Virus record (IMG/VR): IMGVR_UViG_3300031977_000822
Location: 1 to 46,642 of that record
Source of the DNA: a virus
Length of the DNA: 46,642 nt
Direction: 5' to 3' (one strand)
In this document: piece by piece, positions 1-46,642 of the stretch
How the letters are laid out: every line of letters starts with the position of its first letter
Position numbering within the stretch: the stretch's first letter is position 1
Translations under genes and position numbers: made by a program
Notes under the pieces: generated by a model
The model's input: only the letters and a program-made list of their open reading frames with translations
Database searches by the model: none
Told to the model about the DNA's origin: nothing

Positions 1-1
1 A

Positions 2-958
2 TTAGCAAGTATATCTCAGGATATAGAACAATCATTAGCAACAGGTTCACCTTTACCTGCATTTGCTAGAGGTGCTGCTGAAGCTGCAAAATCTGCGATG
101 CAAGCTAGAGGTTTAGGTTCTTCTACAATGTTAGCAGAAGCTTTAGCTGAAGGTATATTAAGATCATCTGTACCAATTGCTGCAGCTGATGCTGAAACTT
201 ACAAACAAGTTATATTTCAAAACTTATCTAATAACCAACAAGCTGCTGTTGTAAATGCTCAAGCATATCTACAAATGGATATGGCAAACTTGTCTAATAA
301 TCAGCAAGCAAATTTACAAAATTTACAAGCAAGACAGCAGACATTATTAACTGATAATGCTGCAAGAAATGCTGCACTACAGTTTAATGCTACAAGTCAA
401 AATCAAGTCAATCAATTTTATGATAATTTAAATACTAATATTCAAACTCAAAATGCTGCAAGACTTGATGCAATGTCACAATTCAATGTAGCTGAAGAAA
501 ATAAAGTTGTTGCACTTAATGCTAAAAATGCTACAGCAATAGCAGATTCTAATGCACAAAGAGAAGCTGCAATAGCACAATTTAATGCAACGCTTGCAGA
601 TGCTAGACAAAGATTTAATGTAGAGAATCAAAGAGTTATTGATCAATCAAACGTAACTTGGAGAAGACAAATTAATACTGCTAATACTGCTGCAGTAAAT
701 GCTGCTAATGAAACAAATGCAATGAACTTATTAAACTTAAGTAATTATGCATTATCATCTTTATGGCAACAATGGAGAGATGAAGCTTCATGGGTTAACA
801 CATCTGCAGAAAATGAATTAAATAGAAACCACAACCTAGCTGTTGCTGCATTAGAAAGAACTACTGCATTTGATTTACAAAGTAGTGCACAAAAGAATGC
901 ATTGTATGCAATGTTAGGTCAATTTGGTATGAACGTATTTAGTAAATATATATCATAG
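2..958 (+). CDS. Internal virion/ejection-type protein, 5'-truncated
   Basis: The frame is open from base 2 to the stop at 958, so the true start lies left of the window; the first in-window ATG is at 98. The translated part (about 318 residues) is strongly Ala, Asn and Gln rich, almost free of Gly, Pro and Cys, and reads as long helices with repeated NNQQA and NAA blocks. Such helical Q/N/A-rich proteins sit beside the large ejection protein in podovirus late regions, as here (2973-6443). Role as an internal core or DNA-ejection protein is inferred from composition and position; no catalytic motif is visible. The next gene starts 9 bases downstream. Confidence 0.75.
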   Translation, partial: LASISQDIEQSLATGSPLPAFARGAAEAAKSAMQARGLGSSTMLAEALAEGILRSSVPIAAADAETYKQVIFQNLSNNQQAAVVNAQAYLQMDMANLSNNQQANLQNLQARQQTLLTDNAARNAALQFNATSQNQVNQFYDNLNTNIQTQNAARLDAMSQFNVAEENKVVALNAKNATAIADSNAQREAAIAQFNATLADARQRFNVENQRVIDQSNVTWRRQINTANTAAVNAANETNAMNLLNLSNYALSSLWQQWRDEASWVNTSAENELNRNHNLAVAALERTTAFDLQSSAQKNALYAMLGQFGMNVFSKYIS

Positions 959-967
959 GAGATATAA

Positions 968-1366
968 ATGGCAATAAAAGATATATTTAATAGAGCTGCA
1001 AAGAATGTTGCAAATACTGCAGCAACTGAATGGTCTCTTAAACACAAAACTTTAGATGATGGTGATGTAGAAAATGAGGTACTTAGAAAAAAAACTATTG
1101 GTGAGGCTATTAGAGAAGCTTTAAAAGAACAGGACACAAAACCAATGGAGGCATATCAAAGAACATATAATATGCTAACTCAAGTAAATAGAAGTAGACC
1201 TAGATTTAGAGGTGCTATGGTTTCAACTGGAATGAGAATACCATCGAGACCTGGTCAATCGGGTTTTAAAGATATTGCAGTTAAAGATCCTAGATTAATT
1301 GCAAAAGAAAACAGAGATAGAATGAGAAAATTTGTTCTAGAAAAAGCTTATATAAGTAAGGGATAA
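968..1366 (+). CDS. Unknown late-region protein (132 aa)
   Basis: A GGAG-type ribosome site sits just before the ATG (ataggagatataaatg). The product is basic, with a helical N-terminal half (AAKNVANTAATEWSL) and an Arg/Pro-rich middle (SRPRFRGAMVSTGMRIPSRPG). It lies between two virion-type genes with almost no spacing, so it is probably a minor structural or assembly protein. I do not recognise a family. Confidence 0.8.
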   Translation: MAIKDIFNRAAKNVANTAATEWSLKHKTLDDGDVENEVLRKKTIGEAIREALKEQDTKPMEAYQRTYNMLTQVNRSRPRFRGAMVSTGMRIPSRPGQSGFKDIAVKDPRLIAKENRDRMRKFVLEKAYISKG

Positions 1367-1368
1367 TT

Positions 1369-1884
1369 ATGAGATACGCAAAAGATAATACAGCAGAACC
1401 AGAATATAATCCATTTGATGCACCAATTCCTGGTCAATCATTAACTGATGAACCTGGAAATTATCCATGGGAACATGCACCAAAGAATACTGATTTAGAA
1501 GAAACATTAGAATTAATATGGGGTAGAATTACTACTCCAGAAGCATTAGAGGAATTAATTAGAATGTTTGATGCAGGTGTACCGATTGAAGCAGTTGCTA
1601 GAGTAATTACATTTACAGGATTTGCAGAAGGTGAATTTACACCTGATTTAGGTTTTATGATGATTGAACCATTAATGGAAATGTTAACAGCAATCGCAAT
1701 GAGAGCTGGTATTCAAGATCTTAAAATATCTTTAACTGATATTTCTAATAATGAATTTAAGAAAAATATGTCTGAATTAAAATTTGCTAACATGCAAGCA
1801 AAAGAAGAAGGCAATACAATAGACGGACAATCAGAAGAAGTACCACAACAAGTCCGTGGACTTTTAGCAAGAACAGGAGAATAA
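1369..1884 (+). CDS. Conserved-type late protein (171 aa), probably structural
   Basis: Begins 2 bases after the previous stop. The N-terminal stretch IPGQSLTDEPGNYPWEHAP is a motif I recall from marine phage proteins placed beside internal virion genes. It is followed by a predicted helical, acidic domain (TPEALEELIRMFDAGVPIEAVARVI) and a Met-rich hydrophobic segment (MMIEPLMEMLTAIAMRAG, about residues 92-109). The C-terminus is polar. Function unknown; location in the ejection-protein block suggests a virion component. Confidence 0.82.
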   Translation: MRYAKDNTAEPEYNPFDAPIPGQSLTDEPGNYPWEHAPKNTDLEETLELIWGRITTPEALEELIRMFDAGVPIEAVARVITFTGFAEGEFTPDLGFMMIEPLMEMLTAIAMRAGIQDLKISLTDISNNEFKKNMSELKFANMQAKEEGNTIDGQSEEVPQQVRGLLARTGE

Positions 1885-1886
1885 TA

Positions 1887-2966
1887 ATGGCTATACCTTT
1901 AGTACCATTTGCAATTGGTGCACTTACAGAACTAGAAAGACAAAGAGAAATTACAGATGATGTTGCAGGAAAAGCAGTTGATCTTATGTCTAAACAAGTA
2001 ATTGGTATTGAGATACCTACTGAACAAAATTTAATTAAAAAACAAAATGCAATTAGAGATGTGTACGAAGCAAAATATGGACCAGAAGCAACAACTGTGT
2101 TAGATGCATATGGTATATTCGAATCAGGTGATGAGAATTCTGTATCTAAAAAATTTCAATCATTTTTAGGTTCAACGTCTGTAGATAAATTTGTATCTAA
2201 TGCTAAAAGTTTAGCAAATACCGATAAAAAATTATATAATCAATTAATATCACAATCTTTTATTAGTAAACGACAACTTAAGTTAGAAGACAGAAAAACT
2301 AAAGTTGATAAAATAATGAAAGGTACTCCACATATAAGAGATTTTATTGTTAAACCTGAAGAAGAAAGAAAAGGAATTTTAGGTGCAATGATACCAACTC
2401 GATTAGAACAAAGAGACTTACCTATGGCTGGTCAAAGATTAATGGAAGCAACTCAAGCAGAAGATTTGGATAAAAAAGACTTAGTATCTTTAATGAGTAT
2501 TAGAGATAAGCTGGGGATCGTACCAGGTTCAGCAGAACCTAAATTAGAACTGCGTGATGCTATTGCTATACTTAACTCTGCAAGAAATACTTATAAATTA
2601 AATAACATTTATAAAAATTTCTATGATACTCCTGAAATTCAAAAAGAATTTAATCAATTTAAAAGAACAGACGAAGGTAAAAAATATAAAGGTACAATAA
2701 ATGACTATGCTTTTGAGACTTATTACTTACCTCAAGAAATTAAAAAAATACAAACATTAAGAGGAATACCACAAGAACAAACTAAAACACAGACTCAACA
2801 AAAAACAACTTTAACAGGTAACGAATTATTAGTTTCGCAAGCTAAAGAAGCTATTAATAAAATTAGAGCAAGTAATGTTCCTGATGCCGATAAAAGAATT
2901 GAAAGTATAAAACAAGATTTAAGAAATGCGTTAGGTGTAACAAATTTATCTGACTATAATTTGTAG
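1887..2966 (+). CDS. Unknown virion-region protein (359 aa)
   Basis: Starts at an ATG preceded by AGGAGAATAATA. The product is mostly helical, Lys/Glu/Gln-rich and without cysteines, with a short hydrophobic N-terminus (MAIPLVPFAIGALTELERQ) and a polar C-terminal tail containing a QTKTQTQQKTT stretch. It sits directly upstream of the 1156-aa ejection protein, 6 bases away, so the two are surely co-translated. It may be a partner internal protein. No enzymatic motif seen. Confidence 0.82.
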   Translation: MAIPLVPFAIGALTELERQREITDDVAGKAVDLMSKQVIGIEIPTEQNLIKKQNAIRDVYEAKYGPEATTVLDAYGIFESGDENSVSKKFQSFLGSTSVDKFVSNAKSLANTDKKLYNQLISQSFISKRQLKLEDRKTKVDKIMKGTPHIRDFIVKPEEERKGILGAMIPTRLEQRDLPMAGQRLMEATQAEDLDKKDLVSLMSIRDKLGIVPGSAEPKLELRDAIAILNSARNTYKLNNIYKNFYDTPEIQKEFNQFKRTDEGKKYKGTINDYAFETYYLPQEIKKIQTLRGIPQEQTKTQTQQKTTLTGNELLVSQAKEAINKIRASNVPDADKRIESIKQDLRNALGVTNLSDYNL

Positions 2967-2972
2967 GTACTT

Positions 2973-5900
2973 ATGGCAAATCCTTTTGAAAAGTATGTGC
3001 CGCAGCAACAACAAGGTACAACTAATATAAATCCGTTTGATAAATACTTACCTGAAGAACTAAGAAAATCAAAATTCAATGTTACAACTGATGGTGGTAT
3101 AAATCAAGCTTTACAATCTTCTGAAAATAAAGAAGATATCAATCCATTTCTAAAGTATGTACCGCAGCAAAAATTAGGTAGTACTAGTTTATGGGAGGAT
3201 ATCTCTTTTGCGTTTAGGCTAGGCTTTAAAGATACTTATCGTGGTGTCAAACAAATGTCTGGCATTGATAAAGAAGAATTAAAAAAAGAACAGCAAGAAT
3301 TGTACAGAAAAATGCAAGGTGAGAATGGTGGTTGGATTGCTGCTGCTTATTTTGGGGGTGCAATTTTAGATCCTGCTGGATGGCTAATACCTTTAGCTAA
3401 AACAAAAACATTATATCAGTTAGCTAAATATGGATTTGTAACAAGTGGTTTTGCAGGTGCACTTGGGTATGTAGATGAAGATAGTGTATTAGACACTAGA
3501 GCAAAACAAGCTGCTGCTAGTGCAGTAGGAGGTACAGTTATATCTCCAGTATTAGGAGGACTTGTTGGATTAGCTAGAGGAAAAAAAATACCTTTAGGTA
3601 TTCCTGGCACAGCAAGTGCAGAAAAAAATATTAAAGATTTAAATGCATCTGTATTAGAAAAAGTTAAATTACAAAATGAAGCAGGTGAAGCAGATAGAAT
3701 ATTTAAAACTAGAAAACAGATTGAAATAGAAGAATCAGAATTAGTTAATGATGTTCCTGTAGATAGAAGCCAATTATTAAGAGGACCTAGAAGATTTTTT
3801 CAAGAATTTGTTGTAGAACCTTACCAAGAAAAAATAGGTAGACCTACATTTAATTATTTAACTAATGGAGAATATGGTGCAGAGACTGCTACTGGATTAG
3901 TAGGTGGTTTATATGGAGTATCTACTACTGATGATGATGCCCCTATTACAACTAAATTAGGAAGAGCAGCTATGGGATTTGCTACAGGGTTTGGTGGTAT
4001 TAGAGCAGCTAAAAAATATCAGGTTACTAAAACTTTTGTAAAAGGTGAAAAAGAATTTACAGAATCATTAAGTGAAACATTAGGTAGAAACTTTATTGAT
4101 AACTATAAATTACCTAAAGAGTTTACTAAATTACAAGCTGAAGCACAAGGTCATTCAAATCATATTGCATCTAGATTTATTAATCTAGCTAAAAAAGTTA
4201 AAAATAATTTAACACCTGATGAAAGTAGAATTTTATATAATATGCTTGAGGGTGATACTAGATATACAGTATCTTCAGATACTCTTAAAAAATTAAGTAA
4301 AGAAGCAAGAGATTTAATTACAGAAATTGCACAAGAGTATGTAGATGTTGGATTAATTACAAAGGAAACCTTTAAAAGAAATAAAGAAACATATTTAAAA
4401 AGATCATATGTTGACTATACAGAAAGTGGAAAGTATGGTGAAGAATTAAGAGCAAGAGGTGCAATTCAAACTGTTACTAAAAATGATTATTTAAGAATAT
4501 ATAAAAAACAAAAAGCATATACAACAACAGGATTAGAACAAGACCCTATCGGTTTATTTAAATTAGTTCAAGGTAAAAAGACATTACTAAAAGGGCACAG
4601 AGGTTGGGAATTATTAGGTACTTCTGAAAAACAATTTAATAAATTAAAAGGTACTGATGAAGTACAAATTAGATGGGAGTATACTAAACCACAAAGAGTG
4701 GGTTTAGGTGAGATTGAAGATGCATCATTTGCATTAGCAGAAACTGGTAAAGCATTTTCAACTACACTTACAAGATTTAAATTCTATGATAGTATATCTA
4801 AAATAGATAGTATTGCATTTACAAAACCTACTGCATTAGAAAGACAACAATATAAACTAATTAAAATGCCTGATAGTTTTATTGAAGGCACAGATAAAAA
4901 AGTTTATGGTAATCTTGCAGGTAAGTATGTGCCAGAAGAAGTTTATAAAAACTTAACATCTGCTGAAGCACATTTAAAAAGAACATCTAATTCATTATAC
5001 GAAAAATATAGAAAATTAAATTCAATTTGGAAGGTTAGTAAAACTGCATGGAATCCTACAGTTCATACTAACAATACTATGTCTAACTTTATTTTGCTAG
5101 ATTTAGTTGATGGTAATTTTAAAGATCTAATACCTTCATTTAAAGCTTTAATGAAACATGGTAAAGGTAAACAAAGATCAGAACTAGTTGAACTTGCACA
5201 GAAAAATGGGTTGTTTGATGCTGATTATGTTAATGTTGAATTAAAAAATATACAAGCAACATCATTAAACTTTCCATATAAGTTTAACGAAAAAACAGAT
5301 ACATTTAATAATTCTGTAAATGCTGCAAGTTCTATATTTAAAGATTTAAAAACAAATAATATATTAAATAGTGCAACTCAATTGTACAGATTTGAAGATT
5401 CTGTATTTAGATTAGCATTATTTATGGACAGATTAAGAAAAGGTTTTACTCCAGCAGAAGCTGCATTAGATGGTCGTAAATCATTTATTGATTACAATAT
5501 TAATGCACCAGCTATTGATTGGATGAGAAATAGTATTACACCTTTTATTGCATATACTTATAGAATTGTTCCTATCCTTGCAGAAACTGCTATTGTTAGA
5601 CCTTGGAAATATGCAAAGTATATGGCTCTTGGTTATTCACTAAATAAACTAGGTGAAATCATGGGTGGTGGAGATCAGGAAGCAGAAAGAGCAGCTATGG
5701 CTGAAAGAAAATCTGGTAGAATATTTGGAATTTATCCTATGCCATATAGAAATATTAAATTACCAGAAGTTAGAACAGATCCAGATAAACCCTTTATTGG
5801 TCCTAGATATATAGATATTACAAGGTTTATTCCTGGTGGTGATATATTAGATTTAGGAACTCCAGGTATTCCTGGTCTACCTGCACCACTACAGCCATCA

Positions 5901-6443
5901 TTCGGTTTAGCAGGGGATATTGCATTTCCTCTGATGGGATATGATATATTTAGAGGTAGAAAAATTCCTGGTCAAACAGGTATAGGTGCAGAAGATATGG
6001 GAATTAGATTGGATACAATACGAGAAAAACTAGTTCCTAACATTCCATTTATTCCTGGTTCATATTCTACAATTAGAATGGAAAAAGCTAGATCTGAAAT
6101 GCAATCTCCGTTTAAAGCTAAAGAAACAGAACTAGGTGCACTATTTAATGCTCTTGGATTTAAAATAGAAAGAGTTGATTTGCAAAAATTAAGAGCATCT
6201 AAAATTATGGAAATGGAAAGAAAGCTAAGAGGATACCAAGAACAAATAACAAACTTTACAAAACAGTATAGTTCTGGATTAATTAATAGAGATACTTTAA
6301 GAAAAAAAATAGAAGATAGAAAAAATAAAATAAAAGATCTCGCAGAAAAATATAAAGTAAAAGTTTCAACCCAAAGCGAAGAAGGAAGTAGAGAACCATT
6401 TACAATTGATATTAATAAACTAACCAATCCTTTTATTAAATAA
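2973..6443 (+). CDS. Giant internal virion/DNA-ejection protein (1156 aa)
   Basis: The longest gene in the window. Residues 3-12, 20-29 and 57-66 carry three copies of a short motif, NPFxKYxPxx. Residues about 120-205 form Gly/Ala-rich hydrophobic segments able to enter a membrane, and more hydrophobic patches occur around the ITPFIAYTYRIVPILAETAI stretch. The C-terminal 150 residues are Lys-rich coiled coil. Size, membrane-active segments and position fit the large proteins that podoviruses keep in the capsid and inject to pass DNA (the T7 gp16 role). No lytic transglycosylase motif is obvious. Ends by overlapping the next ATG by one base. Confidence 0.85.
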   Translation: MANPFEKYVPQQQQGTTNINPFDKYLPEELRKSKFNVTTDGGINQALQSSENKEDINPFLKYVPQQKLGSTSLWEDISFAFRLGFKDTYRGVKQMSGIDKEELKKEQQELYRKMQGENGGWIAAAYFGGAILDPAGWLIPLAKTKTLYQLAKYGFVTSGFAGALGYVDEDSVLDTRAKQAAASAVGGTVISPVLGGLVGLARGKKIPLGIPGTASAEKNIKDLNASVLEKVKLQNEAGEADRIFKTRKQIEIEESELVNDVPVDRSQLLRGPRRFFQEFVVEPYQEKIGRPTFNYLTNGEYGAETATGLVGGLYGVSTTDDDAPITTKLGRAAMGFATGFGGIRAAKKYQVTKTFVKGEKEFTESLSETLGRNFIDNYKLPKEFTKLQAEAQGHSNHIASRFINLAKKVKNNLTPDESRILYNMLEGDTRYTVSSDTLKKLSKEARDLITEIAQEYVDVGLITKETFKRNKETYLKRSYVDYTESGKYGEELRARGAIQTVTKNDYLRIYKKQKAYTTTGLEQDPIGLFKLVQGKKTLLKGHRGWELLGTSEKQFNKLKGTDEVQIRWEYTKPQRVGLGEIEDASFALAETGKAFSTTLTRFKFYDSISKIDSIAFTKPTALERQQYKLIKMPDSFIEGTDKKVYGNLAGKYVPEEVYKNLTSAEAHLKRTSNSLYEKYRKLNSIWKVSKTAWNPTVHTNNTMSNFILLDLVDGNFKDLIPSFKALMKHGKGKQRSELVELAQKNGLFDADYVNVELKNIQATSLNFPYKFNEKTDTFNNSVNAASSIFKDLKTNNILNSATQLYRFEDSVFRLALFMDRLRKGFTPAEAALDGRKSFIDYNINAPAIDWMRNSITPFIAYTYRIVPILAETAIVRPWKYAKYMALGYSLNKLGEIMGGGDQEAERAAMAERKSGRIFGIYPMPYRNIKLPEVRTDPDKPFIGPRYIDITRFIPGGDILDLGTPGIPGLPAPLQPSFGLAGDIAFPLMGYDIFRGRKIPGQTGIGAEDMGIRLDTIREKLVPNIPFIPGSYSTIRMEKARSEMQSPFKAKETELGALFNALGFKIERVDLQKLRASKIMEMERKLRGYQEQITNFTKQYSSGLINRDTLRKKIEDRKNKIKDLAEKYKVKVSTQSEEGSREPFTIDINKLTNPFIK

Positions 6444-6661
6444 TGGCAAAACAACCTAAAACTGTTAGTGAACATTTGATTGCTCTATATGGGCACATCA
6501 AAGGACTTACTCGAGAAGTGAATACAATAAAAAATAATCACCTTAAACACATGCATGAAGACATAGATAAAATTCATGGTAAAGTTGATAAGTTATTGTA
6601 TTTAATTCTTGGAGGACTAGGTGCAGCTTTACTGGCTCTTATAGTTTATGTGTTGCCATGA
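6443..6661 (+). CDS. Small tail-anchored membrane protein (72 aa)
   Basis: TAATG overlap with the ejection-protein gene. A helical polar region with heptad-like spacing (residues 8-50, EHMHEDIDKIHGKVDKL-like) is followed by one C-terminal transmembrane helix (about 51-71, LYLILGGLGAALLALIVYVL). It opens the lysis block, so a role as holin, antiholin or membrane accessory is plausible but unproven. Confidence 0.78.
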   Translation: MAKQPKTVSEHLIALYGHIKGLTREVNTIKNNHLKHMHEDIDKIHGKVDKLLYLILGGLGAALLALIVYVLP

Positions 6662-6885
6662 AAACTTTTTTTATATTTGCTTTAATTTGTGTTGCAAATC
6701 CAGAAAGTCCACAAGGAATATCTTGTTTTAACTTTTGGGAAGATAGTAAAACTTATAGTGCAAAAGAATGTTATGAAAGAGCATCTGTAGTTGGAGATGA
6801 TATTAGCAAAAAATTTACTGAAGAAGATATAAGAATTATGGAGCACATTATATGGTGTGTTAATAGTAAAGGAGAAGTAATATGA
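6658..6885 (+). CDS. Small exported cysteine-containing protein (75 aa)
   Basis: Overlaps the previous gene by 4 bases (ATGA). The N-terminus is a short hydrophobic signal-like segment (MKTFFIFALICVAN), followed by a domain with conserved-looking Cys residues (positions 11, 23, 38 and 67) that could form disulfides after export. Similar small proteins with a C...F/W...EC...C pattern occur in marine phage lysis regions in my memory. Possibly a periplasmic lysis accessory. Confidence 0.72.
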   Translation: MKTFFIFALICVANPESPQGISCFNFWEDSKTYSAKECYERASVVGDDISKKFTEEDIRIMEHIIWCVNSKGEVI

Positions 6886-7313
6886 TAATAAGAAAATCAA
6901 CTGATACAATAGTTATTCATTGTGCAGCAACAAGACCTCATATGGACATTGGTGTAGAGGAAATAAGAAAGTGGCACAAAGAAAGAGGATTTGAAGATAT
7001 AGGATACCACTATGTTATTAGACGTTCTGGTATAGTTGAAAGAGGAAGAGATGATTCTTTTCAAGGTGCACATGCAATTGCTGTTAATGATACATCAGTT
7101 GGTATATGTTTAGTAGGTGGTGTTGATGATGACCTACAATGGCAAAACAATTTTACAAAAGCACAATTTAAAAGTTTAATTAGCACAATAAAATTAGTTA
7201 AAAGTAAATACGAAGATATAGAAAGAATTATTGGACATAATGAAGTAGAATCTAAAAAAGAGTGTCCATCATTTAATGTACAGGAGTGGTTAGAAGAAAA
7301 TGGCTTGGTTTAG
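6882..7313 (+). CDS. N-acetylmuramoyl-L-alanine amidase (T7-lysozyme type endolysin)
   Basis: 143 aa, one amidase_2-type domain and nothing else, close to the 151 aa of T7 lysozyme. Zinc ligands are visible: H13 in VIHCAAT, H119 in IIGHNEV and C128 in KKECPSF. Y42 (GYHYVI) and K126 match the catalytic Tyr and Lys of T7 gp3.5. It cleaves the amide between N-acetylmuramic acid and L-alanine at lysis. No signal peptide, so it needs a holin; the overlapping next gene supplies a candidate. In T7 this enzyme also inhibits phage RNA polymerase, but no such polymerase is seen here. Confidence 0.93.
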   Translation: MIIRKSTDTIVIHCAATRPHMDIGVEEIRKWHKERGFEDIGYHYVIRRSGIVERGRDDSFQGAHAIAVNDTSVGICLVGGVDDDLQWQNNFTKAQFKSLISTIKLVKSKYEDIERIIGHNEVESKKECPSFNVQEWLEENGLV

Positions 7314-7686
7314 TTTAGCAAAGATAGCGTTACAAGCAGGAACGCATATATACAAAAAGAGACAAGAAACAAAAATGATGATGGCTGATGCACAACATTT
7401 GCATGCTGCTAAAATGGCTCGTGGTGAAAGTGAATACCAAGGTAAACTTTTAGAAGCGAGACAGTCAGACTGGAAAGACGAGGCAGTCCTTATAATTTTG
7501 TCTGCACCAATAGCAGTACTTGCTTGGGCAGTCGTATCAGAAGATCCAACAGCTATGGATAAAGTAAAACTTTTCTTTGAGTATTTTAGTAGTCTTCCAA
7601 GCTGGTTCACGAATTTATGGATTCTTGTCGTGGCGAGCATATATGGTATAAAAGGAACACAGATATTTAGAAACGGAAAAAAATAA
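7300..7686 (+). CDS. Holin-like membrane protein (GTA-holin type)
   Basis: 128 aa. A helical, charged N-terminal half ends in LLEARQSDWKDE, followed by a transmembrane helix (62-79, AVLIILSAPIAVLAWAVV), an amphipathic stretch, and a second helix (102-117, WFTNLWILVVASIYG). This layout and the DWKDE motif before the first helix match the gene-transfer-agent-type holins as I remember them. Overlaps the amidase gene by 14 bases, the expected holin/endolysin pairing. Makes pores that release the amidase. Confidence 0.8.
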   Translation: MAWFSLAKIALQAGTHIYKKRQETKMMMADAQHLHAAKMARGESEYQGKLLEARQSDWKDEAVLIILSAPIAVLAWAVVSEDPTAMDKVKLFFEYFSSLPSWFTNLWILVVASIYGIKGTQIFRNGKK

Positions 7687-7710
7687 TTAACATTCAACCC
7701 CAAAACCCCT

Positions 7711-8331
7711 ATGAAAAAATTACTTACTTTACTAATTATATTAACTCTAACAGGAGTTGCTTATGGAGATATTGATCAAGATAATGTTAGTGGGTCAAAC
7801 ACTAGCATCCAAGGAGGATACTCAAGTAGTACAACCTATCAATCAGGATCAAGTTCTAGTTCAACAACTACCAACAATAGTACATCAAATATTAGATCAG
7901 CCCCTAATTCAGCTTATGCTCCTAATGTATCCGTAACTGGAAACGATATATGTAGCGTAGGTGCTAGTGCTGGAATACAAACCTTTGGGTTAGGTGTTTC
8001 AGGAGGAAAAGGATTTAGAGATAAGAACTGTGAACGAATTAAACTTGCAAGAGAATTAAAAGCAAATGGTATGGCAGTTGCTGCTGTGTCTTTGCTCTGC
8101 CAGGATGCCAGGGTTTTTGCTGCCATGAATTCAGCGGGTACTCCGTGTCCGTTTAATGGAAAAATAGGTAAAGCTGCTACAAAAGAATGGAAAAAATACG
8201 GTAAGCTAAGACCAGATTATGAACAGTACACAAAAGCTTTAAAAATAATTGAAGATGCCGAAAAGAAGGAGGCTTTACAATTTGAAAAAGAATTTAATAA
8301 AAAAATTGGTGGCTCTAAGTCTACTAAGTAA
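7711..8331 (+). CDS. Exported protein with Ser/Thr-rich linker (206 aa)
   Basis: Clear signal peptide (MKKLLTLLIILTLTGVAYG, cleavage likely after residue 19). Then a Ser/Thr/Asn/Gly-rich stretch (about 30-65), a Gly-rich region with Cys residues (NDICSVGASAGIQTFGLGVSGGKG, written here as one motif around residues 78-100), and a helical, charged C-terminus. Exported phage proteins of this build lie beside lysis genes in marine phages; function unknown. Could be a spanin-like or envelope-modifying protein. Its 3' end overlaps the next gene by 50 bases. Confidence 0.78.
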   Translation: MKKLLTLLIILTLTGVAYGDIDQDNVSGSNTSIQGGYSSSTTYQSGSSSSSTTTNNSTSNIRSAPNSAYAPNVSVTGNDICSVGASAGIQTFGLGVSGGKGFRDKNCERIKLARELKANGMAVAAVSLLCQDARVFAAMNSAGTPCPFNGKIGKAATKEWKKYGKLRPDYEQYTKALKIIEDAEKKEALQFEKEFNKKIGGSKSTK

Positions 8332-9514
8332 TGTTGCCTATTCTGAAACGACTAATAATCTTGTATCACAAGACTTTGCAACAGGATGGACTAACACTGG
8401 CAATACTTATCATGGGTCTACTACAATTGCTGGTGTTCATAATGGTGCTGTAGAGTCTGATTCGGTTAGCTTAGCTGATGATGTTGGCTTAAATAAAAAC
8501 GAAATTAATCAAGGGTTTACTGTAAATTCATCAGCTAATGTTTGGTTTTGGAATAACTATGACCAATCAATAACAATGACAACTAAAGCCATTGATGATA
8601 ATGGTCAAACTATAACACAAAATAGAACTTTATCTGGAACGTGTGCAACATGGAATGGTTGTGGATATGGATCTATGACAGATACCATGGTCTTTAATTC
8701 TAATACACAAGCTGATTATAATTTATCTTTAGGATTTAGTTTTTCTGTACCTAGCTATCCATCAGGACACTATGCTGCTGATTTAAAAGATCCAAGTATG
8801 ACGGTAACTTATACACCTATAAATATTGATAGTGCAGTTGAAAGTCAGTTAGTTGATTTAAGTAAAGATATTAACGAAGATATTAAATTTGAAAATACAG
8901 TTGATTTTAAGGAAGAAGTTAAACTAGATACATCTAGTGCAGTTAAGGAAGAACCTACACTTGAAACATTTACTACTAGCAATGAGCCAGTAGAAACTGT
9001 CTCTAATGAAACAGATACAAATGAATTAAATGATAATAAAGAAACTGTTGATAGTGAACCTAAAGAAGAATTAAATGAACAAACAGAACAAAAAGAAGAA
9101 TCCAATAGCGAAACTTCTGAATCTTCAAATGTTTCAACAGAAAAGGATTCCCAACAAAAAGAAGTACAATCGAAAGAAAACAAAGAAGGAACAAATATTA
9201 CAGCATCTGGAGTACAAGTAGAATCTAAAGTGGCTAAAATAGAGAATACTTTAAAGAAAGAAAATTTAATTAAATTGAATTTAATGGTTGACAACTCTCT
9301 ATTTCAGCAGTATAATAATATACCATTCTACAAGGAGAAAAAAATATATGAAAATCAAATCAATATTAGAGACAATAGAGTACTATATAATTCTAAGACC
9401 CTCGTATCATATACACAACGGGATCCAATATTTAAAAAGGAAAGTGAATTATATAATATCAAAATTCAAAAACAAAAACTAATTAATGAAATAAACATTT
9501 TAAAAAATGGATAG
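8282..9514 (+). CDS. Exported beta-rich protein with acidic low-complexity region, TTG start
   Basis: The frame can be opened at TTG 8249 or ATG 8255, but a perfect AAGGAGG at 8266-8272 lies 9 bases before TTG 8282, which gives a clean signal peptide (MKKNLIKKLVALSLLSNVAYS). I therefore choose 8282 (410 aa). After the signal, about 150 residues of beta-rich, adhesin-like sequence (SQDFATGWTNTGNTYHG) with two Cys are followed by about 130 residues rich in Glu, Ser, Thr and Asn, then a basic helical tail. Exported during infection; binding or lysis role unknown. Confidence 0.78.
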   Translation: MKKNLIKKLVALSLLSNVAYSETTNNLVSQDFATGWTNTGNTYHGSTTIAGVHNGAVESDSVSLADDVGLNKNEINQGFTVNSSANVWFWNNYDQSITMTTKAIDDNGQTITQNRTLSGTCATWNGCGYGSMTDTMVFNSNTQADYNLSLGFSFSVPSYPSGHYAADLKDPSMTVTYTPINIDSAVESQLVDLSKDINEDIKFENTVDFKEEVKLDTSSAVKEEPTLETFTTSNEPVETVSNETDTNELNDNKETVDSEPKEELNEQTEQKEESNSETSESSNVSTEKDSQQKEVQSKENKEGTNITASGVQVESKVAKIENTLKKENLIKLNLMVDNSLFQQYNNIPFYKEKKIYENQINIRDNRVLYNSKTLVSYTQRDPIFKKESELYNIKIQKQKLINEINILKNG

Positions 9515-9653
9515 TAAAGATTTTAAAAAACAAATTTCTGATAAACTTAAACAGTCTAGACAGACTGCACAGCTTGGTCATATGTTTAAAAATAGAAACT
9601 CTAGACCTAGAGCAAAGGAAAATATAATTAACCCAAAATTAAAAGGAATTTAA
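9507..9653 (+). CDS. Small basic protein (48 aa)
   Basis: Short frame read directly from the DNA: ATG 9507, TAA 9651-9653, overlapping the previous gene by 8 bases. Basic and polar (SDKLKQSRQTAQLGHMFKNR), with no Cys or membrane segment. It fits the tight, gap-free packing of this gene train. Function unknown. Confidence 0.6.
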   Translation: MDSKDFKKQISDKLKQSRQTAQLGHMFKNRNSRPRAKENIINPKLKGI

Positions 9654-9655
9654 TT

Positions 9656-9802
9656 ATGCCGCAAACGAAAGAGTGTAATAAATGCCATGAAGAATTCATT
9701 ACTTATAGTGATGAATTTTTTTGTGATAAATGTAAACCTATTAAAAAGGAAACACTTGAAGAATTAGATAAAGATTCTGATGAGTGTTTAGCGTGTCAAT
9801 AA
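9656..9802 (+). CDS. Zinc-ribbon microprotein (48 aa)
   Basis: ATG at 9656, TAA at 9800-9802, sharing its last A with the next ATG. Three CxxC knuckles are present: C7-C10, C23-C26 and C44-C47. The first two (CNKCHEEF and CDKC) form a typical zinc ribbon, the third sits at the extreme C-terminus (CLACQ). Could bind nucleic acid or a host protein. Not recognised as a named family. Confidence 0.65.
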   Translation: MPQTKECNKCHEEFITYSDEFFCDKCKPIKKETLEELDKDSDECLACQ

Positions 9803-10101
9803 TGATTGATAAATTAAAAGATAATATTACTAATCTCATTGCAGTGATTGGTGTTGTTGGAACTATTGGTGCTGGTTTTACTGTGTATGGAACAATGAAT
9901 GAAAAAATTGCACAGTTAGAATCAAATGCATCTGATGTAAAACCATTTAATCCAGATCCACTTATTGTAGAAATTGGTAAGAATAGAAAATTTATGTCTG
10001 ATAATGCAACAAGAATTGCAGTATTAGAAAAGACTATTCAAGTACTAGAACTTGAAATCAAAGAATTAAAAGTTAATTCAAAAAATCCATTAGCAAACTA
10101 A
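9802..10101 (+). CDS. Membrane-anchored coiled-coil protein (99 aa)
   Basis: The frame also contains an upstream start at 9784, but TAATG coupling at 9800-9804 makes ATG 9802 the likely start. One transmembrane helix near the N-terminus (about residues 10-31, LIAVIGVVGTIGAGFTVYG) is followed by an extended polar coiled coil (MNEKIAQLESNASD, ARIAVLEKTIQVLELEIKELK-like heptads). Resembles the small one-helix proteins of phage lysis regions. A spanin-like or holin-accessory role is possible. Confidence 0.72.
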   Translation: MIDKLKDNITNLIAVIGVVGTIGAGFTVYGTMNEKIAQLESNASDVKPFNPDPLIVEIGKNRKFMSDNATRIAVLEKTIQVLELEIKELKVNSKNPLAN

Positions 10102-10196
10102 TGTGGCGACAATGTATTTACTATTCAGCCATGGGGTTTTGCTTTTTACTAAAGGACTGTAAGTGTGTACTTAAACGCAAACATACCCCCAATTGA
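10101..10196 (+). CDS. Possible Cys-rich micropeptide (31 aa)
   Basis: ATG 10101 overlaps the stop of the previous gene (TAATG), the junction used throughout this region. The peptide is hydrophobic and Cys-rich (MWRQCIYYSAMGFCFLLKDC and on), ending in a basic tail. It overlaps the next gene by 32 bases. Coding is plausible only from the coupling; it may simply be a spacer. Confidence 0.3.
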   Translation: MWRQCIYYSAMGFCFLLKDCKCVLKRKHTPN

Positions 10197-10830
10197 ATGC
10201 TATGTCAGAGGAAATTATCTTAGAGATCAAAAAGATTCTCATGATAAATATTTTGAATGTGTAGTTTTTGGTTTTAGTTCTATACCAAAACAAGTACCTT
10301 TGTTTCATTATATGATGACAGATGGTGGCTTATGGTGGAGAGCACCTATATCTGCATTTTGTAAAAAACCTGGAGTAGAAGAACTTCCATTAAATGAACT
10401 TATGTTATGGGATTCTTTTAGTCATCATGTATCTGTCACTACTTTCTATCAATTATCTGGAAATAAAATGACTTATATATCTAGAAGAAAAATAAAAAGA
10501 GAAGGTAAGTATTTATTTACAATTGACTGGTGTGCTGGTGATTTTAATGAATTAGATTTTGGATATGCAGAAAAACCTGACCAACATAAATGTGGACATG
10601 TAATAGAATTAGACGATGGTAACTATGCAATTCAACCAAATAATAGACTAAGAGTATTTGATCCATCAATGGGTGCTGAACCTGACAAACCTCTTATACA
10701 CAGATTAGTCAACACTAAACTATGGTCCGTTGAAGATACATCTAAATGGATTACAGATGAACATGAAGAAGGCAGCTATGACTATCATTATACGGAGTTA
10801 GAAAATGAAAAAGAAAAGCACAGTAAATAA
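10165..10830 (+). CDS. Conserved-type phage protein of unknown function, GTG start (221 aa)
   Basis: Starts at GTG 10165 with AAAGGA at 10151-10156, an 8-base spacing that decides the start. A beta-rich, aromatic-rich soluble protein (FHYMMTDGGLWWRAPISAF), with scattered His and Cys residues (SHHVSV, DWCAGDF, DQHKCGH) and an acidic C-terminus. I recall similar proteins in marine podoviruses near tail or lysis genes, without a known role. No catalytic motif identified. Confidence 0.8.
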   Translation: MYLNANIPPIECYVRGNYLRDQKDSHDKYFECVVFGFSSIPKQVPLFHYMMTDGGLWWRAPISAFCKKPGVEELPLNELMLWDSFSHHVSVTTFYQLSGNKMTYISRRKIKREGKYLFTIDWCAGDFNELDFGYAEKPDQHKCGHVIELDDGNYAIQPNNRLRVFDPSMGAEPDKPLIHRLVNTKLWSVEDTSKWITDEHEEGSYDYHYTELENEKEKHSK

Positions 10831-10984
10831 AGCAGGCAACTATACAAAACCTGGATTAAGAAAACAAATATTCCAGAGAATAAAATCACAAGCATCACAT
10901 GGTACAGCTGCGGGTCAATGGAGTGCAAGAAAAGCACAGGCATTGGCTAAAGCATACAAAAAAGCTGGAGGAGGCTATAGGTAA
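10805..10984 (+). CDS. Small basic protein, possibly DUF5872-like (59 aa)
   Basis: ATG 10805 lies inside the end of the previous gene; TAA 10982-10984 overlaps the next ATG. The sequence TKPGLRKQIFQRIKSQASHG followed by GQWSARKAQALAKAYKKAGGGY is a pattern I associate with small proteins (the DUF5872 type) in viruses and bacteria, which end in a GGGY/F tail. The family name is from memory. Strongly basic; probably nucleic-acid binding or virion-associated. Confidence 0.75.
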   Translation: MKKKSTVNKAGNYTKPGLRKQIFQRIKSQASHGTAAGQWSARKAQALAKAYKKAGGGYR

Positions 10985-11103
10985 TGGTTAAGAAAATAAA
11001 AAAAGTTGCAAAGGCTTTAAAGAAAGCATCTACTTTACATAAAAAACAAAGTAAGATTATTGAAAAACACATTAAGCAGATGAAACGTGGTGGATATAAG
11101 TAA
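10984..11103 (+). CDS. Lys-rich microprotein (39 aa)
   Basis: Bounded by TAATG overlaps on both sides (10982-10986 and 11101-11105). Very basic, helical (MVKKIKKVAKALKKAS), with a C-terminal RGGYK like the GGGYR tail of the preceding gene. It may bind DNA or membranes. Function unknown. Confidence 0.62.
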   Translation: MVKKIKKVAKALKKASTLHKKQSKIIEKHIKQMKRGGYK

Positions 11104-11471
11104 TGCCATTTCTAAGTAAAAGTAAATTTTTAACTGAAAGTAAAACTATTACAAGTACATCTTCAGATGCAAGTGCAGATTTAATTTATACTTGCCCTAA
11201 TAACTATAGTGCTATTGTTAAATTTTTACATTTAAGTTCAGGAACAGGTAACAATAAAAAAGCATATATACAATTTTATCATTCTGATGATGATACATAT
11301 CATCATATTGTAAATGCACTTGCTATGAATGCACATACAGCTACAGACTTAGTTAGTGGAAGTCAGTTATATATGCATCAAGGTGATAAATTACTAGGGT
11401 ATGTAGAAGCAACAATGAATTTGGATGTAACTGTTTCTTTAGAGGAATACTACGATCCATTGAGAGGATAA
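11103..11471 (+). CDS. Small beta-sandwich virion-type protein (122 aa)
   Basis: Directly coupled to the previous gene. Beta-rich sequence with the order seen in small phage decoration or fibre-tip proteins: a Ser/Thr-rich N-terminus, YTCPNNYSAIVKFLHLSS, a polar strand, then GDKLLGYVEATMNLDVTVSLEE. The same order of blocks (IV...hydrophobic strand, D...., GD.i......ldv.VS) is seen in the 46,159-46,494 product. Probably a minor virion or receptor-binding accessory protein. Confidence 0.78.
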   Translation: MPFLSKSKFLTESKTITSTSSDASADLIYTCPNNYSAIVKFLHLSSGTGNNKKAYIQFYHSDDDTYHHIVNALAMNAHTATDLVSGSQLYMHQGDKLLGYVEATMNLDVTVSLEEYYDPLRG

Positions 11472-11472
11472 T

Positions 11473-11718
11473 ATGGCATTAGCAAAAAGTCAAAAAAGTT
11501 TAAAGGCATGGAGCAAACAGAAATGGAGAACAAAATCTGGGAAGAAATCAAGCGTTACTGGCGAGAGGTATTTACCAGAGAAAGCGATCAAAGCATTATC
11601 AGCTTCAGAGTATGCAGCAACAACACAGGCAAAACGAAAAGGAAAATCACAAGGCAAACAATTTGTAAGGCAACCAAAATCAATCGCTAAAAAAGTAAAA
11701 AAATATAGGAGTGTATAA
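11473..11718 (+). CDS. Small very basic conserved-type protein (81 aa)
   Basis: One base after the previous stop, with an AGAGGATAAT ribosome site. Sequence KSQKSLKAWSKQKWRTKSG, then GERYLPEKAIKALSASEYAAT and a basic tail, a pattern common in marine phage small proteins from memory. About one third Lys/Arg, no Cys. Likely nucleic-acid binding, possibly packaged. Other reading frames of this stretch are open only by chance. Confidence 0.8.
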   Translation: MALAKSQKSLKAWSKQKWRTKSGKKSSVTGERYLPEKAIKALSASEYAATTQAKRKGKSQGKQFVRQPKSIAKKVKKYRSV

Positions 11719-11719
11719 T

Positions 11720-11863
11720 ATGCCAAAACATTATGGTAAAACTAAAGCTAAAAAACCTACAGGTAACAGAAAGAAACTAGACGTAAACAAAGATGGCAAA
11801 CTTACAAAACAAGACTTTGCTATGTTAAGAGGTAAAAAGAATGTTAAAAAAAATAAAAAATAA
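11720..11863 (+). CDS. EF-hand-like calcium-binding microprotein (47 aa)
   Basis: ATG 11720, TAA 11861-11863. Residues 21-32 (DVNKDGKLTKQD) fit a single EF-hand/dockerin calcium loop: D21, N23, D25, G26, K27, T29 and D32 at loop positions 1, 3, 5, 6, 7, 9 and 12. The loop is embedded in a short, Lys-rich protein with too little sequence for a paired hand. It could dimerise or bind calcium in seawater as part of the particle. Overlaps the next gene by 23 bases. Confidence 0.68.
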   Translation: MPKHYGKTKAKKPTGNRKKLDVNKDGKLTKQDFAMLRGKKNVKKNKK

Positions 11864-11948
11864 AATTTGTGAATTAATTTGTAAAACATTTGGAATTATA
11901 CCATGTTTATGCAAACATGATTGTGAGTGTAAAAAGGAGAAAAAGTAA
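11841..11948 (+). CDS. Cysteine-rich microprotein (35 aa)
   Basis: Starts at ATG 11841 with AAGAGG at 11827-11832, inside the EF-hand gene in another frame, and ends in a TAATG overlap with the next gene. Six cysteines in 35 residues: C10, C14, C22, C24, C28 and C30 (CLCKHDCECKKEKK at the end). A small metal-binding or disulfide-rich peptide. Coding is supported by the ribosome site and coupling, not by recognised homology. Confidence 0.55.
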   Translation: MLKKIKNKICELICKTFGIIPCLCKHDCECKKEKK

Positions 11949-12199
11949 TGGCTAAATCACCAGCATGGCAAAGAAAAGAAGGTAAGAATCCATCAGGTGG
12001 ATTAAATGCTAAAGGTCGTGCATCATATAATAAAGCAACAGGTGGTAATTTAAAAGCACCTAGTAAAAAGGTTGGCAATAAAAGACGTGCTAGTTTTTGT
12101 GCTCGTATGAAAGGTATGAAAAAAAAACTTACTTCTGCTAAAACAGCAAGAGATCCTAACTCAAGAATTAATAAATCATTAAGAGCATGGAACTGCTAA
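11948..12199 (+). CDS. Basic phage protein, possibly DUF6321-like (83 aa)
   Basis: Ribosome site AAAAGGAGAAAAAGTA before the ATG. The sequence SPAWQRKEGKNPSGGLNAKG, then RASYNKATGGNLKAPSKK, KRRASFCARMKGMKKKL and SRINKSLRAWNC, strongly resembles a highly conserved small protein (DUF6321 type, name from memory) found in many phage genomes near structural genes. Very basic with two Cys. Function unknown; probably DNA-binding or packaged. Confidence 0.85.
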   Translation: MAKSPAWQRKEGKNPSGGLNAKGRASYNKATGGNLKAPSKKVGNKRRASFCARMKGMKKKLTSAKTARDPNSRINKSLRAWNC

Positions 12200-12306
12200 T
12201 GACTTTAGGTGATGACCCTTTTGGACATAATAAAAATCTTAGAGGAGTTAAACCAATAGAGTTCTTTATAGTATTCTTACTCGTATGGTATATATTTTCT
12301 TATTAA
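12199..12306 (+). CDS. Single-helix membrane microprotein (35 aa)
   Basis: TAATG coupled to the previous gene. A polar N-terminus (MTLGDDPFGHNKNLRGVKP) is followed by one transmembrane helix (IEFFIVFLLVWYIFSY) at the extreme C-terminus. Last gene of the rightward late block, ending 10 bases before the terminator pair. Role unknown. Confidence 0.62.
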   Translation: MTLGDDPFGHNKNLRGVKPIEFFIVFLLVWYIFSY

Positions 12307-12315
12307 AATAAAAAA

Positions 12316-12336
12316 GGGGAGCCAGAACGACTCCCC
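12316..12336 (-). terminator. Intrinsic terminator for the leftward (early) transcripts
   Basis: Stem GGGGAG (12316-12321) with CTCCCC (12331-12336), 9-base loop. Read on the minus strand, the stem is followed by TTTTTTATTTT, giving the U-tract of an intrinsic terminator. It closes the early/replication block that converges on this point. Confidence 0.82.
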
Positions 12337-12354
12337 CCAAAGGCAACACATGAC

Positions 12355-12377
12355 AGGCTCCTTTATGGAGCCTTTTT
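12355..12377 (+). terminator. Intrinsic terminator for the rightward (late) transcripts
   Basis: Stem AGGCTCC (12355-12361) with GGAGCCT (12367-12373), loop TTTAT, followed by a T run to 12377. A strong rho-independent terminator for the late block ending at 12,306. Its loop also contains the stop codon of the last leftward gene (12363-12365). Confidence 0.88.
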
Positions 12378-12533
12378 TATTTGGAGTTTACTATGATGTA
12401 ATCTCTTACCCCAACGCATTCTCCAAATCCAGTTATTAAATTTACTAGAATAAGTTTCTAATAAATCCGCTAGTGGATTATGCCATATCCTATACTCATA
12501 GCGTTTGTAATAATTTTTTAATATCGTCTTCAA
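12363..12533 (-). CDS. Small Trp/Tyr-rich protein, TTG start (56 aa)
   Basis: A frame with no usable ATG before the end; TTG at 12533 is the only reasonable start after an in-frame TAG. The product reads KNYYKRYEYRIWHNPLADLL and NNWIWRMRWGKRLHH, an aromatic-rich basic protein of a kind I recall in marine phage early regions. It overlaps the upstream gene by 38 bases and its stop lies in the loop of the rightward terminator. Without this gene the 12,378-12,495 stretch would be empty. Confidence 0.65.
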   Translation of the reverse strand: MKTILKNYYKRYEYRIWHNPLADLLETYSSKFNNWIWRMRWGKRLHHSKLQIKKAP

Positions 12534-12741
12534 GTTTTTTACCTACTGCGTTACAATGATTTATAATTGCTGCACATAAATTACCATGATAAGTATAACC
12601 CTTTAGTGCTTCTCTTATTTTACCAACAGGTTTTCCACCATAATCTAGTACAATATTATTGTCTTCACCTAAACCAATTTTAAGTTCAAACAACAAACCA
12701 ATATGTTTTTTAACTTCTTTTGGTATCTTTTTGTTTGTCAT
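12496..12741 (-). CDS. Unknown early-block protein (81 aa)
   Basis: GGAGA precedes the ATG by about 9 bases. Mixed alpha/beta, soluble, with LDYGGKPVGKIREALKGYTY in the middle and two Cys (LCAAIINHC). No family recognised. Overlaps genes on both sides, as expected for an early operon. Confidence 0.75.
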   Translation of the reverse strand: MTNKKIPKEVKKHIGLLFELKIGLGEDNNIVLDYGGKPVGKIREALKGYTYHGNLCAAIINHCNAVGKKLEDDIKKLLQTL

Positions 12742-12874
12742 TCTTACTTTCTCCTTGGGCTTCTAATGTAGACAGTATAGTCATAAGCTTTACAACTTCT
12801 GCGTATGGTCTACTCATTAAGTATCTCATAATTTCTTGTAGATTTGTTGATGAAATTAAAAACATTCTTTCCAT
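12710..12874 (-). CDS. Small helical protein (54 aa)
   Basis: Read from the DNA: ATG complement at 12872-12874, preceded by GGAGGAG (9 bases to the ATG), stop at 12710-12712. Helical (NLQEIMRYLMSRPYAEVVKL) with a polar tail. The good ribosome site and the otherwise empty space support it. Function unknown. Confidence 0.68.
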   Translation of the reverse strand: MERMFLISSTNLQEIMRYLMSRPYAEVVKLMTILSTLEAQGESKNDKQKDTKRS

Positions 12875-13068
12875 TATAGTTCTCCTCCTCTCCAGTCTTC
12901 ATATATTTCTTTAATAAAACTTGCATCAGTTAAATAGCTATTTGAATTTGCTTTTTTGTGAAATAAATCACTGCAATGTATTACTGTTTGTTCTAAGTCT
13001 AGACCTTGCTCAATACAATTAGCAACTTCATCTTGTACTTCAATAACTGCTTGCTTTACTGCTCCCAT
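12874..13068 (-). CDS. Small acidic helical protein (64 aa)
   Basis: Starts with AGGAGG a few bases upstream of the ATG. Acidic, helical (VQDEVANCIEQGLDLEQTVI), two Cys. It overlaps the previous (upstream) gene by 13 bases and abuts the next by a shared base. Function unknown. Confidence 0.75.
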   Translation of the reverse strand: MGAVKQAVIEVQDEVANCIEQGLDLEQTVIHCSDLFHKKANSNSYLTDASFIKEIYEDWRGGEL

Positions 13069-13313
13069 GTTCTAACCTCCTGTATTAGTTTTTTTAAATA
13101 CCATTCAGCTTTTTCTAAATCTTGTAATGGCTTTCCTTTAAATTTAAATCTGCCAACATACTTTAAAATATTTCCTTTCAAGTATCCAACAAATTCATCT
13201 TGTGTCATATAATCTTGTATGACTTCTATTGTTTCTCTCTTACCTTGTTTATAATGTTTTGGTGAGTTTACTTCATCACCTAGAGTCTGTTTAAAAAAAT
13301 CTTTATTAGTCAT
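13056..13313 (-). CDS. DUF3310-type small phage protein (85 aa)
   Basis: The sequence VNSPKHYKQGKRETIEVIQD, then GYLKGNILKYVGRF and DLEKAEWYLKKLI, is the full signature of the DUF3310 family, widespread in phage replication regions. From memory this domain also forms part of T7 gp1.7, a nucleotide kinase, so a role in nucleotide metabolism is possible, but the stand-alone version is uncharacterised. Length is typical of the family. Confidence 0.88.
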   Translation of the reverse strand: MTNKDFFKQTLGDEVNSPKHYKQGKRETIEVIQDYMTQDEFVGYLKGNILKYVGRFKFKGKPLQDLEKAEWYLKKLIQEVRTWEQ

Positions 13314-14043
13314 ATAATTTTCTCACTTGATTATAACTCATAGTTTCTAAATCATATTCACCATTAGATACATTATACTTAATAATTAAACCACTCCACC
13401 AAAGATGTTGAGTCTCTTTAGCATAAGCTTCACTATGGTTTAAATAACAACCAGCAGATAAAGCTTGTAGCTTTTTACCACTAGGTAATGTAGACATAGC
13501 ATAATCAAACAAATGGCAATGACCTACAGTTGCAGATACTTTATGTTTGTTTAAAATACTTCTAGCAATATTTTCACCAGATATAGCACGACCTGTAATA
13601 CCCGATGGTAAATGATGTGTATAGTAAACACCATTTATGGTCTTACCTTTTTTGTAAGGTATCTCTTGCCAACCATATTTTTTATATTGCAAATTAGATA
13701 TACTTAAAGTACCTTCAAGTTCAGGATTGTCTTGAACTACTCTATCAATTCTATCCTCATGATTACCTAGTATCATAACCTTTTTTACTTTATGTTTACC
13801 TAATCCTTTGTTAAATTTTTGAAGAGCATCTTCAGTATGCTCAATATCTTTTTTAAATCTTCTACCTTCAAATGATAATTTAGCTTTATCATATGAACAT
13901 AGAGAGTCTACACTACAAAAATCTCCCATACATATTACATGTGTAGCTTTAATATCTGCAGCAACTTTACCTGCCCACAGAAATCTATCATTGTTTGCTT
14001 TTGGTGTACAATGAGGATCACCTATTACTAAATGTGTAGCCAT
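13306..14043 (-). CDS. Calcineurin-like metallophosphoesterase (245 aa)
   Basis: All metal-binding blocks are present in order: D9-P-H11 (IGDPHCT), G40-D41 (CMGDF), G93-N94-H95-E96-D97 (LGNHED), H143/H144 (YTHHLPSG) and G174-H-C-H177 (VGHCH). This is a two-metal phosphoesterase fold. In phages such enzymes act on nucleotides, cyclic phosphates or nucleic-acid ends; the substrate here is unknown. It lies downstream of the nuclease genes in the replication operon, which fits DNA processing or nucleotide recycling. Confidence 0.9.
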   Translation of the reverse strand: MATHLVIGDPHCTPKANNDRFLWAGKVAADIKATHVICMGDFCSVDSLCSYDKAKLSFEGRRFKKDIEHTEDALQKFNKGLGKHKVKKVMILGNHEDRIDRVVQDNPELEGTLSISNLQYKKYGWQEIPYKKGKTINGVYYTHHLPSGITGRAISGENIARSILNKHKVSATVGHCHLFDYAMSTLPSGKKLQALSAGCYLNHSEAYAKETQHLWWSGLIIKYNVSNGEYDLETMSYNQVRKLYD

Positions 14044-14396
14044 TAATTTATGTCCTTTGGTTTTTTTGGTTTATAGTAATCAAAAAAGTCTATAACATTA
14101 TCAGACTCTTCTGTCAAATCAGCAGAAGATAAAAATGGTTCATCTAAATTTTGTATACCTACTTCAACTTTTTTCTTATCATCTGCAAATCCCTTTAATC
14201 CTAGAAGATATGTAGCATGTGGGTCTGACACTGCTTGTTTAATCATTCCTCTAGCAATAATTGAAATCATATCCTCTTCTTCATATCCATATTCAGCACT
14301 ATCCCCAAATACAATCCCACAAGTAAATCCTTTTTCCCATGGCATAATAACTATCTTAGTAGCTTTTTCTATATCACTTTTTTTCATCTTTGTCAT
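14043..14396 (-). CDS. Unknown replication-block protein (117 aa)
   Basis: An in-frame start exists at 14420, but AAGAGGT lies 4-5 bases before the ATG at 14396, so I choose that. Alpha/beta, acidic, with IVIMPWEKGFTCGIVFGDSA and a C-terminal IDFFDYYKPKKPKD. It overlaps the nuclease-like gene upstream and shares one base with the phosphoesterase downstream. Not recognised; possibly a nuclease partner. Confidence 0.78.
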   Translation of the reverse strand: MTKMKKSDIEKATKIVIMPWEKGFTCGIVFGDSAEYGYEEEDMISIIARGMIKQAVSDPHATYLLGLKGFADDKKKVEVGIQNLDEPFLSSADLTEESDNVIDFFDYYKPKKPKDIN

Positions 14397-14769
14397 GTTT
14401 ACCTCTTGATGTTGGGTCAATAACTGCTAACCTATTTACATTTAATCTTATAAAATGTTCTGCATCTACAATAGCTAATGGTCTTTTCTTATTCATTTTA
14501 ATAAATACAAGTGGCTCTAGTTCTCCATGAGTAACTGCCTGATCATAAGCTTTATAAATTCCTTTCCAAGTTTCATTATTTTTACATTCAATATCATATG
14601 GGAAATATCTTTTACCTTGTTTAGATAATTTAATATCTGCACCAGACTCTCCCATAATTGCAACTCTTACATCTTCTTCGGTGAGGGCAAGAGATAGACC
14701 CCTTAAACTATCTCTTACCCAATCCTGTAGTCTACGACCCTTGGCTTTCCTACTGCGTACTGTACTCAT
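14374..14769 (-). CDS. Putative PD-(D/E)xK endonuclease / resolvase-like (131 aa)
   Basis: A compact nuclease-like protein: N-terminal basic helix (SRKAKGRRLQDWVRDSL), MGESGADIKLS with D45, then YDIECKN with E61-C-K63, which is the D...ExK core of the PD-(D/E)xK fold. The order and length suggest a phage endonuclease or Holliday-junction resolvase, the T7 gp3 role. Assignment rests on this motif only. It overlaps the Cas4-like nuclease gene by 20 bases, so both act together in DNA processing. Confidence 0.75.
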   Translation of the reverse strand: MSTVRSRKAKGRRLQDWVRDSLRGLSLALTEEDVRVAIMGESGADIKLSKQGKRYFPYDIECKNNETWKGIYKAYDQAVTHGELEPLVFIKMNKKRPLAIVDAEHFIRLNVNRLAVIDPTSRGKHDKDEKK

Positions 14770-15646
14770 CTTCTTTTCTAGGATTGTTTACTTCAGTATA
14801 CCAAACCCACTTAGGGTTTTTTCCTTGTGATTGCTGTTGCGGTAACATTTGCAACTTCTTACCCCAACAAGGAATCTTATATGGACAGAAAGAACAGATA
14901 CTATTTAAAACTTTATTACCTGTTTTCTTTCCTCTATATGTTTCTTCAACATCTGAATAGCATCTTTTAAAAGTAGTATTTTCTTTAATAGCTTTTGCAT
15001 TAGTTCTTGCAAGCTTTAAAGCTTTCTTTCTATATTCAGAATCTTCAATAGGAGTTTCACATATAGTCCATTCTCCTGTAGATTTATTGATAGCTATCCA
15101 TCCACCAAAAGGAAGTTTCTGGCTTTCAGCATATAGATAACCTTGTGGAATATATCCAAATGCATCATCTTCAGCTATTGCTTCAAACCCACCATTCTCA
15201 CCAAACTTTTTATCAAATGAATATGGTGACGCACTTTTTATATCCCATATTTTTTTGTCTATCTTTACGTCATACTCTCCATCTATTTTGCTACTGTTAT
15301 ATTTATAGGTAACTTTCTTATGTTCATCTTCAATGTTTACTCCTGCAGACTTCATTACAAATATAGCTAATGCTTCTATTAAATCTCCAAATGTATTTCT
15401 CATTTTGGAATTGTAAGGCTGACCCTCACCTTTAATATTCTTAGACTCCATCTGTAGTTGACACAATGGTCTACCTATATTACTCATCCTGACTTGGAAC
15501 TTAGGATTCCTTTCATCACTAAATTGTTTTCGTAAAGCTTTCTTACAAGCTTCACCAAATTCTTCTACAAGTTTGTTAGATACCTTGACAGGTGCCTGCG
15601 ACACCTTGTCAAGGTATATCTGTACTTTGTGAAGTATATCACTCAT
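14750..15646 (-). CDS. Cas4/RecB-like exonuclease with an iron-sulfur cluster (298 aa)
   Basis: The catalytic core of the RecB-type PD-(D/E)xK nucleases is visible: GDLIEA (D88, E91), D122 (IDGEYD), D135-I-K137 (WDIKSAS) and Q168-G-Y (QGYLYA). Four Cys are placed as in Cas4 and AddB: C62 in the N-terminal part and C251-x2-C254-x5-C260 near the C-terminus, which hold a 4Fe-4S cluster. Probably a DNA exonuclease for recombination, host DNA degradation or end processing, replacing T7 gp6. Coupled by TAATG to the upstream gene. Confidence 0.88.
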   Translation of the reverse strand: MSDILHKVQIYLDKVSQAPVKVSNKLVEEFGEACKKALRKQFSDERNPKFQVRMSNIGRPLCQLQMESKNIKGEGQPYNSKMRNTFGDLIEALAIFVMKSAGVNIEDEHKKVTYKYNSSKIDGEYDVKIDKKIWDIKSASPYSFDKKFGENGGFEAIAEDDAFGYIPQGYLYAESQKLPFGGWIAINKSTGEWTICETPIEDSEYRKKALKLARTNAKAIKENTTFKRCYSDVEETYRGKKTGNKVLNSICSFCPYKIPCWGKKLQMLPQQQSQGKNPKWVWYTEVNNPRKEDEYSTQ

Positions 15647-16503
15647 TATGCTGATAATATTTCTGCTGGGTCTGGTAGATCATCATCTAATTCTTCTACT
15701 AGTTTTGCAGACTTTGTATCTTCACTACTATATTTCTTATCTTTTGCAGATTTCCATAGCGTTGCTACTTCGTGATTCTCTGCAGAGATAGAATCTTTAA
15801 ATACTTGTAAAGTTTCCATGTCTTCTTTCGACATTTCTAAATTAGCATCAGCATTAGGTGTAATGACTGGTACATAAAATACATTACTACCTTTTTTCTG
15901 ACGCTTACTATCTAGTTTAAATGTGCAAGTAAACATGAGTTTCTTTCTTTTCTTGAGAGCATCAATGGCATCTGATACAGGTTTAAAACTCGTACCTGTA
16001 ACTCTCCATACTGCAGGAAAATTATTTACTTTCTTTTTATTTCCTTCAGCATCAACGCCATCAAAAGATACTAAACCATATACTAATCTATAGCATCTGA
16101 TTTGTTTTTGAACAGCAAGTTCTTCTGCTGTCAATCTATCTCTCTCTTTGTATGGCACTTTGCTACACTTTGTACCACCTTGAATATCAATAGCTTCTTC
16201 TTTCCATGAAGAAAAGATAACTGATCTATTTACATATTCAGATTTCTCTGGGTCATAATGCATATACTGCATACCAGATATAAACGGTCTTAGTGTAACT
16301 GTTTTACCATAATAGTTTTTATTTTCTCTAGTATCGTAAACAGTAAAATTTCCAATAGGTAATTGATTACCATTGTCATCTTCTGGATTACGATTAATTG
16401 TCAATCTAGGAACAATGTTTTCATTGTCAGAACCAGAGTCCTGACCAATGGCTTTCATTATTTCCTCTTTTGACATTTTATTTAAGTTTATAAGTTCACT
16501 CAT
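15646..16503 (-). CDS. Putative single-stranded DNA-binding protein (285 aa)
   Basis: First gene of a unit with its own promoter (16533-16561) and a good ribosome site (AAAGGAG, 6 bases before the ATG). The central part is beta-rich (IGNFTVYDTRENKNYYGKTV, LMFTCTFKLDS) and the C-terminus is acidic and ends in hydrophobic residues (VEELDDDLPDPAEILSA), as in phage ssDNA-binding proteins such as T7 gp2.5. Position next to exonuclease and polymerase supports this. Sequence similarity to known SSBs is not directly visible. Confidence 0.6.
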   Translation of the reverse strand: MSELINLNKMSKEEIMKAIGQDSGSDNENIVPRLTINRNPEDDNGNQLPIGNFTVYDTRENKNYYGKTVTLRPFISGMQYMHYDPEKSEYVNRSVIFSSWKEEAIDIQGGTKCSKVPYKERDRLTAEELAVQKQIRCYRLVYGLVSFDGVDAEGNKKKVNNFPAVWRVTGTSFKPVSDAIDALKKRKKLMFTCTFKLDSKRQKKGSNVFYVPVITPNADANLEMSKEDMETLQVFKDSISAENHEVATLWKSAKDKKYSSEDTKSAKLVEELDDDLPDPAEILSA

Positions 16504-16532
16504 TTAGAACTCCTTTGTTGAGTTGTATTTAT

Positions 16533-16561
16533 AATATAACACATTTTAGTTTAAAAGTCAA
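16533..16561 (-). promoter_or_regulatory. Leftward sigma70-type promoter, extended -10
   Basis: On the minus strand: TTGACT (16556-16561), 17-base spacer, TATATT (16533-16538), with TGT just before the -10 (extended form). It reads into the putative SSB gene starting at 16503, about 30 bases away. Confidence 0.72.
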
Positions 16562-16565
16562 TAGG

Positions 16566-16667
16566 TTATTTCTTTTTTTTATATGGTGGATATATTATAT
16601 CTATTAACCAAAATAAAACTATTAAAATACCAGCAATTAATAATATATTATCTATAATTTCTAACAT
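16566..16667 (-). CDS. Single-helix membrane microprotein (33 aa)
   Basis: ATG at 16665-16667 overlaps the end of the preceding gene; stop at 16566-16568. Nearly all one transmembrane helix (IIDNILLIAGILIVLFWLID) followed by IYPPYKKKK, a positive inside-type tail. Its end overlaps no other gene and abuts the SSB promoter. Similar tiny membrane proteins occur at 28.1-28.5 kb. Confidence 0.58.
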   Translation of the reverse strand: MLEIIDNILLIAGILIVLFWLIDIIYPPYKKKK

Positions 16668-16870
16668 ATCTTAGTTATCCCTTCTGTTGCTACAACCTGT
16701 AGTTTATCTGCTTGAGCAAATGTTTTCATTTCCTCATAGTATGGGTGACCTGCATCAATTAGTAACTTACGAGGTTCAAACTCACACTCCTGCATCATAA
16801 CACTATAGTCTAAGAATGCACCATAGCTATCATCATCAAACTCATCTAGAGTTTCTAATGCTTCAACCAT
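16661..16870 (-). CDS. Small acidic protein (69 aa)
   Basis: One base after the upstream gene's stop, with a GGAGACTATTA ribosome site. Acidic N-terminus (EALETLDEFDDDSYGAFLDY), then a mixed domain with LLIDAGHPYYEEMKTFAQA. Not recognised. Cotranscribed with the DNA polymerase. Confidence 0.74.
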   Translation of the reverse strand: MVEALETLDEFDDDSYGAFLDYSVMMQECEFEPRKLLIDAGHPYYEEMKTFAQADKLQVVATEGITKIC

Positions 16871-16871
16871 A

Positions 16872-17090
16872 TTAATAGTCTCCTTTTTTAATTGTTATAT
16901 GGCACTCAACTGTACCACAAAATAAATGATTATAATCTTCTTGAAGGTGATCTAAAAATCTAGCTAAATCTTTAGATTGAATACCATCATCAAAATTAAA
17001 ATTATTTAATACAGAATCTTTGACAGGTTTTTCTTTTCCTTCAACATACTTGTCACCGATTACTTCTATGCTTGCTTTTTCTATATACAT
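16872..17090 (-). CDS. Small unknown protein (72 aa)
   Basis: The frame is open from 17120, but GGAGG of the polymerase's last codons lies about 9-10 bases before the ATG at 17088-17090, which gives the best start (MYIEKASIEVIGDK). Acidic, mixed alpha/beta, ending in CGTVECHITIKKGDY. Function unknown; overlaps nothing but lies 2 bases from the polymerase stop. Confidence 0.74.
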   Translation of the reverse strand: MYIEKASIEVIGDKYVEGKEKPVKDSVLNNFNFDDGIQSKDLARFLDHLQEDYNHLFCGTVECHITIKKGDY

Positions 17091-17092
17091 TA

Positions 17093-19144
17093 TTATGCTA
17101 CCTCCTCCATGTTTAACCAATCATACCCTATTTTTAGTTCTGAGTCAAGTGGTATATTAAAGTTTATTCCATAGTATTCCTTCATGGCAGGTACTACAGA
17201 TGATGTGCCTTGTTTAAATATTTTACCCATCACATCTTCTTCACCAGGATAAACATCAGCTACGATTGAATCGTGCACTGTATTTATGAGTAAACTTTTT
17301 ACCTTCTGTTCTTTCATTAGCAGATATATTTTAATACAAGCTAATGGTACAATGTCAGCTGTTGCAAAACCTTGTACTGGATAATTTTTTATTTGTGTAC
17401 CATAACTAGAACCACCCCAAGGCATTCGTTCAGCATATGGAAATGAATATTCTCTACCTGTAGGTAGTTTAACTCGTTTGTATTTAATAGCTTCAGTCTG
17501 TAACTTATCATGCCACTCTGCAATCTGTTTATATTTTTTTAAGAATGTTGAGTAGTATTTCTTTTCACTTTCAGAACCAGTTACACCACCATACAATGGT
17601 TTAAATGTATGAGCCTTTGCATCTTGTCTACTACAACCAATAATATCTGCAGTATATTGGTGCACATCTACATTATTTTTTATATCTTCTATACCTTGCT
17701 TATCTTGTGCAAGAAATACAGCAGTTCTAAATTCTAATTGTGCAAAGTCTACTTCAAGTATTTTACCACCTTTAAATCTAGATTTAATAACACCACGAAT
17801 AGGAAATGTTTTTGCTCTAGGTTGATTTTGAAAGTTTGGATCTCTACTTGATAATCTTCCTGTTGCTGTAACTGCCTGCATAAATTTAGGATGTAGTAAT
17901 CCATCTTCATTTGTATGTTCTTTTAATCCATTAACAAAGGTAGATAAGTATGTATCTATAGCATTATACCTCATAATATTATCTATAAATTCTTTTAATT
18001 CACCACTAGATTTAGCAGACATTTTAGCTAGAGTAACTCTATCTGTTTTAAATCCACCTTCAGCTATATCATAAACACTTTTTGGTTTCTGATTGAATCC
18101 TGCAATTTTACCTAGACTAGAATAGATAACACCTTCACCATCACAGTCAGAACATTTAGAATAATTTTTATATGGACTTCCATCCTTTTTAATTTTTTTA
18201 ATTACACCTTTACCTAAACAACCTGTACATTGTGACGAAGAAGTTTTATGTATAACTTCTGTATTCTCATTAACTAATTTTGTTATCTGAGATAAACTAA
18301 GTTTAGGTCTTCTCTTTTGTTTCTTGGTAGTTTTATCTATTCCAATATTAAATAAAGATTTCCATCTCTCTTTGTCTTTTACTTTTTTAGAATAGATTAA
18401 CCACGATAATTGCTCTGTACTATTAGGATTAATTTTAGTATCACCCATTTTACTATAAATAGTTTTTTCAATCTCACCACGAAGGTATACATACTCTGCT
18501 CTATATTGTTTTTCAACATCAGCTAATGCAATTAAATCTACATTGATACCATTGCGTTCCATATCTGTTAGTACAACAGTAAACTCATTCATCATCTTAA
18601 CTGTTTTAAGTAGACCTTTATTCTTATCCATTCTAAAGTCTGCCATTTGTGCATCAAATAAACTACGAGTAATTCTAACATCTTGTCTACCATATTCCTC
18701 TACAATATTGGCAGGTATATTTTCAAATGAAACACCTCTGTCTGTAAATTCTTTTATCTTATCATCTTTCATTCCTATTTTTCTTTTCTTACAGATACCA
18801 TCAAGTGATAAGGTATTTTTAATTCCTCTGAGTAAAACATATTCACCAATCATGGTATCATATATTCTACCATTATATTTAAATCCAGATTCAAGCAACC
18901 AAGTTAAATCAAATTTAATATTGTGACCTACAAGTAGTGTAGTTTCATATAATATTTCCTGTATTCTAGCTGCACCACCTTTACTTACATGTTCTGAATG
19001 ATTAAGAAAATAATATTCCTCTCCATATTTAGAATGAATACCACAGCTAACTAATATATTATCTGGGTGAAAAGGTAGTGGATCAATTCTACCAGACTCT
19101 GGGTCTTTTCTAAATGAAGTTTCTAAATCAATAACTGTTATCAT
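17093..19144 (-). CDS. Family A DNA polymerase with 3'-5' exonuclease and a zinc-finger insert (683 aa)
   Basis: Replicative polymerase of the T7 gp5/Pol I family. Exonuclease motifs: D6 and E8 (VIDLETS), H74-N-x-x-F-D79, Y151-x3-D155. Polymerase motifs: A with D466 (EVDFAQLEFR), B with R506-x3-K510-x3-F514-x3-Y518 (RQDAKAHTFKPLYGG), C with H624-D625-S626. F514 is the position equivalent to E. coli F762. Between exonuclease and palm, residues 306-334 hold C306-x2-C309 and C331-x2-C334 in DnaJ-like CxxCxGxG pairs, in the thumb region where T7 carries its thioredoxin-binding loop. Length is normal for the T7 type. Confidence 0.96.
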   Translation of the reverse strand: MITVIDLETSFRKDPESGRIDPLPFHPDNILVSCGIHSKYGEEYYFLNHSEHVSKGGAARIQEILYETTLLVGHNIKFDLTWLLESGFKYNGRIYDTMIGEYVLLRGIKNTLSLDGICKKRKIGMKDDKIKEFTDRGVSFENIPANIVEEYGRQDVRITRSLFDAQMADFRMDKNKGLLKTVKMMNEFTVVLTDMERNGINVDLIALADVEKQYRAEYVYLRGEIEKTIYSKMGDTKINPNSTEQLSWLIYSKKVKDKERWKSLFNIGIDKTTKKQKRRPKLSLSQITKLVNENTEVIHKTSSSQCTGCLGKGVIKKIKKDGSPYKNYSKCSDCDGEGVIYSSLGKIAGFNQKPKSVYDIAEGGFKTDRVTLAKMSAKSSGELKEFIDNIMRYNAIDTYLSTFVNGLKEHTNEDGLLHPKFMQAVTATGRLSSRDPNFQNQPRAKTFPIRGVIKSRFKGGKILEVDFAQLEFRTAVFLAQDKQGIEDIKNNVDVHQYTADIIGCSRQDAKAHTFKPLYGGVTGSESEKKYYSTFLKKYKQIAEWHDKLQTEAIKYKRVKLPTGREYSFPYAERMPWGGSSYGTQIKNYPVQGFATADIVPLACIKIYLLMKEQKVKSLLINTVHDSIVADVYPGEEDVMGKIFKQGTSSVVPAMKEYYGINFNIPLDSELKIGYDWLNMEEVA

Positions 19145-19156
19145 ATTGTTTCCTTT

Positions 19157-20374
19157 CTAATCAGTATATCTACTTATTTCTTTTGCAATTCTAACTACTG
19201 GTGCACCATGATATCCAGTAATTTTATTTTTACTTATACATAAAGTTCTATCTAAGTCTGGGTCTTCTGGTGTGACTTGATACTTACCTATACCTATTAT
19301 CAAATCAGCTTCAGCAGCTTTTCCAGTTTTAGAGTTCTCCATCATATCAAATGATAGTGTCGTTCTATTATGTGCATCTGCGGATGCTTGTGAGATTGCA
19401 ATTACAGCACAGTTATGTCTCTTTGCTATCTCTCTTGCACTTGTATAAATTGCTCTAAGTTTTTCATCAGTCCTTGCATATGTACCTTTAACACTAACCT
19501 TATCAAGCTGATCAATAATAATAATATCTGGTTTGTACTTGTCACAATGTACATCAATATCATCCATTGACCAGTCAACTACATCTAACATTTTAATATT
19601 ATCTTTTATCTCACTCCATAATTCATGTGATTCTTTTAGATTATTTATAATTTCATCTTTAGTGTATCCTGTCCATGCATTAATGGCTCTCATTTGTGTA
19701 CGAACAGCAGGTTCTTCATTAATAAATGCATGAACCTTTGCACCTTGTTTTGCAAAACCATCTTCACTTGCAACAAGACTAACCCAAAATGCAGTCTTAC
19801 CTGTTTCTGGTCTAGCAAATGCAATCATAAAATTTCCAGGACCAATTCCACCTACATTATTTTTTAACATTTGCAAGTTAAATTTCCATTTAGTTGTTAC
19901 ACTTAGTTTATTTATAAGTTCACCTATGTTATCTGTAACTGCATCAACTTCTTCAATAGGTTTTTGATTTTCAAAATCTTCAATCAAAGTTTTAATAGGA
20001 TTAAAATTAGCAGGTGCACCATTGTAAATTTCAGTAGCTTGAACTGCAATCTTTTGTGCAACATCTCTTTCCTTTAAGATGTTTAGTATATCAGATGTTA
20101 TTTTATTGTTTGGTTTTTCTACTTCTCTTATATCTTCTATCAATTCACTAATAGCAATTTTCATTGCTCGTGTTAATGCAGGATTATATTTAGTAGTATG
20201 TAGAGAATATAAGTCGTCTAAGTTTATATCGTCTTCATATTCCTCGTGTGCTTTTTGTATTGTGCTAAACAGCGAACCATAGTTACCTTCAAATACTGAT
20301 GACGCTATCTGGCTTTTGTATTTATTGTAAAAGTTTTTTTCTAATAGTAGTTTAATAATCTGTTTTTCTACCAC
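19157..20374 (-). CDS. DnaB-type replicative helicase (405 aa)
   Basis: RecA-like ATPase in the C-terminal half: Walker A at 187-194 (ARPETGKT, first Gly replaced by Ala), catalytic-type E220-E221 (FINEE), Walker B ending at D288 (DIIIIDQLD), Q329 in AISQAS, and a C-terminal SKNKITG block. The N-terminal 150 residues are helical and act as the hexamer/primase-interacting part. It carries no primase domain; the primase is the separate gene at 20,714-21,508. Unwinds DNA ahead of the polymerase encoded next to it. Confidence 0.92.
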   Translation of the reverse strand: MVEKQIIKLLLEKNFYNKYKSQIASSVFEGNYGSLFSTIQKAHEEYEDDINLDDLYSLHTTKYNPALTRAMKIAISELIEDIREVEKPNNKITSDILNILKERDVAQKIAVQATEIYNGAPANFNPIKTLIEDFENQKPIEEVDAVTDNIGELINKLSVTTKWKFNLQMLKNNVGGIGPGNFMIAFARPETGKTAFWVSLVASEDGFAKQGAKVHAFINEEPAVRTQMRAINAWTGYTKDEIINNLKESHELWSEIKDNIKMLDVVDWSMDDIDVHCDKYKPDIIIIDQLDKVSVKGTYARTDEKLRAIYTSAREIAKRHNCAVIAISQASADAHNRTTLSFDMMENSKTGKAAEADLIIGIGKYQVTPEDPDLDRTLCISKNKITGYHGAPVVRIAKEISRYTD

Positions 20375-20546
20375 TAATTCCTCCTTCCAAATACTTTACA
20401 AATTTTCTGTACCTTTGTATTTTTTTTCTTTCCTTAATTAATTTTACATATAACTCTGTGGCTAGAAACTTTAGTCGTTTGTTTTCTGAAGTAAGAACAT
20501 CAATTCTTTTAGTTAAATCACAATCACCCCTATCGTCTCTAGCCAT
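20352..20546 (-). CDS. Small basic coiled-coil protein (64 aa)
   Basis: A GTG start at 20558 is also possible; neither has a clear ribosome site. Basic with heptad-like Leu/Ile spacing (LTKRIDVLTSENKRLKFLAT), continuing into the helicase gene by 23 bases. Sits between primase and helicase, so a role in helicase loading or primase contact can be imagined but not shown. Confidence 0.7.
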   Translation of the reverse strand: MARDDRGDCDLTKRIDVLTSENKRLKFLATELYVKLIKERKKIQRYRKFVKYLEGGISGRKTDY

Positions 20547-20550
20547 ACTT

Positions 20551-20733
20551 TTATACACAGTTTGTTGGTTTTATATTTGCATCAGAGTTTTTATCTTTTA
20601 TCCATACATATGAATAAACTTTACCATCACCTGTACATTTTTTTCCAAACTCAATAGTCTTTGGAGTAGTACACGATACCACAGTAATTAATAAAAACAA
20701 TGATAAAGTTATTTTATATATTTTTTTTATCAT
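20551..20733 (-). CDS. Small lipoprotein (60 aa)
   Basis: Classic lipoprotein signal: basic start MIKKIYK, hydrophobic core (ITLSLFLLITVV), then a lipobox ending VVSC with lipidated C21. The mature part is about 40 residues with two Cys (KKCTGDG, PTNCV) that may form a disulfide. Overlaps the primase gene by 20 bases. Exported lipoprotein inside the replisome operon is unusual; it might block superinfection. Confidence 0.78.
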   Translation of the reverse strand: MIKKIYKITLSLFLLITVVSCTTPKTIEFGKKCTGDGKVYSYVWIKDKNSDANIKPTNCV

Positions 20734-21508
20734 AAAATATCTCCTCTATTTGTTGTGTGTTGTAATACTTTAAATCATCTTCAAGTATTTTAACTTTTAC
20801 ATTTTCAAATCCTCTATATCTTAAATTGTTTGCTATGTCAAATGCTTTAGATGTAGCATCACGATCTAGTGCAACATATATAGTTTCATATCCTTTTAAA
20901 TATTTATCAAAAGAATTATTATAACTTGTACCCATAAGTGCAACACCAGTTAGTACATTGGATACAGCACATGCACTTGCACAATCTTCTACAAGTACAG
21001 CATCTTTGCAATCACCACATTTAAATGGTACATTTTTATTTCCATACATAAACCATTTAGGTTGTGTGTCTTTTGATAATGCTCTACCTACTGCACCTCT
21101 AACATTATCATACTCTTTAACTAGAAACACAACTCTATCTTGCTTTACATCATATTTAATATCTGCCCGTCTCCATGTGTAGGCTTCCCATGAATTATTT
21201 TTTTGTAAATATTTCATAGCTTTCTCACTTGAATATAAAGATTTAAAATGTTCTGGAATATTAAATTTATCCTCTTGTGTTACTGGCTCTGAATTAAATA
21301 TTTTTTTTATTGTTGCCATAGACATTCGTTTTTTTTCTGTACCTTTTGCTGTACACGATGCATGAAAACAATGCCAACTCATTCTATTATCATCATTGGT
21401 TACACTCAATGTGTTCTTATGATTACAGAATGGGCAATCTAATCTCATCGTAGTATCAGGTGGTATTAAATAGGAATGTACAACTCTTAATTGTTCTTCG
21501 TATGTCAT
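20714..21508 (-). CDS. DNA primase, zinc-ribbon plus TOPRIM (264 aa)
   Basis: Chosen start is ATG 21508, coupled (TAATG) to the upstream gene with GGGAG ahead; an in-frame start 15 bases upstream lacks support. N-terminal zinc ribbon: C25-x2-C28 and C47-x4-C52. TOPRIM core: E174 (VLVEDC) and D215-x-D217 (VALDRDAT). This is the primase half of T7 gp4 as a stand-alone protein, which lays RNA primers for the polymerase. The helicase half is a separate gene two genes downstream. Confidence 0.9.
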   Translation of the reverse strand: MTYEEQLRVVHSYLIPPDTTMRLDCPFCNHKNTLSVTNDDNRMSWHCFHASCTAKGTEKKRMSMATIKKIFNSEPVTQEDKFNIPEHFKSLYSSEKAMKYLQKNNSWEAYTWRRADIKYDVKQDRVVFLVKEYDNVRGAVGRALSKDTQPKWFMYGNKNVPFKCGDCKDAVLVEDCASACAVSNVLTGVALMGTSYNNSFDKYLKGYETIYVALDRDATSKAFDIANNLRYRGFENVKVKILEDDLKYYNTQQIEEIFYDKKNI

Positions 21509-21717
21509 TAAATAATCTCCCATAAAATATGTGTTAGGTCTTTTACTGTACCAGAAGGTTTAAATTCTATATCTAAAATTCTTTTTATAACTTCTTCTCG
21601 TACAATTTTGTTTGCTTCTTGTATTCTAGTATCATCTGTTAATGCTTCGTGTGGAAGTGTGCCAAACTCAACATCACCTGTATGACCCAATGCTGTTACT
21701 CTTGCTTTTATTTTCAT
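21508..21717 (-). CDS. Small protein leading the replication operon (69 aa)
   Basis: The frame also opens at 21735, but that start lies in the promoter -10. The ATG at 21717 is about 7 bases after the -10 end, so the transcript would be almost leaderless. Mixed alpha/beta (IKARVTALGHTGDVEFGTLP, EEVIKRILDIEFKPSGT). Unknown function; coupled to primase. Confidence 0.7.
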   Translation of the reverse strand: MKIKARVTALGHTGDVEFGTLPHEALTDDTRIQEANKIVREEVIKRILDIEFKPSGTVKDLTHILWEII

Positions 21718-21723
21718 ATAATT

Positions 21724-21752
21724 TTCATAGCACAAAATTTAATTATTGTCAA
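21724..21752 (-). promoter_or_regulatory. Leftward promoter of the replication operon
   Basis: Minus strand: TTGACA (21747-21752), 17-base spacer, TATGAA (21724-21729) with TGC before it (extended -10). It begins right after the stop of the 21754-21909 gene and fires into primase, helicase and polymerase. The predicted start lies within a few bases of ATG 21717. Confidence 0.72.
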
Positions 21753-21753
21753 G

Positions 21754-21909
21754 CTATACTCCTGTTTTATTTATTAAAGATTCTTTAAGTTCCTCTTTCT
21801 TTTTTTTATTAATTACTTTACGAATACTCTTAACAATATTTTTATAACTGTCTATCTCTTGTTGTAGTTCTCGTACAGTATATTCATCTAACTTATTTAA
21901 ATCTAACAT
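21754..21909 (-). CDS. Small coiled-coil protein (51 aa)
   Basis: ATG at 21907-21909 overlaps the stop of the upstream gene (TAATG); stop at 21754-21756. Helical, charged (LQQEIDSYKNIVKSIRKVIN) with a Lys/Glu-rich C-terminal half. Unknown function. Confidence 0.66.
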   Translation of the reverse strand: MLDLNKLDEYTVRELQQEIDSYKNIVKSIRKVINKKKKEELKESLINKTGV

Positions 21910-22091
21910 TACCATTCCCCATGTTTCATAGCTAATTCATGTGCCTTCTCTGTTTCTAAATCAGAAAAATAATCATCAATACTCTGTGCAATATCATCAG
22001 GTAAATCTGTAATAACTTCAGTTGTACCATCTGTCCAAGATATATCAATATGCCAACCCATTATCTTTAATGGTTCATTAGGTTCACTCAT
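21909..22091 (-). CDS. Small acidic protein (60 aa)
   Basis: Has an AGGACATATG-type ribosome site. Acidic, beta then helix (GWHIDISWTDGTTEVITDLP, DDIAQSIDDYFSDLETEKAH). No recognised family. Coupled to the next gene. Confidence 0.72.
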   Translation of the reverse strand: MSEPNEPLKIMGWHIDISWTDGTTEVITDLPDDIAQSIDDYFSDLETEKAHELAMKHGEW

Positions 22092-22100
22092 ATGTCCTCC

Positions 22101-22439
22101 TTATCTGACATGACTTTTCCAGTAATGTCCTTTGATTATATTTTTGTATGACTTCTTATGTTCATATTCTAATATACCATAAGATATCATACGCTTGATA
22201 GACCTACTAATCTGGCTACCTTTTAAATCAGGCAGTTGTTTTCTAACTAACCTAATTAAAACTCTTGGTTTTATTTTTTCTTTTTGTTTTATTAAATCTA
22301 CAACAACAGGAAAGATAATATTATAGGTGTTTGGTCTCTTATCTTTTTTATGATATTCTATAAAAGATTTAAACCATAAATCCCATGCTTCCTTATCTTC
22401 CCATCTTGGTGCTTGTTTTTCTGGGTCAAATTTTATCAA
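22101..22439 (-). CDS. Putative winged-helix-like protein, probable TTG start (112 aa)
   Basis: The frame extends upstream to 22478, but a TTG at 22439 overlaps the stop of the preceding gene and has GAGG 7 bases ahead, so it is the likely start (MIKFDPEKQAPRWED). Basic; the middle, IKPRVLIRLVRKQLPDLKGS followed by ISRSIKRMISYGILEYEHKK, reads as helix-turn-helix with a wing. Possible transcription regulator or DNA-binding protein. Moderate support. Confidence 0.68.
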   Translation of the reverse strand: MIKFDPEKQAPRWEDKEAWDLWFKSFIEYHKKDKRPNTYNIIFPVVVDLIKQKEKIKPRVLIRLVRKQLPDLKGSQISRSIKRMISYGILEYEHKKSYKNIIKGHYWKSHVR

Positions 22440-22771
22440 GAAGTTGCCTCGTACATTTGTTGAAATTGATCCCACCATGTATCCATAAATTTAGTAACAC
22501 TATAGTCAGATACTAATTCATTATCCTCGTTACCAAATATGACCCAAGCCCAACCTATTTTCTTTTTGTTGTTATCATATATTAATATAAAGCTTTCATC
22601 ACAGGCTTCGGCAGCATCTTTTATTAAAGCAAAGTCTCTTGACATTGTTACTTCATCATCACCATCACCATAGTGTACAGTAATGCTATGACCCTTGTCG
22701 AGTGAATATCTAATTAAATTAAGATGTGCCTTTCTTAATTCAACTGCTTGTTTTATTGTTGCTGTGTCCAT
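22436..22771 (-). CDS. Unknown early protein (111 aa)
   Basis: AAAGGA 6 bases before the ATG. Alpha/beta, acidic, with ITVHYGDGDDEVTMSRDFAL and Trp-rich segments (IGWAWVIFGNED, FMDTWWDQFQQMYEA). Not recognised. Overlaps the following gene by 4 bases. Confidence 0.76.
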   Translation of the reverse strand: MDTATIKQAVELRKAHLNLIRYSLDKGHSITVHYGDGDDEVTMSRDFALIKDAAEACDESFILIYDNNKKKIGWAWVIFGNEDNELVSDYSVTKFMDTWWDQFQQMYEATS

Positions 22772-22786
22772 ATGTTGTCCTTTCAG

Positions 22787-23425
22787 TTAGTGTTGTTCAT
22801 ATGAAATATTCTTAATAGACTTCTTCCAACATGCTCTACAATCTCTACACTCTCCATCTTGTTTAAGTGCAGGACAAGGTCTACCAATATGTTTTGTGCC
22901 TGCTGTATGTACAGTTGATGTCCACTTCCAAAACTTAGGTGGCTTACCATTTACTTTTACAGCACTAGCACGAATGATTAAATTCTTTGGTAAAGATTTT
23001 ATATCTATATTTGATATTGTACTATACTCTCGTGTTGGTATCCAATGTTTTATATCAGGTGTATTTTTACATACCTGTATAATATTATTTAATACTTCAA
23101 TACTTGGTATATCTCCAGAGTCAAACCATCTAAAGTATTTCTTTTCTTTGGGTAAGTTTTTATATTTAAGTTTGATAAGCATAGTCATAGCATCAACCCA
23201 ATCTGGATTGGTCATAGCTTCATATCGTTTTTTATGTGAGTCCATTACAATAGGCATACGATAGAAACCTTTAAGTGCATAGCAGTCATAACAAGTTGTG
23301 CCTTTTATCTTAGCTAACTTGCTACCTACCTTACATTTAAAAGCAGATATACCAAATGAAAATGAAGGCATTTTACTGGTATTAGATAGTGTGCCTATCT
23401 TTTCTTCAATATCTTTAATCTTCAT
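22787..23425 (-). CDS. GP88-family protein with iron-sulfur-type cysteines (212 aa)
   Basis: Matches the phage 'gene product 88' family as I remember it: KMPSFSFGISAFKCKVGSKLA, KGTTCYDCYALKGFY, then a C-terminal RPCPALKQDGECRDCRACW. Cysteines at 31, 45, 48 and 184, 193, 196, 199 look like metal or Fe-S ligands. A middle block has FRWFDSGDIPS. The activity of this family is unknown. It is a common early gene of phages, suggesting a metabolic or takeover role. Confidence 0.83.
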   Translation of the reverse strand: MKIKDIEEKIGTLSNTSKMPSFSFGISAFKCKVGSKLAKIKGTTCYDCYALKGFYRMPIVMDSHKKRYEAMTNPDWVDAMTMLIKLKYKNLPKEKKYFRWFDSGDIPSIEVLNNIIQVCKNTPDIKHWIPTREYSTISNIDIKSLPKNLIIRASAVKVNGKPPKFWKWTSTVHTAGTKHIGRPCPALKQDGECRDCRACWKKSIKNISYEQH

Positions 23426-23606
23426 CTGATAACTCCTCTACATCAAACTGACCACCTTCTCCGTTGCCAGTATCCCACGAGCCAGTATCCCAACAGCTTT
23501 CCTCTAACTCTTTTCTAGCTTTAGTCATAGCTTCTTGAGAAGATTCAGCTTCAAATACTTTTTCATGCATAGCGTGTTCACTATAATACACTCTGTATTT
23601 TTTCAT
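23415..23606 (-). CDS. Small acidic protein, possibly DpnD/PcfM-like (63 aa)
   Basis: AAAGGAG before the ATG and its own promoter at 23628-23656. The pattern MKKYRVYYSEHAMHEKVFEA followed by ESSQEAMTKARKELEE is similar to small DpnD/PcfM-type domains found on mobile elements (from memory). The C-terminus repeats DTGSWDTGNG and is acidic. Overlaps the next gene by 11 bases. Confidence 0.74.
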   Translation of the reverse strand: MKKYRVYYSEHAMHEKVFEAESSQEAMTKARKELEESCWDTGSWDTGNGEGGQFDVEELSDED

Positions 23607-23627
23607 ATGTTCTCCTTTGTTAGTGTT

Positions 23628-23656
23628 ATATTACAACATAAAATCTGGTGTGTCAA
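23628..23656 (-). promoter_or_regulatory. Leftward promoter inside the 3' end of a gene
   Basis: Minus strand: TTGACA (23651-23656), 17-base spacer, TAATAT (23628-23633). The -10 overlaps the stop codon of the 23631-24110 gene and the -35 lies in its last codons. Drives the 23,606 gene and those after it. Confidence 0.65.
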
Positions 23657-24110
23657 CTCTAGTATACCTTGCAAATCTTTTTTTCTCTCCAACATAATAG
23701 TTTCTATACGATTGAATATAATTAGAAACTTTGTACTCATCAGGCATACACAATGGTGGAATTAGAAATGATTTGTAATGAAACTTATCTAAAACTTTAT
23801 CTGTTTTCTTTAGTAGTTTATTTAATATGGCAGTAGTCTTATGATGTTTGTTATATCTATTGTTATACTCATTACATAAATAACCTAGTAAATCTAATGA
23901 CCATAGATAATTACCTTTGCTTTCTCCTACCCATATTGTCATAGGGTGTTTTGGATAAGCTGTTTTGTATAGTTCATCATCTTCTCCCATATGTTTTTGA
24001 TAGGCAGTAGATAACATTTGACCTGTTTCTAATATCATTTTAACTACATGCTTATCACAATGATATCTTGCACAGGTCTTTGGGTCTTTGTGTAAATGAA
24101 ATATGTTCAT
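23631..24110 (-). CDS. Conserved-type phage protein with His/Cys N-terminus (159 aa)
   Basis: The N-terminus MNIFHLHKDPKTCARYHCDK followed by HVVKMILETGQMLSTAYQKH, with SYRNYYVGEKKRFARYTR and a TPDF ending, is a family I have seen in many phages and cyanophages. It is sometimes labelled pyrimidine-dimer glycosylase-like, a label I cannot confirm. Conserved His and Cys residues suggest metal binding or catalysis. Overlaps the next upstream gene by one base. Confidence 0.78.
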   Translation of the reverse strand: MNIFHLHKDPKTCARYHCDKHVVKMILETGQMLSTAYQKHMGEDDELYKTAYPKHPMTIWVGESKGNYLWSLDLLGYLCNEYNNRYNKHHKTTAILNKLLKKTDKVLDKFHYKSFLIPPLCMPDEYKVSNYIQSYRNYYVGEKKRFARYTRVDTPDFML

Positions 24111-24424
24111 TATATTATCTCAAATAAATGCATTAGTGTTGAGTGTGGATTTTCTTTTTTCCATACACCTTTACTATATCCTATTTTAAAGTTTGTGTAA
24201 AGTCTATCTGCGTAATCTTTTTCTAGTCCTGCGATTTCACACCAGTTATAATATTCATCTGTTCCAATCCAGTCTTCTGCTTCTTGTTTTATTTTTTTAA
24301 TAGGTGTCCATGATGTAAGTACACCATGACCAATGGTATCTAACCAACCACGAATGATTACATGTCTGGCTAACCTTTCAAATGGTTGTATGTGTTTTGA
24401 TTTTTTGATTGTTTTTTGTAGCAT
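24110..24424 (-). CDS. Unknown basic protein (104 aa)
   Basis: AAAGGAG lies 4 bases ahead of the ATG. Basic N-terminus (QKTIKKSKHIQPFERLARHV), Trp-rich body (IRGWLDTIGHGVLTSWTPI, DWIGTDEYYNWCEIAGL). No family recognised. Closely linked to the preceding early genes. Confidence 0.75.
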   Translation of the reverse strand: MLQKTIKKSKHIQPFERLARHVIIRGWLDTIGHGVLTSWTPIKKIKQEAEDWIGTDEYYNWCEIAGLEKDYADRLYTNFKIGYSKGVWKKENPHSTLMHLFEII

Positions 24425-24573
24425 ACTACTCCTTTAAGTGCGTCATTGTGTCCACCTTTGCCTATTGACTTAAATTTATTTTTATGATATACTGTTCTCC
24501 CAACCTCAGGGGGGCATATATATACTACCTTAAAGTATAGTTTCAATATATATCCCCAAAGAATTTTGCCCAC
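24370..24573 (-). CDS. Doubtful small basic protein (67 aa, GTG start)
   Basis: Open frame from GTG 24573 with no ribosome site, overlapping genes at both ends by 44-55 bases. The C-terminal half (KSIGKGGHNDALKGVVCYKK) is plausible protein, the N-terminal half reads like translated AT-rich spacer. If it is not a gene, 24,425-24,529 is a 105-base gap holding an AGGGGGGCATATATATAC stretch on the plus strand. Confidence 0.38.
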   Translation of the reverse strand: MGKILWGYILKLYFKVVYICPPEVGRTVYHKNKFKSIGKGGHNDALKGVVCYKKQSKNQNTYNHLKG

Positions 24574-24775
24574 TTTTTATATCAGATTTACTTACAGGAT
24601 AATCTAATTTAGATAAATACTTTAATGCACCTCTTACTGATTTAAAATATTTAGTTTTACCTGAAGTATCTTGTATGTAATCTACACCTTTAGATTTATC
24701 TCTCATGTCTACAGGTTTTGCAACTACATACTTTCTTCTTCTACCTTTGTAGTCTTTAATCATTCCTTGTGTCAT
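24530..24775 (-). CDS. Small basic protein (81 aa)
   Basis: Good ribosome site (AAAAAGGAGAAAAAAG). Basic, beta-type N-terminus (IKDYKGRRRKYVVAKPVDMR), then KYFKSVRGALKYLSKLDYP. Overlaps the upstream 48-aa gene by 20 bases. Unknown; perhaps nucleic-acid binding. Confidence 0.72.
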   Translation of the reverse strand: MTQGMIKDYKGRRRKYVVAKPVDMRDKSKGVDYIQDTSGKTKYFKSVRGALKYLSKLDYPVSKSDIKSGQNSLGIYIETIL

Positions 24776-24902
24776 CTTTTTTCTCCTTTTTAATATTGTT
24801 TGGTGTTAGTTCAAAGTAAGTAATACCATCTTCTGTTTCTTTGGTAGCACCCATATCTTCAAACCATTTCTCTAGTTCTTTTACTGATTTAATTTTATCC
24901 AT
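24756..24902 (-). CDS. Small acidic protein (48 aa)
   Basis: ATG at 24900-24902 preceded by AAGGAGATACTA; stop at 24756-24758. Sequence KSVKELEKWFEDMGATKETE then YFELTPNNIK: helix then strand. Filling the space between two clear genes with a strong ribosome site makes coding likely. Unknown role. Confidence 0.66.
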   Translation of the reverse strand: MDKIKSVKELEKWFEDMGATKETEDGITYFELTPNNIKKEKKDDTRND

Positions 24903-25290
24903 TAGTATCTCCTTGTTGTTGGTTATTAAAATGCTCCTTTACTCTTGTATTAATTCTAGCATTGTATTCTCTATACCATTCAGTAGAATATGCACCACCA
25001 TAATTTTCTCCAAGTTCATTCTGTACTTGTCTAGCATGTTCCATTCTTACTTCCCAGTATCCTGCAGAATCTTTGGGTCTAGTTTGTGATACAGTAATTC
25101 TACCAATGTAGTCTATACATCTATCTCCATATTCTTTAAACCAATCATTCTGACATTGAAGTGTGCAGAAGTTATCAGAATAACCTAGATTAGTTCTCTT
25201 TCTATTTGTATAGACTTTCTCTCCATTAACTGTGCGAAGTCTATCAGTTGAACTGTATAAATAACAGCTTGGGTTTTGACAGTATTTCAT
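24895..25290 (-). CDS. Zinc-binding early protein (131 aa)
   Basis: AAAGGA ribosome site. Paired Cys motifs C4-x4-C9 (YCQNPSCYLY) and C42-x3-C46 (NFCTLQCQNDWF), with C58 further on, give a treble-clef-like zinc site. The rest is polar and aromatic (YSTEWYREYNARINTRVKEH). First gene after the 25,313-25,350 promoter/hairpin module. Could bind nucleic acid or a host protein; function unknown. Confidence 0.8.
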   Translation of the reverse strand: MKYCQNPSCYLYSSTDRLRTVNGEKVYTNRKRTNLGYSDNFCTLQCQNDWFKEYGDRCIDYIGRITVSQTRPKDSAGYWEVRMEHARQVQNELGENYGGAYSTEWYREYNARINTRVKEHFNNQQQGDTNG

Positions 25291-25312
25291 TGTGTTCCTT
25301 TCTATAAGTTAA

Positions 25313-25340
25313 AGGGGTACTATGTTATCACAGTACCCCT
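25313..25340 (-). terminator. Terminator-like hairpin overlapping a promoter
   Basis: Perfect 9-bp stem AGGGGTACT (25313-25321) / AGTACCCCT (25332-25340), 10-base loop. On the minus strand it is followed by only TTTAACTT, so termination may be partial. It lies just after the 25348-26325 gene, and the -10 of the next promoter is in its loop. Confidence 0.6.
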
Positions 25341-25350
25341 GATTTGTCTA
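25322..25350 (-). promoter_or_regulatory. Leftward promoter interlocked with a hairpin
   Basis: Minus strand: TAGACA (25345-25350), 17-base spacer, TAACAT (25322-25327) preceded by TGA (extended -10). The -35 overlaps the stop of the upstream gene. Weaker match than its neighbours; supported by position and by the same layout. Confidence 0.5.
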
Positions 25351-26325
25351 GTTGACAGATTGTCGCTGTGCTTTAAAGCTAGCTATCATCTGGGCTTTGA
25401 TATCATCATTGTCATCTTCATCATTTAATAATGAAGCTAGATTATCTGGTGCATATACCGATAATGCCATAGATGATTCTCCGTGTACTTGGCTTTCATT
25501 GATAGGACATTGTATATTAGCACAAGCTTTTTGAATCTCATCAAAATACCTGTAACTTTTGAATGCGTTCTCAATGATACTTACTTTTTTATCAAGCCAC
25601 TCAACATATGCTTGGTGTGTTTTAACTACATTACTCTTTGCAATCTGCCAAGTATTTAATGACTCATAAGTTTTGTCATCAACTTGAAAGTTACGAGAGC
25701 CACAGTAAGACCTACCAATAACTTCTATTTGGTAATGTTCTTGCCATTCTTTATTGTAGTTTTTACCACTCTCACTATTAACATTATACCTAGAGTAACC
25801 TAGATATTCATTGTTAGCGTCTTGATGTTTAGTCCAGTATGGATTGTTTCCCTTATTTCCAATACTCATTTGAGCATTAATGTCAGGATTTAGTCCTTTA
25901 CTTTTTAACTCATCACGATAGTATGCGTAAGCAAAGTCTCTACCATCATAACCTTCAACACTACCATATAAAGTAAAATCAAAATGTTTTGATTCTATTT
26001 TTTTAGTAGGTTGGTCGTTATAATCCACACTATCTACCTCATGTCCAATATAAAAGCAAGCGTCTTTTTGAATACAACCACCATTGGAATTATATTTAGC
26101 AATCATGTTATTGATTGTGTCAACATCTTCCTGCGGTTGATATCCTCTAATGATACCAGCTATTTTTTTATGGGTATGAGGAGTTAAGTCATCATACATA
26201 GACTTTGCGTCTTGCATGGCTAACTTGTATTTAGAATTTTTACTCTCGTAAAAATCCTTAACAACACTTACAGCATTCTTACGCATATCTGCGTTAAGCC
26301 GTAAGCGTTTTACCTTTGTTGTCAT
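25348..26325 (-). CDS. Unknown early protein (325 aa)
   Basis: The frame runs to 26367, but AAGGAG 5 bases before ATG 26325 decides the start (MTTKVKRLRLNADMR). Soluble, polar, rich in Asn, Tyr and Asp, with FYIGHEVDSVDYNDQ, FDFTLYGSVEGYDGRDFAYA and a C-terminal acidic stretch (LLNDEDDNDDI). An early gene with its own promoter (26394-26422) and terminator, so expressed independently. No family recognised; the expected role is host takeover. Confidence 0.8.
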   Translation of the reverse strand: MTTKVKRLRLNADMRKNAVSVVKDFYESKNSKYKLAMQDAKSMYDDLTPHTHKKIAGIIRGYQPQEDVDTINNMIAKYNSNGGCIQKDACFYIGHEVDSVDYNDQPTKKIESKHFDFTLYGSVEGYDGRDFAYAYYRDELKSKGLNPDINAQMSIGNKGNNPYWTKHQDANNEYLGYSRYNVNSESGKNYNKEWQEHYQIEVIGRSYCGSRNFQVDDKTYESLNTWQIAKSNVVKTHQAYVEWLDKKVSIIENAFKSYRYFDEIQKACANIQCPINESQVHGESSMALSVYAPDNLASLLNDEDDNDDIKAQMIASFKAQRQSVN

Positions 26326-26361
26326 ATGACTCCTTCTTTTTAAGTTTGCCTTAAAGTAAAA

Positions 26362-26391
26362 AGGCACTACCTGAATTAACAGATAGTGCCT
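26362..26391 (-). terminator. Terminator hairpin overlapping a transcription start
   Basis: Stem AGGCACTA-c-CTG (26362-26373), loop AATTAA, CAG-a-TAGTGCCT (26380-26391), followed on the minus strand by TTTTTACTTT. Ends transcripts of the 26411-26821 gene. The 5' arm overlaps the predicted start of the next transcript. Confidence 0.75.
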
Positions 26392-26393
26392 CT

Positions 26394-26422
26394 ATTATAA
26401 ATTAATTAATTTACTGTGTCAA
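26394..26422 (-). promoter_or_regulatory. Perfect-consensus leftward promoter
   Basis: Minus strand: TTGACA (26417-26422), 17-base spacer, TATAAT (26394-26399). The -35 lies in the last codons of the upstream gene (TTG ACA CAG TAA). Drives the 26,325 gene. Confidence 0.88.
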
Positions 26423-26821
26423 CTTGCCATTGATTAATTTTTTAAGGTCGGTAAATTTTACCTTATGCAAAGTTGATATTCTCATTGTGTCATTATTCAA
26501 TAAGTCATTGATAATAAAGACTTTTTTACCTACTGATATCCATTTCATAGTATCATAATTAATATTTCTTGGTTGACCTTTTTTCAAATCATGTGCAAGT
26601 AAATATTTATTTGGGTCAGTAGTTCTTTTTTTACCTTTGCGTTTTATAATCGTACCATCATCTTGCTTCCACTTACTTCTATACTTTAAATCAAAATGAC
26701 CAACACGATACTCACCATTCTTTTTTATGAAACCAACTCTAAATTTTTTAGCTTTAGTTTCATTAATTAATTCACCAATAAACTCTGAAAATTTACATGT
26801 GAATAATGTTTGTGTTTGCAT
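26411..26821 (-). CDS. Unknown basic early protein (136 aa)
   Basis: AAAGGAG 6 bases before the ATG. Basic and beta-rich (FRVGFIKKNGEYRVGHFDLK, TIIKRKGKKRTTDPNKYLLA), ending LTQ. Could bind nucleic acids; no named family. Forms a one-gene unit with promoter 26877-26905 and terminator 26362-26391. Confidence 0.8.
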   Translation of the reverse strand: MQTQTLFTCKFSEFIGELINETKAKKFRVGFIKKNGEYRVGHFDLKYRSKWKQDDGTIIKRKGKKRTTDPNKYLLAHDLKKGQPRNINYDTMKWISVGKKVFIINDLLNNDTMRISTLHKVKFTDLKKLINGKLTQ

Positions 26822-26843
26822 ATATCTCCTTTGTTAAAATAAA

Positions 26844-26875
26844 AAAGGCGTACCTAAATTAATAGATACGCCTTT
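26844..26875 (-). terminator. Terminator hairpin overlapping a transcription start (paralogue of 26362-26391)
   Basis: Stem AAAGGCGTA-c-CTA (26844-26856), loop AATTAA then TAG-a-TACGCCTTT (26863-26875), followed on the minus strand by a TTTTTTATTTT tract. Same mismatch and loop as the hairpin at 26362, with changed base pairs. Confidence 0.78.
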
Positions 26876-26876
26876 C

Positions 26877-26905
26877 ATTATATAGAAGAATCAAAGTTGT
26901 GTCAA
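26877..26905 (-). promoter_or_regulatory. Perfect-consensus leftward promoter
   Basis: Minus strand: TTGACA (26900-26905), 17-base spacer, TATAAT (26877-26882). It sits 3 bases after the stop of the 26908 gene and drives the 26,821 gene. Confidence 0.88.
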
Positions 26906-26907
26906 TT

Positions 26908-27087
26908 TTATTTAAACATATTTTGATTATCTTCTTCTATTTCTTTTTCTACTTTTTTTATTTCTTCATTAAGAAATATTCTTACACCAATGAGTGCAGA
27001 TAGTTTAGCATGCAAGTTAGCAGTTCGGCTTATTTTATTGTAAGCTTTCATCTGTTCTTGTATTAAATCATTAAAGCTATTCATCAT
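26908..27087 (-). CDS. Small helical protein (59 aa)
   Basis: The frame opens at TTG 27096, but ATG 27087 or 27084 is more likely. Helical (MNSFNDLIQEQMKAYNKISR, NEEIKKVEKEIEEDNQNMFK). Overlaps the upstream gene by 11 bases and is expressed with it from the 27364-27392 promoter. Unknown function. Confidence 0.7.
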   Translation of the reverse strand: MMNSFNDLIQEQMKAYNKISRTANLHAKLSALIGVRIFLNEEIKKVEKEIEEDNQNMFK

Positions 27088-27334
27088 AAGCACCAATGAT
27101 TATTTCACTATCTCCATGCTCACTTGATACAGGCATAGAAAAAGATTTTATTTGCTTATCCCAATCAGTAGTATCAGCACGCAATTCATTGGCACAATCT
27201 TTTGCATATCGCCAATGTAATAAGAATTGTGATGTAGCACCATTCATTTCAAACTCATGCAAAGCTTTAATGATATGTTTTCTACATTCACTTTTCCATT
27301 TTCTGATACCTGATTCTAGTTCAGGGTCTATCAT
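27077..27334 (-). CDS. Small early protein (85 aa)
   Basis: AAAGGAG about 7 bases before the ATG. Acidic, helical, with SGIRKWKSECRKHIIKALHE and RYAKDCANELRADTTDWDKQ and a C-terminal EHGDSEIIIGAYDE. No family recognised. Cotranscribed with the next gene. Confidence 0.74.
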   Translation of the reverse strand: MIDPELESGIRKWKSECRKHIIKALHEFEMNGATSQFLLHWRYAKDCANELRADTTDWDKQIKSFSMPVSSEHGDSEIIIGAYDE

Positions 27335-27363
27335 GATTTACTCCTTTAGTTTAAACTGAATGT

Positions 27364-27392
27364 AGTATAAATAAAAAAACCCCCTGTGTCAA
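27364..27392 (-). promoter_or_regulatory. Leftward promoter with -35 inside a terminator stem
   Basis: Minus strand: TTGACA (27387-27392), 17-base spacer, TATACT (27364-27369). The -35 is in the loop and 3' arm of the hairpin at 27380-27408, and the spacer is its U-tract. Confidence 0.82.
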
Positions 27393-27408
27393 GAGGAAAC
27401 ACAGAGGG
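27380..27408 (-). terminator. Strong leftward terminator overlapping a promoter
   Basis: Stem CCCCCTGTGT (27380-27389) / ACACAGAGGG (27399-27408), one C-A mismatch, 9-base loop; seven U residues follow on the minus strand. Terminates the 27437-27646 gene. Confidence 0.85.
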
Positions 27409-27436
27409 CTTTATTCGTTAGGAGAAACGAAACTTT

Positions 27437-27646
27437 TTATCTACTATTTAACTCGCTATAGGGCTCTAATATATTTTTTAATACTCTTAACTTCCATTCA
27501 GATATTTCATCTAAATAATTAGATGTATTCATTATACCTGCAATAGTTTTTAAATCAGCTATCAGAGTTTTGTTTTGTGTCATAATACTACCAACTAATT
27601 TTTGATGATAGTCGTGAACTGATTTATCTATTTTTATTTGTGTCAT
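27437..27646 (-). CDS. Small helical early protein (69 aa)
   Basis: AAAGGAGATACAA before the ATG. Helical (VHDYHQKLVGSIMTQNKTLI, LDEISEWKLRVLKNILEPYS). A one-gene unit between two terminators. Unknown function. Confidence 0.76.
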   Translation of the reverse strand: MTQIKIDKSVHDYHQKLVGSIMTQNKTLIADLKTIAGIMNTSNYLDEISEWKLRVLKNILEPYSELNSR

Positions 27647-27668
27647 TTGTATCTCCTTTGTTATGTAT

Positions 27669-27697
27669 ATAGTATAATAAAAAACCCCCTATGTCAA
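27669..27697 (-). promoter_or_regulatory. Leftward promoter with -35 inside a terminator stem (second copy)
   Basis: Minus strand: TTGACA (27692-27697) and TACTAT at 27669-27674 (spacer 17), or TATACT at 27671-27676 (spacer 15). The arrangement copies the module at 27364-27408. Drives the 27,646 gene. Confidence 0.65.
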
Positions 27698-27711
27698 ATA
27701 GACATAGAGGG
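27685..27711 (-). terminator. Strong leftward terminator overlapping a promoter (second copy)
   Basis: Stem CCCCCTATGTC (27685-27695) / GACATAGAGGG (27701-27711), one C-A mismatch, loop AAATA, six U residues on the minus strand. It ends the transcript of the microgene at 27737-27805. Confidence 0.86.
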
Positions 27712-27736
27712 CTTTCGTTCTAGGATTAAACAAGAG

Positions 27737-27805
27737 TTATGCTACAAATCCAGCAATAACTCCTGTCGCAAACCAGAAGATTACTGTATATTTTATTAGT
27801 GTCAT
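27737..27805 (-). CDS. Hydrophobic micropeptide (22 aa)
   Basis: ATG at 27803-27805 with AAAGGA 6 bases upstream; stop at 27737-27739. The whole peptide is one hydrophobic helix (MTLIKYTVIFWFATGVIAGF then VA). Its own promoter (27827-27855) and terminator bracket it, which supports a real gene. A membrane-active micropeptide is the likely product. Confidence 0.55.
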   Translation of the reverse strand: MTLIKYTVIFWFATGVIAGFVA

Positions 27806-27826
27806 TGTTATCCTTTCGTTGAGATA

Positions 27827-27855
27827 ACATTAGCACCTCGCAAAGTGTAAGTCAA
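27827..27855 (-). promoter_or_regulatory. Leftward promoter, extended -10
   Basis: Minus strand: TTGACT (27850-27855), 17-base spacer, TAATGT (27827-27832) with TGC before it. It lies 3 bases beyond the stop of the 27858 gene, the same placement as in its neighbours. Confidence 0.6.
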
Positions 27856-27857
27856 GT

Positions 27858-28082
27858 TTATCTTTTAGCGTTATCTCTTAACTGGTAGATGTAATGTTTG
27901 TAATTAGATTGTAAAGGGCGTGTGTTTGGGTACATTAAAAGATATTCCATAATGATTTTATTTTTTTCAGGGTTATTATTTCTTACAAACCATTGAGATT
28001 CATAGTCATTAATAACCCCTACTGTATATTTAAAATTTTGCACCTCGCAATTTATATCAAGGTTTAATTTTAATTGTTCCAT
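27858..28082 (-). CDS. Small early protein (74 aa)
   Basis: Starts within the end of the 28070 membrane gene. Polar alpha/beta protein (LKLNLDINCEVQNFKYTVGV, YESQWFVRNNNPEKNKIIME), with LMYPNTRPLQSNYKHYIYQL near the end. Unknown function. Confidence 0.72.
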   Translation of the reverse strand: MEQLKLNLDINCEVQNFKYTVGVINDYESQWFVRNNNPEKNKIIMEYLLMYPNTRPLQSNYKHYIYQLRDNAKR

Positions 28083-28192
28083 AGTATTAAAAATATTATC
28101 ATTATAGAAATTGCAAAAAGATATTTATTAAAATGTTTTCTAAATAGTCTTTTTATTTTTCTATTGTCTATTGAATAACCATATATAATCAT
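28070..28192 (-). CDS. Small membrane protein (40 aa)
   Basis: ATG 28190-28192 shares a base with the preceding stop. Basic N-terminal half (SIDNRKIKRLFRKHFNKY) and a C-terminal transmembrane helix (LFAISIMIIFLILW). Part of a run of four tiny membrane genes. Unknown function. Confidence 0.58.
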   Translation of the reverse strand: MIIYGYSIDNRKIKRLFRKHFNKYLFAISIMIIFLILWNN

Positions 28193-28305
28193 TATTTTTT
28201 ATCCTTATATTTGCTGTTTATCTCATCAATTATTTGTTGTGTACCAATAGCCAAATAAATTCCTAGTGATACAATCAAAGTAATTCCTATAATTAAATAA
28301 ATCAT
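28192..28305 (-). CDS. Small membrane protein (37 aa)
   Basis: ATGA overlap with the upstream 25-aa gene. N-terminal transmembrane helix (MIYLIIGITLIVSLGIYLAI) then a polar, charged tail (GTQQIIDEINSKYKDKK). Topology opposite to its downstream neighbour. Confidence 0.6.
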   Translation of the reverse strand: MIYLIIGITLIVSLGIYLAIGTQQIIDEINSKYKDKK

Positions 28306-28379
28306 TTTAGAAATAACCCAAAACCAATTACAGCAGATAATATTAATACAATTAAAAACTGTTCAAATGGCATATACAT
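28302..28379 (-). CDS. Membrane micropeptide (25 aa)
   Basis: ATG at 28377-28379 with GAGG 8 bases upstream; stop overlaps the next ATG by 4 bases. One hydrophobic helix (FEQFLIVLILSAVIGFGLFL). Start by ribosome site, coding by coupling. Confidence 0.56.
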   Translation of the reverse strand: MYMPFEQFLIVLILSAVIGFGLFLK

Positions 28380-28400
28380 TTTTTTACCTCGCTTTTTTGT

Positions 28401-28478
28401 TTAAAGATTATTGAAAAAATAGTTTATAAGAATAATTAAAACTATAATTCCAAAACTTAATAATAATAAATCAATCAT
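28401..28478 (-). CDS. Membrane micropeptide (25 aa)
   Basis: First gene after the 28488-28516 promoter; ATG at 28476-28478, about 10 bases from the -10, so nearly leaderless with no ribosome site. One hydrophobic helix (IDLLLLSFGIIVLIILINYF). Followed by a 21-base gap to the next microgene. Confidence 0.48.
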   Translation of the reverse strand: MIDLLLLSFGIIVLIILINYFFNNL

Positions 28479-28487
28479 ACAACTATT

Positions 28488-28516
28488 AATATACATGCAA
28501 AAATTGCATAGGTCAA
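28488..28516 (-). promoter_or_regulatory. First leftward early promoter
   Basis: Minus strand: TTGACC (28511-28516), 17-base spacer, TATATT (28488-28493). It starts the leftward early block. The spacer holds the palindrome at 28495-28509, a natural repressor site. Confidence 0.7.
28495..28509. promoter_or_regulatory. Palindromic operator candidate in a promoter spacer
   Basis: ATGCAA-AAA-TTGCAT, a perfect 6-bp inverted repeat exactly between the -35 and -10 of the first early promoter. A protein bound here would block RNA polymerase. A partial copy (CATGCAAAA) lies at 28525-28533. Confidence 0.6.
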
Positions 28517-28572
28517 ATGGTTAGCCATGCAAAAAACACATGACACAATTCGTTCACATTCTGTTCTATTTC

Positions 28573-28586
28573 TTAACAGCTGTTAA
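28573..28586. promoter_or_regulatory. Perfect 14-bp palindrome between divergent promoters
   Basis: TTAACAGCTGTTAA is its own reverse complement. It lies 21 bases upstream of the -35 of the rightward promoter at 28607 and between the two divergent promoters. Likely dimeric-regulator site. Confidence 0.55.
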
Positions 28587-28606
28587 CAATTTATTTTTTT
28601 ATAGAT

Positions 28607-28635
28607 TTGACACTTAATTAAAATTAGTTTAATAG
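28607..28635 (+). promoter_or_regulatory. Rightward promoter of the 28,680 gene
   Basis: TTGACA (28607-28612), 17-base spacer, weak -10 TAATAG (28630-28635). The perfect -35 and the weak -10 suggest that an activator may be needed. Confidence 0.55.
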
Positions 28636-28679
28636 AATAAGTATATGCTTAATTTTAACAATAAACTGAAAGGCAAAAA

Positions 28680-29504
28680 ATGAGCAACAAAACTGAAACA
28701 ATGATAAAAGAAATTGAAAAACAAGAAAAACAAAATTTCTTACAATCATTAAAAGCTAATGAAAAATTAAAAAGTAATTTATCAATAGCTTTAAAATCTA
28801 CTAATAACTTAATGAACAATACGCTTCCAAAATTGGCTAGTTCATTAACGGCTTTTATTAGTGAATTTAATCAAAAAAATAAAGGTAATACTAAAACAAG
28901 TGATAATGATATTATTCAAGTTAAAGCTTTAAGAGAATATTGTTACAGCTTAGTTAATTATGACCGAAAAGATGCTGTTAATACAGCTTTCGAAATGGTT
29001 GTAACAAGGGCAATTAGATTGTCTTTAATGGCTACAGACTACAAAAACGAATTTAATATTGATGAAAAATCAAATAAAATTTTTGTAATGTCTAAAGTTG
29101 CTACACCTTTAATTGTAGAAAAATTAGAAGGTCAAAAAGCTAGCAATAGAAAAAAACCAAATACATCAACGGAATTAGTTGAAGTAAATACTGGAATTAT
29201 TGATAGAGTATACAAAACAAAATACCCTACCAAAGTTTCAAGTAGACAACCAAAAACTAAAGACGCTAAAGATGAAATGACATTTAAGGAATTATCAAAA
29301 CAATTCTTAAAAATGTTTAATAAAATTAGCGTATTTGCTAAAACTAAAAATGCTGAGTTCATAGATCATATTGACGAAAAATCTATGGAAACTTTAGGAA
29401 ATATTAAAGCAAGTTTTGACGCTGAATATAACAATATTAGAAATACATATGATAAATATGAAATTGATATTGATGGTGAAAAACTAGTTAAAAAAGTAGC
29501 TTAA
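28680..29504 (+). CDS. Unknown early protein, sole rightward gene of the control region (274 aa)
   Basis: AAAGG 5-6 bases before the ATG. Very Lys-rich and helical. N-terminal coiled coil (MIKEIEKQEKQNFLQSLKAN), a middle domain (KALREYCYSLVNYDRKDAVN, AFEMVVTRAIRLSLMATDY), a basic linker (YPTKVSSRQPKTKDAKDEM) and a C-terminal helical acidic part. It has its own promoter and terminator and lies opposite the leftward early genes, as a phage regulator or DNA-binding protein would. No known family. Confidence 0.82.
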   Translation: MSNKTETMIKEIEKQEKQNFLQSLKANEKLKSNLSIALKSTNNLMNNTLPKLASSLTAFISEFNQKNKGNTKTSDNDIIQVKALREYCYSLVNYDRKDAVNTAFEMVVTRAIRLSLMATDYKNEFNIDEKSNKIFVMSKVATPLIVEKLEGQKASNRKKPNTSTELVEVNTGIIDRVYKTKYPTKVSSRQPKTKDAKDEMTFKELSKQFLKMFNKISVFAKTKNAEFIDHIDEKSMETLGNIKASFDAEYNNIRNTYDKYEIDIDGEKLVKKVA

Positions 29505-29510
29505 CTCTTT

Positions 29511-29527
29511 GGGCTATACTTTAGCCC
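29511..29527 (+). other. Hairpin after the 28,680 gene
   Basis: GGGCTA (29511-29516) pairs with TAGCCC (29522-29527) around a 5-base loop, 7 bases after the stop. No U-tract follows, so it probably protects the 3' end ahead of the terminator. Confidence 0.55.
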
Positions 29528-29537
29528 TTACCCCAAT

Positions 29538-29571
29538 AGCCCCCTTGATTAATTTCTAGGGGGCTTTTTTT
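29538..29571 (+). terminator. Strong rightward terminator
   Basis: AGCCCCC (29538-29544) / GGGGGCT (29559-29565) with a 14-base loop, then seven T residues to 29571. Ends the 28,680 transcript before the gene-free region. Confidence 0.88.
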
Positions 29572-29708
29572 ATGCCCTGAATTTACCCTGAGTAGTTACC
29601 AAAGTTACACTAGATACAAAATTTGATACCACCTTGATTACATACAACTGTTAACTAAAAAAACTTTTAATATTACTCTAATTACCCTTGACTATATTTG
29701 TATAACTA

Positions 29709-29750
29709 CACTTGAATTCCACTTGAAAAACTCCAAAGCTTTCACTTGAA
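29709..29750 (+). repeat. Three phased CACTTGAA repeats
   Basis: Exact CACTTGAA at 29709-29716, 29720-29727 and 29743-29750. Starts are 11 and 23 bases apart, close to one and two helical turns, so bound proteins would face the same side of the DNA. Confidence 0.65.
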
Positions 29751-29756
29751 AACACT

Positions 29757-29787
29757 AGGGGGGTACGCAGGCGACACAGGGGGGTAC
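29757..29787 (+). repeat. Two AGGGGGGTAC repeats 21 bases apart
   Basis: AGGGGGGTAC at 29757-29766 and 29778-29787, two helical turns apart and directly after the CACTTGAA repeats. These G-runs stand out in AT-rich DNA. Confidence 0.65.
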
Positions 29788-29942
29788 TGTATACATACAT
29801 ATGCACTCACCATAAAATATACAAAAGCCATGTTAACCACCTTGGGGCTAGATTTATTCTATCCCTATGTAGCTCCTGACGATACCTTAAGGGAGAATCT
29901 TGGGTAACCTTTAAATAGATACTAAGACCCCCCTGCGTACCC
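29761..29942. repeat. 11-bp inverted repeat GGGTACGCAGG
   Basis: GGGTACGCAGG at 29761-29771 and its reverse complement CCTGCGTACCC at 29932-29942, 160 bases apart. The pair could form a long-range stem in a leftward RNA, or be two protein sites brought together by looping. Confidence 0.6.
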
Positions 29943-29943
29943 T

Positions 29944-30000
29944 TAATGGTACATTATACACCTATATAAGGATTTTGTCAATAGGTAATTTGTACCATTA
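29944..30000. promoter_or_regulatory. 10-bp inverted repeat flanking a promoter (operator pair)
   Basis: TAATGGTACA (29944-29953) and its exact reverse complement TGTACCATTA (29991-30000), with the whole leftward promoter between them. The left half covers the predicted start site. Confidence 0.65.
29953..29981 (-). promoter_or_regulatory. Perfect-consensus leftward promoter into a gene-free region
   Basis: Minus strand: TTGACA (29976-29981), 17-base spacer, TATAAT (29953-29958). Transcription would run towards 29,538 and the antisense strand of the 28,680 gene, where no convincing leftward gene exists. Suggests a regulatory RNA. Confidence 0.82.
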
Positions 30001-30031
30001 TGTCACACCCAAATTATTTTTATAGAAACCC

Positions 30032-30059
30032 TTGACATTTTGTTAAATATTGTTATAAT
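30032..30059 (+). promoter_or_regulatory. Main rightward late promoter
   Basis: TTGACA (30032-30037), 16-base spacer, TATAAT (30054-30059): both hexamers perfect. It reads into the terminase, head and tail genes with a leader of about 115 bases. It is back to back with the leftward promoter at 29953. Confidence 0.85.
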
Positions 30060-30146
30060 AGATAATCATGGGTCTATCAAAGGGATCACACACATTATCA
30101 CGGTAAATATACACACCAGGATTATCACTGATACACCCATCTAATA

Positions 30147-30160
30147 TAGGCTGCAGCCTA
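30147..30160. promoter_or_regulatory. 14-bp palindrome in the late leader
   Basis: TAGGCTGCAGCCTA is a perfect palindrome in the leader of the late transcript, about 85 bases after the start and 22 before ATG 30182. Possible operator or RNA stem. Two ATTATCAC copies (30094-30101, 30121-30128) lie before it. Confidence 0.5.
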
Positions 30161-30181
30161 ATAACAACACACATATGAAAT

Positions 30182-30568
30182 ATGGCAAAATATCAATCAA
30201 ACTTAACTCAAGAAGAAAAAGACGAAATTATTGCTAAGTCTAGGGAAACTACTAGGAAGAAATTTAAAGATTTCTTTACTCGTAAAAGAAAAATTCCTGG
30301 ATCTAGAGAAGATAAATCAAAAGCTGATGTTGAAAAGGATTTACCTAGAGGTACTCCTGCTCCTTCACAAATGGAGGATTACAAACCTTCTAAGAAAAAA
30401 CAAACCTTTAGTGAAGCTTTTAAAAAAGCTAGAATGGAAGGTGTTGACGAATTTTTATTTGGTGGCAAAAAATATGCCGCTTTAACTAAGGAAGAACTAG
30501 GATCAAAAAGTCTTAGAGAATACTTAAATGAAAAACGTCAACGAGATAAAGAAGCAGATCAAGAATAA
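30182..30568 (+). CDS. Small basic protein before the terminase (128 aa)
   Basis: First gene of the late transcript; no clear ribosome site. Basic, with TTRKKFKDFFTRKRKIPGSR and a C-terminal motif FSEAFKKARMEGVDEFLFGG-KKY (F..AF..AR..G...F...GK.Y), which recurs in many marine phage proteins. Unknown function; perhaps a packaging or virion protein. Confidence 0.8.
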   Translation: MAKYQSNLTQEEKDEIIAKSRETTRKKFKDFFTRKRKIPGSREDKSKADVEKDLPRGTPAPSQMEDYKPSKKKQTFSEAFKKARMEGVDEFLFGGKKYAALTKEELGSKSLREYLNEKRQRDKEADQE

Positions 30569-30597
30569 AGATTTCTGGGAAATCATTAAAGAGGTAA

Positions 30598-31008
30598 ATG
30601 CTAGGCATGGATTCAGCTATTCTTCCGAGTCAAAAAAAAGAACTTACCGAAATGCAGGAAAAGTTTCTAGACGCATTATTCGGTCAAGCAAAAGGAAATC
30701 CAAAGATAGCAGGTGAGATAGCAGGTTATTCTGAACATAGTTATCCTAAAGTATTACAAAATTTAAAATCAGAAATAACAGCTAGAGCAGAAAACTATTT
30801 AGCTGTACATTCTGCAAAAGCTGCAACTAAAATGGTTGATATGCTAGATGAAGATGGAACAACACCACATGCTAACATTAGAATGGAAGCAGCAAAACAG
30901 ATATTAGATAGAATAGGCATAGTCAAAAAGGATCAACTAGATATTAATATGAAAGCTATGCATGGAATTTTTATATTACCTGCAAAAGATGGAACCGATA
31001 AAGATTAA
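30598..31008 (+). CDS. Terminase small subunit (136 aa)
   Basis: GAGG 4 bases before ATG 30598. An N-terminal helix-turn-helix like those of small terminases: LTEMQEKFLDALFGQAKGNP, KIAGEIAGYSEHSYPKVLQN. Then a helical oligomerisation part (AAKQILDRIGIVKKDQ). Position upstream of the large subunit agrees. Recognises phage DNA to start packaging. Overlaps the next gene by 20 bases. Confidence 0.83.
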   Translation: MLGMDSAILPSQKKELTEMQEKFLDALFGQAKGNPKIAGEIAGYSEHSYPKVLQNLKSEITARAENYLAVHSAKAATKMVDMLDEDGTTPHANIRMEAAKQILDRIGIVKKDQLDINMKAMHGIFILPAKDGTDKD

Positions 31009-31258
31009 AAAACGTGGAAAGACTACGCCGTTTGGTTACAAAGATTCGAATGACGCTGGATATATTGAGCCAGTTAGAGAAGAACTGGATGCTTTAAGAC
31101 AAGCAAAAGAATATTTAAAAACCTGTTCATTAAGAGAAACAGCAAACTGGTTACATCGTAAGACAGGAAGATACATATCACATGTCGGACTTAGAAAAAG
31201 AATTAATAGCACCTCCGAAACAGAAGAGGCAACCACAGAAGAAAAAGCAGAAAGCTAA
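30989..31258 (+). CDS. Helix-turn-helix, recombinase-like DNA-binding protein (89 aa)
   Basis: Chosen start ATG 30989 (MEPIKIKKRGKTTPFGYKDS); an upstream frame start at 30962 lies deeper in the terminase gene. SLRETANWLHRKTGRYISHVGLRKRI is read as helix-turn-helix (SLRETANWLHRKTGR, ISHVGLRKRI) like the C-terminal region of serine recombinases. Phages often have this stand-alone domain between the terminase subunits. May assist DNA recognition in packaging. Overlaps the large terminase by 77 bases in another frame. Confidence 0.78.
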   Translation: MEPIKIKKRGKTTPFGYKDSNDAGYIEPVREELDALRQAKEYLKTCSLRETANWLHRKTGRYISHVGLRKRINSTSETEEATTEEKAES

Positions 31259-32822
31259 AATCTCTGCAAAACAAGCTCTAGAACGAAGTAGAAAAAAAGT
31301 TGCTAAAGCAGAACAATCTTTACGTTCTGCTAAACAATCAGCTGAAAATATAAAAAATAAACTTAAAGCTGTTAACCAAGCATTAGACGGAAAAGAAACA
31401 AAACTACTTACTGAAGACATAATCGATAGTGTTCCTAATAATGTTCAAGAGCATATTAAATCGCAAGATGTAATCTTTAAACCTAATAAAGGTCCACAGA
31501 CAAATTTTCTTGCGGCTTCTGAAAGAGAAGTATTTTATGGAGGAGCTCGTGGTGGTGGTAAATCCTACGCCATGTTGGTTGACCCATTAAGGTACTGTAG
31601 TAAAACTTCTCATAGGGCACTTCTAATAAGGAGGACAATGCCTGAGTTAAGAGATTTGATTAATCATTCTCAACGATTATACTCAAGAGCATTTCCTGGA
31701 GCAAAATGGAGAGAACAAGAAAAAGAATGGAGATTTCCATCAGGTGCAAGAATAGAGTTTGGTTATGCAGAAAACATGACAGACGTTTTGCGTTACCAAG
31801 GTCAATCATACACATGGATTGGAATAGACGAGTTACCACAATATCCTACTCCAGATATATATAATTTTTTAAGATCTTCTTTAAGATCTGTAGACCCAGA
31901 GATACCAGTGTATATGAGAGCAACTGGAAATCCAGGTAACGTAGGATCTCAATGGGTTAGAGAAATGTTTGTAGATCCAAGTGAGCCGAATAAGCCATTT
32001 GATATATCTATTAATACACCTACAGGTATAAAAAAAATTACAAGAAGATTTATTCCAGCTAAACTTCAAGATAACCCATCTTTGATGCAAACAGATGATT
32101 ATTATATTATGTTAGCATCATTACCTGAAGTTCAGCGTAGACAATTTTTAGACGGAGATTGGGATGCATTTGATGATTCAGCTTTTCCAGAATTTAAAAA
32201 AGAAATTCACGTGGTCGAACCTTTCGACATTCCTAAAGGATGGTACAGATTTCGTGCTGCAGATTGGGGCTATAGCTCTCCTGCTTGTGCTCTCTGGTTT
32301 GCTATTGATTACGATAATAATCTTTGGTGTTATAGAGAAATTTACCCCACAAAACTAACAGCAGATATATTTGCTAGAAAAGTTTTAGAATTAGAGCATG
32401 GTGAATATATTGCTTATGGAGTTTTAGACTCTAGTACATGGGCTAAACGAGGAGACATTGGTCCAAGTATAGCAGAGACTATGATTCAAAATGGGTGTAG
32501 ATGGAGACCTTCAGATCGATCACCTAAATCTAGAATCAGTGGAAAACTAGAAGTACATAAACGATTAGCTGTTAATCCTGATACAAAAGAACCAGGACTT
32601 AGAATTTTTTCTACATGTAGAAACTTAATTAGAACATTAGGTACACTACCGATTGATAAAAACAATCCAGAAGATGTAGATACAAAGGCAGAAGATCATG
32701 CGTATGATGCTTTACGATATGGATGTATGAGTAGACCTATGCATCCAGGGTATGCTAAAGCATTTAGAAATTATAACAATCAATCTAACTTCATACCTGT
32801 AGATACTAAATTCGGATATTAA
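31182..32822 (+). CDS. Terminase large subunit (546 aa)
   Basis: Packaging motor and headful nuclease. ATPase: Walker A GGARGGGKS (120-128), Walker B WIGIDEL with D216-E217, coupling motif T248-G-N. Nuclease: acidic residues D361 (AADWGY), D416 (VLDSS) and D509 (AYDALRY). The first 70-80 residues are a Lys/Gln-rich coiled-coil extension, unusual for the family, encoded over the 3' end of the previous gene. Cuts and pumps DNA into the prohead through the portal. Confidence 0.95.
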   Translation: MSDLEKELIAPPKQKRQPQKKKQKAKISAKQALERSRKKVAKAEQSLRSAKQSAENIKNKLKAVNQALDGKETKLLTEDIIDSVPNNVQEHIKSQDVIFKPNKGPQTNFLAASEREVFYGGARGGGKSYAMLVDPLRYCSKTSHRALLIRRTMPELRDLINHSQRLYSRAFPGAKWREQEKEWRFPSGARIEFGYAENMTDVLRYQGQSYTWIGIDELPQYPTPDIYNFLRSSLRSVDPEIPVYMRATGNPGNVGSQWVREMFVDPSEPNKPFDISINTPTGIKKITRRFIPAKLQDNPSLMQTDDYYIMLASLPEVQRRQFLDGDWDAFDDSAFPEFKKEIHVVEPFDIPKGWYRFRAADWGYSSPACALWFAIDYDNNLWCYREIYPTKLTADIFARKVLELEHGEYIAYGVLDSSTWAKRGDIGPSIAETMIQNGCRWRPSDRSPKSRISGKLEVHKRLAVNPDTKEPGLRIFSTCRNLIRTLGTLPIDKNNPEDVDTKAEDHAYDALRYGCMSRPMHPGYAKAFRNYNNQSNFIPVDTKFGY

Positions 32823-32823
32823 T

Positions 32824-32979
32824 ATGCCACTTACAGCTAAAGGTAAAAAGATTAAGAAAGCAATGGAAAAACAATATGGTGCAAAAAAAGGTGCCAGTGT
32901 TTTTTATGCTATGGAAAATAAAGGGAAGTTAAAAAATGTTGCTAAAAAGAAAAACAAAAAAACTTCCAAAAAGGCATAG
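32824..32979 (+). CDS. Lys-rich microprotein (51 aa)
   Basis: ATG at 32824 directly after the terminase stop. KIKKAMEKQYGAKKGASVFY followed by AMENKGKL and a poly-Lys tail is a pattern common in small phage proteins from memory (K..M...YG.KKG..VFY). Likely DNA-binding. Overlaps the next gene by 44 bases. Confidence 0.75.
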   Translation: MPLTAKGKKIKKAMEKQYGAKKGASVFYAMENKGKLKNVAKKKNKKTSKKA

Positions 32980-33238
32980 AAAAAATTTTCCATATAAACT
33001 TGTTATGGTATGGTGGGAAGATATTGTATCTGACTCATCATGGAACGACATAGTTGATATTCAAAAATCTGAAACTGCAGTATGTTGTAGCGTAGGATGG
33101 ATAGTCCATCAAGATCAGACAAAGATTATTCTTATGGCTGATTTTAGTTTTGAATCCAACGAAGAGATTAAGCAAGGTGGTTCTTCTACAGTGATACCAC
33201 AAAAAAATGTTTTAAAAATTAAATCATTAAAAATATAG
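32936..33238 (+). CDS. Small beta-rich protein (100 aa)
   Basis: AAGGGAAG upstream. Basic N-terminus, then VMVWWEDIVSDSSWNDI, AVCCSVGWIVHQDQTKIILM and VIPQKNVLKIKSL, an order I recall from a small marine phage family. Soluble, with two adjacent Cys. Its place after the terminase suggests a packaging or head role; function unknown. Confidence 0.78.
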   Translation: MLLKRKTKKLPKRHRKNFPYKLVMVWWEDIVSDSSWNDIVDIQKSETAVCCSVGWIVHQDQTKIILMADFSFESNEEIKQGGSSTVIPQKNVLKIKSLKI

Positions 33239-33248
33239 GAGATGCACC

Positions 33249-33425
33249 ATGCCTAAGAAAAAGAAAGAAGAAACTTTAGAGGATATAGTAGAAAGAATGG
33301 AAGAAGATTTAAATACATTGCGTCATAAGATTTGGGATATGCAATGTGAAACAAATGAATCATCAGATGATGAAGATGAAGAAGATTTTGATGATGAGGA
33401 CAACGATGACGAGGAGGATGAATAA
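33249..33425 (+). CDS. Small protein with a strongly acidic tail (58 aa)
   Basis: AGGAG 7 bases before ATG 33249. N-terminal basic and helical (PKKKKEETLEDIVERMEEDL), then from residue 40 almost only Asp and Glu to the end. Such tails bind basic partners or mimic DNA. One base of spacing to the next gene. Confidence 0.7.
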   Translation: MPKKKKEETLEDIVERMEEDLNTLRHKIWDMQCETNESSDDEDEEDFDDEDNDDEEDE

Positions 33426-33653
33426 ATGGAAAAATCATTTAATCCAAATGCTAAAATAACTCAAGGTCAATTAAGTACAGCAGCTGATGGTAAACAACCT
33501 AATCAGCCAACTGTTAATATTGATTTTAGTAAACATGCACCTGTTAAAGGTGAAGCTGATAATGCGTTAAAGGATATTAACTATCCTTCTAAATCAGGAT
33601 CAGAACACATGCAAAGTAAGTTATTTGACATGGCAGATGAAAAGGACTACTAA
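33426..33653 (+). CDS. Small protein, paralogue of the 34,028 gene (75 aa)
   Basis: Two segments match the 34,028 product: ITQGQLSTAADGKQPN in the first half and the C-terminal SKLFDMADEKDY. Hydrophilic, no Cys. Probably structural or assembly-related, as both copies lie between terminase and portal. TAATG coupling to the next gene. Confidence 0.76.
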   Translation: MEKSFNPNAKITQGQLSTAADGKQPNQPTVNIDFSKHAPVKGEADNALKDINYPSKSGSEHMQSKLFDMADEKDY

Positions 33654-33826
33654 TGGACTTTAAAGAAATATACGAAAATATGGAAACTAAAAAGCTTGTT
33701 GACAAAGCTAAAAAAGTTTACAAACATTTTTCAAAACCAAAAGAAAAAATAGGAAAACCAAAAGGTAAACAATATGGGGAAACAGATTTATTATCTGGCG
33801 ATAATTACTATCCTCCTAAACCTTAA
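33653..33826 (+). CDS. Small basic protein (57 aa)
   Basis: Shares a base with the preceding stop. Basic helix (METKKLVDKAKKVYKHF), then GKPKGKQYGETDLLSGDNYY-PPKP. The GKQYG motif recurs as NKQYG in the 33,834 product. Unknown function. Confidence 0.68.
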   Translation: MDFKEIYENMETKKLVDKAKKVYKHFSKPKEKIGKPKGKQYGETDLLSGDNYYPPKP

Positions 33827-33833
33827 TATTAAA

Positions 33834-34025
33834 ATGGAAAATACTATTGTACCAAAACCAAAACCTGCTAATTTAAAATCAAATTATATTGCAGATGTTT
33901 ATGCAGGTACAAGTAAAATATTAGAAAAAAAATCTAAAGAGTACGTTAAGTCAGAACTCAAAAAAAAATATTCTAACCTACAAGGTAAGAAAAACAAACA
34001 ATACGGAATAATCGAAGGAGAATAA
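33834..34025 (+). CDS. Small basic protein (63 aa)
   Basis: The frame is open from 33774, but that part overlaps the previous gene; ATG 33834 is the likely start (MENTIVPKPKPANLKSNYI). Basic with KILEKKSKEYVKSELKKKYS and NKQYGIIEGE at the end. Unknown function. Confidence 0.68.
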   Translation: MENTIVPKPKPANLKSNYIADVYAGTSKILEKKSKEYVKSELKKKYSNLQGKKNKQYGIIEGE

Positions 34026-34027
34026 CT

Positions 34028-34219
34028 ATGATGAAAAAAGTTATGCACGGAGAATTATCTTCTGCAAGCGAAGCTAAAAGACCTAATGACAAGTTAGAAA
34101 TTGATGCTAACAAAAAAGTTAATCAAGGTGATATGGCTTCTGGCACAGATGCAAAAGGTAAATCTAAATCAGGTGTTGATGCTTCTATCTTTAGAATGGC
34201 AGAAGAAAGAGATTACTAA
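34028..34219 (+). CDS. Small protein, paralogue of the 33,426 gene (63 aa)
   Basis: GGAG precedes the ATG. HGELSSASEAKRPN and, again, VNQGDMASGTDAKG are two copies of the motif seen once in the 33,426 product, and it ends IFRMAEERDY like MADEKDY there. Repetitive, hydrophilic. Unknown role near the portal. Confidence 0.74.
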   Translation: MMKKVMHGELSSASEAKRPNDKLEIDANKKVNQGDMASGTDAKGKSKSGVDASIFRMAEERDY

Positions 34220-34236
34220 TTTAAAATAATATTATA

Positions 34237-36315
34237 ATGGCTGACGATAAACAACAAGAACAATATCACGGTAATAATCTTGTTGGTCATATTCGTAATA
34301 AGTTTCAAGAATCAGAAACTTCAAAGATATATGATGAGAAGAGATGGTTAAAAGCATACAGAAACTATAGAGGTATCTATGGTCCCGAAATGGCTTTTCG
34401 TGATAATGAAAAATCTAAAGTATTTGTAAAAATTACAAAGACTAAAGTTCTTGCTGCGTTTGGTCAAATTATTGAAGTTTTATTTTCACAAGGTAAATTT
34501 CCATTAGGAATTAAACCTACTACAGTTCCAGAAGGAACTTCAGAGTATGCTAGAATGCGACAACCTGATGAGCAAGCTAGCGAAGATACCAATGAAGATA
34601 ACATTGTAAAAGATATGTATGGTTATCCTGGTGATGGTAAAGAAATAAAACCAGGAGCAACAGCTGCAGATTTAATGCAAACTCTTGCCCAAGACTTTAC
34701 TGAATTAGGTTTTGAAGAAGGTACAGCAATAAGAGGTGAGCCTCAGATTGAACCAGCTAAAATGGCTGCAGAAGCAATGGAAAAACTAGTTCATGATCAA
34801 TTAGAAGAATCCAAAGCTGTAACAATTATGCGTCATACATTTTTTGAAATGGCATTAATGGGTACAGGAATTATTAAAGGTCCATTTTCAAATACTAAAA
34901 CATATCATAGTTATGATAGAGTTGAAGATGTAAATGTTTATATTGCAAAAGAAAAATCAGTTCCAAGTATTGAAGCTGTATCTTGTTGGGATTTTTATCC
35001 AGATCCAAATGCTACAAATATCAATGACTGTGATTATGTAATTCAAAGACATAGTTATAATAAACAACAATTAGTTGATTTAAAAAATAAACCTATGTTT
35101 GATGGAGAAGCTATTGAAGCTTGTTTACAAGAAGGACCTAATTATCAAATTAGAGGATACGAATCATCTCTTTATGATAGAGAAAATATTACTAGTGTAT
35201 ATAATAATAGATTTGAGATTTTAGAATACTGGGGTATTATAGATGCAGATATTGCAAGAGAATATGGAGTAGATATTGCAGAGGATATGGACTTTGCACA
35301 TGTTAATGCATGGATATGTGGTAATCATATTCTAAGAATTGTTGAAAATCCATTTACTCCAAAAAGAATACCATATTTAGTTTGTCCATATGAAGTTAAT
35401 CCTTATCAATTCTTTGGTGTAGGTATTGCAGAAAATATGGAAGACTCACAACAAATTATGAATGGTCATGCTAGAATGGCTATTGATAATTTGGCACTAG
35501 CAGGTAATTTAGTTTTTGATGTTGATGAAACTATGCTAGTACCTGGACAGGACATGAAAGTATTTCCTGGTAAAATATTTAGAAGACAAAGCGGTCAAAC
35601 AGGTCAAGCTGTTCATGGATTAAAGTTTCCTAATACTGCTATAGAAAACTTACAAATGTTTGATAAGTTTAGACAGCTAGCAGATGAATCAACAGGTATA
35701 CCATCATATTCACATGGTGCTACTGGTATTCAATCTACAACTAGAACTGCATCTGGTATGTCAATGCTTATGGGTGCAGCTGCATTAAGTATTAAAACAG
35801 TTATTAAAAATATTGATGACTATCTATTGAAACCCCTAGGTGAAGCATTATATCATTGGAATATGCAATTTAATGATGATGCTCCACAGGTTAAAGGCGA
35901 TTTAGAAGTTAAAGCTGAAGGTACATCTTCACTAATGCAAAAAGAAGTTAGATCACAAAGACTAATTACATTTATGCAAACAGCTTCTAATCCTGCTTTA
36001 GCACCATTCGTTAGATGGCATACATGCTTAAAAGAAATTGCAAAATCTTTAGATATTGATCCAGAACAATTAATCAATGATCCAGAAAAAGCTGCAATAT
36101 ACGCAAACATAATGGGGATGGTAAATGGAAATCAAAATAATACAACCTCTACTGGAGGACAAAATCAAATGGCAACAACTGGAGAAGTTCCTGTTGGAGC
36201 TTCAGCAACAGACGTATCGGGAGCTGGAGGTGGCAACATCGGAACAGGTAGTGTACCGATGCCAGGGGAAGCTGGGTTTAGTGCGACAACTGCTGAATCT
36301 GCAAGAAGCCAATAA
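34237..36315 (+). CDS. Portal protein (692 aa)
   Basis: Large, acidic, mostly helical protein directly between terminase and scaffold/capsid genes. The N-terminal part, KSKVFVKITKTKVLAAFGQI, the long middle domain with FDVDETMLVPGQDMKVFPGK and a 'stem' helix region (TRTASGMSMLMGAAALSIKT) fit podovirus head-tail connectors. It forms the ring through which DNA is packaged. A Gly/Ser/Thr/Asn-rich tail follows (from about residue 630). The family is divergent, so the call rests partly on position. Confidence 0.85.
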   Translation: MADDKQQEQYHGNNLVGHIRNKFQESETSKIYDEKRWLKAYRNYRGIYGPEMAFRDNEKSKVFVKITKTKVLAAFGQIIEVLFSQGKFPLGIKPTTVPEGTSEYARMRQPDEQASEDTNEDNIVKDMYGYPGDGKEIKPGATAADLMQTLAQDFTELGFEEGTAIRGEPQIEPAKMAAEAMEKLVHDQLEESKAVTIMRHTFFEMALMGTGIIKGPFSNTKTYHSYDRVEDVNVYIAKEKSVPSIEAVSCWDFYPDPNATNINDCDYVIQRHSYNKQQLVDLKNKPMFDGEAIEACLQEGPNYQIRGYESSLYDRENITSVYNNRFEILEYWGIIDADIAREYGVDIAEDMDFAHVNAWICGNHILRIVENPFTPKRIPYLVCPYEVNPYQFFGVGIAENMEDSQQIMNGHARMAIDNLALAGNLVFDVDETMLVPGQDMKVFPGKIFRRQSGQTGQAVHGLKFPNTAIENLQMFDKFRQLADESTGIPSYSHGATGIQSTTRTASGMSMLMGAAALSIKTVIKNIDDYLLKPLGEALYHWNMQFNDDAPQVKGDLEVKAEGTSSLMQKEVRSQRLITFMQTASNPALAPFVRWHTCLKEIAKSLDIDPEQLINDPEKAAIYANIMGMVNGNQNNTTSTGGQNQMATTGEVPVGASATDVSGAGGGNIGTGSVPMPGEAGFSATTAESARSQ

Positions 36316-36329
36316 ACGAAATAAGGAAG

Positions 36330-37433
36330 ATGGTATTACAACTTAAAAGAAATACAGCAACTGGTCAATATGTAATTGATTATGGTGTTCCAGATATTAC
36401 AAAACCTGCTGTAACAGCTGGTGAATTTGAAGCATACTCAGGTTTACAGAATCAAACACAATTAGTTGGTACTACAACATTAGGTGAACAAACTCAAAAA
36501 GTTATGAGAGAAGCACCTGGTCAAGTTACAACTGAAGTTGATCCAGAAACAGGTGAAGTTAAAACTAAAACAACTGGACAACAAGTTGAAGTTGAACAAA
36601 AACCAATTACAAGTTTAGAAACACAAACAGGTGCTGCAGTTCAACCTACAGAAACACCTTTAGAAAAAGCAATGAGATTTGCTAGTGCAACTGCACCTTC
36701 ACAGCAAAATCAATTTGATCCTAATGAATACTTTAGTAGAATTGAACAAATTCAAAAAAGTGCACAAAAAGCACAATTAACTAATACACTAATTAAAGGT
36801 GGATTAGATATTGGAATGACTTATTTAAGAGGTAAGTTAGGTGGATTCTCAACTGGTGGTATTGTACAAACCCCATTAAGTGGTGGTACTTATGGTACTG
36901 GTGGTGGATTTATGTCAACACCTACTGGTGGTGGTTTTGCAGCTGCTGGTGCTACATTATTACAAGGTGGTAGTGTTAAAGATGCTGCTAAAGTCGGTGC
37001 TGGTACAGCTGTTGGTACAGCACTTGGAACTGCAGTAGGTGGACCTATCGGTGGTGCAATTGGTGGAACTATTGGAAGTATTGTAGGATGTTTCTTACCT
37101 GATACCTTAATTAAAATGGCTGATGGTTCAGAAAAAGAAATTATTAATATTGATATTAAAGATAATCTTGAAGTAGGTGGTAAAGTATTTGCTACTGGTA
37201 AGTTTTTAATTAATAACTTATTTGATTATAAAGGAATTAAAGTTTCTGGAGAACACTTAGTTAATGAAAACGGCAAGTGGTTAAAAGTTAAAGATAGTAA
37301 GTTTTCAAAATCATTAGGCAACGATGAGCATATTGTTTATACACTAGGATCAGAAAACAGAAGAATATTAATTAATAATATTTTATTTACAGATTATTTT
37401 GACTTTGAAGAACAGAAGACGTTGGCAGCTTAA
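36330..37433 (+). CDS. Glycine-rich protein with a C-terminal Hint (intein/hedgehog) domain (367 aa)
   Basis: Residues 1-130 are polar and Thr/Gln-rich; 155-253 are a Gly/Ala/Thr-rich hydrophobic glycine-zipper region (AVGGPIGGAIGGTIGSIVG). At C254 a Hint-like domain starts (GCFLPDTLIKMADGSEKEI), with GIKVSGEHLVNENGKWLKV (H309) and ILFTDYFDF near the end. C254 is the only Cys. In Hint domains such a Cys makes an N-S acyl shift, cutting the bond before it. No C-terminal HN-C/S/T is seen, so hedgehog-type or cleavage-only processing is likelier than splicing. Role in the virion is unknown. Confidence 0.85.
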   Translation: MVLQLKRNTATGQYVIDYGVPDITKPAVTAGEFEAYSGLQNQTQLVGTTTLGEQTQKVMREAPGQVTTEVDPETGEVKTKTTGQQVEVEQKPITSLETQTGAAVQPTETPLEKAMRFASATAPSQQNQFDPNEYFSRIEQIQKSAQKAQLTNTLIKGGLDIGMTYLRGKLGGFSTGGIVQTPLSGGTYGTGGGFMSTPTGGGFAAAGATLLQGGSVKDAAKVGAGTAVGTALGTAVGGPIGGAIGGTIGSIVGCFLPDTLIKMADGSEKEIINIDIKDNLEVGGKVFATGKFLINNLFDYKGIKVSGEHLVNENGKWLKVKDSKFSKSLGNDEHIVYTLGSENRRILINNILFTDYFDFEEQKTLAA

Positions 37434-37833
37434 TCAAGATTATCCAACATTACAAAAATGGTTTAATGAACATAAATGGGAATCACCTATTCCACAAGAT
37501 GTTTTACCAGAACTTGGAATAATAATTGAAGATATATGTGCTGCTGGATTATATACCGATAAAAGTTCTACATTAGGATATATGTATGGTATATTTTCAA
37601 ATCCTAATATTCCTAAACTAACATTGTTTAAAGCAATGGAAGATTGTTTTGAAGGAATAAAAGAATTAGGAAAAGAATTAAATTTAAAATATATTTATAC
37701 AGTAACAGGTGAAAATGCATTACATAAATTATATGAAAAACATTTACACTTGACAAAATTAGAAACTACAATACAATCATATATTATAGATTTAAATAAC
37801 ACAAACAAAAATTTAGATTGGATATCAGAATAA
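37399..37833 (+). CDS. GNAT-like acetyltransferase-type protein, TTG start (144 aa)
   Basis: Overlaps the Hint gene by 35 bases; the start is TTG, at 37399 or a few codons later. The pattern PTLQKWFNEHKWESPIPQDV, then LGYMYGIFSNPNIPKLTLFK, AMEDCFEGIKELGKELNLKY-IYT and LHKLYEKHLHLTKLET is the N-acetyltransferase order seen in phage proteins. May modify a virion or host protein. Fold call by eye, moderately sure. Confidence 0.72.
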   Translation: MTLKNRRRWQLNQDYPTLQKWFNEHKWESPIPQDVLPELGIIIEDICAAGLYTDKSSTLGYMYGIFSNPNIPKLTLFKAMEDCFEGIKELGKELNLKYIYTVTGENALHKLYEKHLHLTKLETTIQSYIIDLNNTNKNLDWISE

Positions 37834-37834
37834 T

Positions 37835-38389
37835 ATGGCAATAGGACCAGATGGAAAAGTAACTACTACAGGAATGATGGGTGTTAAACCTACTACTCCA
37901 CAAGCACCAAATTTAAGTGCTTTGGGTACAGGTCAAAAACAAGCACAGCCTGCTCAACAACCAACACCAGAACCTGAAAGTGATTTAAAAAAACAATTTC
38001 CAGATGCAACAGACATGGAACTGGAATTTGCTGAAAGAGTAAAATCTTTAACGGATGAGGATACTGCAGCATTGCAATCTGTTTTATCCCCATCTGTTAG
38101 GACTGCATTAGGTAAAATTATACCAGAGTTCAAAGAAATTATGGATGCTTATGGTAGTAATGAAGCTAATGTAGTTATACCTGTCTCAATAGCAAGTAAA
38201 TATGCTATGGCAAAGTATAACACACCAAACCCAGAGGAAGCATTACAAAGCATGACAACTGAGTTATTAGCTGTCTCTGATTTGCAACCAATGGGTGAAC
38301 AACCGATGGAACAACAACAACAAACAACTGTGCCACCTAGTCAACCGCAAGGTATTATGACTAGCCCACAAAATATGGAGCAAGTATAG
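37835..38389 (+). CDS. Unknown head-region protein (184 aa)
   Basis: Starts one base after the previous stop. Pro/Gln/Thr-rich ends around a compact helical centre (LEFAERVKSLTDEDTAALQS, LGKIIPEFKEIMDAYGSNEA). Position before the scaffold suggests assembly factor or minor head protein. Unknown family. Confidence 0.78.
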   Translation: MAIGPDGKVTTTGMMGVKPTTPQAPNLSALGTGQKQAQPAQQPTPEPESDLKKQFPDATDMELEFAERVKSLTDEDTAALQSVLSPSVRTALGKIIPEFKEIMDAYGSNEANVVIPVSIASKYAMAKYNTPNPEEALQSMTTELLAVSDLQPMGEQPMEQQQQTTVPPSQPQGIMTSPQNMEQV

Positions 38390-38434
38390 AGCTACCCTTA
38401 TCCATAAGGCACTCAACCCAAAGAGGTAAAAATA

Positions 38435-39403
38435 ATGGAAGAAGAAAACAAAGTTCAGGAAACTGAACAAGAAGTCGAAGCGACTGAAGATAACCAAGAA
38501 ATAAAAAAGGAAGTTAAGTTAAAAGACTCTAATCCTTATCATAAAGATTATGGTGAAGATGATGATGAAACAAAAGCTTTTCTTTCTGGTAAACTTTCTA
38601 AATATCATCAGGAGCAGAGAGAAAATAAGGCAAACGCAGCAACCGAACAGAAGGACACCGATGCGTCTGAAGAAACTGCAGACTCAACAGACACCAAGGC
38701 TACTCCTATCGCTGAACGCCCTGTAAATGCTGAAGATAAAGTCTTTAAGAAACGTTATGACGATCTTAAAAGACATTATGATTCTACGATTCAAAAACAT
38801 AAGGATGAACTTCGTTCTTTACGAACTCAATTAGAATCAAGTACTAAACAATTTGTTCCTCCAAAATCTCAAGAAGAATTAGAGAAATGGAGAAGAGAAT
38901 ACCCAGATGTTTATGGCATGATTGAAACCATTGCTATGACAAAGGCAGACTCTAGAGCAAAGGAAGTAGAGGAGAAATACCAATACTTACAATCTCAACA
39001 AGAACAAATTGCTAGGGAGAAAGCTGAAGTAGAACTTTTAAAACTACACCCAGACTTTAATGATATTCGACAAAAAGAAGAATTTCATGAATGGGCTGGT
39101 AAGCAAGATCCTGTTATTCAAAGTTGGTTGTATGAGAATACATCTAACGCATCATTAGCTGCTAGAGCTTTAGATCTATATAAAATGGATGCAGGCATTA
39201 GTAAGTTAAATAAACAGGAAAAGGCTGATGTAAAAAAAGAAGCTGCTAAAGCTGTCACTAAAACTAAAAAGAGTACTGATTCTGATATGCCAGTTAAAAA
39301 AGTCTGGACAATTGATGAGATTTCTAGATTGAAACCACATCAATATGAGAAGTATGAGAAGGAGATCGACCAAGCACGTTTAGAAGGTAGAATCAAACAA
39401 TAA
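38435..39403 (+). CDS. Scaffold protein (322 aa)
   Basis: Directly upstream of the capsid gene. Very acidic N-terminus, long coiled coil (YDDLKRHYDSTIQKHKDELR, KEVEEKYQYLQSQQEQIARE), conserved-looking LLKLHPDFNDIRQKEEFHEW and a basic C-terminal domain (IDEISRLKPHQYEKYEKEID). This is the build of podovirus scaffolds, whose basic C-terminus binds the coat. Needed for prohead assembly, absent from the mature virion. Confidence 0.87.
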   Translation: MEEENKVQETEQEVEATEDNQEIKKEVKLKDSNPYHKDYGEDDDETKAFLSGKLSKYHQEQRENKANAATEQKDTDASEETADSTDTKATPIAERPVNAEDKVFKKRYDDLKRHYDSTIQKHKDELRSLRTQLESSTKQFVPPKSQEELEKWRREYPDVYGMIETIAMTKADSRAKEVEEKYQYLQSQQEQIAREKAEVELLKLHPDFNDIRQKEEFHEWAGKQDPVIQSWLYENTSNASLAARALDLYKMDAGISKLNKQEKADVKKEAAKAVTKTKKSTDSDMPVKKVWTIDEISRLKPHQYEKYEKEIDQARLEGRIKQ

Positions 39404-39441
39404 CCTTAAACTAAACAATACCAAATAGGAGGATATATATT

Positions 39442-40380
39442 ATGGCTTTTGGTAGTGCTGGTGGATACGGAAATTTACCTTCAGGTAATTTCACTCCACA
39501 AATTTTTAGCCAAAAGGTTCAAAAATTCTTCAGAAGAGCATCAGTGGTAGAAGATGTAACTAACACTGATTACGCTGGAGAAATTGAAAACTTTGGTGAT
39601 ACTGTTAAAATAATAAAAGAACCTACAATCACTGTACAAGATTATGCGAGAGGTACAGCTGTTTCTACTCAAGATTTAGCTGACGATCAAATTACTCTTG
39701 TAGTTGATCAAGGTTCTTACTTCGCATTCAAAGTAGATGACATTGAAGAAAGACAATCTCATGTAAACTTTGAATCACTTGCAACTTCTTCAGGTGCATA
39801 CTCATTAAAAAGAAACTATGACTTTAATGTGTTAAAACACATTTATGACAATGCTGCAACTTCAGCTGGTAATACTGGAACAGATGGTTCACCAATCGAT
39901 GGTGATGCTGCTGTTGACACATTAGCAGATGTTGTATCAGCTGCAAAGACAGTTCTTGATGGGAATGACGTACCAGAAGAAAATAGATGGTTAGTTGCAC
40001 CGCCTGCATTCTTTCAACAATTAAGAAAAGCAGGTGCTAAATTATCAGACCAGTCAATCTTAAATGATGGTGCTGCATCGCAAATCAGAAATGGTAAAGT
40101 CACTGACAGACCATTATTTGGTTTCAACATGTACATGACTAATGCGATTGCTGTGTCTGGTGGAAATGCTGCAAACAAAACATTTGGTTCATCTGGAGCA
40201 AATGAATATGCGTTCTTATATGGACACATGTCTGCAGTTGCAACTGCTAACCACATTGCTAAAACAGAATTAATCAGAGACCCTGATTCATTCGCAGATA
40301 TCGTTAGAGGACTACACGTATTCGGAAGAAAAATCTTAAGAGACGATGCAGTTTACTCTGGTGTTATCACAATTGGTTAA
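39442..40380 (+). CDS. Major capsid protein (312 aa)
   Basis: AGGAGG 10 bases before the ATG. A typical marine podovirus coat: N-terminal GNLPSGNFTPQIFSQKVQKF, central LVAPPAFFQQLRKAGAKLSD, C-terminal FLYGHMSAVATANHIAKTEL then IVRGLHVFGRKILRDDAV. Predicted HK97 fold. Codons here use C-ending alternatives more often than in neighbours, as for a very highly expressed gene. Followed by a decoration-type gene and a hairpin. Confidence 0.93.
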   Translation: MAFGSAGGYGNLPSGNFTPQIFSQKVQKFFRRASVVEDVTNTDYAGEIENFGDTVKIIKEPTITVQDYARGTAVSTQDLADDQITLVVDQGSYFAFKVDDIEERQSHVNFESLATSSGAYSLKRNYDFNVLKHIYDNAATSAGNTGTDGSPIDGDAAVDTLADVVSAAKTVLDGNDVPEENRWLVAPPAFFQQLRKAGAKLSDQSILNDGAASQIRNGKVTDRPLFGFNMYMTNAIAVSGGNAANKTFGSSGANEYAFLYGHMSAVATANHIAKTELIRDPDSFADIVRGLHVFGRKILRDDAVYSGVITIG

Positions 40381-40396
40381 TAGGAGGAAATAAACA

Positions 40397-40840
40397 ATGA
40401 CTGATTATAATAGTTCAAACACTAATAGAATCCTTAAAGCTTCTAGCGATAAGGTAAGAGTTATGTCAGAAGTTGTAGATTTTTCTTCTACAACTAATGC
40501 TAATACAGATACATTTGATGTAATTGGTATCCCAGCTAATACTTTAGTATTATCTGCTGGATGCGATGTTATGACTGCTGATACTGCTGGAAACAGTGGT
40601 ACAATTGCTATCGGTGACAGTGCTTCAGGTACTTACTATGTAGGTGCTGCTACTGTAGCTGCTGCAGGTCAAATGACTGTAACTGATGACTCTAAAGTTT
40701 ACTCTGCTGGTGACGATGTAAGAATTACTATCGGAACTGGTGCAGTAAATGCAAAAGTAAGAGTATGGGCAGTTATGGTTTCACTTGATCAAGGTGGAAA
40801 CGCAGAAGATACTGATACTCAATCTGTAACTTTTAGTTAA
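40397..40840 (+). CDS. Capsid accessory or decoration-type protein (147 aa)
   Basis: AGGAGG before the ATG. Beta-rich, Thr/Ala/Gly/Asp-rich, low in Lys (IGIPANTLVLSAGCDVMTAD, GTIAIGDSASGTYYVGAA), ending TDTQSVTFS. Placed directly after the capsid gene like small capsid-stabilising proteins. Codon use is similar to the capsid gene, suggesting abundant product. Confidence 0.82.
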   Translation: MTDYNSSNTNRILKASSDKVRVMSEVVDFSSTTNANTDTFDVIGIPANTLVLSAGCDVMTADTAGNSGTIAIGDSASGTYYVGAATVAAAGQMTVTDDSKVYSAGDDVRITIGTGAVNAKVRVWAVMVSLDQGGNAEDTDTQSVTFS

Positions 40841-40854
40841 TAAATAAAATTCTT

Positions 40855-40874
40855 GGGGGGATTAAGTTCCCCCC
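40855..40874 (+). terminator. Strong hairpin after the capsid genes
   Basis: GGGGGG (40855-40860) / CCCCCC (40869-40874), loop ATTAAGTT. The U-tract is poor (TTGAG), so it likely stops only part of transcription and protects the 3' end of capsid mRNA, setting gene ratios. Confidence 0.6.
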
Positions 40875-40934
40875 TTGAGTACTTGGAATGCCAAATGGGT
40901 TCCATTTTATAACTCGCTTAACAAGGAGATAAAA

Positions 40935-41336
40935 ATGACATTAAATATGTTACCTTTATTCAATTCATTAACAGTAGGATTTGACTCTATGTTTGATGAA
41001 TTATCAAAATTACCAACTTCAACTTTTCCTCCATATAATATTGAGAAAGTAGAAGAAGGAAAATATAAAATTACTTTCGCAGTTGCAGGTTTCAACAAAC
41101 AAGACGTTGATATATCTTGCAAAGAAAATACTTTGAAAGTGTCAGGCAAAATTGAAATGCCAAAGAACGCTGACTACTTATACAAAGGTATTGCTGAAAG
41201 AGCATTCAACCAATCATTTAAATTAGCAGATTACACAACTGTTGTAGGTGCTGAAATGAAAGATGGTTTACTTCATGTAGAATTAGAACAAGATCTACCT
41301 GAAAGTAAAAAAGAAAAGAAAGTAGATATAAAATAA
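40935..41336 (+). CDS. Small heat-shock protein, IbpA/Hsp20 type (133 aa)
   Basis: AAGGAG (40923-40928) 6 bases before ATG 40935 decides the start. The alpha-crystallin core is clear: YNIEKVEEGKYKITFAVAGF, VDISCKENTLKVSGK, YLYKGIAERAFNQSFKLADY and GLLHVELEQDLPESKK, in the same order as E. coli IbpA. An ATP-independent chaperone that keeps proteins from aggregating; in this position it probably helps capsid or tail assembly. Short polar C-terminal tail ends KKVDIK. Confidence 0.93.
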   Translation: MTLNMLPLFNSLTVGFDSMFDELSKLPTSTFPPYNIEKVEEGKYKITFAVAGFNKQDVDISCKENTLKVSGKIEMPKNADYLYKGIAERAFNQSFKLADYTTVVGAEMKDGLLHVELEQDLPESKKEKKVDIK

Positions 41337-41362
41337 ATTAAACAAAGGGAATCCCATCAACC

Positions 41363-42460
41363 ATGGCAACTACCTATTTAACATTAGTTAATAGGACTCT
41401 TCGTGAGTTAAATGAAACAGAATTAACTTCAGCTAATTTCTCTAATAGTAGAGGAATACAAACTGCAGTTAAAGATTTTATAAATAAATCTATTCATGAC
41501 ATTTATAACGAAGCAGGTGAACTTCCTATTCTCTATACAGAGACTAGCCAACAAACTTATGTTGGACAACAGGAATATGCTTTACCTGCAAATATGCGTA
41601 AGGTTGACTGGGATTCTTTTGTTATTAGTTCTGGTGAATTACTAACTAATCCTGAATTTACTTCTAACATTAGTAACTGGACAACTTTATCTGGTTCTCC
41701 AAGTTATTCATCAAATGGTAATGGCAGAATATTATTAAATGATTCAGCTGTATATCAAGCAATTAGTACAGTTAAAAATAGATCATATAGAATTGAAGTA
41801 AGAATTGCAGATATTTCATCATCAGGTTCAAGTATTAAAGTACAAGTCGGTACTTCTGCTGGTGATACTACAAATTTAAATACAACTGTATCTGTAACTA
41901 ATACAGGTGAAGGTAATATTTTAGATACTACATTTACAGCTACAGGCTCTACAACTTATATTACAATTGATAATGATTCAACAGATAATTTAGAAGTAGA
42001 CTATGTTAGAGTAAGAGATAATACTTTAGTTCCAACTAAATTAAACTTTATAACTTATGATGCATTTTTACAAAATAGAAAACCAACTGATGATAGAGCA
42101 GGGGATGATAATTACGATAAGCCTATCTCTATATATAGAAAACCTGACTATGGGTATTTTGGGTTAACTCCAATACCTGATAGAAGTGATTATATAATTA
42201 AATATGGATATTATACTACACACACTGATCTTTCTGCCTATAATGATACTATCAGTTTACCTGATCGTTTCTCCCCATTAATTATAGATAGATCTAAATA
42301 TTATACTTATATGTTAAGATCAGACCCACAACATGCTACTCTTGCACAAAGAGACTATGAAAGAAAATTAAGATTACTACAAGTTGATTACGCTTCACCA
42401 CAAGATTATATGAGAGATGACAGAGTATTATCGGGTAGTATTAATGTACAATTTATATAA
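41363..42460 (+). CDS. Tail adaptor (gp11-like) with an inserted carbohydrate-binding-like domain (365 aa)
   Basis: N-terminal helices (YLTLVNRTLRELNETELTSA, FINKSIHDIYNEAGELPILY) and C-terminal blocks (IIDRSKYYTYMLRSDPQHAT, AQRDYERKLRLLQVDYASPQ) are of the podovirus tail-tube A/head-completion type. Between them, residues about 93-220 read as a jelly-roll binding module: LLTNPEFTSNISNWTTLSG, AVYQAISTVKNRSYRIEVRI and end LEVDYVRVRD. It joins portal and nozzle; the insertion may bind surface glycans. Confidence 0.82.
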   Translation: MATTYLTLVNRTLRELNETELTSANFSNSRGIQTAVKDFINKSIHDIYNEAGELPILYTETSQQTYVGQQEYALPANMRKVDWDSFVISSGELLTNPEFTSNISNWTTLSGSPSYSSNGNGRILLNDSAVYQAISTVKNRSYRIEVRIADISSSGSSIKVQVGTSAGDTTNLNTTVSVTNTGEGNILDTTFTATGSTTYITIDNDSTDNLEVDYVRVRDNTLVPTKLNFITYDAFLQNRKPTDDRAGDDNYDKPISIYRKPDYGYFGLTPIPDRSDYIIKYGYYTTHTDLSAYNDTISLPDRFSPLIIDRSKYYTYMLRSDPQHATLAQRDYERKLRLLQVDYASPQDYMRDDRVLSGSINVQFI

Positions 42461-42469
42461 GGAGACACA

Positions 42470-42709
42470 ATGAAAAGAAATGAAATGAAAGCTTCAGAAG
42501 ATAATTTAGATTATGCTTCTAAAAAAGAAGAAAGAATTATAATGGCTAGTGCTGATGATGGTCCAGGAATTTCTGCTAGAAAAATTGCAGAATTACCAGG
42601 TTCTACTCTTGCTGAAAAAGTAGAGAAAGCAACTGGAGTAACTCCAAGCCCTTATTTAACTTTACCTGAAGCAATGGATTTATTGAAGAAAAGTGGTGCT
42701 GTAGACTAG
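42470..42709 (+). CDS. Small protein between tail genes (79 aa)
   Basis: AAGGAG before the ATG. Hydrophilic with KIAELPGSTLAEKVEKATGV and LTLPEAMDLLKKSGAVD. No recognised family; a minor tail component or assembly factor by position. Confidence 0.74.
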   Translation: MKRNEMKASEDNLDYASKKEERIIMASADDGPGISARKIAELPGSTLAEKVEKATGVTPSPYLTLPEAMDLLKKSGAVD

Positions 42710-42718
42710 GAGTAAATA

Positions 42719-44272
42719 ATGCCAACAACAGATTTAATTTCACCATTTGTTGTTAGCTGTGCTGGAGGATTAACTCTTAACAAAGACGTATTCTCAATGG
42801 CACCAGGTGAGGCTCTACAGTTACAAAACTTTGAGCCTGACATTGAAGGTGGATACAGAAGAATTAATGGAAGTGTAAAATATAATTCTAATATTGTACC
42901 TCAAGTTGCTTCAGCTGATGAACGAGTGGTTATGTCAGCTATCTTTAATGGTCAAGTTTATGCAGCTAGAGGTGGTAGTATTCATAGAGCAGCAGGCACA
43001 GGTTCTTGGACTTCTGTAACAACAGGATTAACAACACCAACAATTAACTATAATTTTAGAACATTAAATTTTAATGGTACAGAAAAATTAGTTGTTACTA
43101 CAGGTGTTGATCAATATGCATTAAGTATAGATACATCAAATAGTGTAACTACATTTAATGGAACCAATGCTCCTGAATATCCTAAATATGTAGAAGTATT
43201 TAAAGACCATGTGTTTTATGCAGGTATGACTTCTAATCCAGAAGAAGTTGTATTTTCAGAACCCTTTAATGAAGATGGATTTTTAACTGCAAATGGTGCT
43301 GGTAGTTTTAGAGTTGATACTGAAGTTGTAGGATTAAAAGTATTTAGGGATGTTCTATATGTTTTTGGTAAAGATAAGATATTTAAACTTGCTGGTTCAT
43401 CTAAATCAGATTTTGTAGTTCAACCTGTAACAAGACAAATTGGTTGTGTTGATGGTGGTTCAATTCAGGAATTAGGTGGAGATATTATATTTCTTGCACC
43501 AGATGGATTAAGAACTATTGCAGGTACAGATAAAATTGGTGATGTTGAATTAGGTTCTATATCTAGACAAATACAAACTAGAGTAGATACCATTATAACT
43601 AAATTAGATAATATTACATCTTTAGTTATTAGAAGTAAATCTCAATATAGATTATTTTATCCAGAGACAGCTGATGTTGAAGCAGTATCAAAAGGAATTA
43701 TTGCTGTATTAAAAGCTAATCCAAATACAGGTTCAATTGGATTTGAATATGCAGATATAACAGGTTTTAAACCATCATGTACAGATTCAGAATTTATTAG
43801 TGATGAAGTTGAATTACAAGTTTATGGTGGATATGATGGATATGTATACAAGTTTGAAGTTGGTAATGTAATTACTAGAGCAACATCTACAAGTAATATC
43901 ATTGCTGTTTATCGTTCTCCAGATATGATTATGGGAGACCCTGGTGTTAGAAAATATATGCAAAGGGTTAATTTAAACTATAAAGGAGAAGGTCAAAACG
44001 TAGATGCTAGTTTATCTTTAAAGTATGACTACGATGACCCAGGTACAGCACAACCAAGTAAAATACCCATTACAGCTGCAGCAGGAGCAGCAATATACGG
44101 AACTTCTAGTTATGGAACTGCAGTTTATGATTCAACAGGAGTACCACTAATTAGACAATCAGTTGAAGGTTCAGGATTTGCAGTTGCACTTAAAATAGAT
44201 GATACAGATGGTGCAGATGTAATATCAATCAAAGGCTATCAACTAGAATTTACCCCAGGAGGAAGAAGATAA
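42719..44272 (+). CDS. Tail nozzle / tail tubular protein B-like (517 aa)
   Basis: AGGAG 6 bases before the ATG. Beta-propeller-like sequence: VSCAGGLTLNKDVFSMAPGE, ALQLQNFEPDIEGGYRRING, VFKDHVFYAGMTSNPEEVVF, IIFLAPDGLRTIAGTDKIGD. This order is that of podovirus nozzle proteins (T7 gp12, P22 gp10 role) in marine phages. Sits at the tail tip and carries fibres; lies between the adaptor and the fibre genes. Confidence 0.86.
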   Translation: MPTTDLISPFVVSCAGGLTLNKDVFSMAPGEALQLQNFEPDIEGGYRRINGSVKYNSNIVPQVASADERVVMSAIFNGQVYAARGGSIHRAAGTGSWTSVTTGLTTPTINYNFRTLNFNGTEKLVVTTGVDQYALSIDTSNSVTTFNGTNAPEYPKYVEVFKDHVFYAGMTSNPEEVVFSEPFNEDGFLTANGAGSFRVDTEVVGLKVFRDVLYVFGKDKIFKLAGSSKSDFVVQPVTRQIGCVDGGSIQELGGDIIFLAPDGLRTIAGTDKIGDVELGSISRQIQTRVDTIITKLDNITSLVIRSKSQYRLFYPETADVEAVSKGIIAVLKANPNTGSIGFEYADITGFKPSCTDSEFISDEVELQVYGGYDGYVYKFEVGNVITRATSTSNIIAVYRSPDMIMGDPGVRKYMQRVNLNYKGEGQNVDASLSLKYDYDDPGTAQPSKIPITAAAGAAIYGTSSYGTAVYDSTGVPLIRQSVEGSGFAVALKIDDTDGADVISIKGYQLEFTPGGRR

Positions 44273-44273
44273 C

Positions 44274-46103
44274 ATGGCAGGATATTCAGCTAGACAAGCA
44301 GTCTATACTACAGGTGATACTATCGAAGCAGGACACAGTAATGATGAATTTAATACTGTACTCGCAGCTTTTGATGCTTCATCTGGTCACAAACATGATG
44401 GAACTGCAGGTGAAGGTGCATACGTACCTTTAATTGCTGATAGTGACGCTAACAATAAATTAGTTGCTGATACTTCAAATAATCGTTTTGGATTATTTGT
44501 TGAAGTTACAGGCTCACCTGTTGAGCAAATAAGATTTCAAGATGGTGCAATTGTACCTGTTACAGATAATGATATTGATTTAGGTACAGGTTCTTTAGAA
44601 TTTAAAGATGCATACTTTGATGGTACAGTAAATTTAGATACATTAGTTATTGGTGCAGCTACGGGTATTACAGATGTTGATACGGATTTATCTTCTGTAT
44701 CTGCAAGTGATGATACATTAGCTTCTGCTAAAGCTATTAAGACATATGTTGATTCTCAAGTTACTGCACAAGATTTAGATTTCCAAGCTGACACTGGTGG
44801 TGCATTATCTATTGATTTAGATAGTGAAACATTTACACTTACTGGTGGAACTGGTATAGATACTTCAGGGTCTGGTAATATTGTTACATTCTCAATTGAC
44901 TCTACAGTTGTTACACTAACTGGCTCTCAAATACTTACAAATAAAACATTAACTGCTCCAGTTATTTCAAGTATCTCAAATACTGGAACTTTAACTTTAC
45001 CTACCTCAACAGATACTCTAGTTGGTCGTGCAACTACAGATACCCTTACAAATAAAACTATAGATGCTAATGGCACAGGTAATAGTATTACCAACCTTGA
45101 AGTCGCTGACTTTGCTTCTGGAGTATTAGATACAGATTTAACTACAGTATCTGCTTCAGATGATACTCTAGCTTCAGCTAAAGCTATTAAAGCATATGTA
45201 GATTCACAAGTTACAAGTTTTGATACATTAGCAGAATTAACAGATACAAATATTTCATCACCTTCTTCTGGACATATTTTAGTTCATGATGGTGTAGATA
45301 GTTTTGATAACGTAGCAGTATCTGGAGATATTACTTTAGCTTCTGATGGTACAGTAGCTATTGCTTCAGGTGCAATTGTTAATGCTGATATTAATGCTTC
45401 AGCTGCTATTGACTATTCTAAATTAAATTTAACTGGATCTATTGTTGCAGGAGATTTAACTTCTACAGCTGTAGATAATACTAATACTAATTCAACAGTT
45501 ATTACAGGTCAAACTGCTGAAACATCTATTGCAGATGATGACTTAATCTTAATCTACGATTCTTCTAACTCTGGATTAAGAAAAATGACAAAAGCTAATT
45601 TTGTAACTGGAGTAGGTTCAGGTACAGTAACTTCAGTAGCTGTAGCAGATGCAGGTTCATCTGAATTTACAGTAACAGGTTCACCTATTACTTCATCGGG
45701 TACAATTAGTTTAGCAGTCAATTCAATTGATGTATCTAAAATTACTAATGCAGTATCTACTTCAGATATTGGAAGTACAGTTCAAGCATATGATGCAGAG
45801 TTAGCAGCTATTGCTGGATTAACAAGTGCTGCTGATAAAGGTATTCAATTTACAGGTTCTGGTACAGCTGGAACTTTTGATTTAACAGCTGCAGGTAAGG
45901 CATTATTAGATGATGCAGATGCTGCTGCCCAAAGAACGACATTAGGATTAGGAACTGCTGCTACTTTAAATGTAGGAACTGGTGCTAATAATATAGTACA
46001 ATTAGATGGATCAGGACTATTACCTGCTGTAGATGGTAGTCAATTAACTAATTTACCAGGGGCTTCTGCTGGATTTGCTATCGCTATGGCTGTAGCCTTG
46101 TAG
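44274..46103 (+). CDS. Tail fibre or appendage protein with internal repeats (609 aa)
   Basis: Starts 1 base after the nozzle gene. N-terminus (MAGYSARQAVYTTGDTIEAG, HSNDEFNTVLAAFD) is a virion-binding part I recall in marine phages. The rest is low-complexity, Thr/Ser/Asp/Ala-rich beta repeats: the unit SASDDTLASAKAIKxYVDSQ occurs twice, and LTNKT twice. No enzymatic domain. Binds the host surface or forms a fibre shaft. Confidence 0.88.
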   Translation: MAGYSARQAVYTTGDTIEAGHSNDEFNTVLAAFDASSGHKHDGTAGEGAYVPLIADSDANNKLVADTSNNRFGLFVEVTGSPVEQIRFQDGAIVPVTDNDIDLGTGSLEFKDAYFDGTVNLDTLVIGAATGITDVDTDLSSVSASDDTLASAKAIKTYVDSQVTAQDLDFQADTGGALSIDLDSETFTLTGGTGIDTSGSGNIVTFSIDSTVVTLTGSQILTNKTLTAPVISSISNTGTLTLPTSTDTLVGRATTDTLTNKTIDANGTGNSITNLEVADFASGVLDTDLTTVSASDDTLASAKAIKAYVDSQVTSFDTLAELTDTNISSPSSGHILVHDGVDSFDNVAVSGDITLASDGTVAIASGAIVNADINASAAIDYSKLNLTGSIVAGDLTSTAVDNTNTNSTVITGQTAETSIADDDLILIYDSSNSGLRKMTKANFVTGVGSGTVTSVAVADAGSSEFTVTGSPITSSGTISLAVNSIDVSKITNAVSTSDIGSTVQAYDAELAAIAGLTSAADKGIQFTGSGTAGTFDLTAAGKALLDDADAAAQRTTLGLGTAATLNVGTGANNIVQLDGSGLLPAVDGSQLTNLPGASAGFAIAMAVAL

Positions 46104-46108
46104 ACCTC

Positions 46109-46136
46109 TTGACTTTTTTACGAATAACAATATAAT
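46109..46136 (+). promoter_or_regulatory. Rightward promoter between tail-fibre genes
   Basis: TTGACT (46109-46114), 16-base spacer, TATAAT (46131-46136), in the 55-base gap after the fibre gene. Would give extra transcript of the small fibre-tip genes. Confidence 0.72.
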
Positions 46137-46158
46137 ATATTATAAGGAGAATAATTAA

Positions 46159-46494
46159 ATGGCACAAAACTTTAGAAGATACACAAGCAACAATGTAGGC
46201 ACAAGTGCCACTGCTATACCTAGTGGTGCAGCATTTGATAGTTATGATACTATTGTTGGTATATCAGTTGCAAATGTTACAGCATCTGCTGTAGTAGCAT
46301 CTGTATATATTAATGATAGTGCTAACGACATTTATCTAATTAAAGATGCACCGATCCCTGCTGGATCAGCATTACAAGTATTAGATGGTGGTGCTAAATT
46401 TGTTGTTCAATCTGGTGATAGAATTTATGTTCAATCAGATACAGCTTCATCATTAGATGTTTGGGTATCAGCTGTAGACGATATTAGTACATAG
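46159..46494 (+). CDS. Small beta-sandwich tail accessory protein (111 aa)
   Basis: AAGGAG 10 bases before the ATG. Beta-rich: DTIVGISVANVTASAVVASV, YLIKDAPIPAGSALQVLDGG, QSGDRIYVQSDTASSLDVWV. Same order of blocks as the 11,103-11,471 product. Likely a fibre-tip or decoration protein; own promoter upstream. Confidence 0.82.
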   Translation: MAQNFRRYTSNNVGTSATAIPSGAAFDSYDTIVGISVANVTASAVVASVYINDSANDIYLIKDAPIPAGSALQVLDGGAKFVVQSGDRIYVQSDTASSLDVWVSAVDDIST

Positions 46495-46503
46495 GAGAAT
46501 TAA

Positions 46504-46642
46504 ATGCCTTTTATTGGAAATCAACCAGCATTAAGTTATACAAGTTTTGCTAAGCAAGACTTCACTACAAGTGCGACTACATCTTACACATTAGACCAAC
46601 CTGTAGCTAACGCAAATGAGTTAGCATTATTTATTAACTTTG
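46504..46642 (+). CDS. Tail-fibre type protein, 3'-truncated by the window end
   Basis: AGGAG 6 bases before ATG 46504; open to the edge (46 codons). MPFIGNQPALSYTSFAKQDF then TTSATTSYTLDQPVANANEL is a start shared, as I recall, by many marine phage fibre proteins. The rest is outside the window. Confidence 0.83.
   Translation, partial: MPFIGNQPALSYTSFAKQDFTTSATTSYTLDQPVANANELALFINF

Follow-up and report, generated by a model that had tools for sequence, protein, structure and literature searches.

Five short cassettes, each combining a hairpin with a promoter-like pair of hexamers, occur in the leftward early region of this phage, and we interpret them, with a probability of about two in three, as composite promoter-terminator insulators that resemble the promoter early stem-loops (PeSLs) of T4-type phages, head the early region and make its units largely independent of one another. 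In the mechanism that we propose, the hairpin and its T-tract would act as an intrinsic terminator against RNA arriving from the preceding gene, and the interlocked sigma70-type promoter would allow host RNA polymerase to start the next unit, presumably early in infection. The cassettes may double as junctions at which relatives exchange early genes.

The window, by which we mean the whole stretch of 46,642 bases analysed from the virus record, encodes a portal protein sharing 76% identity with its counterpart in Pelagibacter phage HTVC033P and about 47–53% with those of the next relatives, including HMO-2011-type phages. Judged by these similarities, the window is an HMO-2011-type phage with HTVC033P close by, and an ocean virus of SAR11-type bacteria. 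HTVC033P is the representative of subgroup IX of the HMO-2011-type group (PMC9038755). No near DNA match was found among phage records, and the relatives compared here are related IMG/VR contigs (L numbers) together with HTVC033P. The structural genes of the window run rightward. The leftward genes, among them those for primase, helicase and DNA polymerase, extend from about 28 kb down to a plain intrinsic terminator on the minus strand (12337–12315) that likely closes the leftward operon.

The cassettes, numbered M1 to M5 and all on the minus strand, fall into three geometries. In class A (M2 and M3), a TTGACA-17-TATAAT promoter is followed by a hairpin that begins 1 nt past the -10 hexamer, and the predicted start lies in the 5' arm. 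In class B (M4 and M5), the hairpin comes first, with the TTGACA of the -35 in its loop and 3' arm, and the -10 follows the T-tract. In class C (M1), the hairpin lies over the -10 of a weak promoter and has a weak T-tract. Following the direction of transcription, M5 (27716–27669) has a hairpin at about 27716–27680, TTGACA at 27697–27692, and two options for the -10, TATACT at 27676–27671 (15-nt spacer) or TACTAT at 27674–27669 (17 nt). Its unit is a 69-aa early gene of cluster c13 (27646–27437), and a module stands ahead of the same gene in three relatives (L005, L115 and L016). M4 (27412–27364; hairpin 27412–27376, TTGACA 27392–27387, -10 TATACT 27369–27364) precedes an 85-aa early gene of cluster c7 (27334–27077) and a 58-aa gene that overlaps it (27084–26908). 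M3 (26905–26843) consists of TTGACA (26905–26900), a 17-nt spacer, TATAAT (26882–26877) and a hairpin (26876–26843) with the predicted start near 26870–26869, and stands ahead of a 136-aa early gene of cluster c1 (26821–26411). M2 (26422–26360) has the same layout (TTGACA 26422–26417, 17 nt, TATAAT 26399–26394, hairpin 26393–26360, predicted start near 26387) and precedes a 325-aa early gene of cluster c3 (26325–25348), which has no family match. In M1 (25350–25313), the TAG of the -35 TAGACA (25350–25345) is the stop codon of the preceding gene, TAACAT (25327–25322) follows after 17 nt, and the hairpin (25340–25313) straddles this -10 and ends in the weak T-tract TTTAACTT. A 131-aa gene of cluster c4 (25290–24895) comes first after M1 and heads the long leftward replication operon. 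Searches of the unit genes against Pfam and PHROG returned nothing except one weak match of the 136-aa protein to PHROG 2267, a family of unknown function, and the modules matched no family in Rfam.

The initial annotation had described a hairpin joined to a promoter at these five places, and each of them does hold both. With the detector, hairpins of at least 12 bp occur only five times on the whole 46.6-kb minus strand, in each case at an M1–M5 site. Four of the five overlap a sigma70-like promoter scoring at least 10/12 (10–12/12). When the promoters were shifted, overlaps averaged 0.26 with a maximum of 3 in 6,606 shifts, and shuffled strands held 0.07 modules per strand and no strong ones, the modules having been picked partly with detectors that demand pairing and hexamers; the overlap of promoter and hairpin in the window is not due to chance. 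The TTGACA/TATAAT class assigned to all five promoters stands for M2 to M5. In these modules a G+C-rich stem abuts a T-tract, and there and in the relatives the -35 and -10 lie about 17 nt apart, and the spacer drifts although TTGAC and the main bases of the -10 never vary. The hairpin of M1 is real, but its promoter scores 9/12, which is chance level (a simple scan gave 64 promoter-like sites per 10 kb, compared with 53.6 in shuffles); the same geometry occurs with 10/12 promoters in the relatives L008/L106 and L009/L025. Every start had been placed inside or after the 5' arm, every promoter at or just past a stop codon, and a single gene in every unit. In fact, the predicted start falls inside the arm in M2 and M3, after the whole terminator in M4 and M5, and in the 3' arm in M1. 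The promoter begins directly at the stop codon or shortly after it in M1 and M3, has its -35 inside the 3' end of the upstream gene in M2 (stop 26413–26411), and lies about 40 nt past the stop in M4 and M5. Single-gene units fail for M4, with its two genes, and for M1, with its operon.

Several other features lie upstream of the modules. On the minus strand just upstream of M5 (27805–27738), a 22-codon open reading frame with a ribosome-binding site encodes the hydrophobic peptide MTLIKYTVIFWFATGVIAGFVA. The 11-mer TTGCGAGGTGC is found on the same strand at two places that precede small genes, near 28050 and 27845, and a related GCGAGG lies near 28390; it could be a shared leader or operator. 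Farther upstream, the region 29758–30060 contains divergent consensus promoters, TTGACA-17-TATAAT on the minus strand (29981–29953) and TTGACA-16-TATAAT on the plus strand (30032–30059). The minus-strand promoter has TAATGGTAC/GTACCATTA on its flanks and is followed by a gap of about 160 nt bounded by inverted repeats (about 29942–29928 and 29772–29758). This region had no match in Rfam, and we raise the question of whether it is an operator or a structured RNA.

Only class A calls for a special explanation, because its hairpin sits between the promoter and the gene. Class B needs no escape: it keeps the ordinary order of a tandem intrinsic terminator and sigma70 promoter, but with shared bases, the -35 being part of the hairpin, and transcription would start beyond the hairpin. 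Class A reverses that order. Transcription from a class A promoter would start 6–7 nt into the 5' arm, and the resulting RNA would lack the base of the stem beside the T-tract. The 7–8 bp of stem that remain would stand several unpaired bases away from the T-tract, and termination would not be expected. With the start set about 7 bases past the -10, at the nearest purine, all class A modules of the lineage have a predicted start that is a purine and lies within the 5' arm. Full stems have calculated energies of about -15 to -21 kcal/mol, compared with mostly -6 to -12 when counted from the predicted start, and in most class A cases the module's own transcript would retain 7–9 bp, with 3–6 unpaired bases ahead of the T-tract. 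For L038 and L052, just 2 nt of the arm would be lost with the nominal start, and 11 bp would stay; on the assumption of another -10 register, more of the arm would be removed.

The same module classes are present in related IMG/VR contigs and in HTVC033P, and comparison of these sequences indicates that the geometry is kept though the sequence diverges. We surveyed 85 distinct hairpins of the lineage, measuring the offset from the -10 to the hairpin for promoters scoring at least 11/12. Offsets of +1 to +5 were found in 25, of -49 to -42 in 11, and of -65 or -54 in three, with a few beyond +60. Not one of the 85 hairpins lay complete at +6 to +60 nt downstream of a strong promoter, as the escape model requires. 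These offsets bear on plain compactness, according to which the overlap is a by-product of economy and self-exemption was never selected. We consider this quite unlikely: short gaps and the ordinary order of class B with its shared bases are what economy would produce, but economy alone would not favour the class A order, because the hairpin would stop its own transcript, and it does not predict a tight +1 to +5 offset with nothing at +6 to +60. The hairpin with its T-tract, which falls in the first 35 nt or so past the -10, could also be a regulated attenuator or an antitermination loading site, so that each unit would be expressed only in response to a factor from the phage or the host. This is very improbable, as the base of the stem is missing from the predicted own transcript, no loop or linear motif is conserved across the hairpin types, and no Rfam family was recovered.

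Covariation points to the pairing itself. In the stems ahead of c1, 95.2% of cells are paired and 8 of 13 pairs show double changes, a score reached by 0 of 500 shuffles, and in those ahead of c3, 95.3% are paired and 6 of 13 pairs show double changes; these tallies count sequences rather than events, and module types may be replaced rather than evolved in place. The pattern supports, in silico, selection on the hairpins as hairpins. One of the c3 pairs with double changes, 34-60 (A-U/G-C), is situated promoter-side of the predicted start. Only transcripts that enter from upstream contain it, and the complete hairpin thus appears to be important for such transcripts. It is conceivable that the hairpin instead serves its own mRNA, the residual 5' stem blocking decay or shaping translation and the likeness to a terminator being secondary. 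The residual 7–9 bp stem does start close to the predicted 5' end or exactly at it, stems in that position are known to stabilise mRNAs (ompA), and in some relatives the stem is kept although the T-tract is missing. However, most copies have a strong T-tract, needless for a stabiliser, pairing reaches and covaries upstream of the predicted start in bases missing from the own mRNA, and class B hairpins lie entirely upstream of the start, which makes this explanation unlikely.

Stems with little or no T-tract occur at the c3 position in L041, L050/L052, L117 and L118. In the first three contigs this hairpin (TCTTCAACAA) spans 3180–3210 in L041, 4470–4500 in L050 and 6953–6983 in L052, and with no T-tract there, termination is unlikely. 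A pure terminator fails to explain why the stem was kept when the T-tract was lost, and the stem may therefore serve another purpose as well, possibly at the mRNA 5' end or in recombination. The proposal in the initial annotation that RNA from upstream stops and the module's own RNA escapes therefore survives in part: covariation, the class A starts, the empty offset range and the confinement to early genes favour it, but it does not apply to class B, is weak for M1, and fits poorly with the relatives that lack a T-tract.

The overlap was also looked for ahead of the same genes in relatives, with genes located by protein similarity and modules sought within 300 nt upstream. Modules were present ahead of 13 of 17 c1 genes, 10 of 14 c3 genes, all four genes of c63 and c64, 5 of 14 c4 genes, 5 of 13 c7 genes and 4 of 6 c13 genes, compared with 0 of 226 operon-internal genes. 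Both the window and L115 have five modules, and HTVC033P has three or four; none was found in the examined stretches (first 30 kb, early half) of HMO-2011, CRP-3, CRP-345 and HTVC104P, or in 50 kb of HTVC008M. This intergenic placement between early genes would also suit RNase III sites, like those of T7, at which a polycistronic early transcript is cut. Stems of 11–16 bp are short for RNase III, and the abutting T-tracts and promoters would be left unexplained, making this reading hardly credible.

In the loci that were mapped, a module precedes c4 if this gene comes after c3 or c51, but not if it comes after c1 in one unit. Hairpin types recur ahead of different genes, the M2 type ahead of three gene clusters and the M3 type ahead of two, even within one genome. 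Between the window and L008, identity rises from about 55% to 95–100% at the edge between the -10 and the hairpin of M2, and the window and L115 share a block of about 54 nt over the M3 hairpin with diverged flanks. These breakpoints, seen in few genome pairs, suggest that the hairpins are likely recombination junctions between relatives.

Composite elements of this kind have precedents, and the initial annotation, which knew of no description of the arrangement, was only partly right. PeSLs are reportedly to be attributed to Arbiol (2010) and Comeau (2014), and RB49 is the prototype of the PeSL phages. RB49 composites are mostly a terminator followed by a promoter in tandem, the hairpin starting 65–82 nt before the end of the -10, and in a few others the hairpin occupies the promoter spacer or covers the -10. 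In most, the terminator is wholly upstream of the promoter, whereas the offsets in our lineage are +1 to +5 (class A) and -49 to -42 (class B). No more than one or two instances of class A geometry were found in about 124 kb of RB49, whereas in the pelagiphage lineage no other type is as common; because RB49 is mostly terminator-then-promoter in tandem, class A is a new form of such elements, and to that extent the initial annotation holds. Another promoter-hairpin interlock occurs in RB49 (L096) at 33330 and 25333, where a hairpin fills the TTGAC/TATACT spacer, GTTGAC[GCGGGGAgaaaTCCCCGT]TATACT. In two reports that cite this work, PeSLs are described as composite promoter-terminator elements of T4-type phages, located in the gaps between small, variable early genes, with gene shuffling as a proposed role (PMC4503421, PMC5348500). 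Our modules likewise combine an early-type promoter with a terminator stem-loop in intergenic gaps, and a variable region of small early genes holds several of them; recurring hairpin types before different genes and the identity breaks, in few genome pairs, are consistent with the proposed shuffling but bear on it indirectly. Unlike PeSLs, the modules occur outside T4-type phages, in a phage of the unrelated HMO-2011 type. In the haloarchaeal virus HGTV-1, a TATA-box and inverted-repeat motif precedes most left-arm ORFs and was likened to PeSLs by its describers (PMC3950731). It too pairs a promoter element with an inverted repeat ahead of many small ORFs, but the promoter is archaeal.

In an independent scan of viral contigs, the pattern TTGACA-17-TATAAT with a T-run 22–44 nt further on, pairing not being demanded, gave among the matches listed at least 80 readable occurrences. 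At least 26 of these have a hairpin, which begins at -2 to +5 in 20 of the 26; the pattern restricts offsets to roughly -14 to +20, and the excess is therefore an enrichment, not proof. Within that range, it again speaks against compactness. The contigs mostly carry single modules ahead of other genes, and among the matches listed the class A placement occurs in several unrelated viral contig families, whose sequences matched no named phage. The exact class B pattern was not found across the viral contigs. A match of M3 to an Enterococcus phage (E=0.02) was weak and was set aside as probable chance. A TATAATAACCAC...GTGGTTATTTTTTT-like module is common to nine unrelated contigs (L132, L142, L148, L151, L152, L161, L162, L184 and L201), and in some of them the hairpin takes in part of the -10; a gene for a small membrane protein follows, and the one such protein tested had no PHROG family. 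The chances seem even that a self-exempting terminator, in which one short element with its start within the 5' arm stops all upstream transcription and spares its own, is used repeatedly by unrelated phages.

The rule that we offer is that termination of one transcript or the other depends on the placement of the start with respect to the 5' arm. If this is true, the cassettes would represent a simple design that insulates neighbouring genes within about 60 bp of a compact genome, and would help to explain how the exchange of early genes in phages of the dominant ocean bacteria can leave neighbouring genes undisturbed.

Follow-up and report, generated by a model that had tools for sequence, protein, structure and literature searches.

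What is made from a perfect leftward promoter that reads into a stretch without evident genes? The question is raised by a virus contig from IMG/VR, 46,642 bases in total, analysed over its full length (the window). The initial annotation placed TTGACA-N17-TATAAT at 29953-29981, noted some 400 gene-free bases downstream on the same strand, and proposed a regulatory or antisense RNA. The promoter is indeed exact, lies on the minus strand and matches the consensus perfectly, while the longest ORFs behind it (42, 32 and 25 aa) are not convincing. The noncoding part of the proposal is supported, as the promoter and about 200 bp are conserved with no conserved frame. The antisense part is not, as neighbour families vary and the element ends well before the neighbour.

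By its TerL, which is related to those of HTVC033P, HMO-2011 and the CRP phages, the record is an HMO-2011-type phage. The identity is 79% with Pelagibacter phage HTVC033P; for Puniceispirillum phage HMO-2011 it is 53.5%. The host is probably one of the ocean's commonest bacteria (SAR11). Genes of the record run leftward from ~13 to 28 kb and the structural genes run rightward from 30.2 kb on. Annotated HTVC033P carries its replication genes on one arm and the terminase and structural genes on the other; from the comparison with these arms, the leftward block is presumed to be early and the rightward block late. The leftward element, for which a role in the early/late switch was considered initially, is found between the two modules.

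The window holds five perfect TTGACA-N15..19-TATAAT sites against 0.19 expected from dinucleotide shuffles. Two of them, the leftward promoter and the divergent one of the terminase operon, stand back to back (Table 1), and a promoter is found 30-52 bp from the leftward -35 at 94 of 101 nonredundant loci. Among 39 distinct elements selected through TerS the leftward promoter matches at 12 of 12 positions in 37 and at 11 of 12 in 2. When all 146 distinct copies are taken, a set that is partly promoter-selected, 144 have a spacer of 17 and 144 carry GTG ahead of the -10. Note that a perfect 10-bp inverted repeat, TAATGGTACA / TGTACCATTA (29944-29953 and 29991-30000), brackets the leftward promoter and is a possible operator.

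Table 1. Features of the region between the leftward and rightward gene modules (window positions).
Feature	Position	Strand	Basis or remark
Convergent neighbour gene (274 aa; no family match above the cut-off)	28680-29504	+	outside the conserved RNA
Leftward sigma-70 promoter TTGACA-N17-TATAAT, GTG before -10	29953-29981	-	sequence match and conservation
Predicted ~200-nt ncRNA	29749-29946	-	start inferred from promoter, end from first U-tract; conserved-block alignments
Closing helix, 5' arm, GGGTACGCAGG in RNA	29932-29942	-	inverted repeat and fold
Closing helix, 3' arm, CCTGCGTACCC in RNA	29761-29771	-	inverted repeat and fold; CTGCGTAYCC block itself conserved
Local hairpin GGGATAGA/TCTAGCCC	29845-29865	-	clade-specific
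RNA core GTTAACA-N12-ATTTT	29814-29837	-	(nearly) invariant in 24-sequence alignment
Divergent perfect promoter of terminase (late) operon	30032-30059	+	sequence match; absent from the initial annotation
Late-mRNA leader element	about 30066-30140	+	helix and conserved internal loop; strong covariation
Leader helix arms GGGTCTATCA / TGATACACCC	30070-30079 / 30129-30138	+	covariation
Leader internal loop, AAGGGA.. and GGATTATCAC	from 30080 and 30119-30128	+	conserved
Second leader hairpin or palindrome TAGGCTGCAGCCTA (GGCTGCAGCC)	30147-30160	+	varies: GGCTCGAGCC, TTGGTACCAA or CCTAGG-loop hairpins in relatives

Relatives of the element were gathered by several routes. Starting from the 28,680 protein, 14 loci were obtained through homologues and 27 through a profile search; of 390 TerS relatives in IMG/VR, 80 were kept and 79 used (L046-L124). 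A scan with the core pattern found at least 119 stretches, and requiring the promoter gave at least 180 copies, of which at least 131 are unique and at least 101 nonredundant. The element is kept in more than 100 related phages. Conservation of core and promoter was counted solely on loci chosen through TerS, because the pattern scan and the promoter filter preselect both; some of these loci are also among the search-model sequences. Where TerS-selected loci offer 1300 b or more of upstream sequence, the promoter and the following ~200 bp are present without exception (35 of 35 distinct loci). In intergenic alignments the same segment is conserved and much of the remainder is not. The blocks GAAT, GTT.AC, ATTTT and CTGCG.TA.CC are (nearly) invariant in a 24-sequence alignment, HTVC033P deviating in the last. 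The nhmmer value of the window element is 5.1e-37, with a model that includes the window's own sequence. The model also matches the more distantly related Pelagibacter phages HTVC115P (7.4e-11), HTVC103P and HTVC104P (both 4e-6), whose TerL proteins are only 47-48% identical. It has no match below E = 2 in the whole record of Roseobacter phage CRP-738 or in bases 1-52771 of the 55282 (95%) of HMO-2011. Judging from this small sample with two non-SAR11 genomes, the element may be special to SAR11 phages. The strict core pattern has 0 occurrences in genome_contigs, which covers 84,980 bacterial and archaeal species (one genome each), among which looser relatives are possible, and Megablast of the region against phages gave no match. 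HTVC033P has no annotated feature beneath the element. No Rfam 15 family (4227 families, gathering score) was detected in window positions 28000-31000 or in the relatives L017, L014, L010, L069, L208, L144, L035, L030, L247 and L229.

Such a conserved, protein-less stretch behind a perfect promoter is probably an unrecognised RNA gene. The favoured explanation, held with slightly better than even confidence, is an unannotated stand-alone ncRNA gene from which host polymerase would make an RNA of ~200 nt acting in trans. As is typical of a stand-alone sRNA, the element has its own promoter and no co-directional gene downstream. A short peptide gene in its place, 29 aa from 29831 with AAGGTGG ahead, has good ribosome-site spacing in the window, but its start context recurs in 1 of 100 copies, and over 39 codons no frame is free of stops in more than 28 of the 100, so that this reading is barely credible. 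Counted modulo 3, the start-to-core distances are spread over all three classes (44, 36 and 20 of 100 copies); the median length of the longest ATG ORF is 14 aa, and the search for a conserved small protein gene across the 100 copies, which the initial annotation had named as evidence against an RNA, found none. A leader of a leftward gene was also considered and is ruled out, since, in every one of the 51 listed copies that carry no 28,680-like gene, the nearest downstream ORF has the convergent orientation (ORFs of at least 110 aa, several families). That the RNA is antisense to the 28,680 gene, as initially read, would suit the convergent geometry of the window; it is nevertheless very improbable. 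Among the 125 distinct copies listed, the far side of the element has a 28,680-like gene in 45, lacks it despite room in 43, where other families are present, and is cut by a short contig in 37. Moreover, the conserved part stops ~245 b short of the stop codon of the gene. Because the neighbour family varies, the conserved unit is the element rather than its pairing with one particular neighbour, and the mark of a cis-antisense RNA, an overlap with one sense gene that is kept across relatives, was not found. The 28,680 gene itself ends in a terminator-like GC hairpin followed by T7 (29535-29570); the stems at the same place differ in relatives.

Two further readings were considered. The main rival, an unlikely one, is a replication-origin element in which the strong leftward transcript would open the DNA or prime synthesis (R-loop or primer RNA), the block being the origin. 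The minimum of cumulative GC skew at ~28-31 kb, the position between leftward and rightward gene modules and G-runs near the leftward promoter agree with it, but gene direction explains the skew equally well; since skew tracks gene direction, the origin and gene-layout readings are inseparable by skew. Origin motifs did not come to light in the course of the other analyses. A DNA site, for instance for packaging (cos/pac) beside terS, with an incidental promoter, is decidedly unlikely. The element constantly adjoins TerS: among the 125 distinct copies listed, 116 have it in divergent orientation on the promoter side, 9 have too short a contig and 0 lack it; the antisense strand folds as well as the sense strand, and contig ends are frequent nearby. 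However, these ends are scattered without a sharp terminus, and a bare DNA site has no need of a promoter kept at 12/12 in 37/39 elements and at 11/12 in 2/39. A genome terminus within the element was rejected on the same scatter of contig ends.

In the ncRNA gene reading, host sigma-70 RNA polymerase would initiate at the consensus promoter and the ~200-nt RNA would terminate in U-rich sequence ahead of the convergent neighbour. In the window its two ends can pair. The RNA would act in trans, either by base pairing or by binding of a host or phage factor, and would probably be made from early infection on, because the promoter is readable without a phage factor.

The call of an RNA gene is based on the retention of the promoter and on the conservation of the block behind it, rather than on a proven fold. 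The secondary-structure evidence is mixed. The 11-bp partners 29761-29771 and 29932-29942, singled out initially as a potential long-range stem, are a perfect inverted repeat and join the RNA ends in the fold, but covariation of the paired ends across relatives is not significant. The local stem GGGATAGA/TCTAGCCC is likewise real, at ~29845-29865 instead of the 29850-29875 first given. Consensus folds in four clades are better than column shuffles (z -1.9 to -3.8), the antisense strand doing equally well. Single-sequence folds have a median z of -0.08 (n=93; -1.68 and -1.37 in two folds of the window), with no stability gain over shuffles. Mutual information gave no excess of Watson-Crick pairs in the leftward RNA, and arm-swap tests of two end-pairing G/C-run helices were not significant (z -1.8 and -0.5), a control region giving z -3.4. 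A core hairpin scores 0.97 versus at most 0.66 in eight shuffles; 135 of 5000 permutations are as good, which lends it weak support. U-runs are missing from the RNA body and peak 80-110 nt past the core; 58 of 93 copies have one where the end is expected, later windows being equally U-rich (43, 60 and 44 of 93). Local terminator hairpins are few, with 23 of 93 copies versus 16 expected. The 3' third of the RNA is hypervariable in relatives (e.g. L208, L144, L212) and looks swapped as cassettes; some clades carry C-runs there, others G-runs.

The rightward promoter is followed by a leader in the late mRNA for which the evidence of RNA structure is strong, and stronger than for the leftward element. 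Its internal loop, AA-N-GGAC... / GG.CATCAC shut by GAC/GTC, is (nearly) invariant, and the fold in the window has z -2.16. The helix sequence varies freely yet remains paired: own versus swapped arms give z -15.3 for 53 nonredundant leaders, a set that included two mis-set leaders, L001 and L067. From 66 distinct arm pairs, 21 that are gapless and have more than 3 differences over 24 positions were kept, with L001 excluded as a copy of the window; they pair at 9.1 of 10 positions versus 5.4 when shuffled (maximum 7.4 in 5000). In a MAFFT alignment of 22 leaders, with the structure assigned by hand, double-sided changes are found in 5 of 5 counted outer pairs. The covariation score of the 22 leaders is 0.399, versus 0.168 shuffled and at most 0.094 slid. 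HTVC103P is apparently without the leader, from reading of its sequence. The leader has no Rfam 15 match in the stretches searched, and no signal of pairing between it and the leftward RNA was seen (median z -0.26, n=89).

In put RNA systems, RNA polymerase reads through terminators by way of its beta' zinc-binding domain. HK022 put is described, in the passages covered, as a ~70-nt cis element that has two stem-loops and directly follows a strong promoter in the early operons of this lambdoid phage (PMC9378689). The rightward leader is also a structured RNA of ~70 nt with two stem-loops right behind a strong promoter and is likened to put, as described there, by this layout; it differs in that it belongs to the late operon of a marine phage, whereas put in that description serves the early operons of a lambdoid phage. 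A bolder and quite unlikely reading is that the early-late gap is an RNA control module of SAR11 phages. The leader would be a new kind of cis antiterminator, put-like in action, with which the host polymerase could transcribe the long late operon in unmodified form; the leftward RNA would be a trans partner tuning the transcription of host or phage right from the first minutes. Should the leader prove to be an antiterminator, a mechanism best known from HK022 would be broadened.

The OOP RNA of phage lambda runs leftward and near the origin. It is a short phage RNA with its own promoter and antisense to cII mRNA according to the part of the source used (PMC12197685). The leftward element likewise has a promoter of its own and is predicted to give a short RNA; in contrast to OOP as outlined there, this RNA would end before it reaches the neighbour, a gene that is not conserved. 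Cyanophage S-PM2, a lytic marine phage, makes the intergenic CfrI RNA of ~225 nt antisense to psbA, as summarized in the same part of that source (PMC12197685). Length, intergenic place and marine phage are similar here, but CfrI has psbA as sense partner in that summary while the leftward element has no conserved one. Marine myophages carry glutamine riboswitches (PMC9004378, in the section covered), which are comparable as structured RNAs that exert control in phages whose marine hosts are streamlined bacteria; unlike the riboswitches of that section, neither element here matches Rfam in the stretches searched. The covered portion of the HMO-2011-type phage paper makes no mention of noncoding, promoter or intergenic features. 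The portions covered of the open-licence literature on pelagiphage and marine-phage ncRNA, pelagiphage riboswitches and HTVC033P report neither element; an earlier report elsewhere is possible.

If these assignments are true, the ncRNA gene and the late-leader RNA would be core regulators overlooked by gene-only annotation. Both would offer a handle on late-gene control in SAR11 phages, whose promoters are, as far as seen, of host type. A further block, AAATTTTGTA at 29610-29627 (minus strand), is nearly invariant in a 13-sequence intergenic alignment, and an AATTTTGTA is also present in HTVC115P.

Follow-up and report, generated by a model that had tools for sequence, protein, structure and literature searches.

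The DNA under study, hereafter the window, is a stretch of 46,642 nucleotides corresponding to positions 1 to 46,642 of the IMG/VR virus record IMGVR_UViG_3300031977_000822. The portal protein gene lies on the plus strand at positions 34237..36315 (SU10_portal, E 1.5e-36), and its product shows amino acid sequence identities of 76% and 49% to the portal proteins of Pelagibacter phage HTVC033P and HMO-2011, respectively. On the basis of these identities, the window is assigned to the HMO-2011-type podoviruses. Its source is a marine bacterial virus. HTVC033P is described in PMC9038755 as a representative of subgroup IX of the HMO-2011-type group. Directly downstream of the portal gene is the subject of this investigation, an open reading frame encoding 367 amino acid residues (36330..37433, plus strand). 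The protein is placed by its position in the head module, and its designation as a virion protein is putative. The major capsid protein gene is found at positions 39442..40380 on the same strand (phrog_267, E 4.4e-60). The original prediction had located the open reading frame between the portal and the scaffold. The portal is indeed its immediate neighbor, but the scaffold gene (38435-39403) is only a presumed one, its sole match being phrog_13678, a PHROG of unknown function, and two open reading frames (37399-37833 and 37835-38389) intervene.

Several other features of the region were noted. The first of the two intervening reading frames, on the plus strand, overlaps the end of the gene under study, has its listed TTG start within that gene, and matches phrog_17252, which is of unknown function (E 7.5e-8). 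A 73-residue reading frame at 36125-36346 (plus strand) overlaps, in a different frame, the end of the portal gene. It resembles gp56 of CRP-13, a small gene product encoded between the portal and the post-portal protein (BLASTP E 1e-6, a single pair), and did not match gp50 of HMO-2011, which occupies the equivalent place. An Hsp20 small heat-shock protein (40875-41336, plus strand; phrog_432, E 1e-34) is encoded immediately after the major capsid gene.

The post-portal protein can be divided into several segments. Residues 1-161 (36330..36812) form an N-terminal domain that is common to relatives carrying other C-terminal cassettes. A glycine-zipper-like segment extends from residue 223 to Gly 253 (36996..37088); the Gly-rich stretch that had been reported before Cys 254 is real, and it matches Pfam Gly-zipper_Omp over residues 223-254 with an E value of 0.039, which is below the cut-off. 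The remaining 114 residues, 254-367 (37089..37430), constitute a Hint domain. Its first residue, as had been proposed, is Cys 254 (codon 37089..37091), the predicted nucleophile, such that the predicted scissile bond lies between Gly 253 and Cys 254. The codons for His 309 and Asp 355, which are Hint positions 56 and 102, are located at 37254..37256 and 37392..37394, respectively. All of these features are on the plus strand.

When searched by itself, the domain matches Pfam only weakly, its hit to Hom_end_hint having an E value of 0.03 and a score of 14.7 bits, compared with a cut-off of 32.1. When 48 members of the family were searched with E values up to 0.1 accepted, Hom_end_hint was matched by 46 of them (best E 4.9e-6), Vint by 17, and Hint by 14. 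An AlphaFold model of residues 254-367, calculated from 48 sequences and without templates, displays a mean pLDDT of 93.1 and a pTM of 0.84. The best structural match to the model is BIL2 of Tetrahymena BUBL1 (6y75_A), with a Z-score of 13.8 and an rmsd of 1.9 over 107 residues. Inteins follow with Z-scores of up to 13.2, the BIL domain of C. thermocellum (2lwy) with 12.9, and hedgehog with 12.4 (6tyy) and 12.2 (1at0, rmsd 2.0 over 102 residues). Indeed, the listed intein, BIL, Vint, and hedgehog chains all fall between Z 10 and 14. The match exceeds what chance would give: of the 584 segments in a six-frame translation of the window, a profile HMM built solely from 32 Hint family members on proteins outside the N-terminal family of the window selected a single one, namely this domain, with an E value of 1e-54, and no hits were reported against 2000 shuffles of the domain. 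At the level of a predicted model, the Hint fold of residues 254-367, with Cys 254 as the first residue of the domain, is confirmed, in keeping with the original prediction.

The active site was examined in an alignment of 57 distinct Hint domains among the matches listed, with pairwise identities down to 32%. Three of the aligned rows stop before the later blocks, leaving 54 domains there, and L075 was omitted given that its first ATG follows the cysteine. The initial cysteine, Cys 1, is present in every domain (57/57), and the block-B histidine at domain position 56 is equally invariant (54/54); both lie outside the search patterns with which the relatives were found. Met 10, Lys 16, Tyr 47, Lys 48, and Gly 49 are likewise invariant, but they fall within those patterns and are not independent observations. 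At the block-B threonine position, three residues before the histidine, serine is observed in 36 and alanine in 18 of the 54 domains, and threonine is absent. The identity of the residue at this motif varies among inteins. The position assigned to block F, 11 residues before Asp 102, using block names and a spacing that we take to apply here, is occupied by arginine in 52 of the 54. Given these changes in blocks B and F, the active site departs from those of the well-studied inteins. The residue preceding Cys 1 is a glycine in 37 of 52 rows and mostly aromatic in the others.

Position 102 is an aspartate in 53 of the 54 domains and is followed by tyrosine (51/54) or phenylalanine (3/54). In several structural alignments with inteins, the last aligned model residue is 102, facing the end of the intein, and for 6rix_B, whose companion entry is titled N145AA, model residues 1..102 are aligned with residues 1..145; these alignments list solely the first and last aligned residues, and hence Asp 102 is a placement at the terminal asparagine position and not a residue-by-residue proof. 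The +1 cysteine, serine, or threonine of class 1 inteins is absent from all 54 domains. Aspartate is among the residues given in PMC7664689 as accepted at the intein terminal position; in the present family the polypeptide chain continues past it. With aspartate at the terminal asparagine position and tyrosine next, ordinary splicing is unlikely, and the earlier statement that there is no splicing C-terminus holds. From these alignments, the first Hint step, the acyl shift at Cys 1, looks to have been kept and ordinary splicing to have been lost. In L066, L073, and L074, a canonical Hint domain ending in VVHN directly precedes the FTDY-type Hint on a Gly-rich protein. As judged by eye in L073, the canonical domain ends in YVVHN where this family has FTDYF. 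The first Hint of such tandem pairs could splice or cleave by itself.

In most of the Hint relatives, about 25-35 conserved residues follow the FTDY motif as a tail, of which there are at least two types. This tail occupies the place of the hedgehog sterol-recognition region, which follows the Hint domain as described in PMC7765530. Taken with the fold match to hedgehog (Z 12.2-12.4) and a C-terminus devoid of the asparagine and nucleophile, it would be in accord with a hedgehog-like ligation, in which the thioester is passed to a lipid, sugar, or protein and the N-terminal part becomes covalently attached. The subgroup to which the window belongs, however, retains the Hint domain and is missing the tail, and in relatives the domain is replaced by Peptidase_S74, which releases instead of ligating. 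Such a ligation is consequently regarded as quite improbable.

A scan with the N-terminal domain of the window, together with the loci found before, yielded 54 distinct open reading frames, of which 26 end in a Hint domain, 21 in ICTEL, and one in a Peptidase_S74-like domain, with six being truncated. ICTEL is a previously undescribed helical module of ∼108 residues that begins around [VI]-C-[TS]-[EM] and occupies the same slot as Hint. When the loci from a scan with the S74 tail were added, the counts for this N-terminal family among the matches listed were Hint 27, ICTEL 38, and S74 5. A second, unrelated N-terminal family carries S74 in 30 and Hint in 10 of the matches listed. The DNA of L161/L049 (Hint) is 98.2-98.4% identical to that of L155/L156 (ICTEL) over 3.1-3.2 kb, and the identity stops at base 3635/4002, two bases before the Hint cysteine codon (3637/4004). 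L133 (Hint) is 90.5-90.9% identical to L134/L135 (ICTEL) over 2.8-3.8 kb, and again the sequences part two bases before the cysteine codon (3812 versus 3814). For L017 (S74) and L016 (ICTEL), the identity is 98.4% on the upstream side of the exchanged piece and 95.2% on its downstream side. Given that L161 and L049 come from a single contig, the evidence amounts to two independent Hint boundaries and one S74 exchange.

A tree of the N-terminal domain was calculated for 46 of the 54 reading frames, the six truncated at the 3' end and two with incomplete N-terminal parts being excluded. On this tree, several branches of which are long, the cassette label changes at least nine times, and the well-supported branches alone force five changes for Hint. 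Nine is below the mean of 16.1 expected from shuffled labels, and thus the cassettes are also inherited in blocks. A quick tree of the second family, in which several branches are long and some joins may be false, displays six label changes, at least three of them forced for Hint. The Hint domain is an interchangeable C-terminal cassette that has been repeatedly swapped with Peptidase_S74 and ICTEL.

On the evidence of its relatives, the S74 cassette is a genuine one. The tail of L017 scores 18.5 against a Pfam cut-off of 22, which is reached by five of six relatives tested, including L246, and by itself the L017 tail gave no sequence match in the PDB. The scan with this tail returned 83 viral relatives, of which the best 80 were analyzed. 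Between L246 and the ICTEL protein L208, the N-terminal parts share 85% identity. A serine and a lysine five residues on are kept in 49 of 49 tails, one of the 50 being truncated, a count that is partly circular because the profile was built from tails picked by a motif holding both residues. The spacing is that of the autoproteolytic dyad of MYRF, Ser 587 and Lys 592, which according to PMC3742440 is equivalent to that in the endosialidases. The S74 domain is described in PMC7824862 as detaching itself and as aiding the folding of tail fiber, tail spike, and other low-complexity proteins. The main argument for an equal function is that, more than once, one self-cleaving domain has given way to a domain of unrelated fold in the same location. 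A self-processing protein at this position had been thought unusual. This view is not supported, since close relatives carry the S74 autoprotease in the same position and many marine phage proteins bear Hint cassettes.

The third cassette, ICTEL, yields a confident, all-helical AlphaFold model (16 sequences, pLDDT 89.0). Searches of the PDB gave no sequence match and no fold match of note, which is not evidence for a new fold, and against Pfam nothing better than an E value of 0.0027 was obtained, in two of 16 members. A cysteine is present at the start of ICTEL in 73 of 75 distinct reading frames among the matches listed, the exceptions being L212, which is cut at the 5' end, and a fragment on L154. 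ICTEL also ends gp76 of HTVC033P (L018) and gp49 of HMO-2011 (L020), and the N-terminal part of L018 groups with the Hint proteins L055 and L057. For the end of CRP-13 gp55, which we presumed to be akin to bacterial "CFI-box" C-termini, NCBIfam gave no such match.

ICTEL is without a known self-cleaving fold, and thus exchange alone need not signify autoproteolysis. It is conceivable that the Hint domain is non-catalytic and folds, caps, or docks the protein as a retained assembly or oligomerization tag that is exchanged with like tags. That ICTEL, common in the same slot, has no recognized protease fold, and that the block-B threonine and block-F residues are altered, would agree with such a role. 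Both Cys 1 and the histidine, however, are kept in every domain examined, and the self-cleaving S74 is another alternative in the slot, such that a purely structural tag is judged unlikely. A broader proposal, to which we lend somewhat more credence though still well short of belief, is that marine phages draw on a few unrelated C-terminal cassettes (Hint, S74, and ICTEL) that can stand in for one another, each of them detaching itself from structural proteins once these have been assembled. If so, ICTEL would represent a novel type of domain for autoprocessing or sorting, and the slot would be a general maturation site for different self-cleaving chemistries.

The cassette is not confined to the N-terminal family of the window. 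A scan with the Hint domain gave 147 viral relatives, the best 80 of which were analyzed; a further scan gave 128, of which again the best 80 were analyzed. In 69 of 69 distinct viral reading frames among the matches listed, the domain lies at the C-terminus, and no more than 22 residues extend past the profile match. The N-terminal parts of the Hint, ICTEL, and S74 proteins (196 in all, among the matches listed) fall into 20 BLAST clusters, and Hint is found on at least 10 of these. Its carriers include Gly-rich fiber-like proteins (L061, L073), a large phrog_358-matching protein (L064), and the family of the window. Genes adjoining the Hint reading frames in L061, L073, L080, L084, and L092 match virion structural PHROGs. 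In L084, a ferrochelatase-like gene (844-1491; phrog_2954, E 3.1e-49) lies two genes upstream of the Hint-bearing protein, and L068 (4001-4336) places the cassette on a viral contig of 196,581 bases, far larger than the phage type of the window. A role in toxin release was also considered and dropped; nothing follows the Hint domain, and no toxin domain was reported in the proteins examined.

Many Hint cassettes on unrelated proteins are preceded by a Gly/Ser-rich or charged linker without a zipper, and a glycine zipper also precedes ICTEL, as in L128 and L135. The zipper thus belongs to the host protein and is not linked to Hint. This observation bears upon the suggestion that cleavage is delayed until the DNA is ejected and so sets the time at which the zipper segment forms a pore. 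The segment does lie immediately upstream of the Hint domain; yet it is retained by the N-terminal part when one cassette replaces another, it is absent from other Hint carriers, and a candidate internal virion protein is encoded elsewhere (2973-6443; phrog_342, E 3.2e-4). The suggestion, which came with the original prediction, is now considered very improbable.

The window Hint domain compared with its four nearest relatives shows dN/dS values of 0.05-0.07, and it is under strong purifying selection. The median over 352 pairs is 0.34, and values for distant pairs reach 1.15, multiple changes in such pairs making the method unreliable. Against L006, L011, and L013, the N-terminal part is 50-61% identical (dN 0.35-0.46) and the Hint domain 91-93% identical (dN about 0.04), with similar dS. 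Against L001, dS is 0.21 for the N-terminal part and 0.75 for the Hint domain, and thus the cassette has had a separate history even where both phages carry Hint. Both the fold and block A resemble those of inteins, as would be anticipated for a degenerate intein or a selfish element stuck at the end of a gene. The lack of an endonuclease insert and of a C-extein, the consistently C-terminal location among the matches listed, the low dN/dS, and the clean exchange with unrelated cassettes all speak against such an origin, and it is given scarcely any weight.

Taken together, the data lend a little better than even support to the proposal that the Hint domain serves, in the manner of S74, as a self-cleaving maturation tag at the C-terminus, one that cuts between Gly 253 and Cys 254 and frees residues 1-253. 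The altered block-B and block-F residues, the want of a known self-cleaving fold in ICTEL, and the missing tail in the subgroup of the window count against this proposal. We infer the cleavage, the resolution of the thioester, the timing, the product, and the virion location in the following scheme. The post-portal protein would be synthesized with its cassette, and folding, or oligomerization and assembly, would position the Gly-Cys bond. Cys 254, assisted by His 309, would then attack the Gly 253-Cys 254 bond in an N-to-S acyl shift, and the resulting thioester would be resolved by water or another nucleophile. Residues 1-253, ending in glycine, would thereby be freed as the mature part, and the Hint piece would be discarded. 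Release of the N-terminal part, one of the outcomes put forward earlier, is by this reasoning the likely one. The cassette would have the role of S74 in the sister phages, namely that of a chaperone or tag which is coupled to assembly and is shed by autoproteolysis, and the swap with S74 suggests a common way of trimming maturing virus proteins.

That Hint and S74 have repeatedly been exchanged on one phage protein constitutes evidence from nature that the two serve the same purpose. The function of the module is thereby open to direct testing through cassette exchange, and a widespread step in marine phage assembly is indicated. The presence of ICTEL on the HTVC033P and HMO-2011 proteins allows tests on isolates. 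The family is moreover a source of many small Hint domains that are expected to cleave without splicing.

Autoprocessing by Hint domains is known for inteins, hedgehog proteins, BIL domains, and secreted bacterial proteins. Tblastn searches of 50,697 phage records with the full protein, the Hint domain, and two diverged Hint cassettes revealed no member of the cassette family, just short intein-like similarity, mostly in helicases, and thus no cultured phage can be named for the Hint form. A scan of bacterial and archaeal genomes, one per species for 84,980 species, gave 17 loci, all with short or generic Hint/intein similarity. Phage Hint domains are known as inteins in the accounts given in PMC3556154, PMC5259590, and PMC5526547. 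In the open-access PMC literature, no paper was found on C-terminal Hint cassettes of phage structural proteins or on their exchange with S74. Phage proteins named "Hint domain containing protein" in BFVD/UniProt, some of fibronectin type, have the same predicted fold; their annotation is by name only, and no cassette exchange was described for them in the papers found. What is new here is Hint as an interchangeable C-terminal cassette on a phage protein.

With class 1 inteins the phage domain shares the fold, Cys 1, and the block-B histidine, but it differs in having no +1 cysteine, serine, or threonine, an aspartate for the terminal asparagine, a threonine or alanine for the penultimate histidine, and no C-extein. 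The Hog domain of hedgehog is alike in its fold, in the single N-terminal acyl shift expected, and in the C-terminal tail of many relatives; that tail is absent in the subgroup of the window, and the ligation, to sterol or otherwise, that is known for Hog is not indicated here. Peptidase_S74, the endosialidase intramolecular chaperone (PF13884), resembles the phage Hint in its C-terminal location, its presence on the same two N-terminal families, and its proposed self-removal. The phage Hint is not an S74 member, however, and its fold and chemistry are unrelated to the Ser-Lys pair of that domain. Nearest in kind are the B-type BILs, which are described in PMC7765530 as being without the C-terminal motif and as cleaving on the N-terminal side. 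The window Hint likewise has no C-terminal splicing motif, its N-side cleavage is predicted, and BIL domains (6y75 and 2lwy) are among its best structural matches. It differs from the BILs in its Asp-Tyr end, in its block-F arginine, in being always the last domain of phage proteins, and in being swapped with S74.
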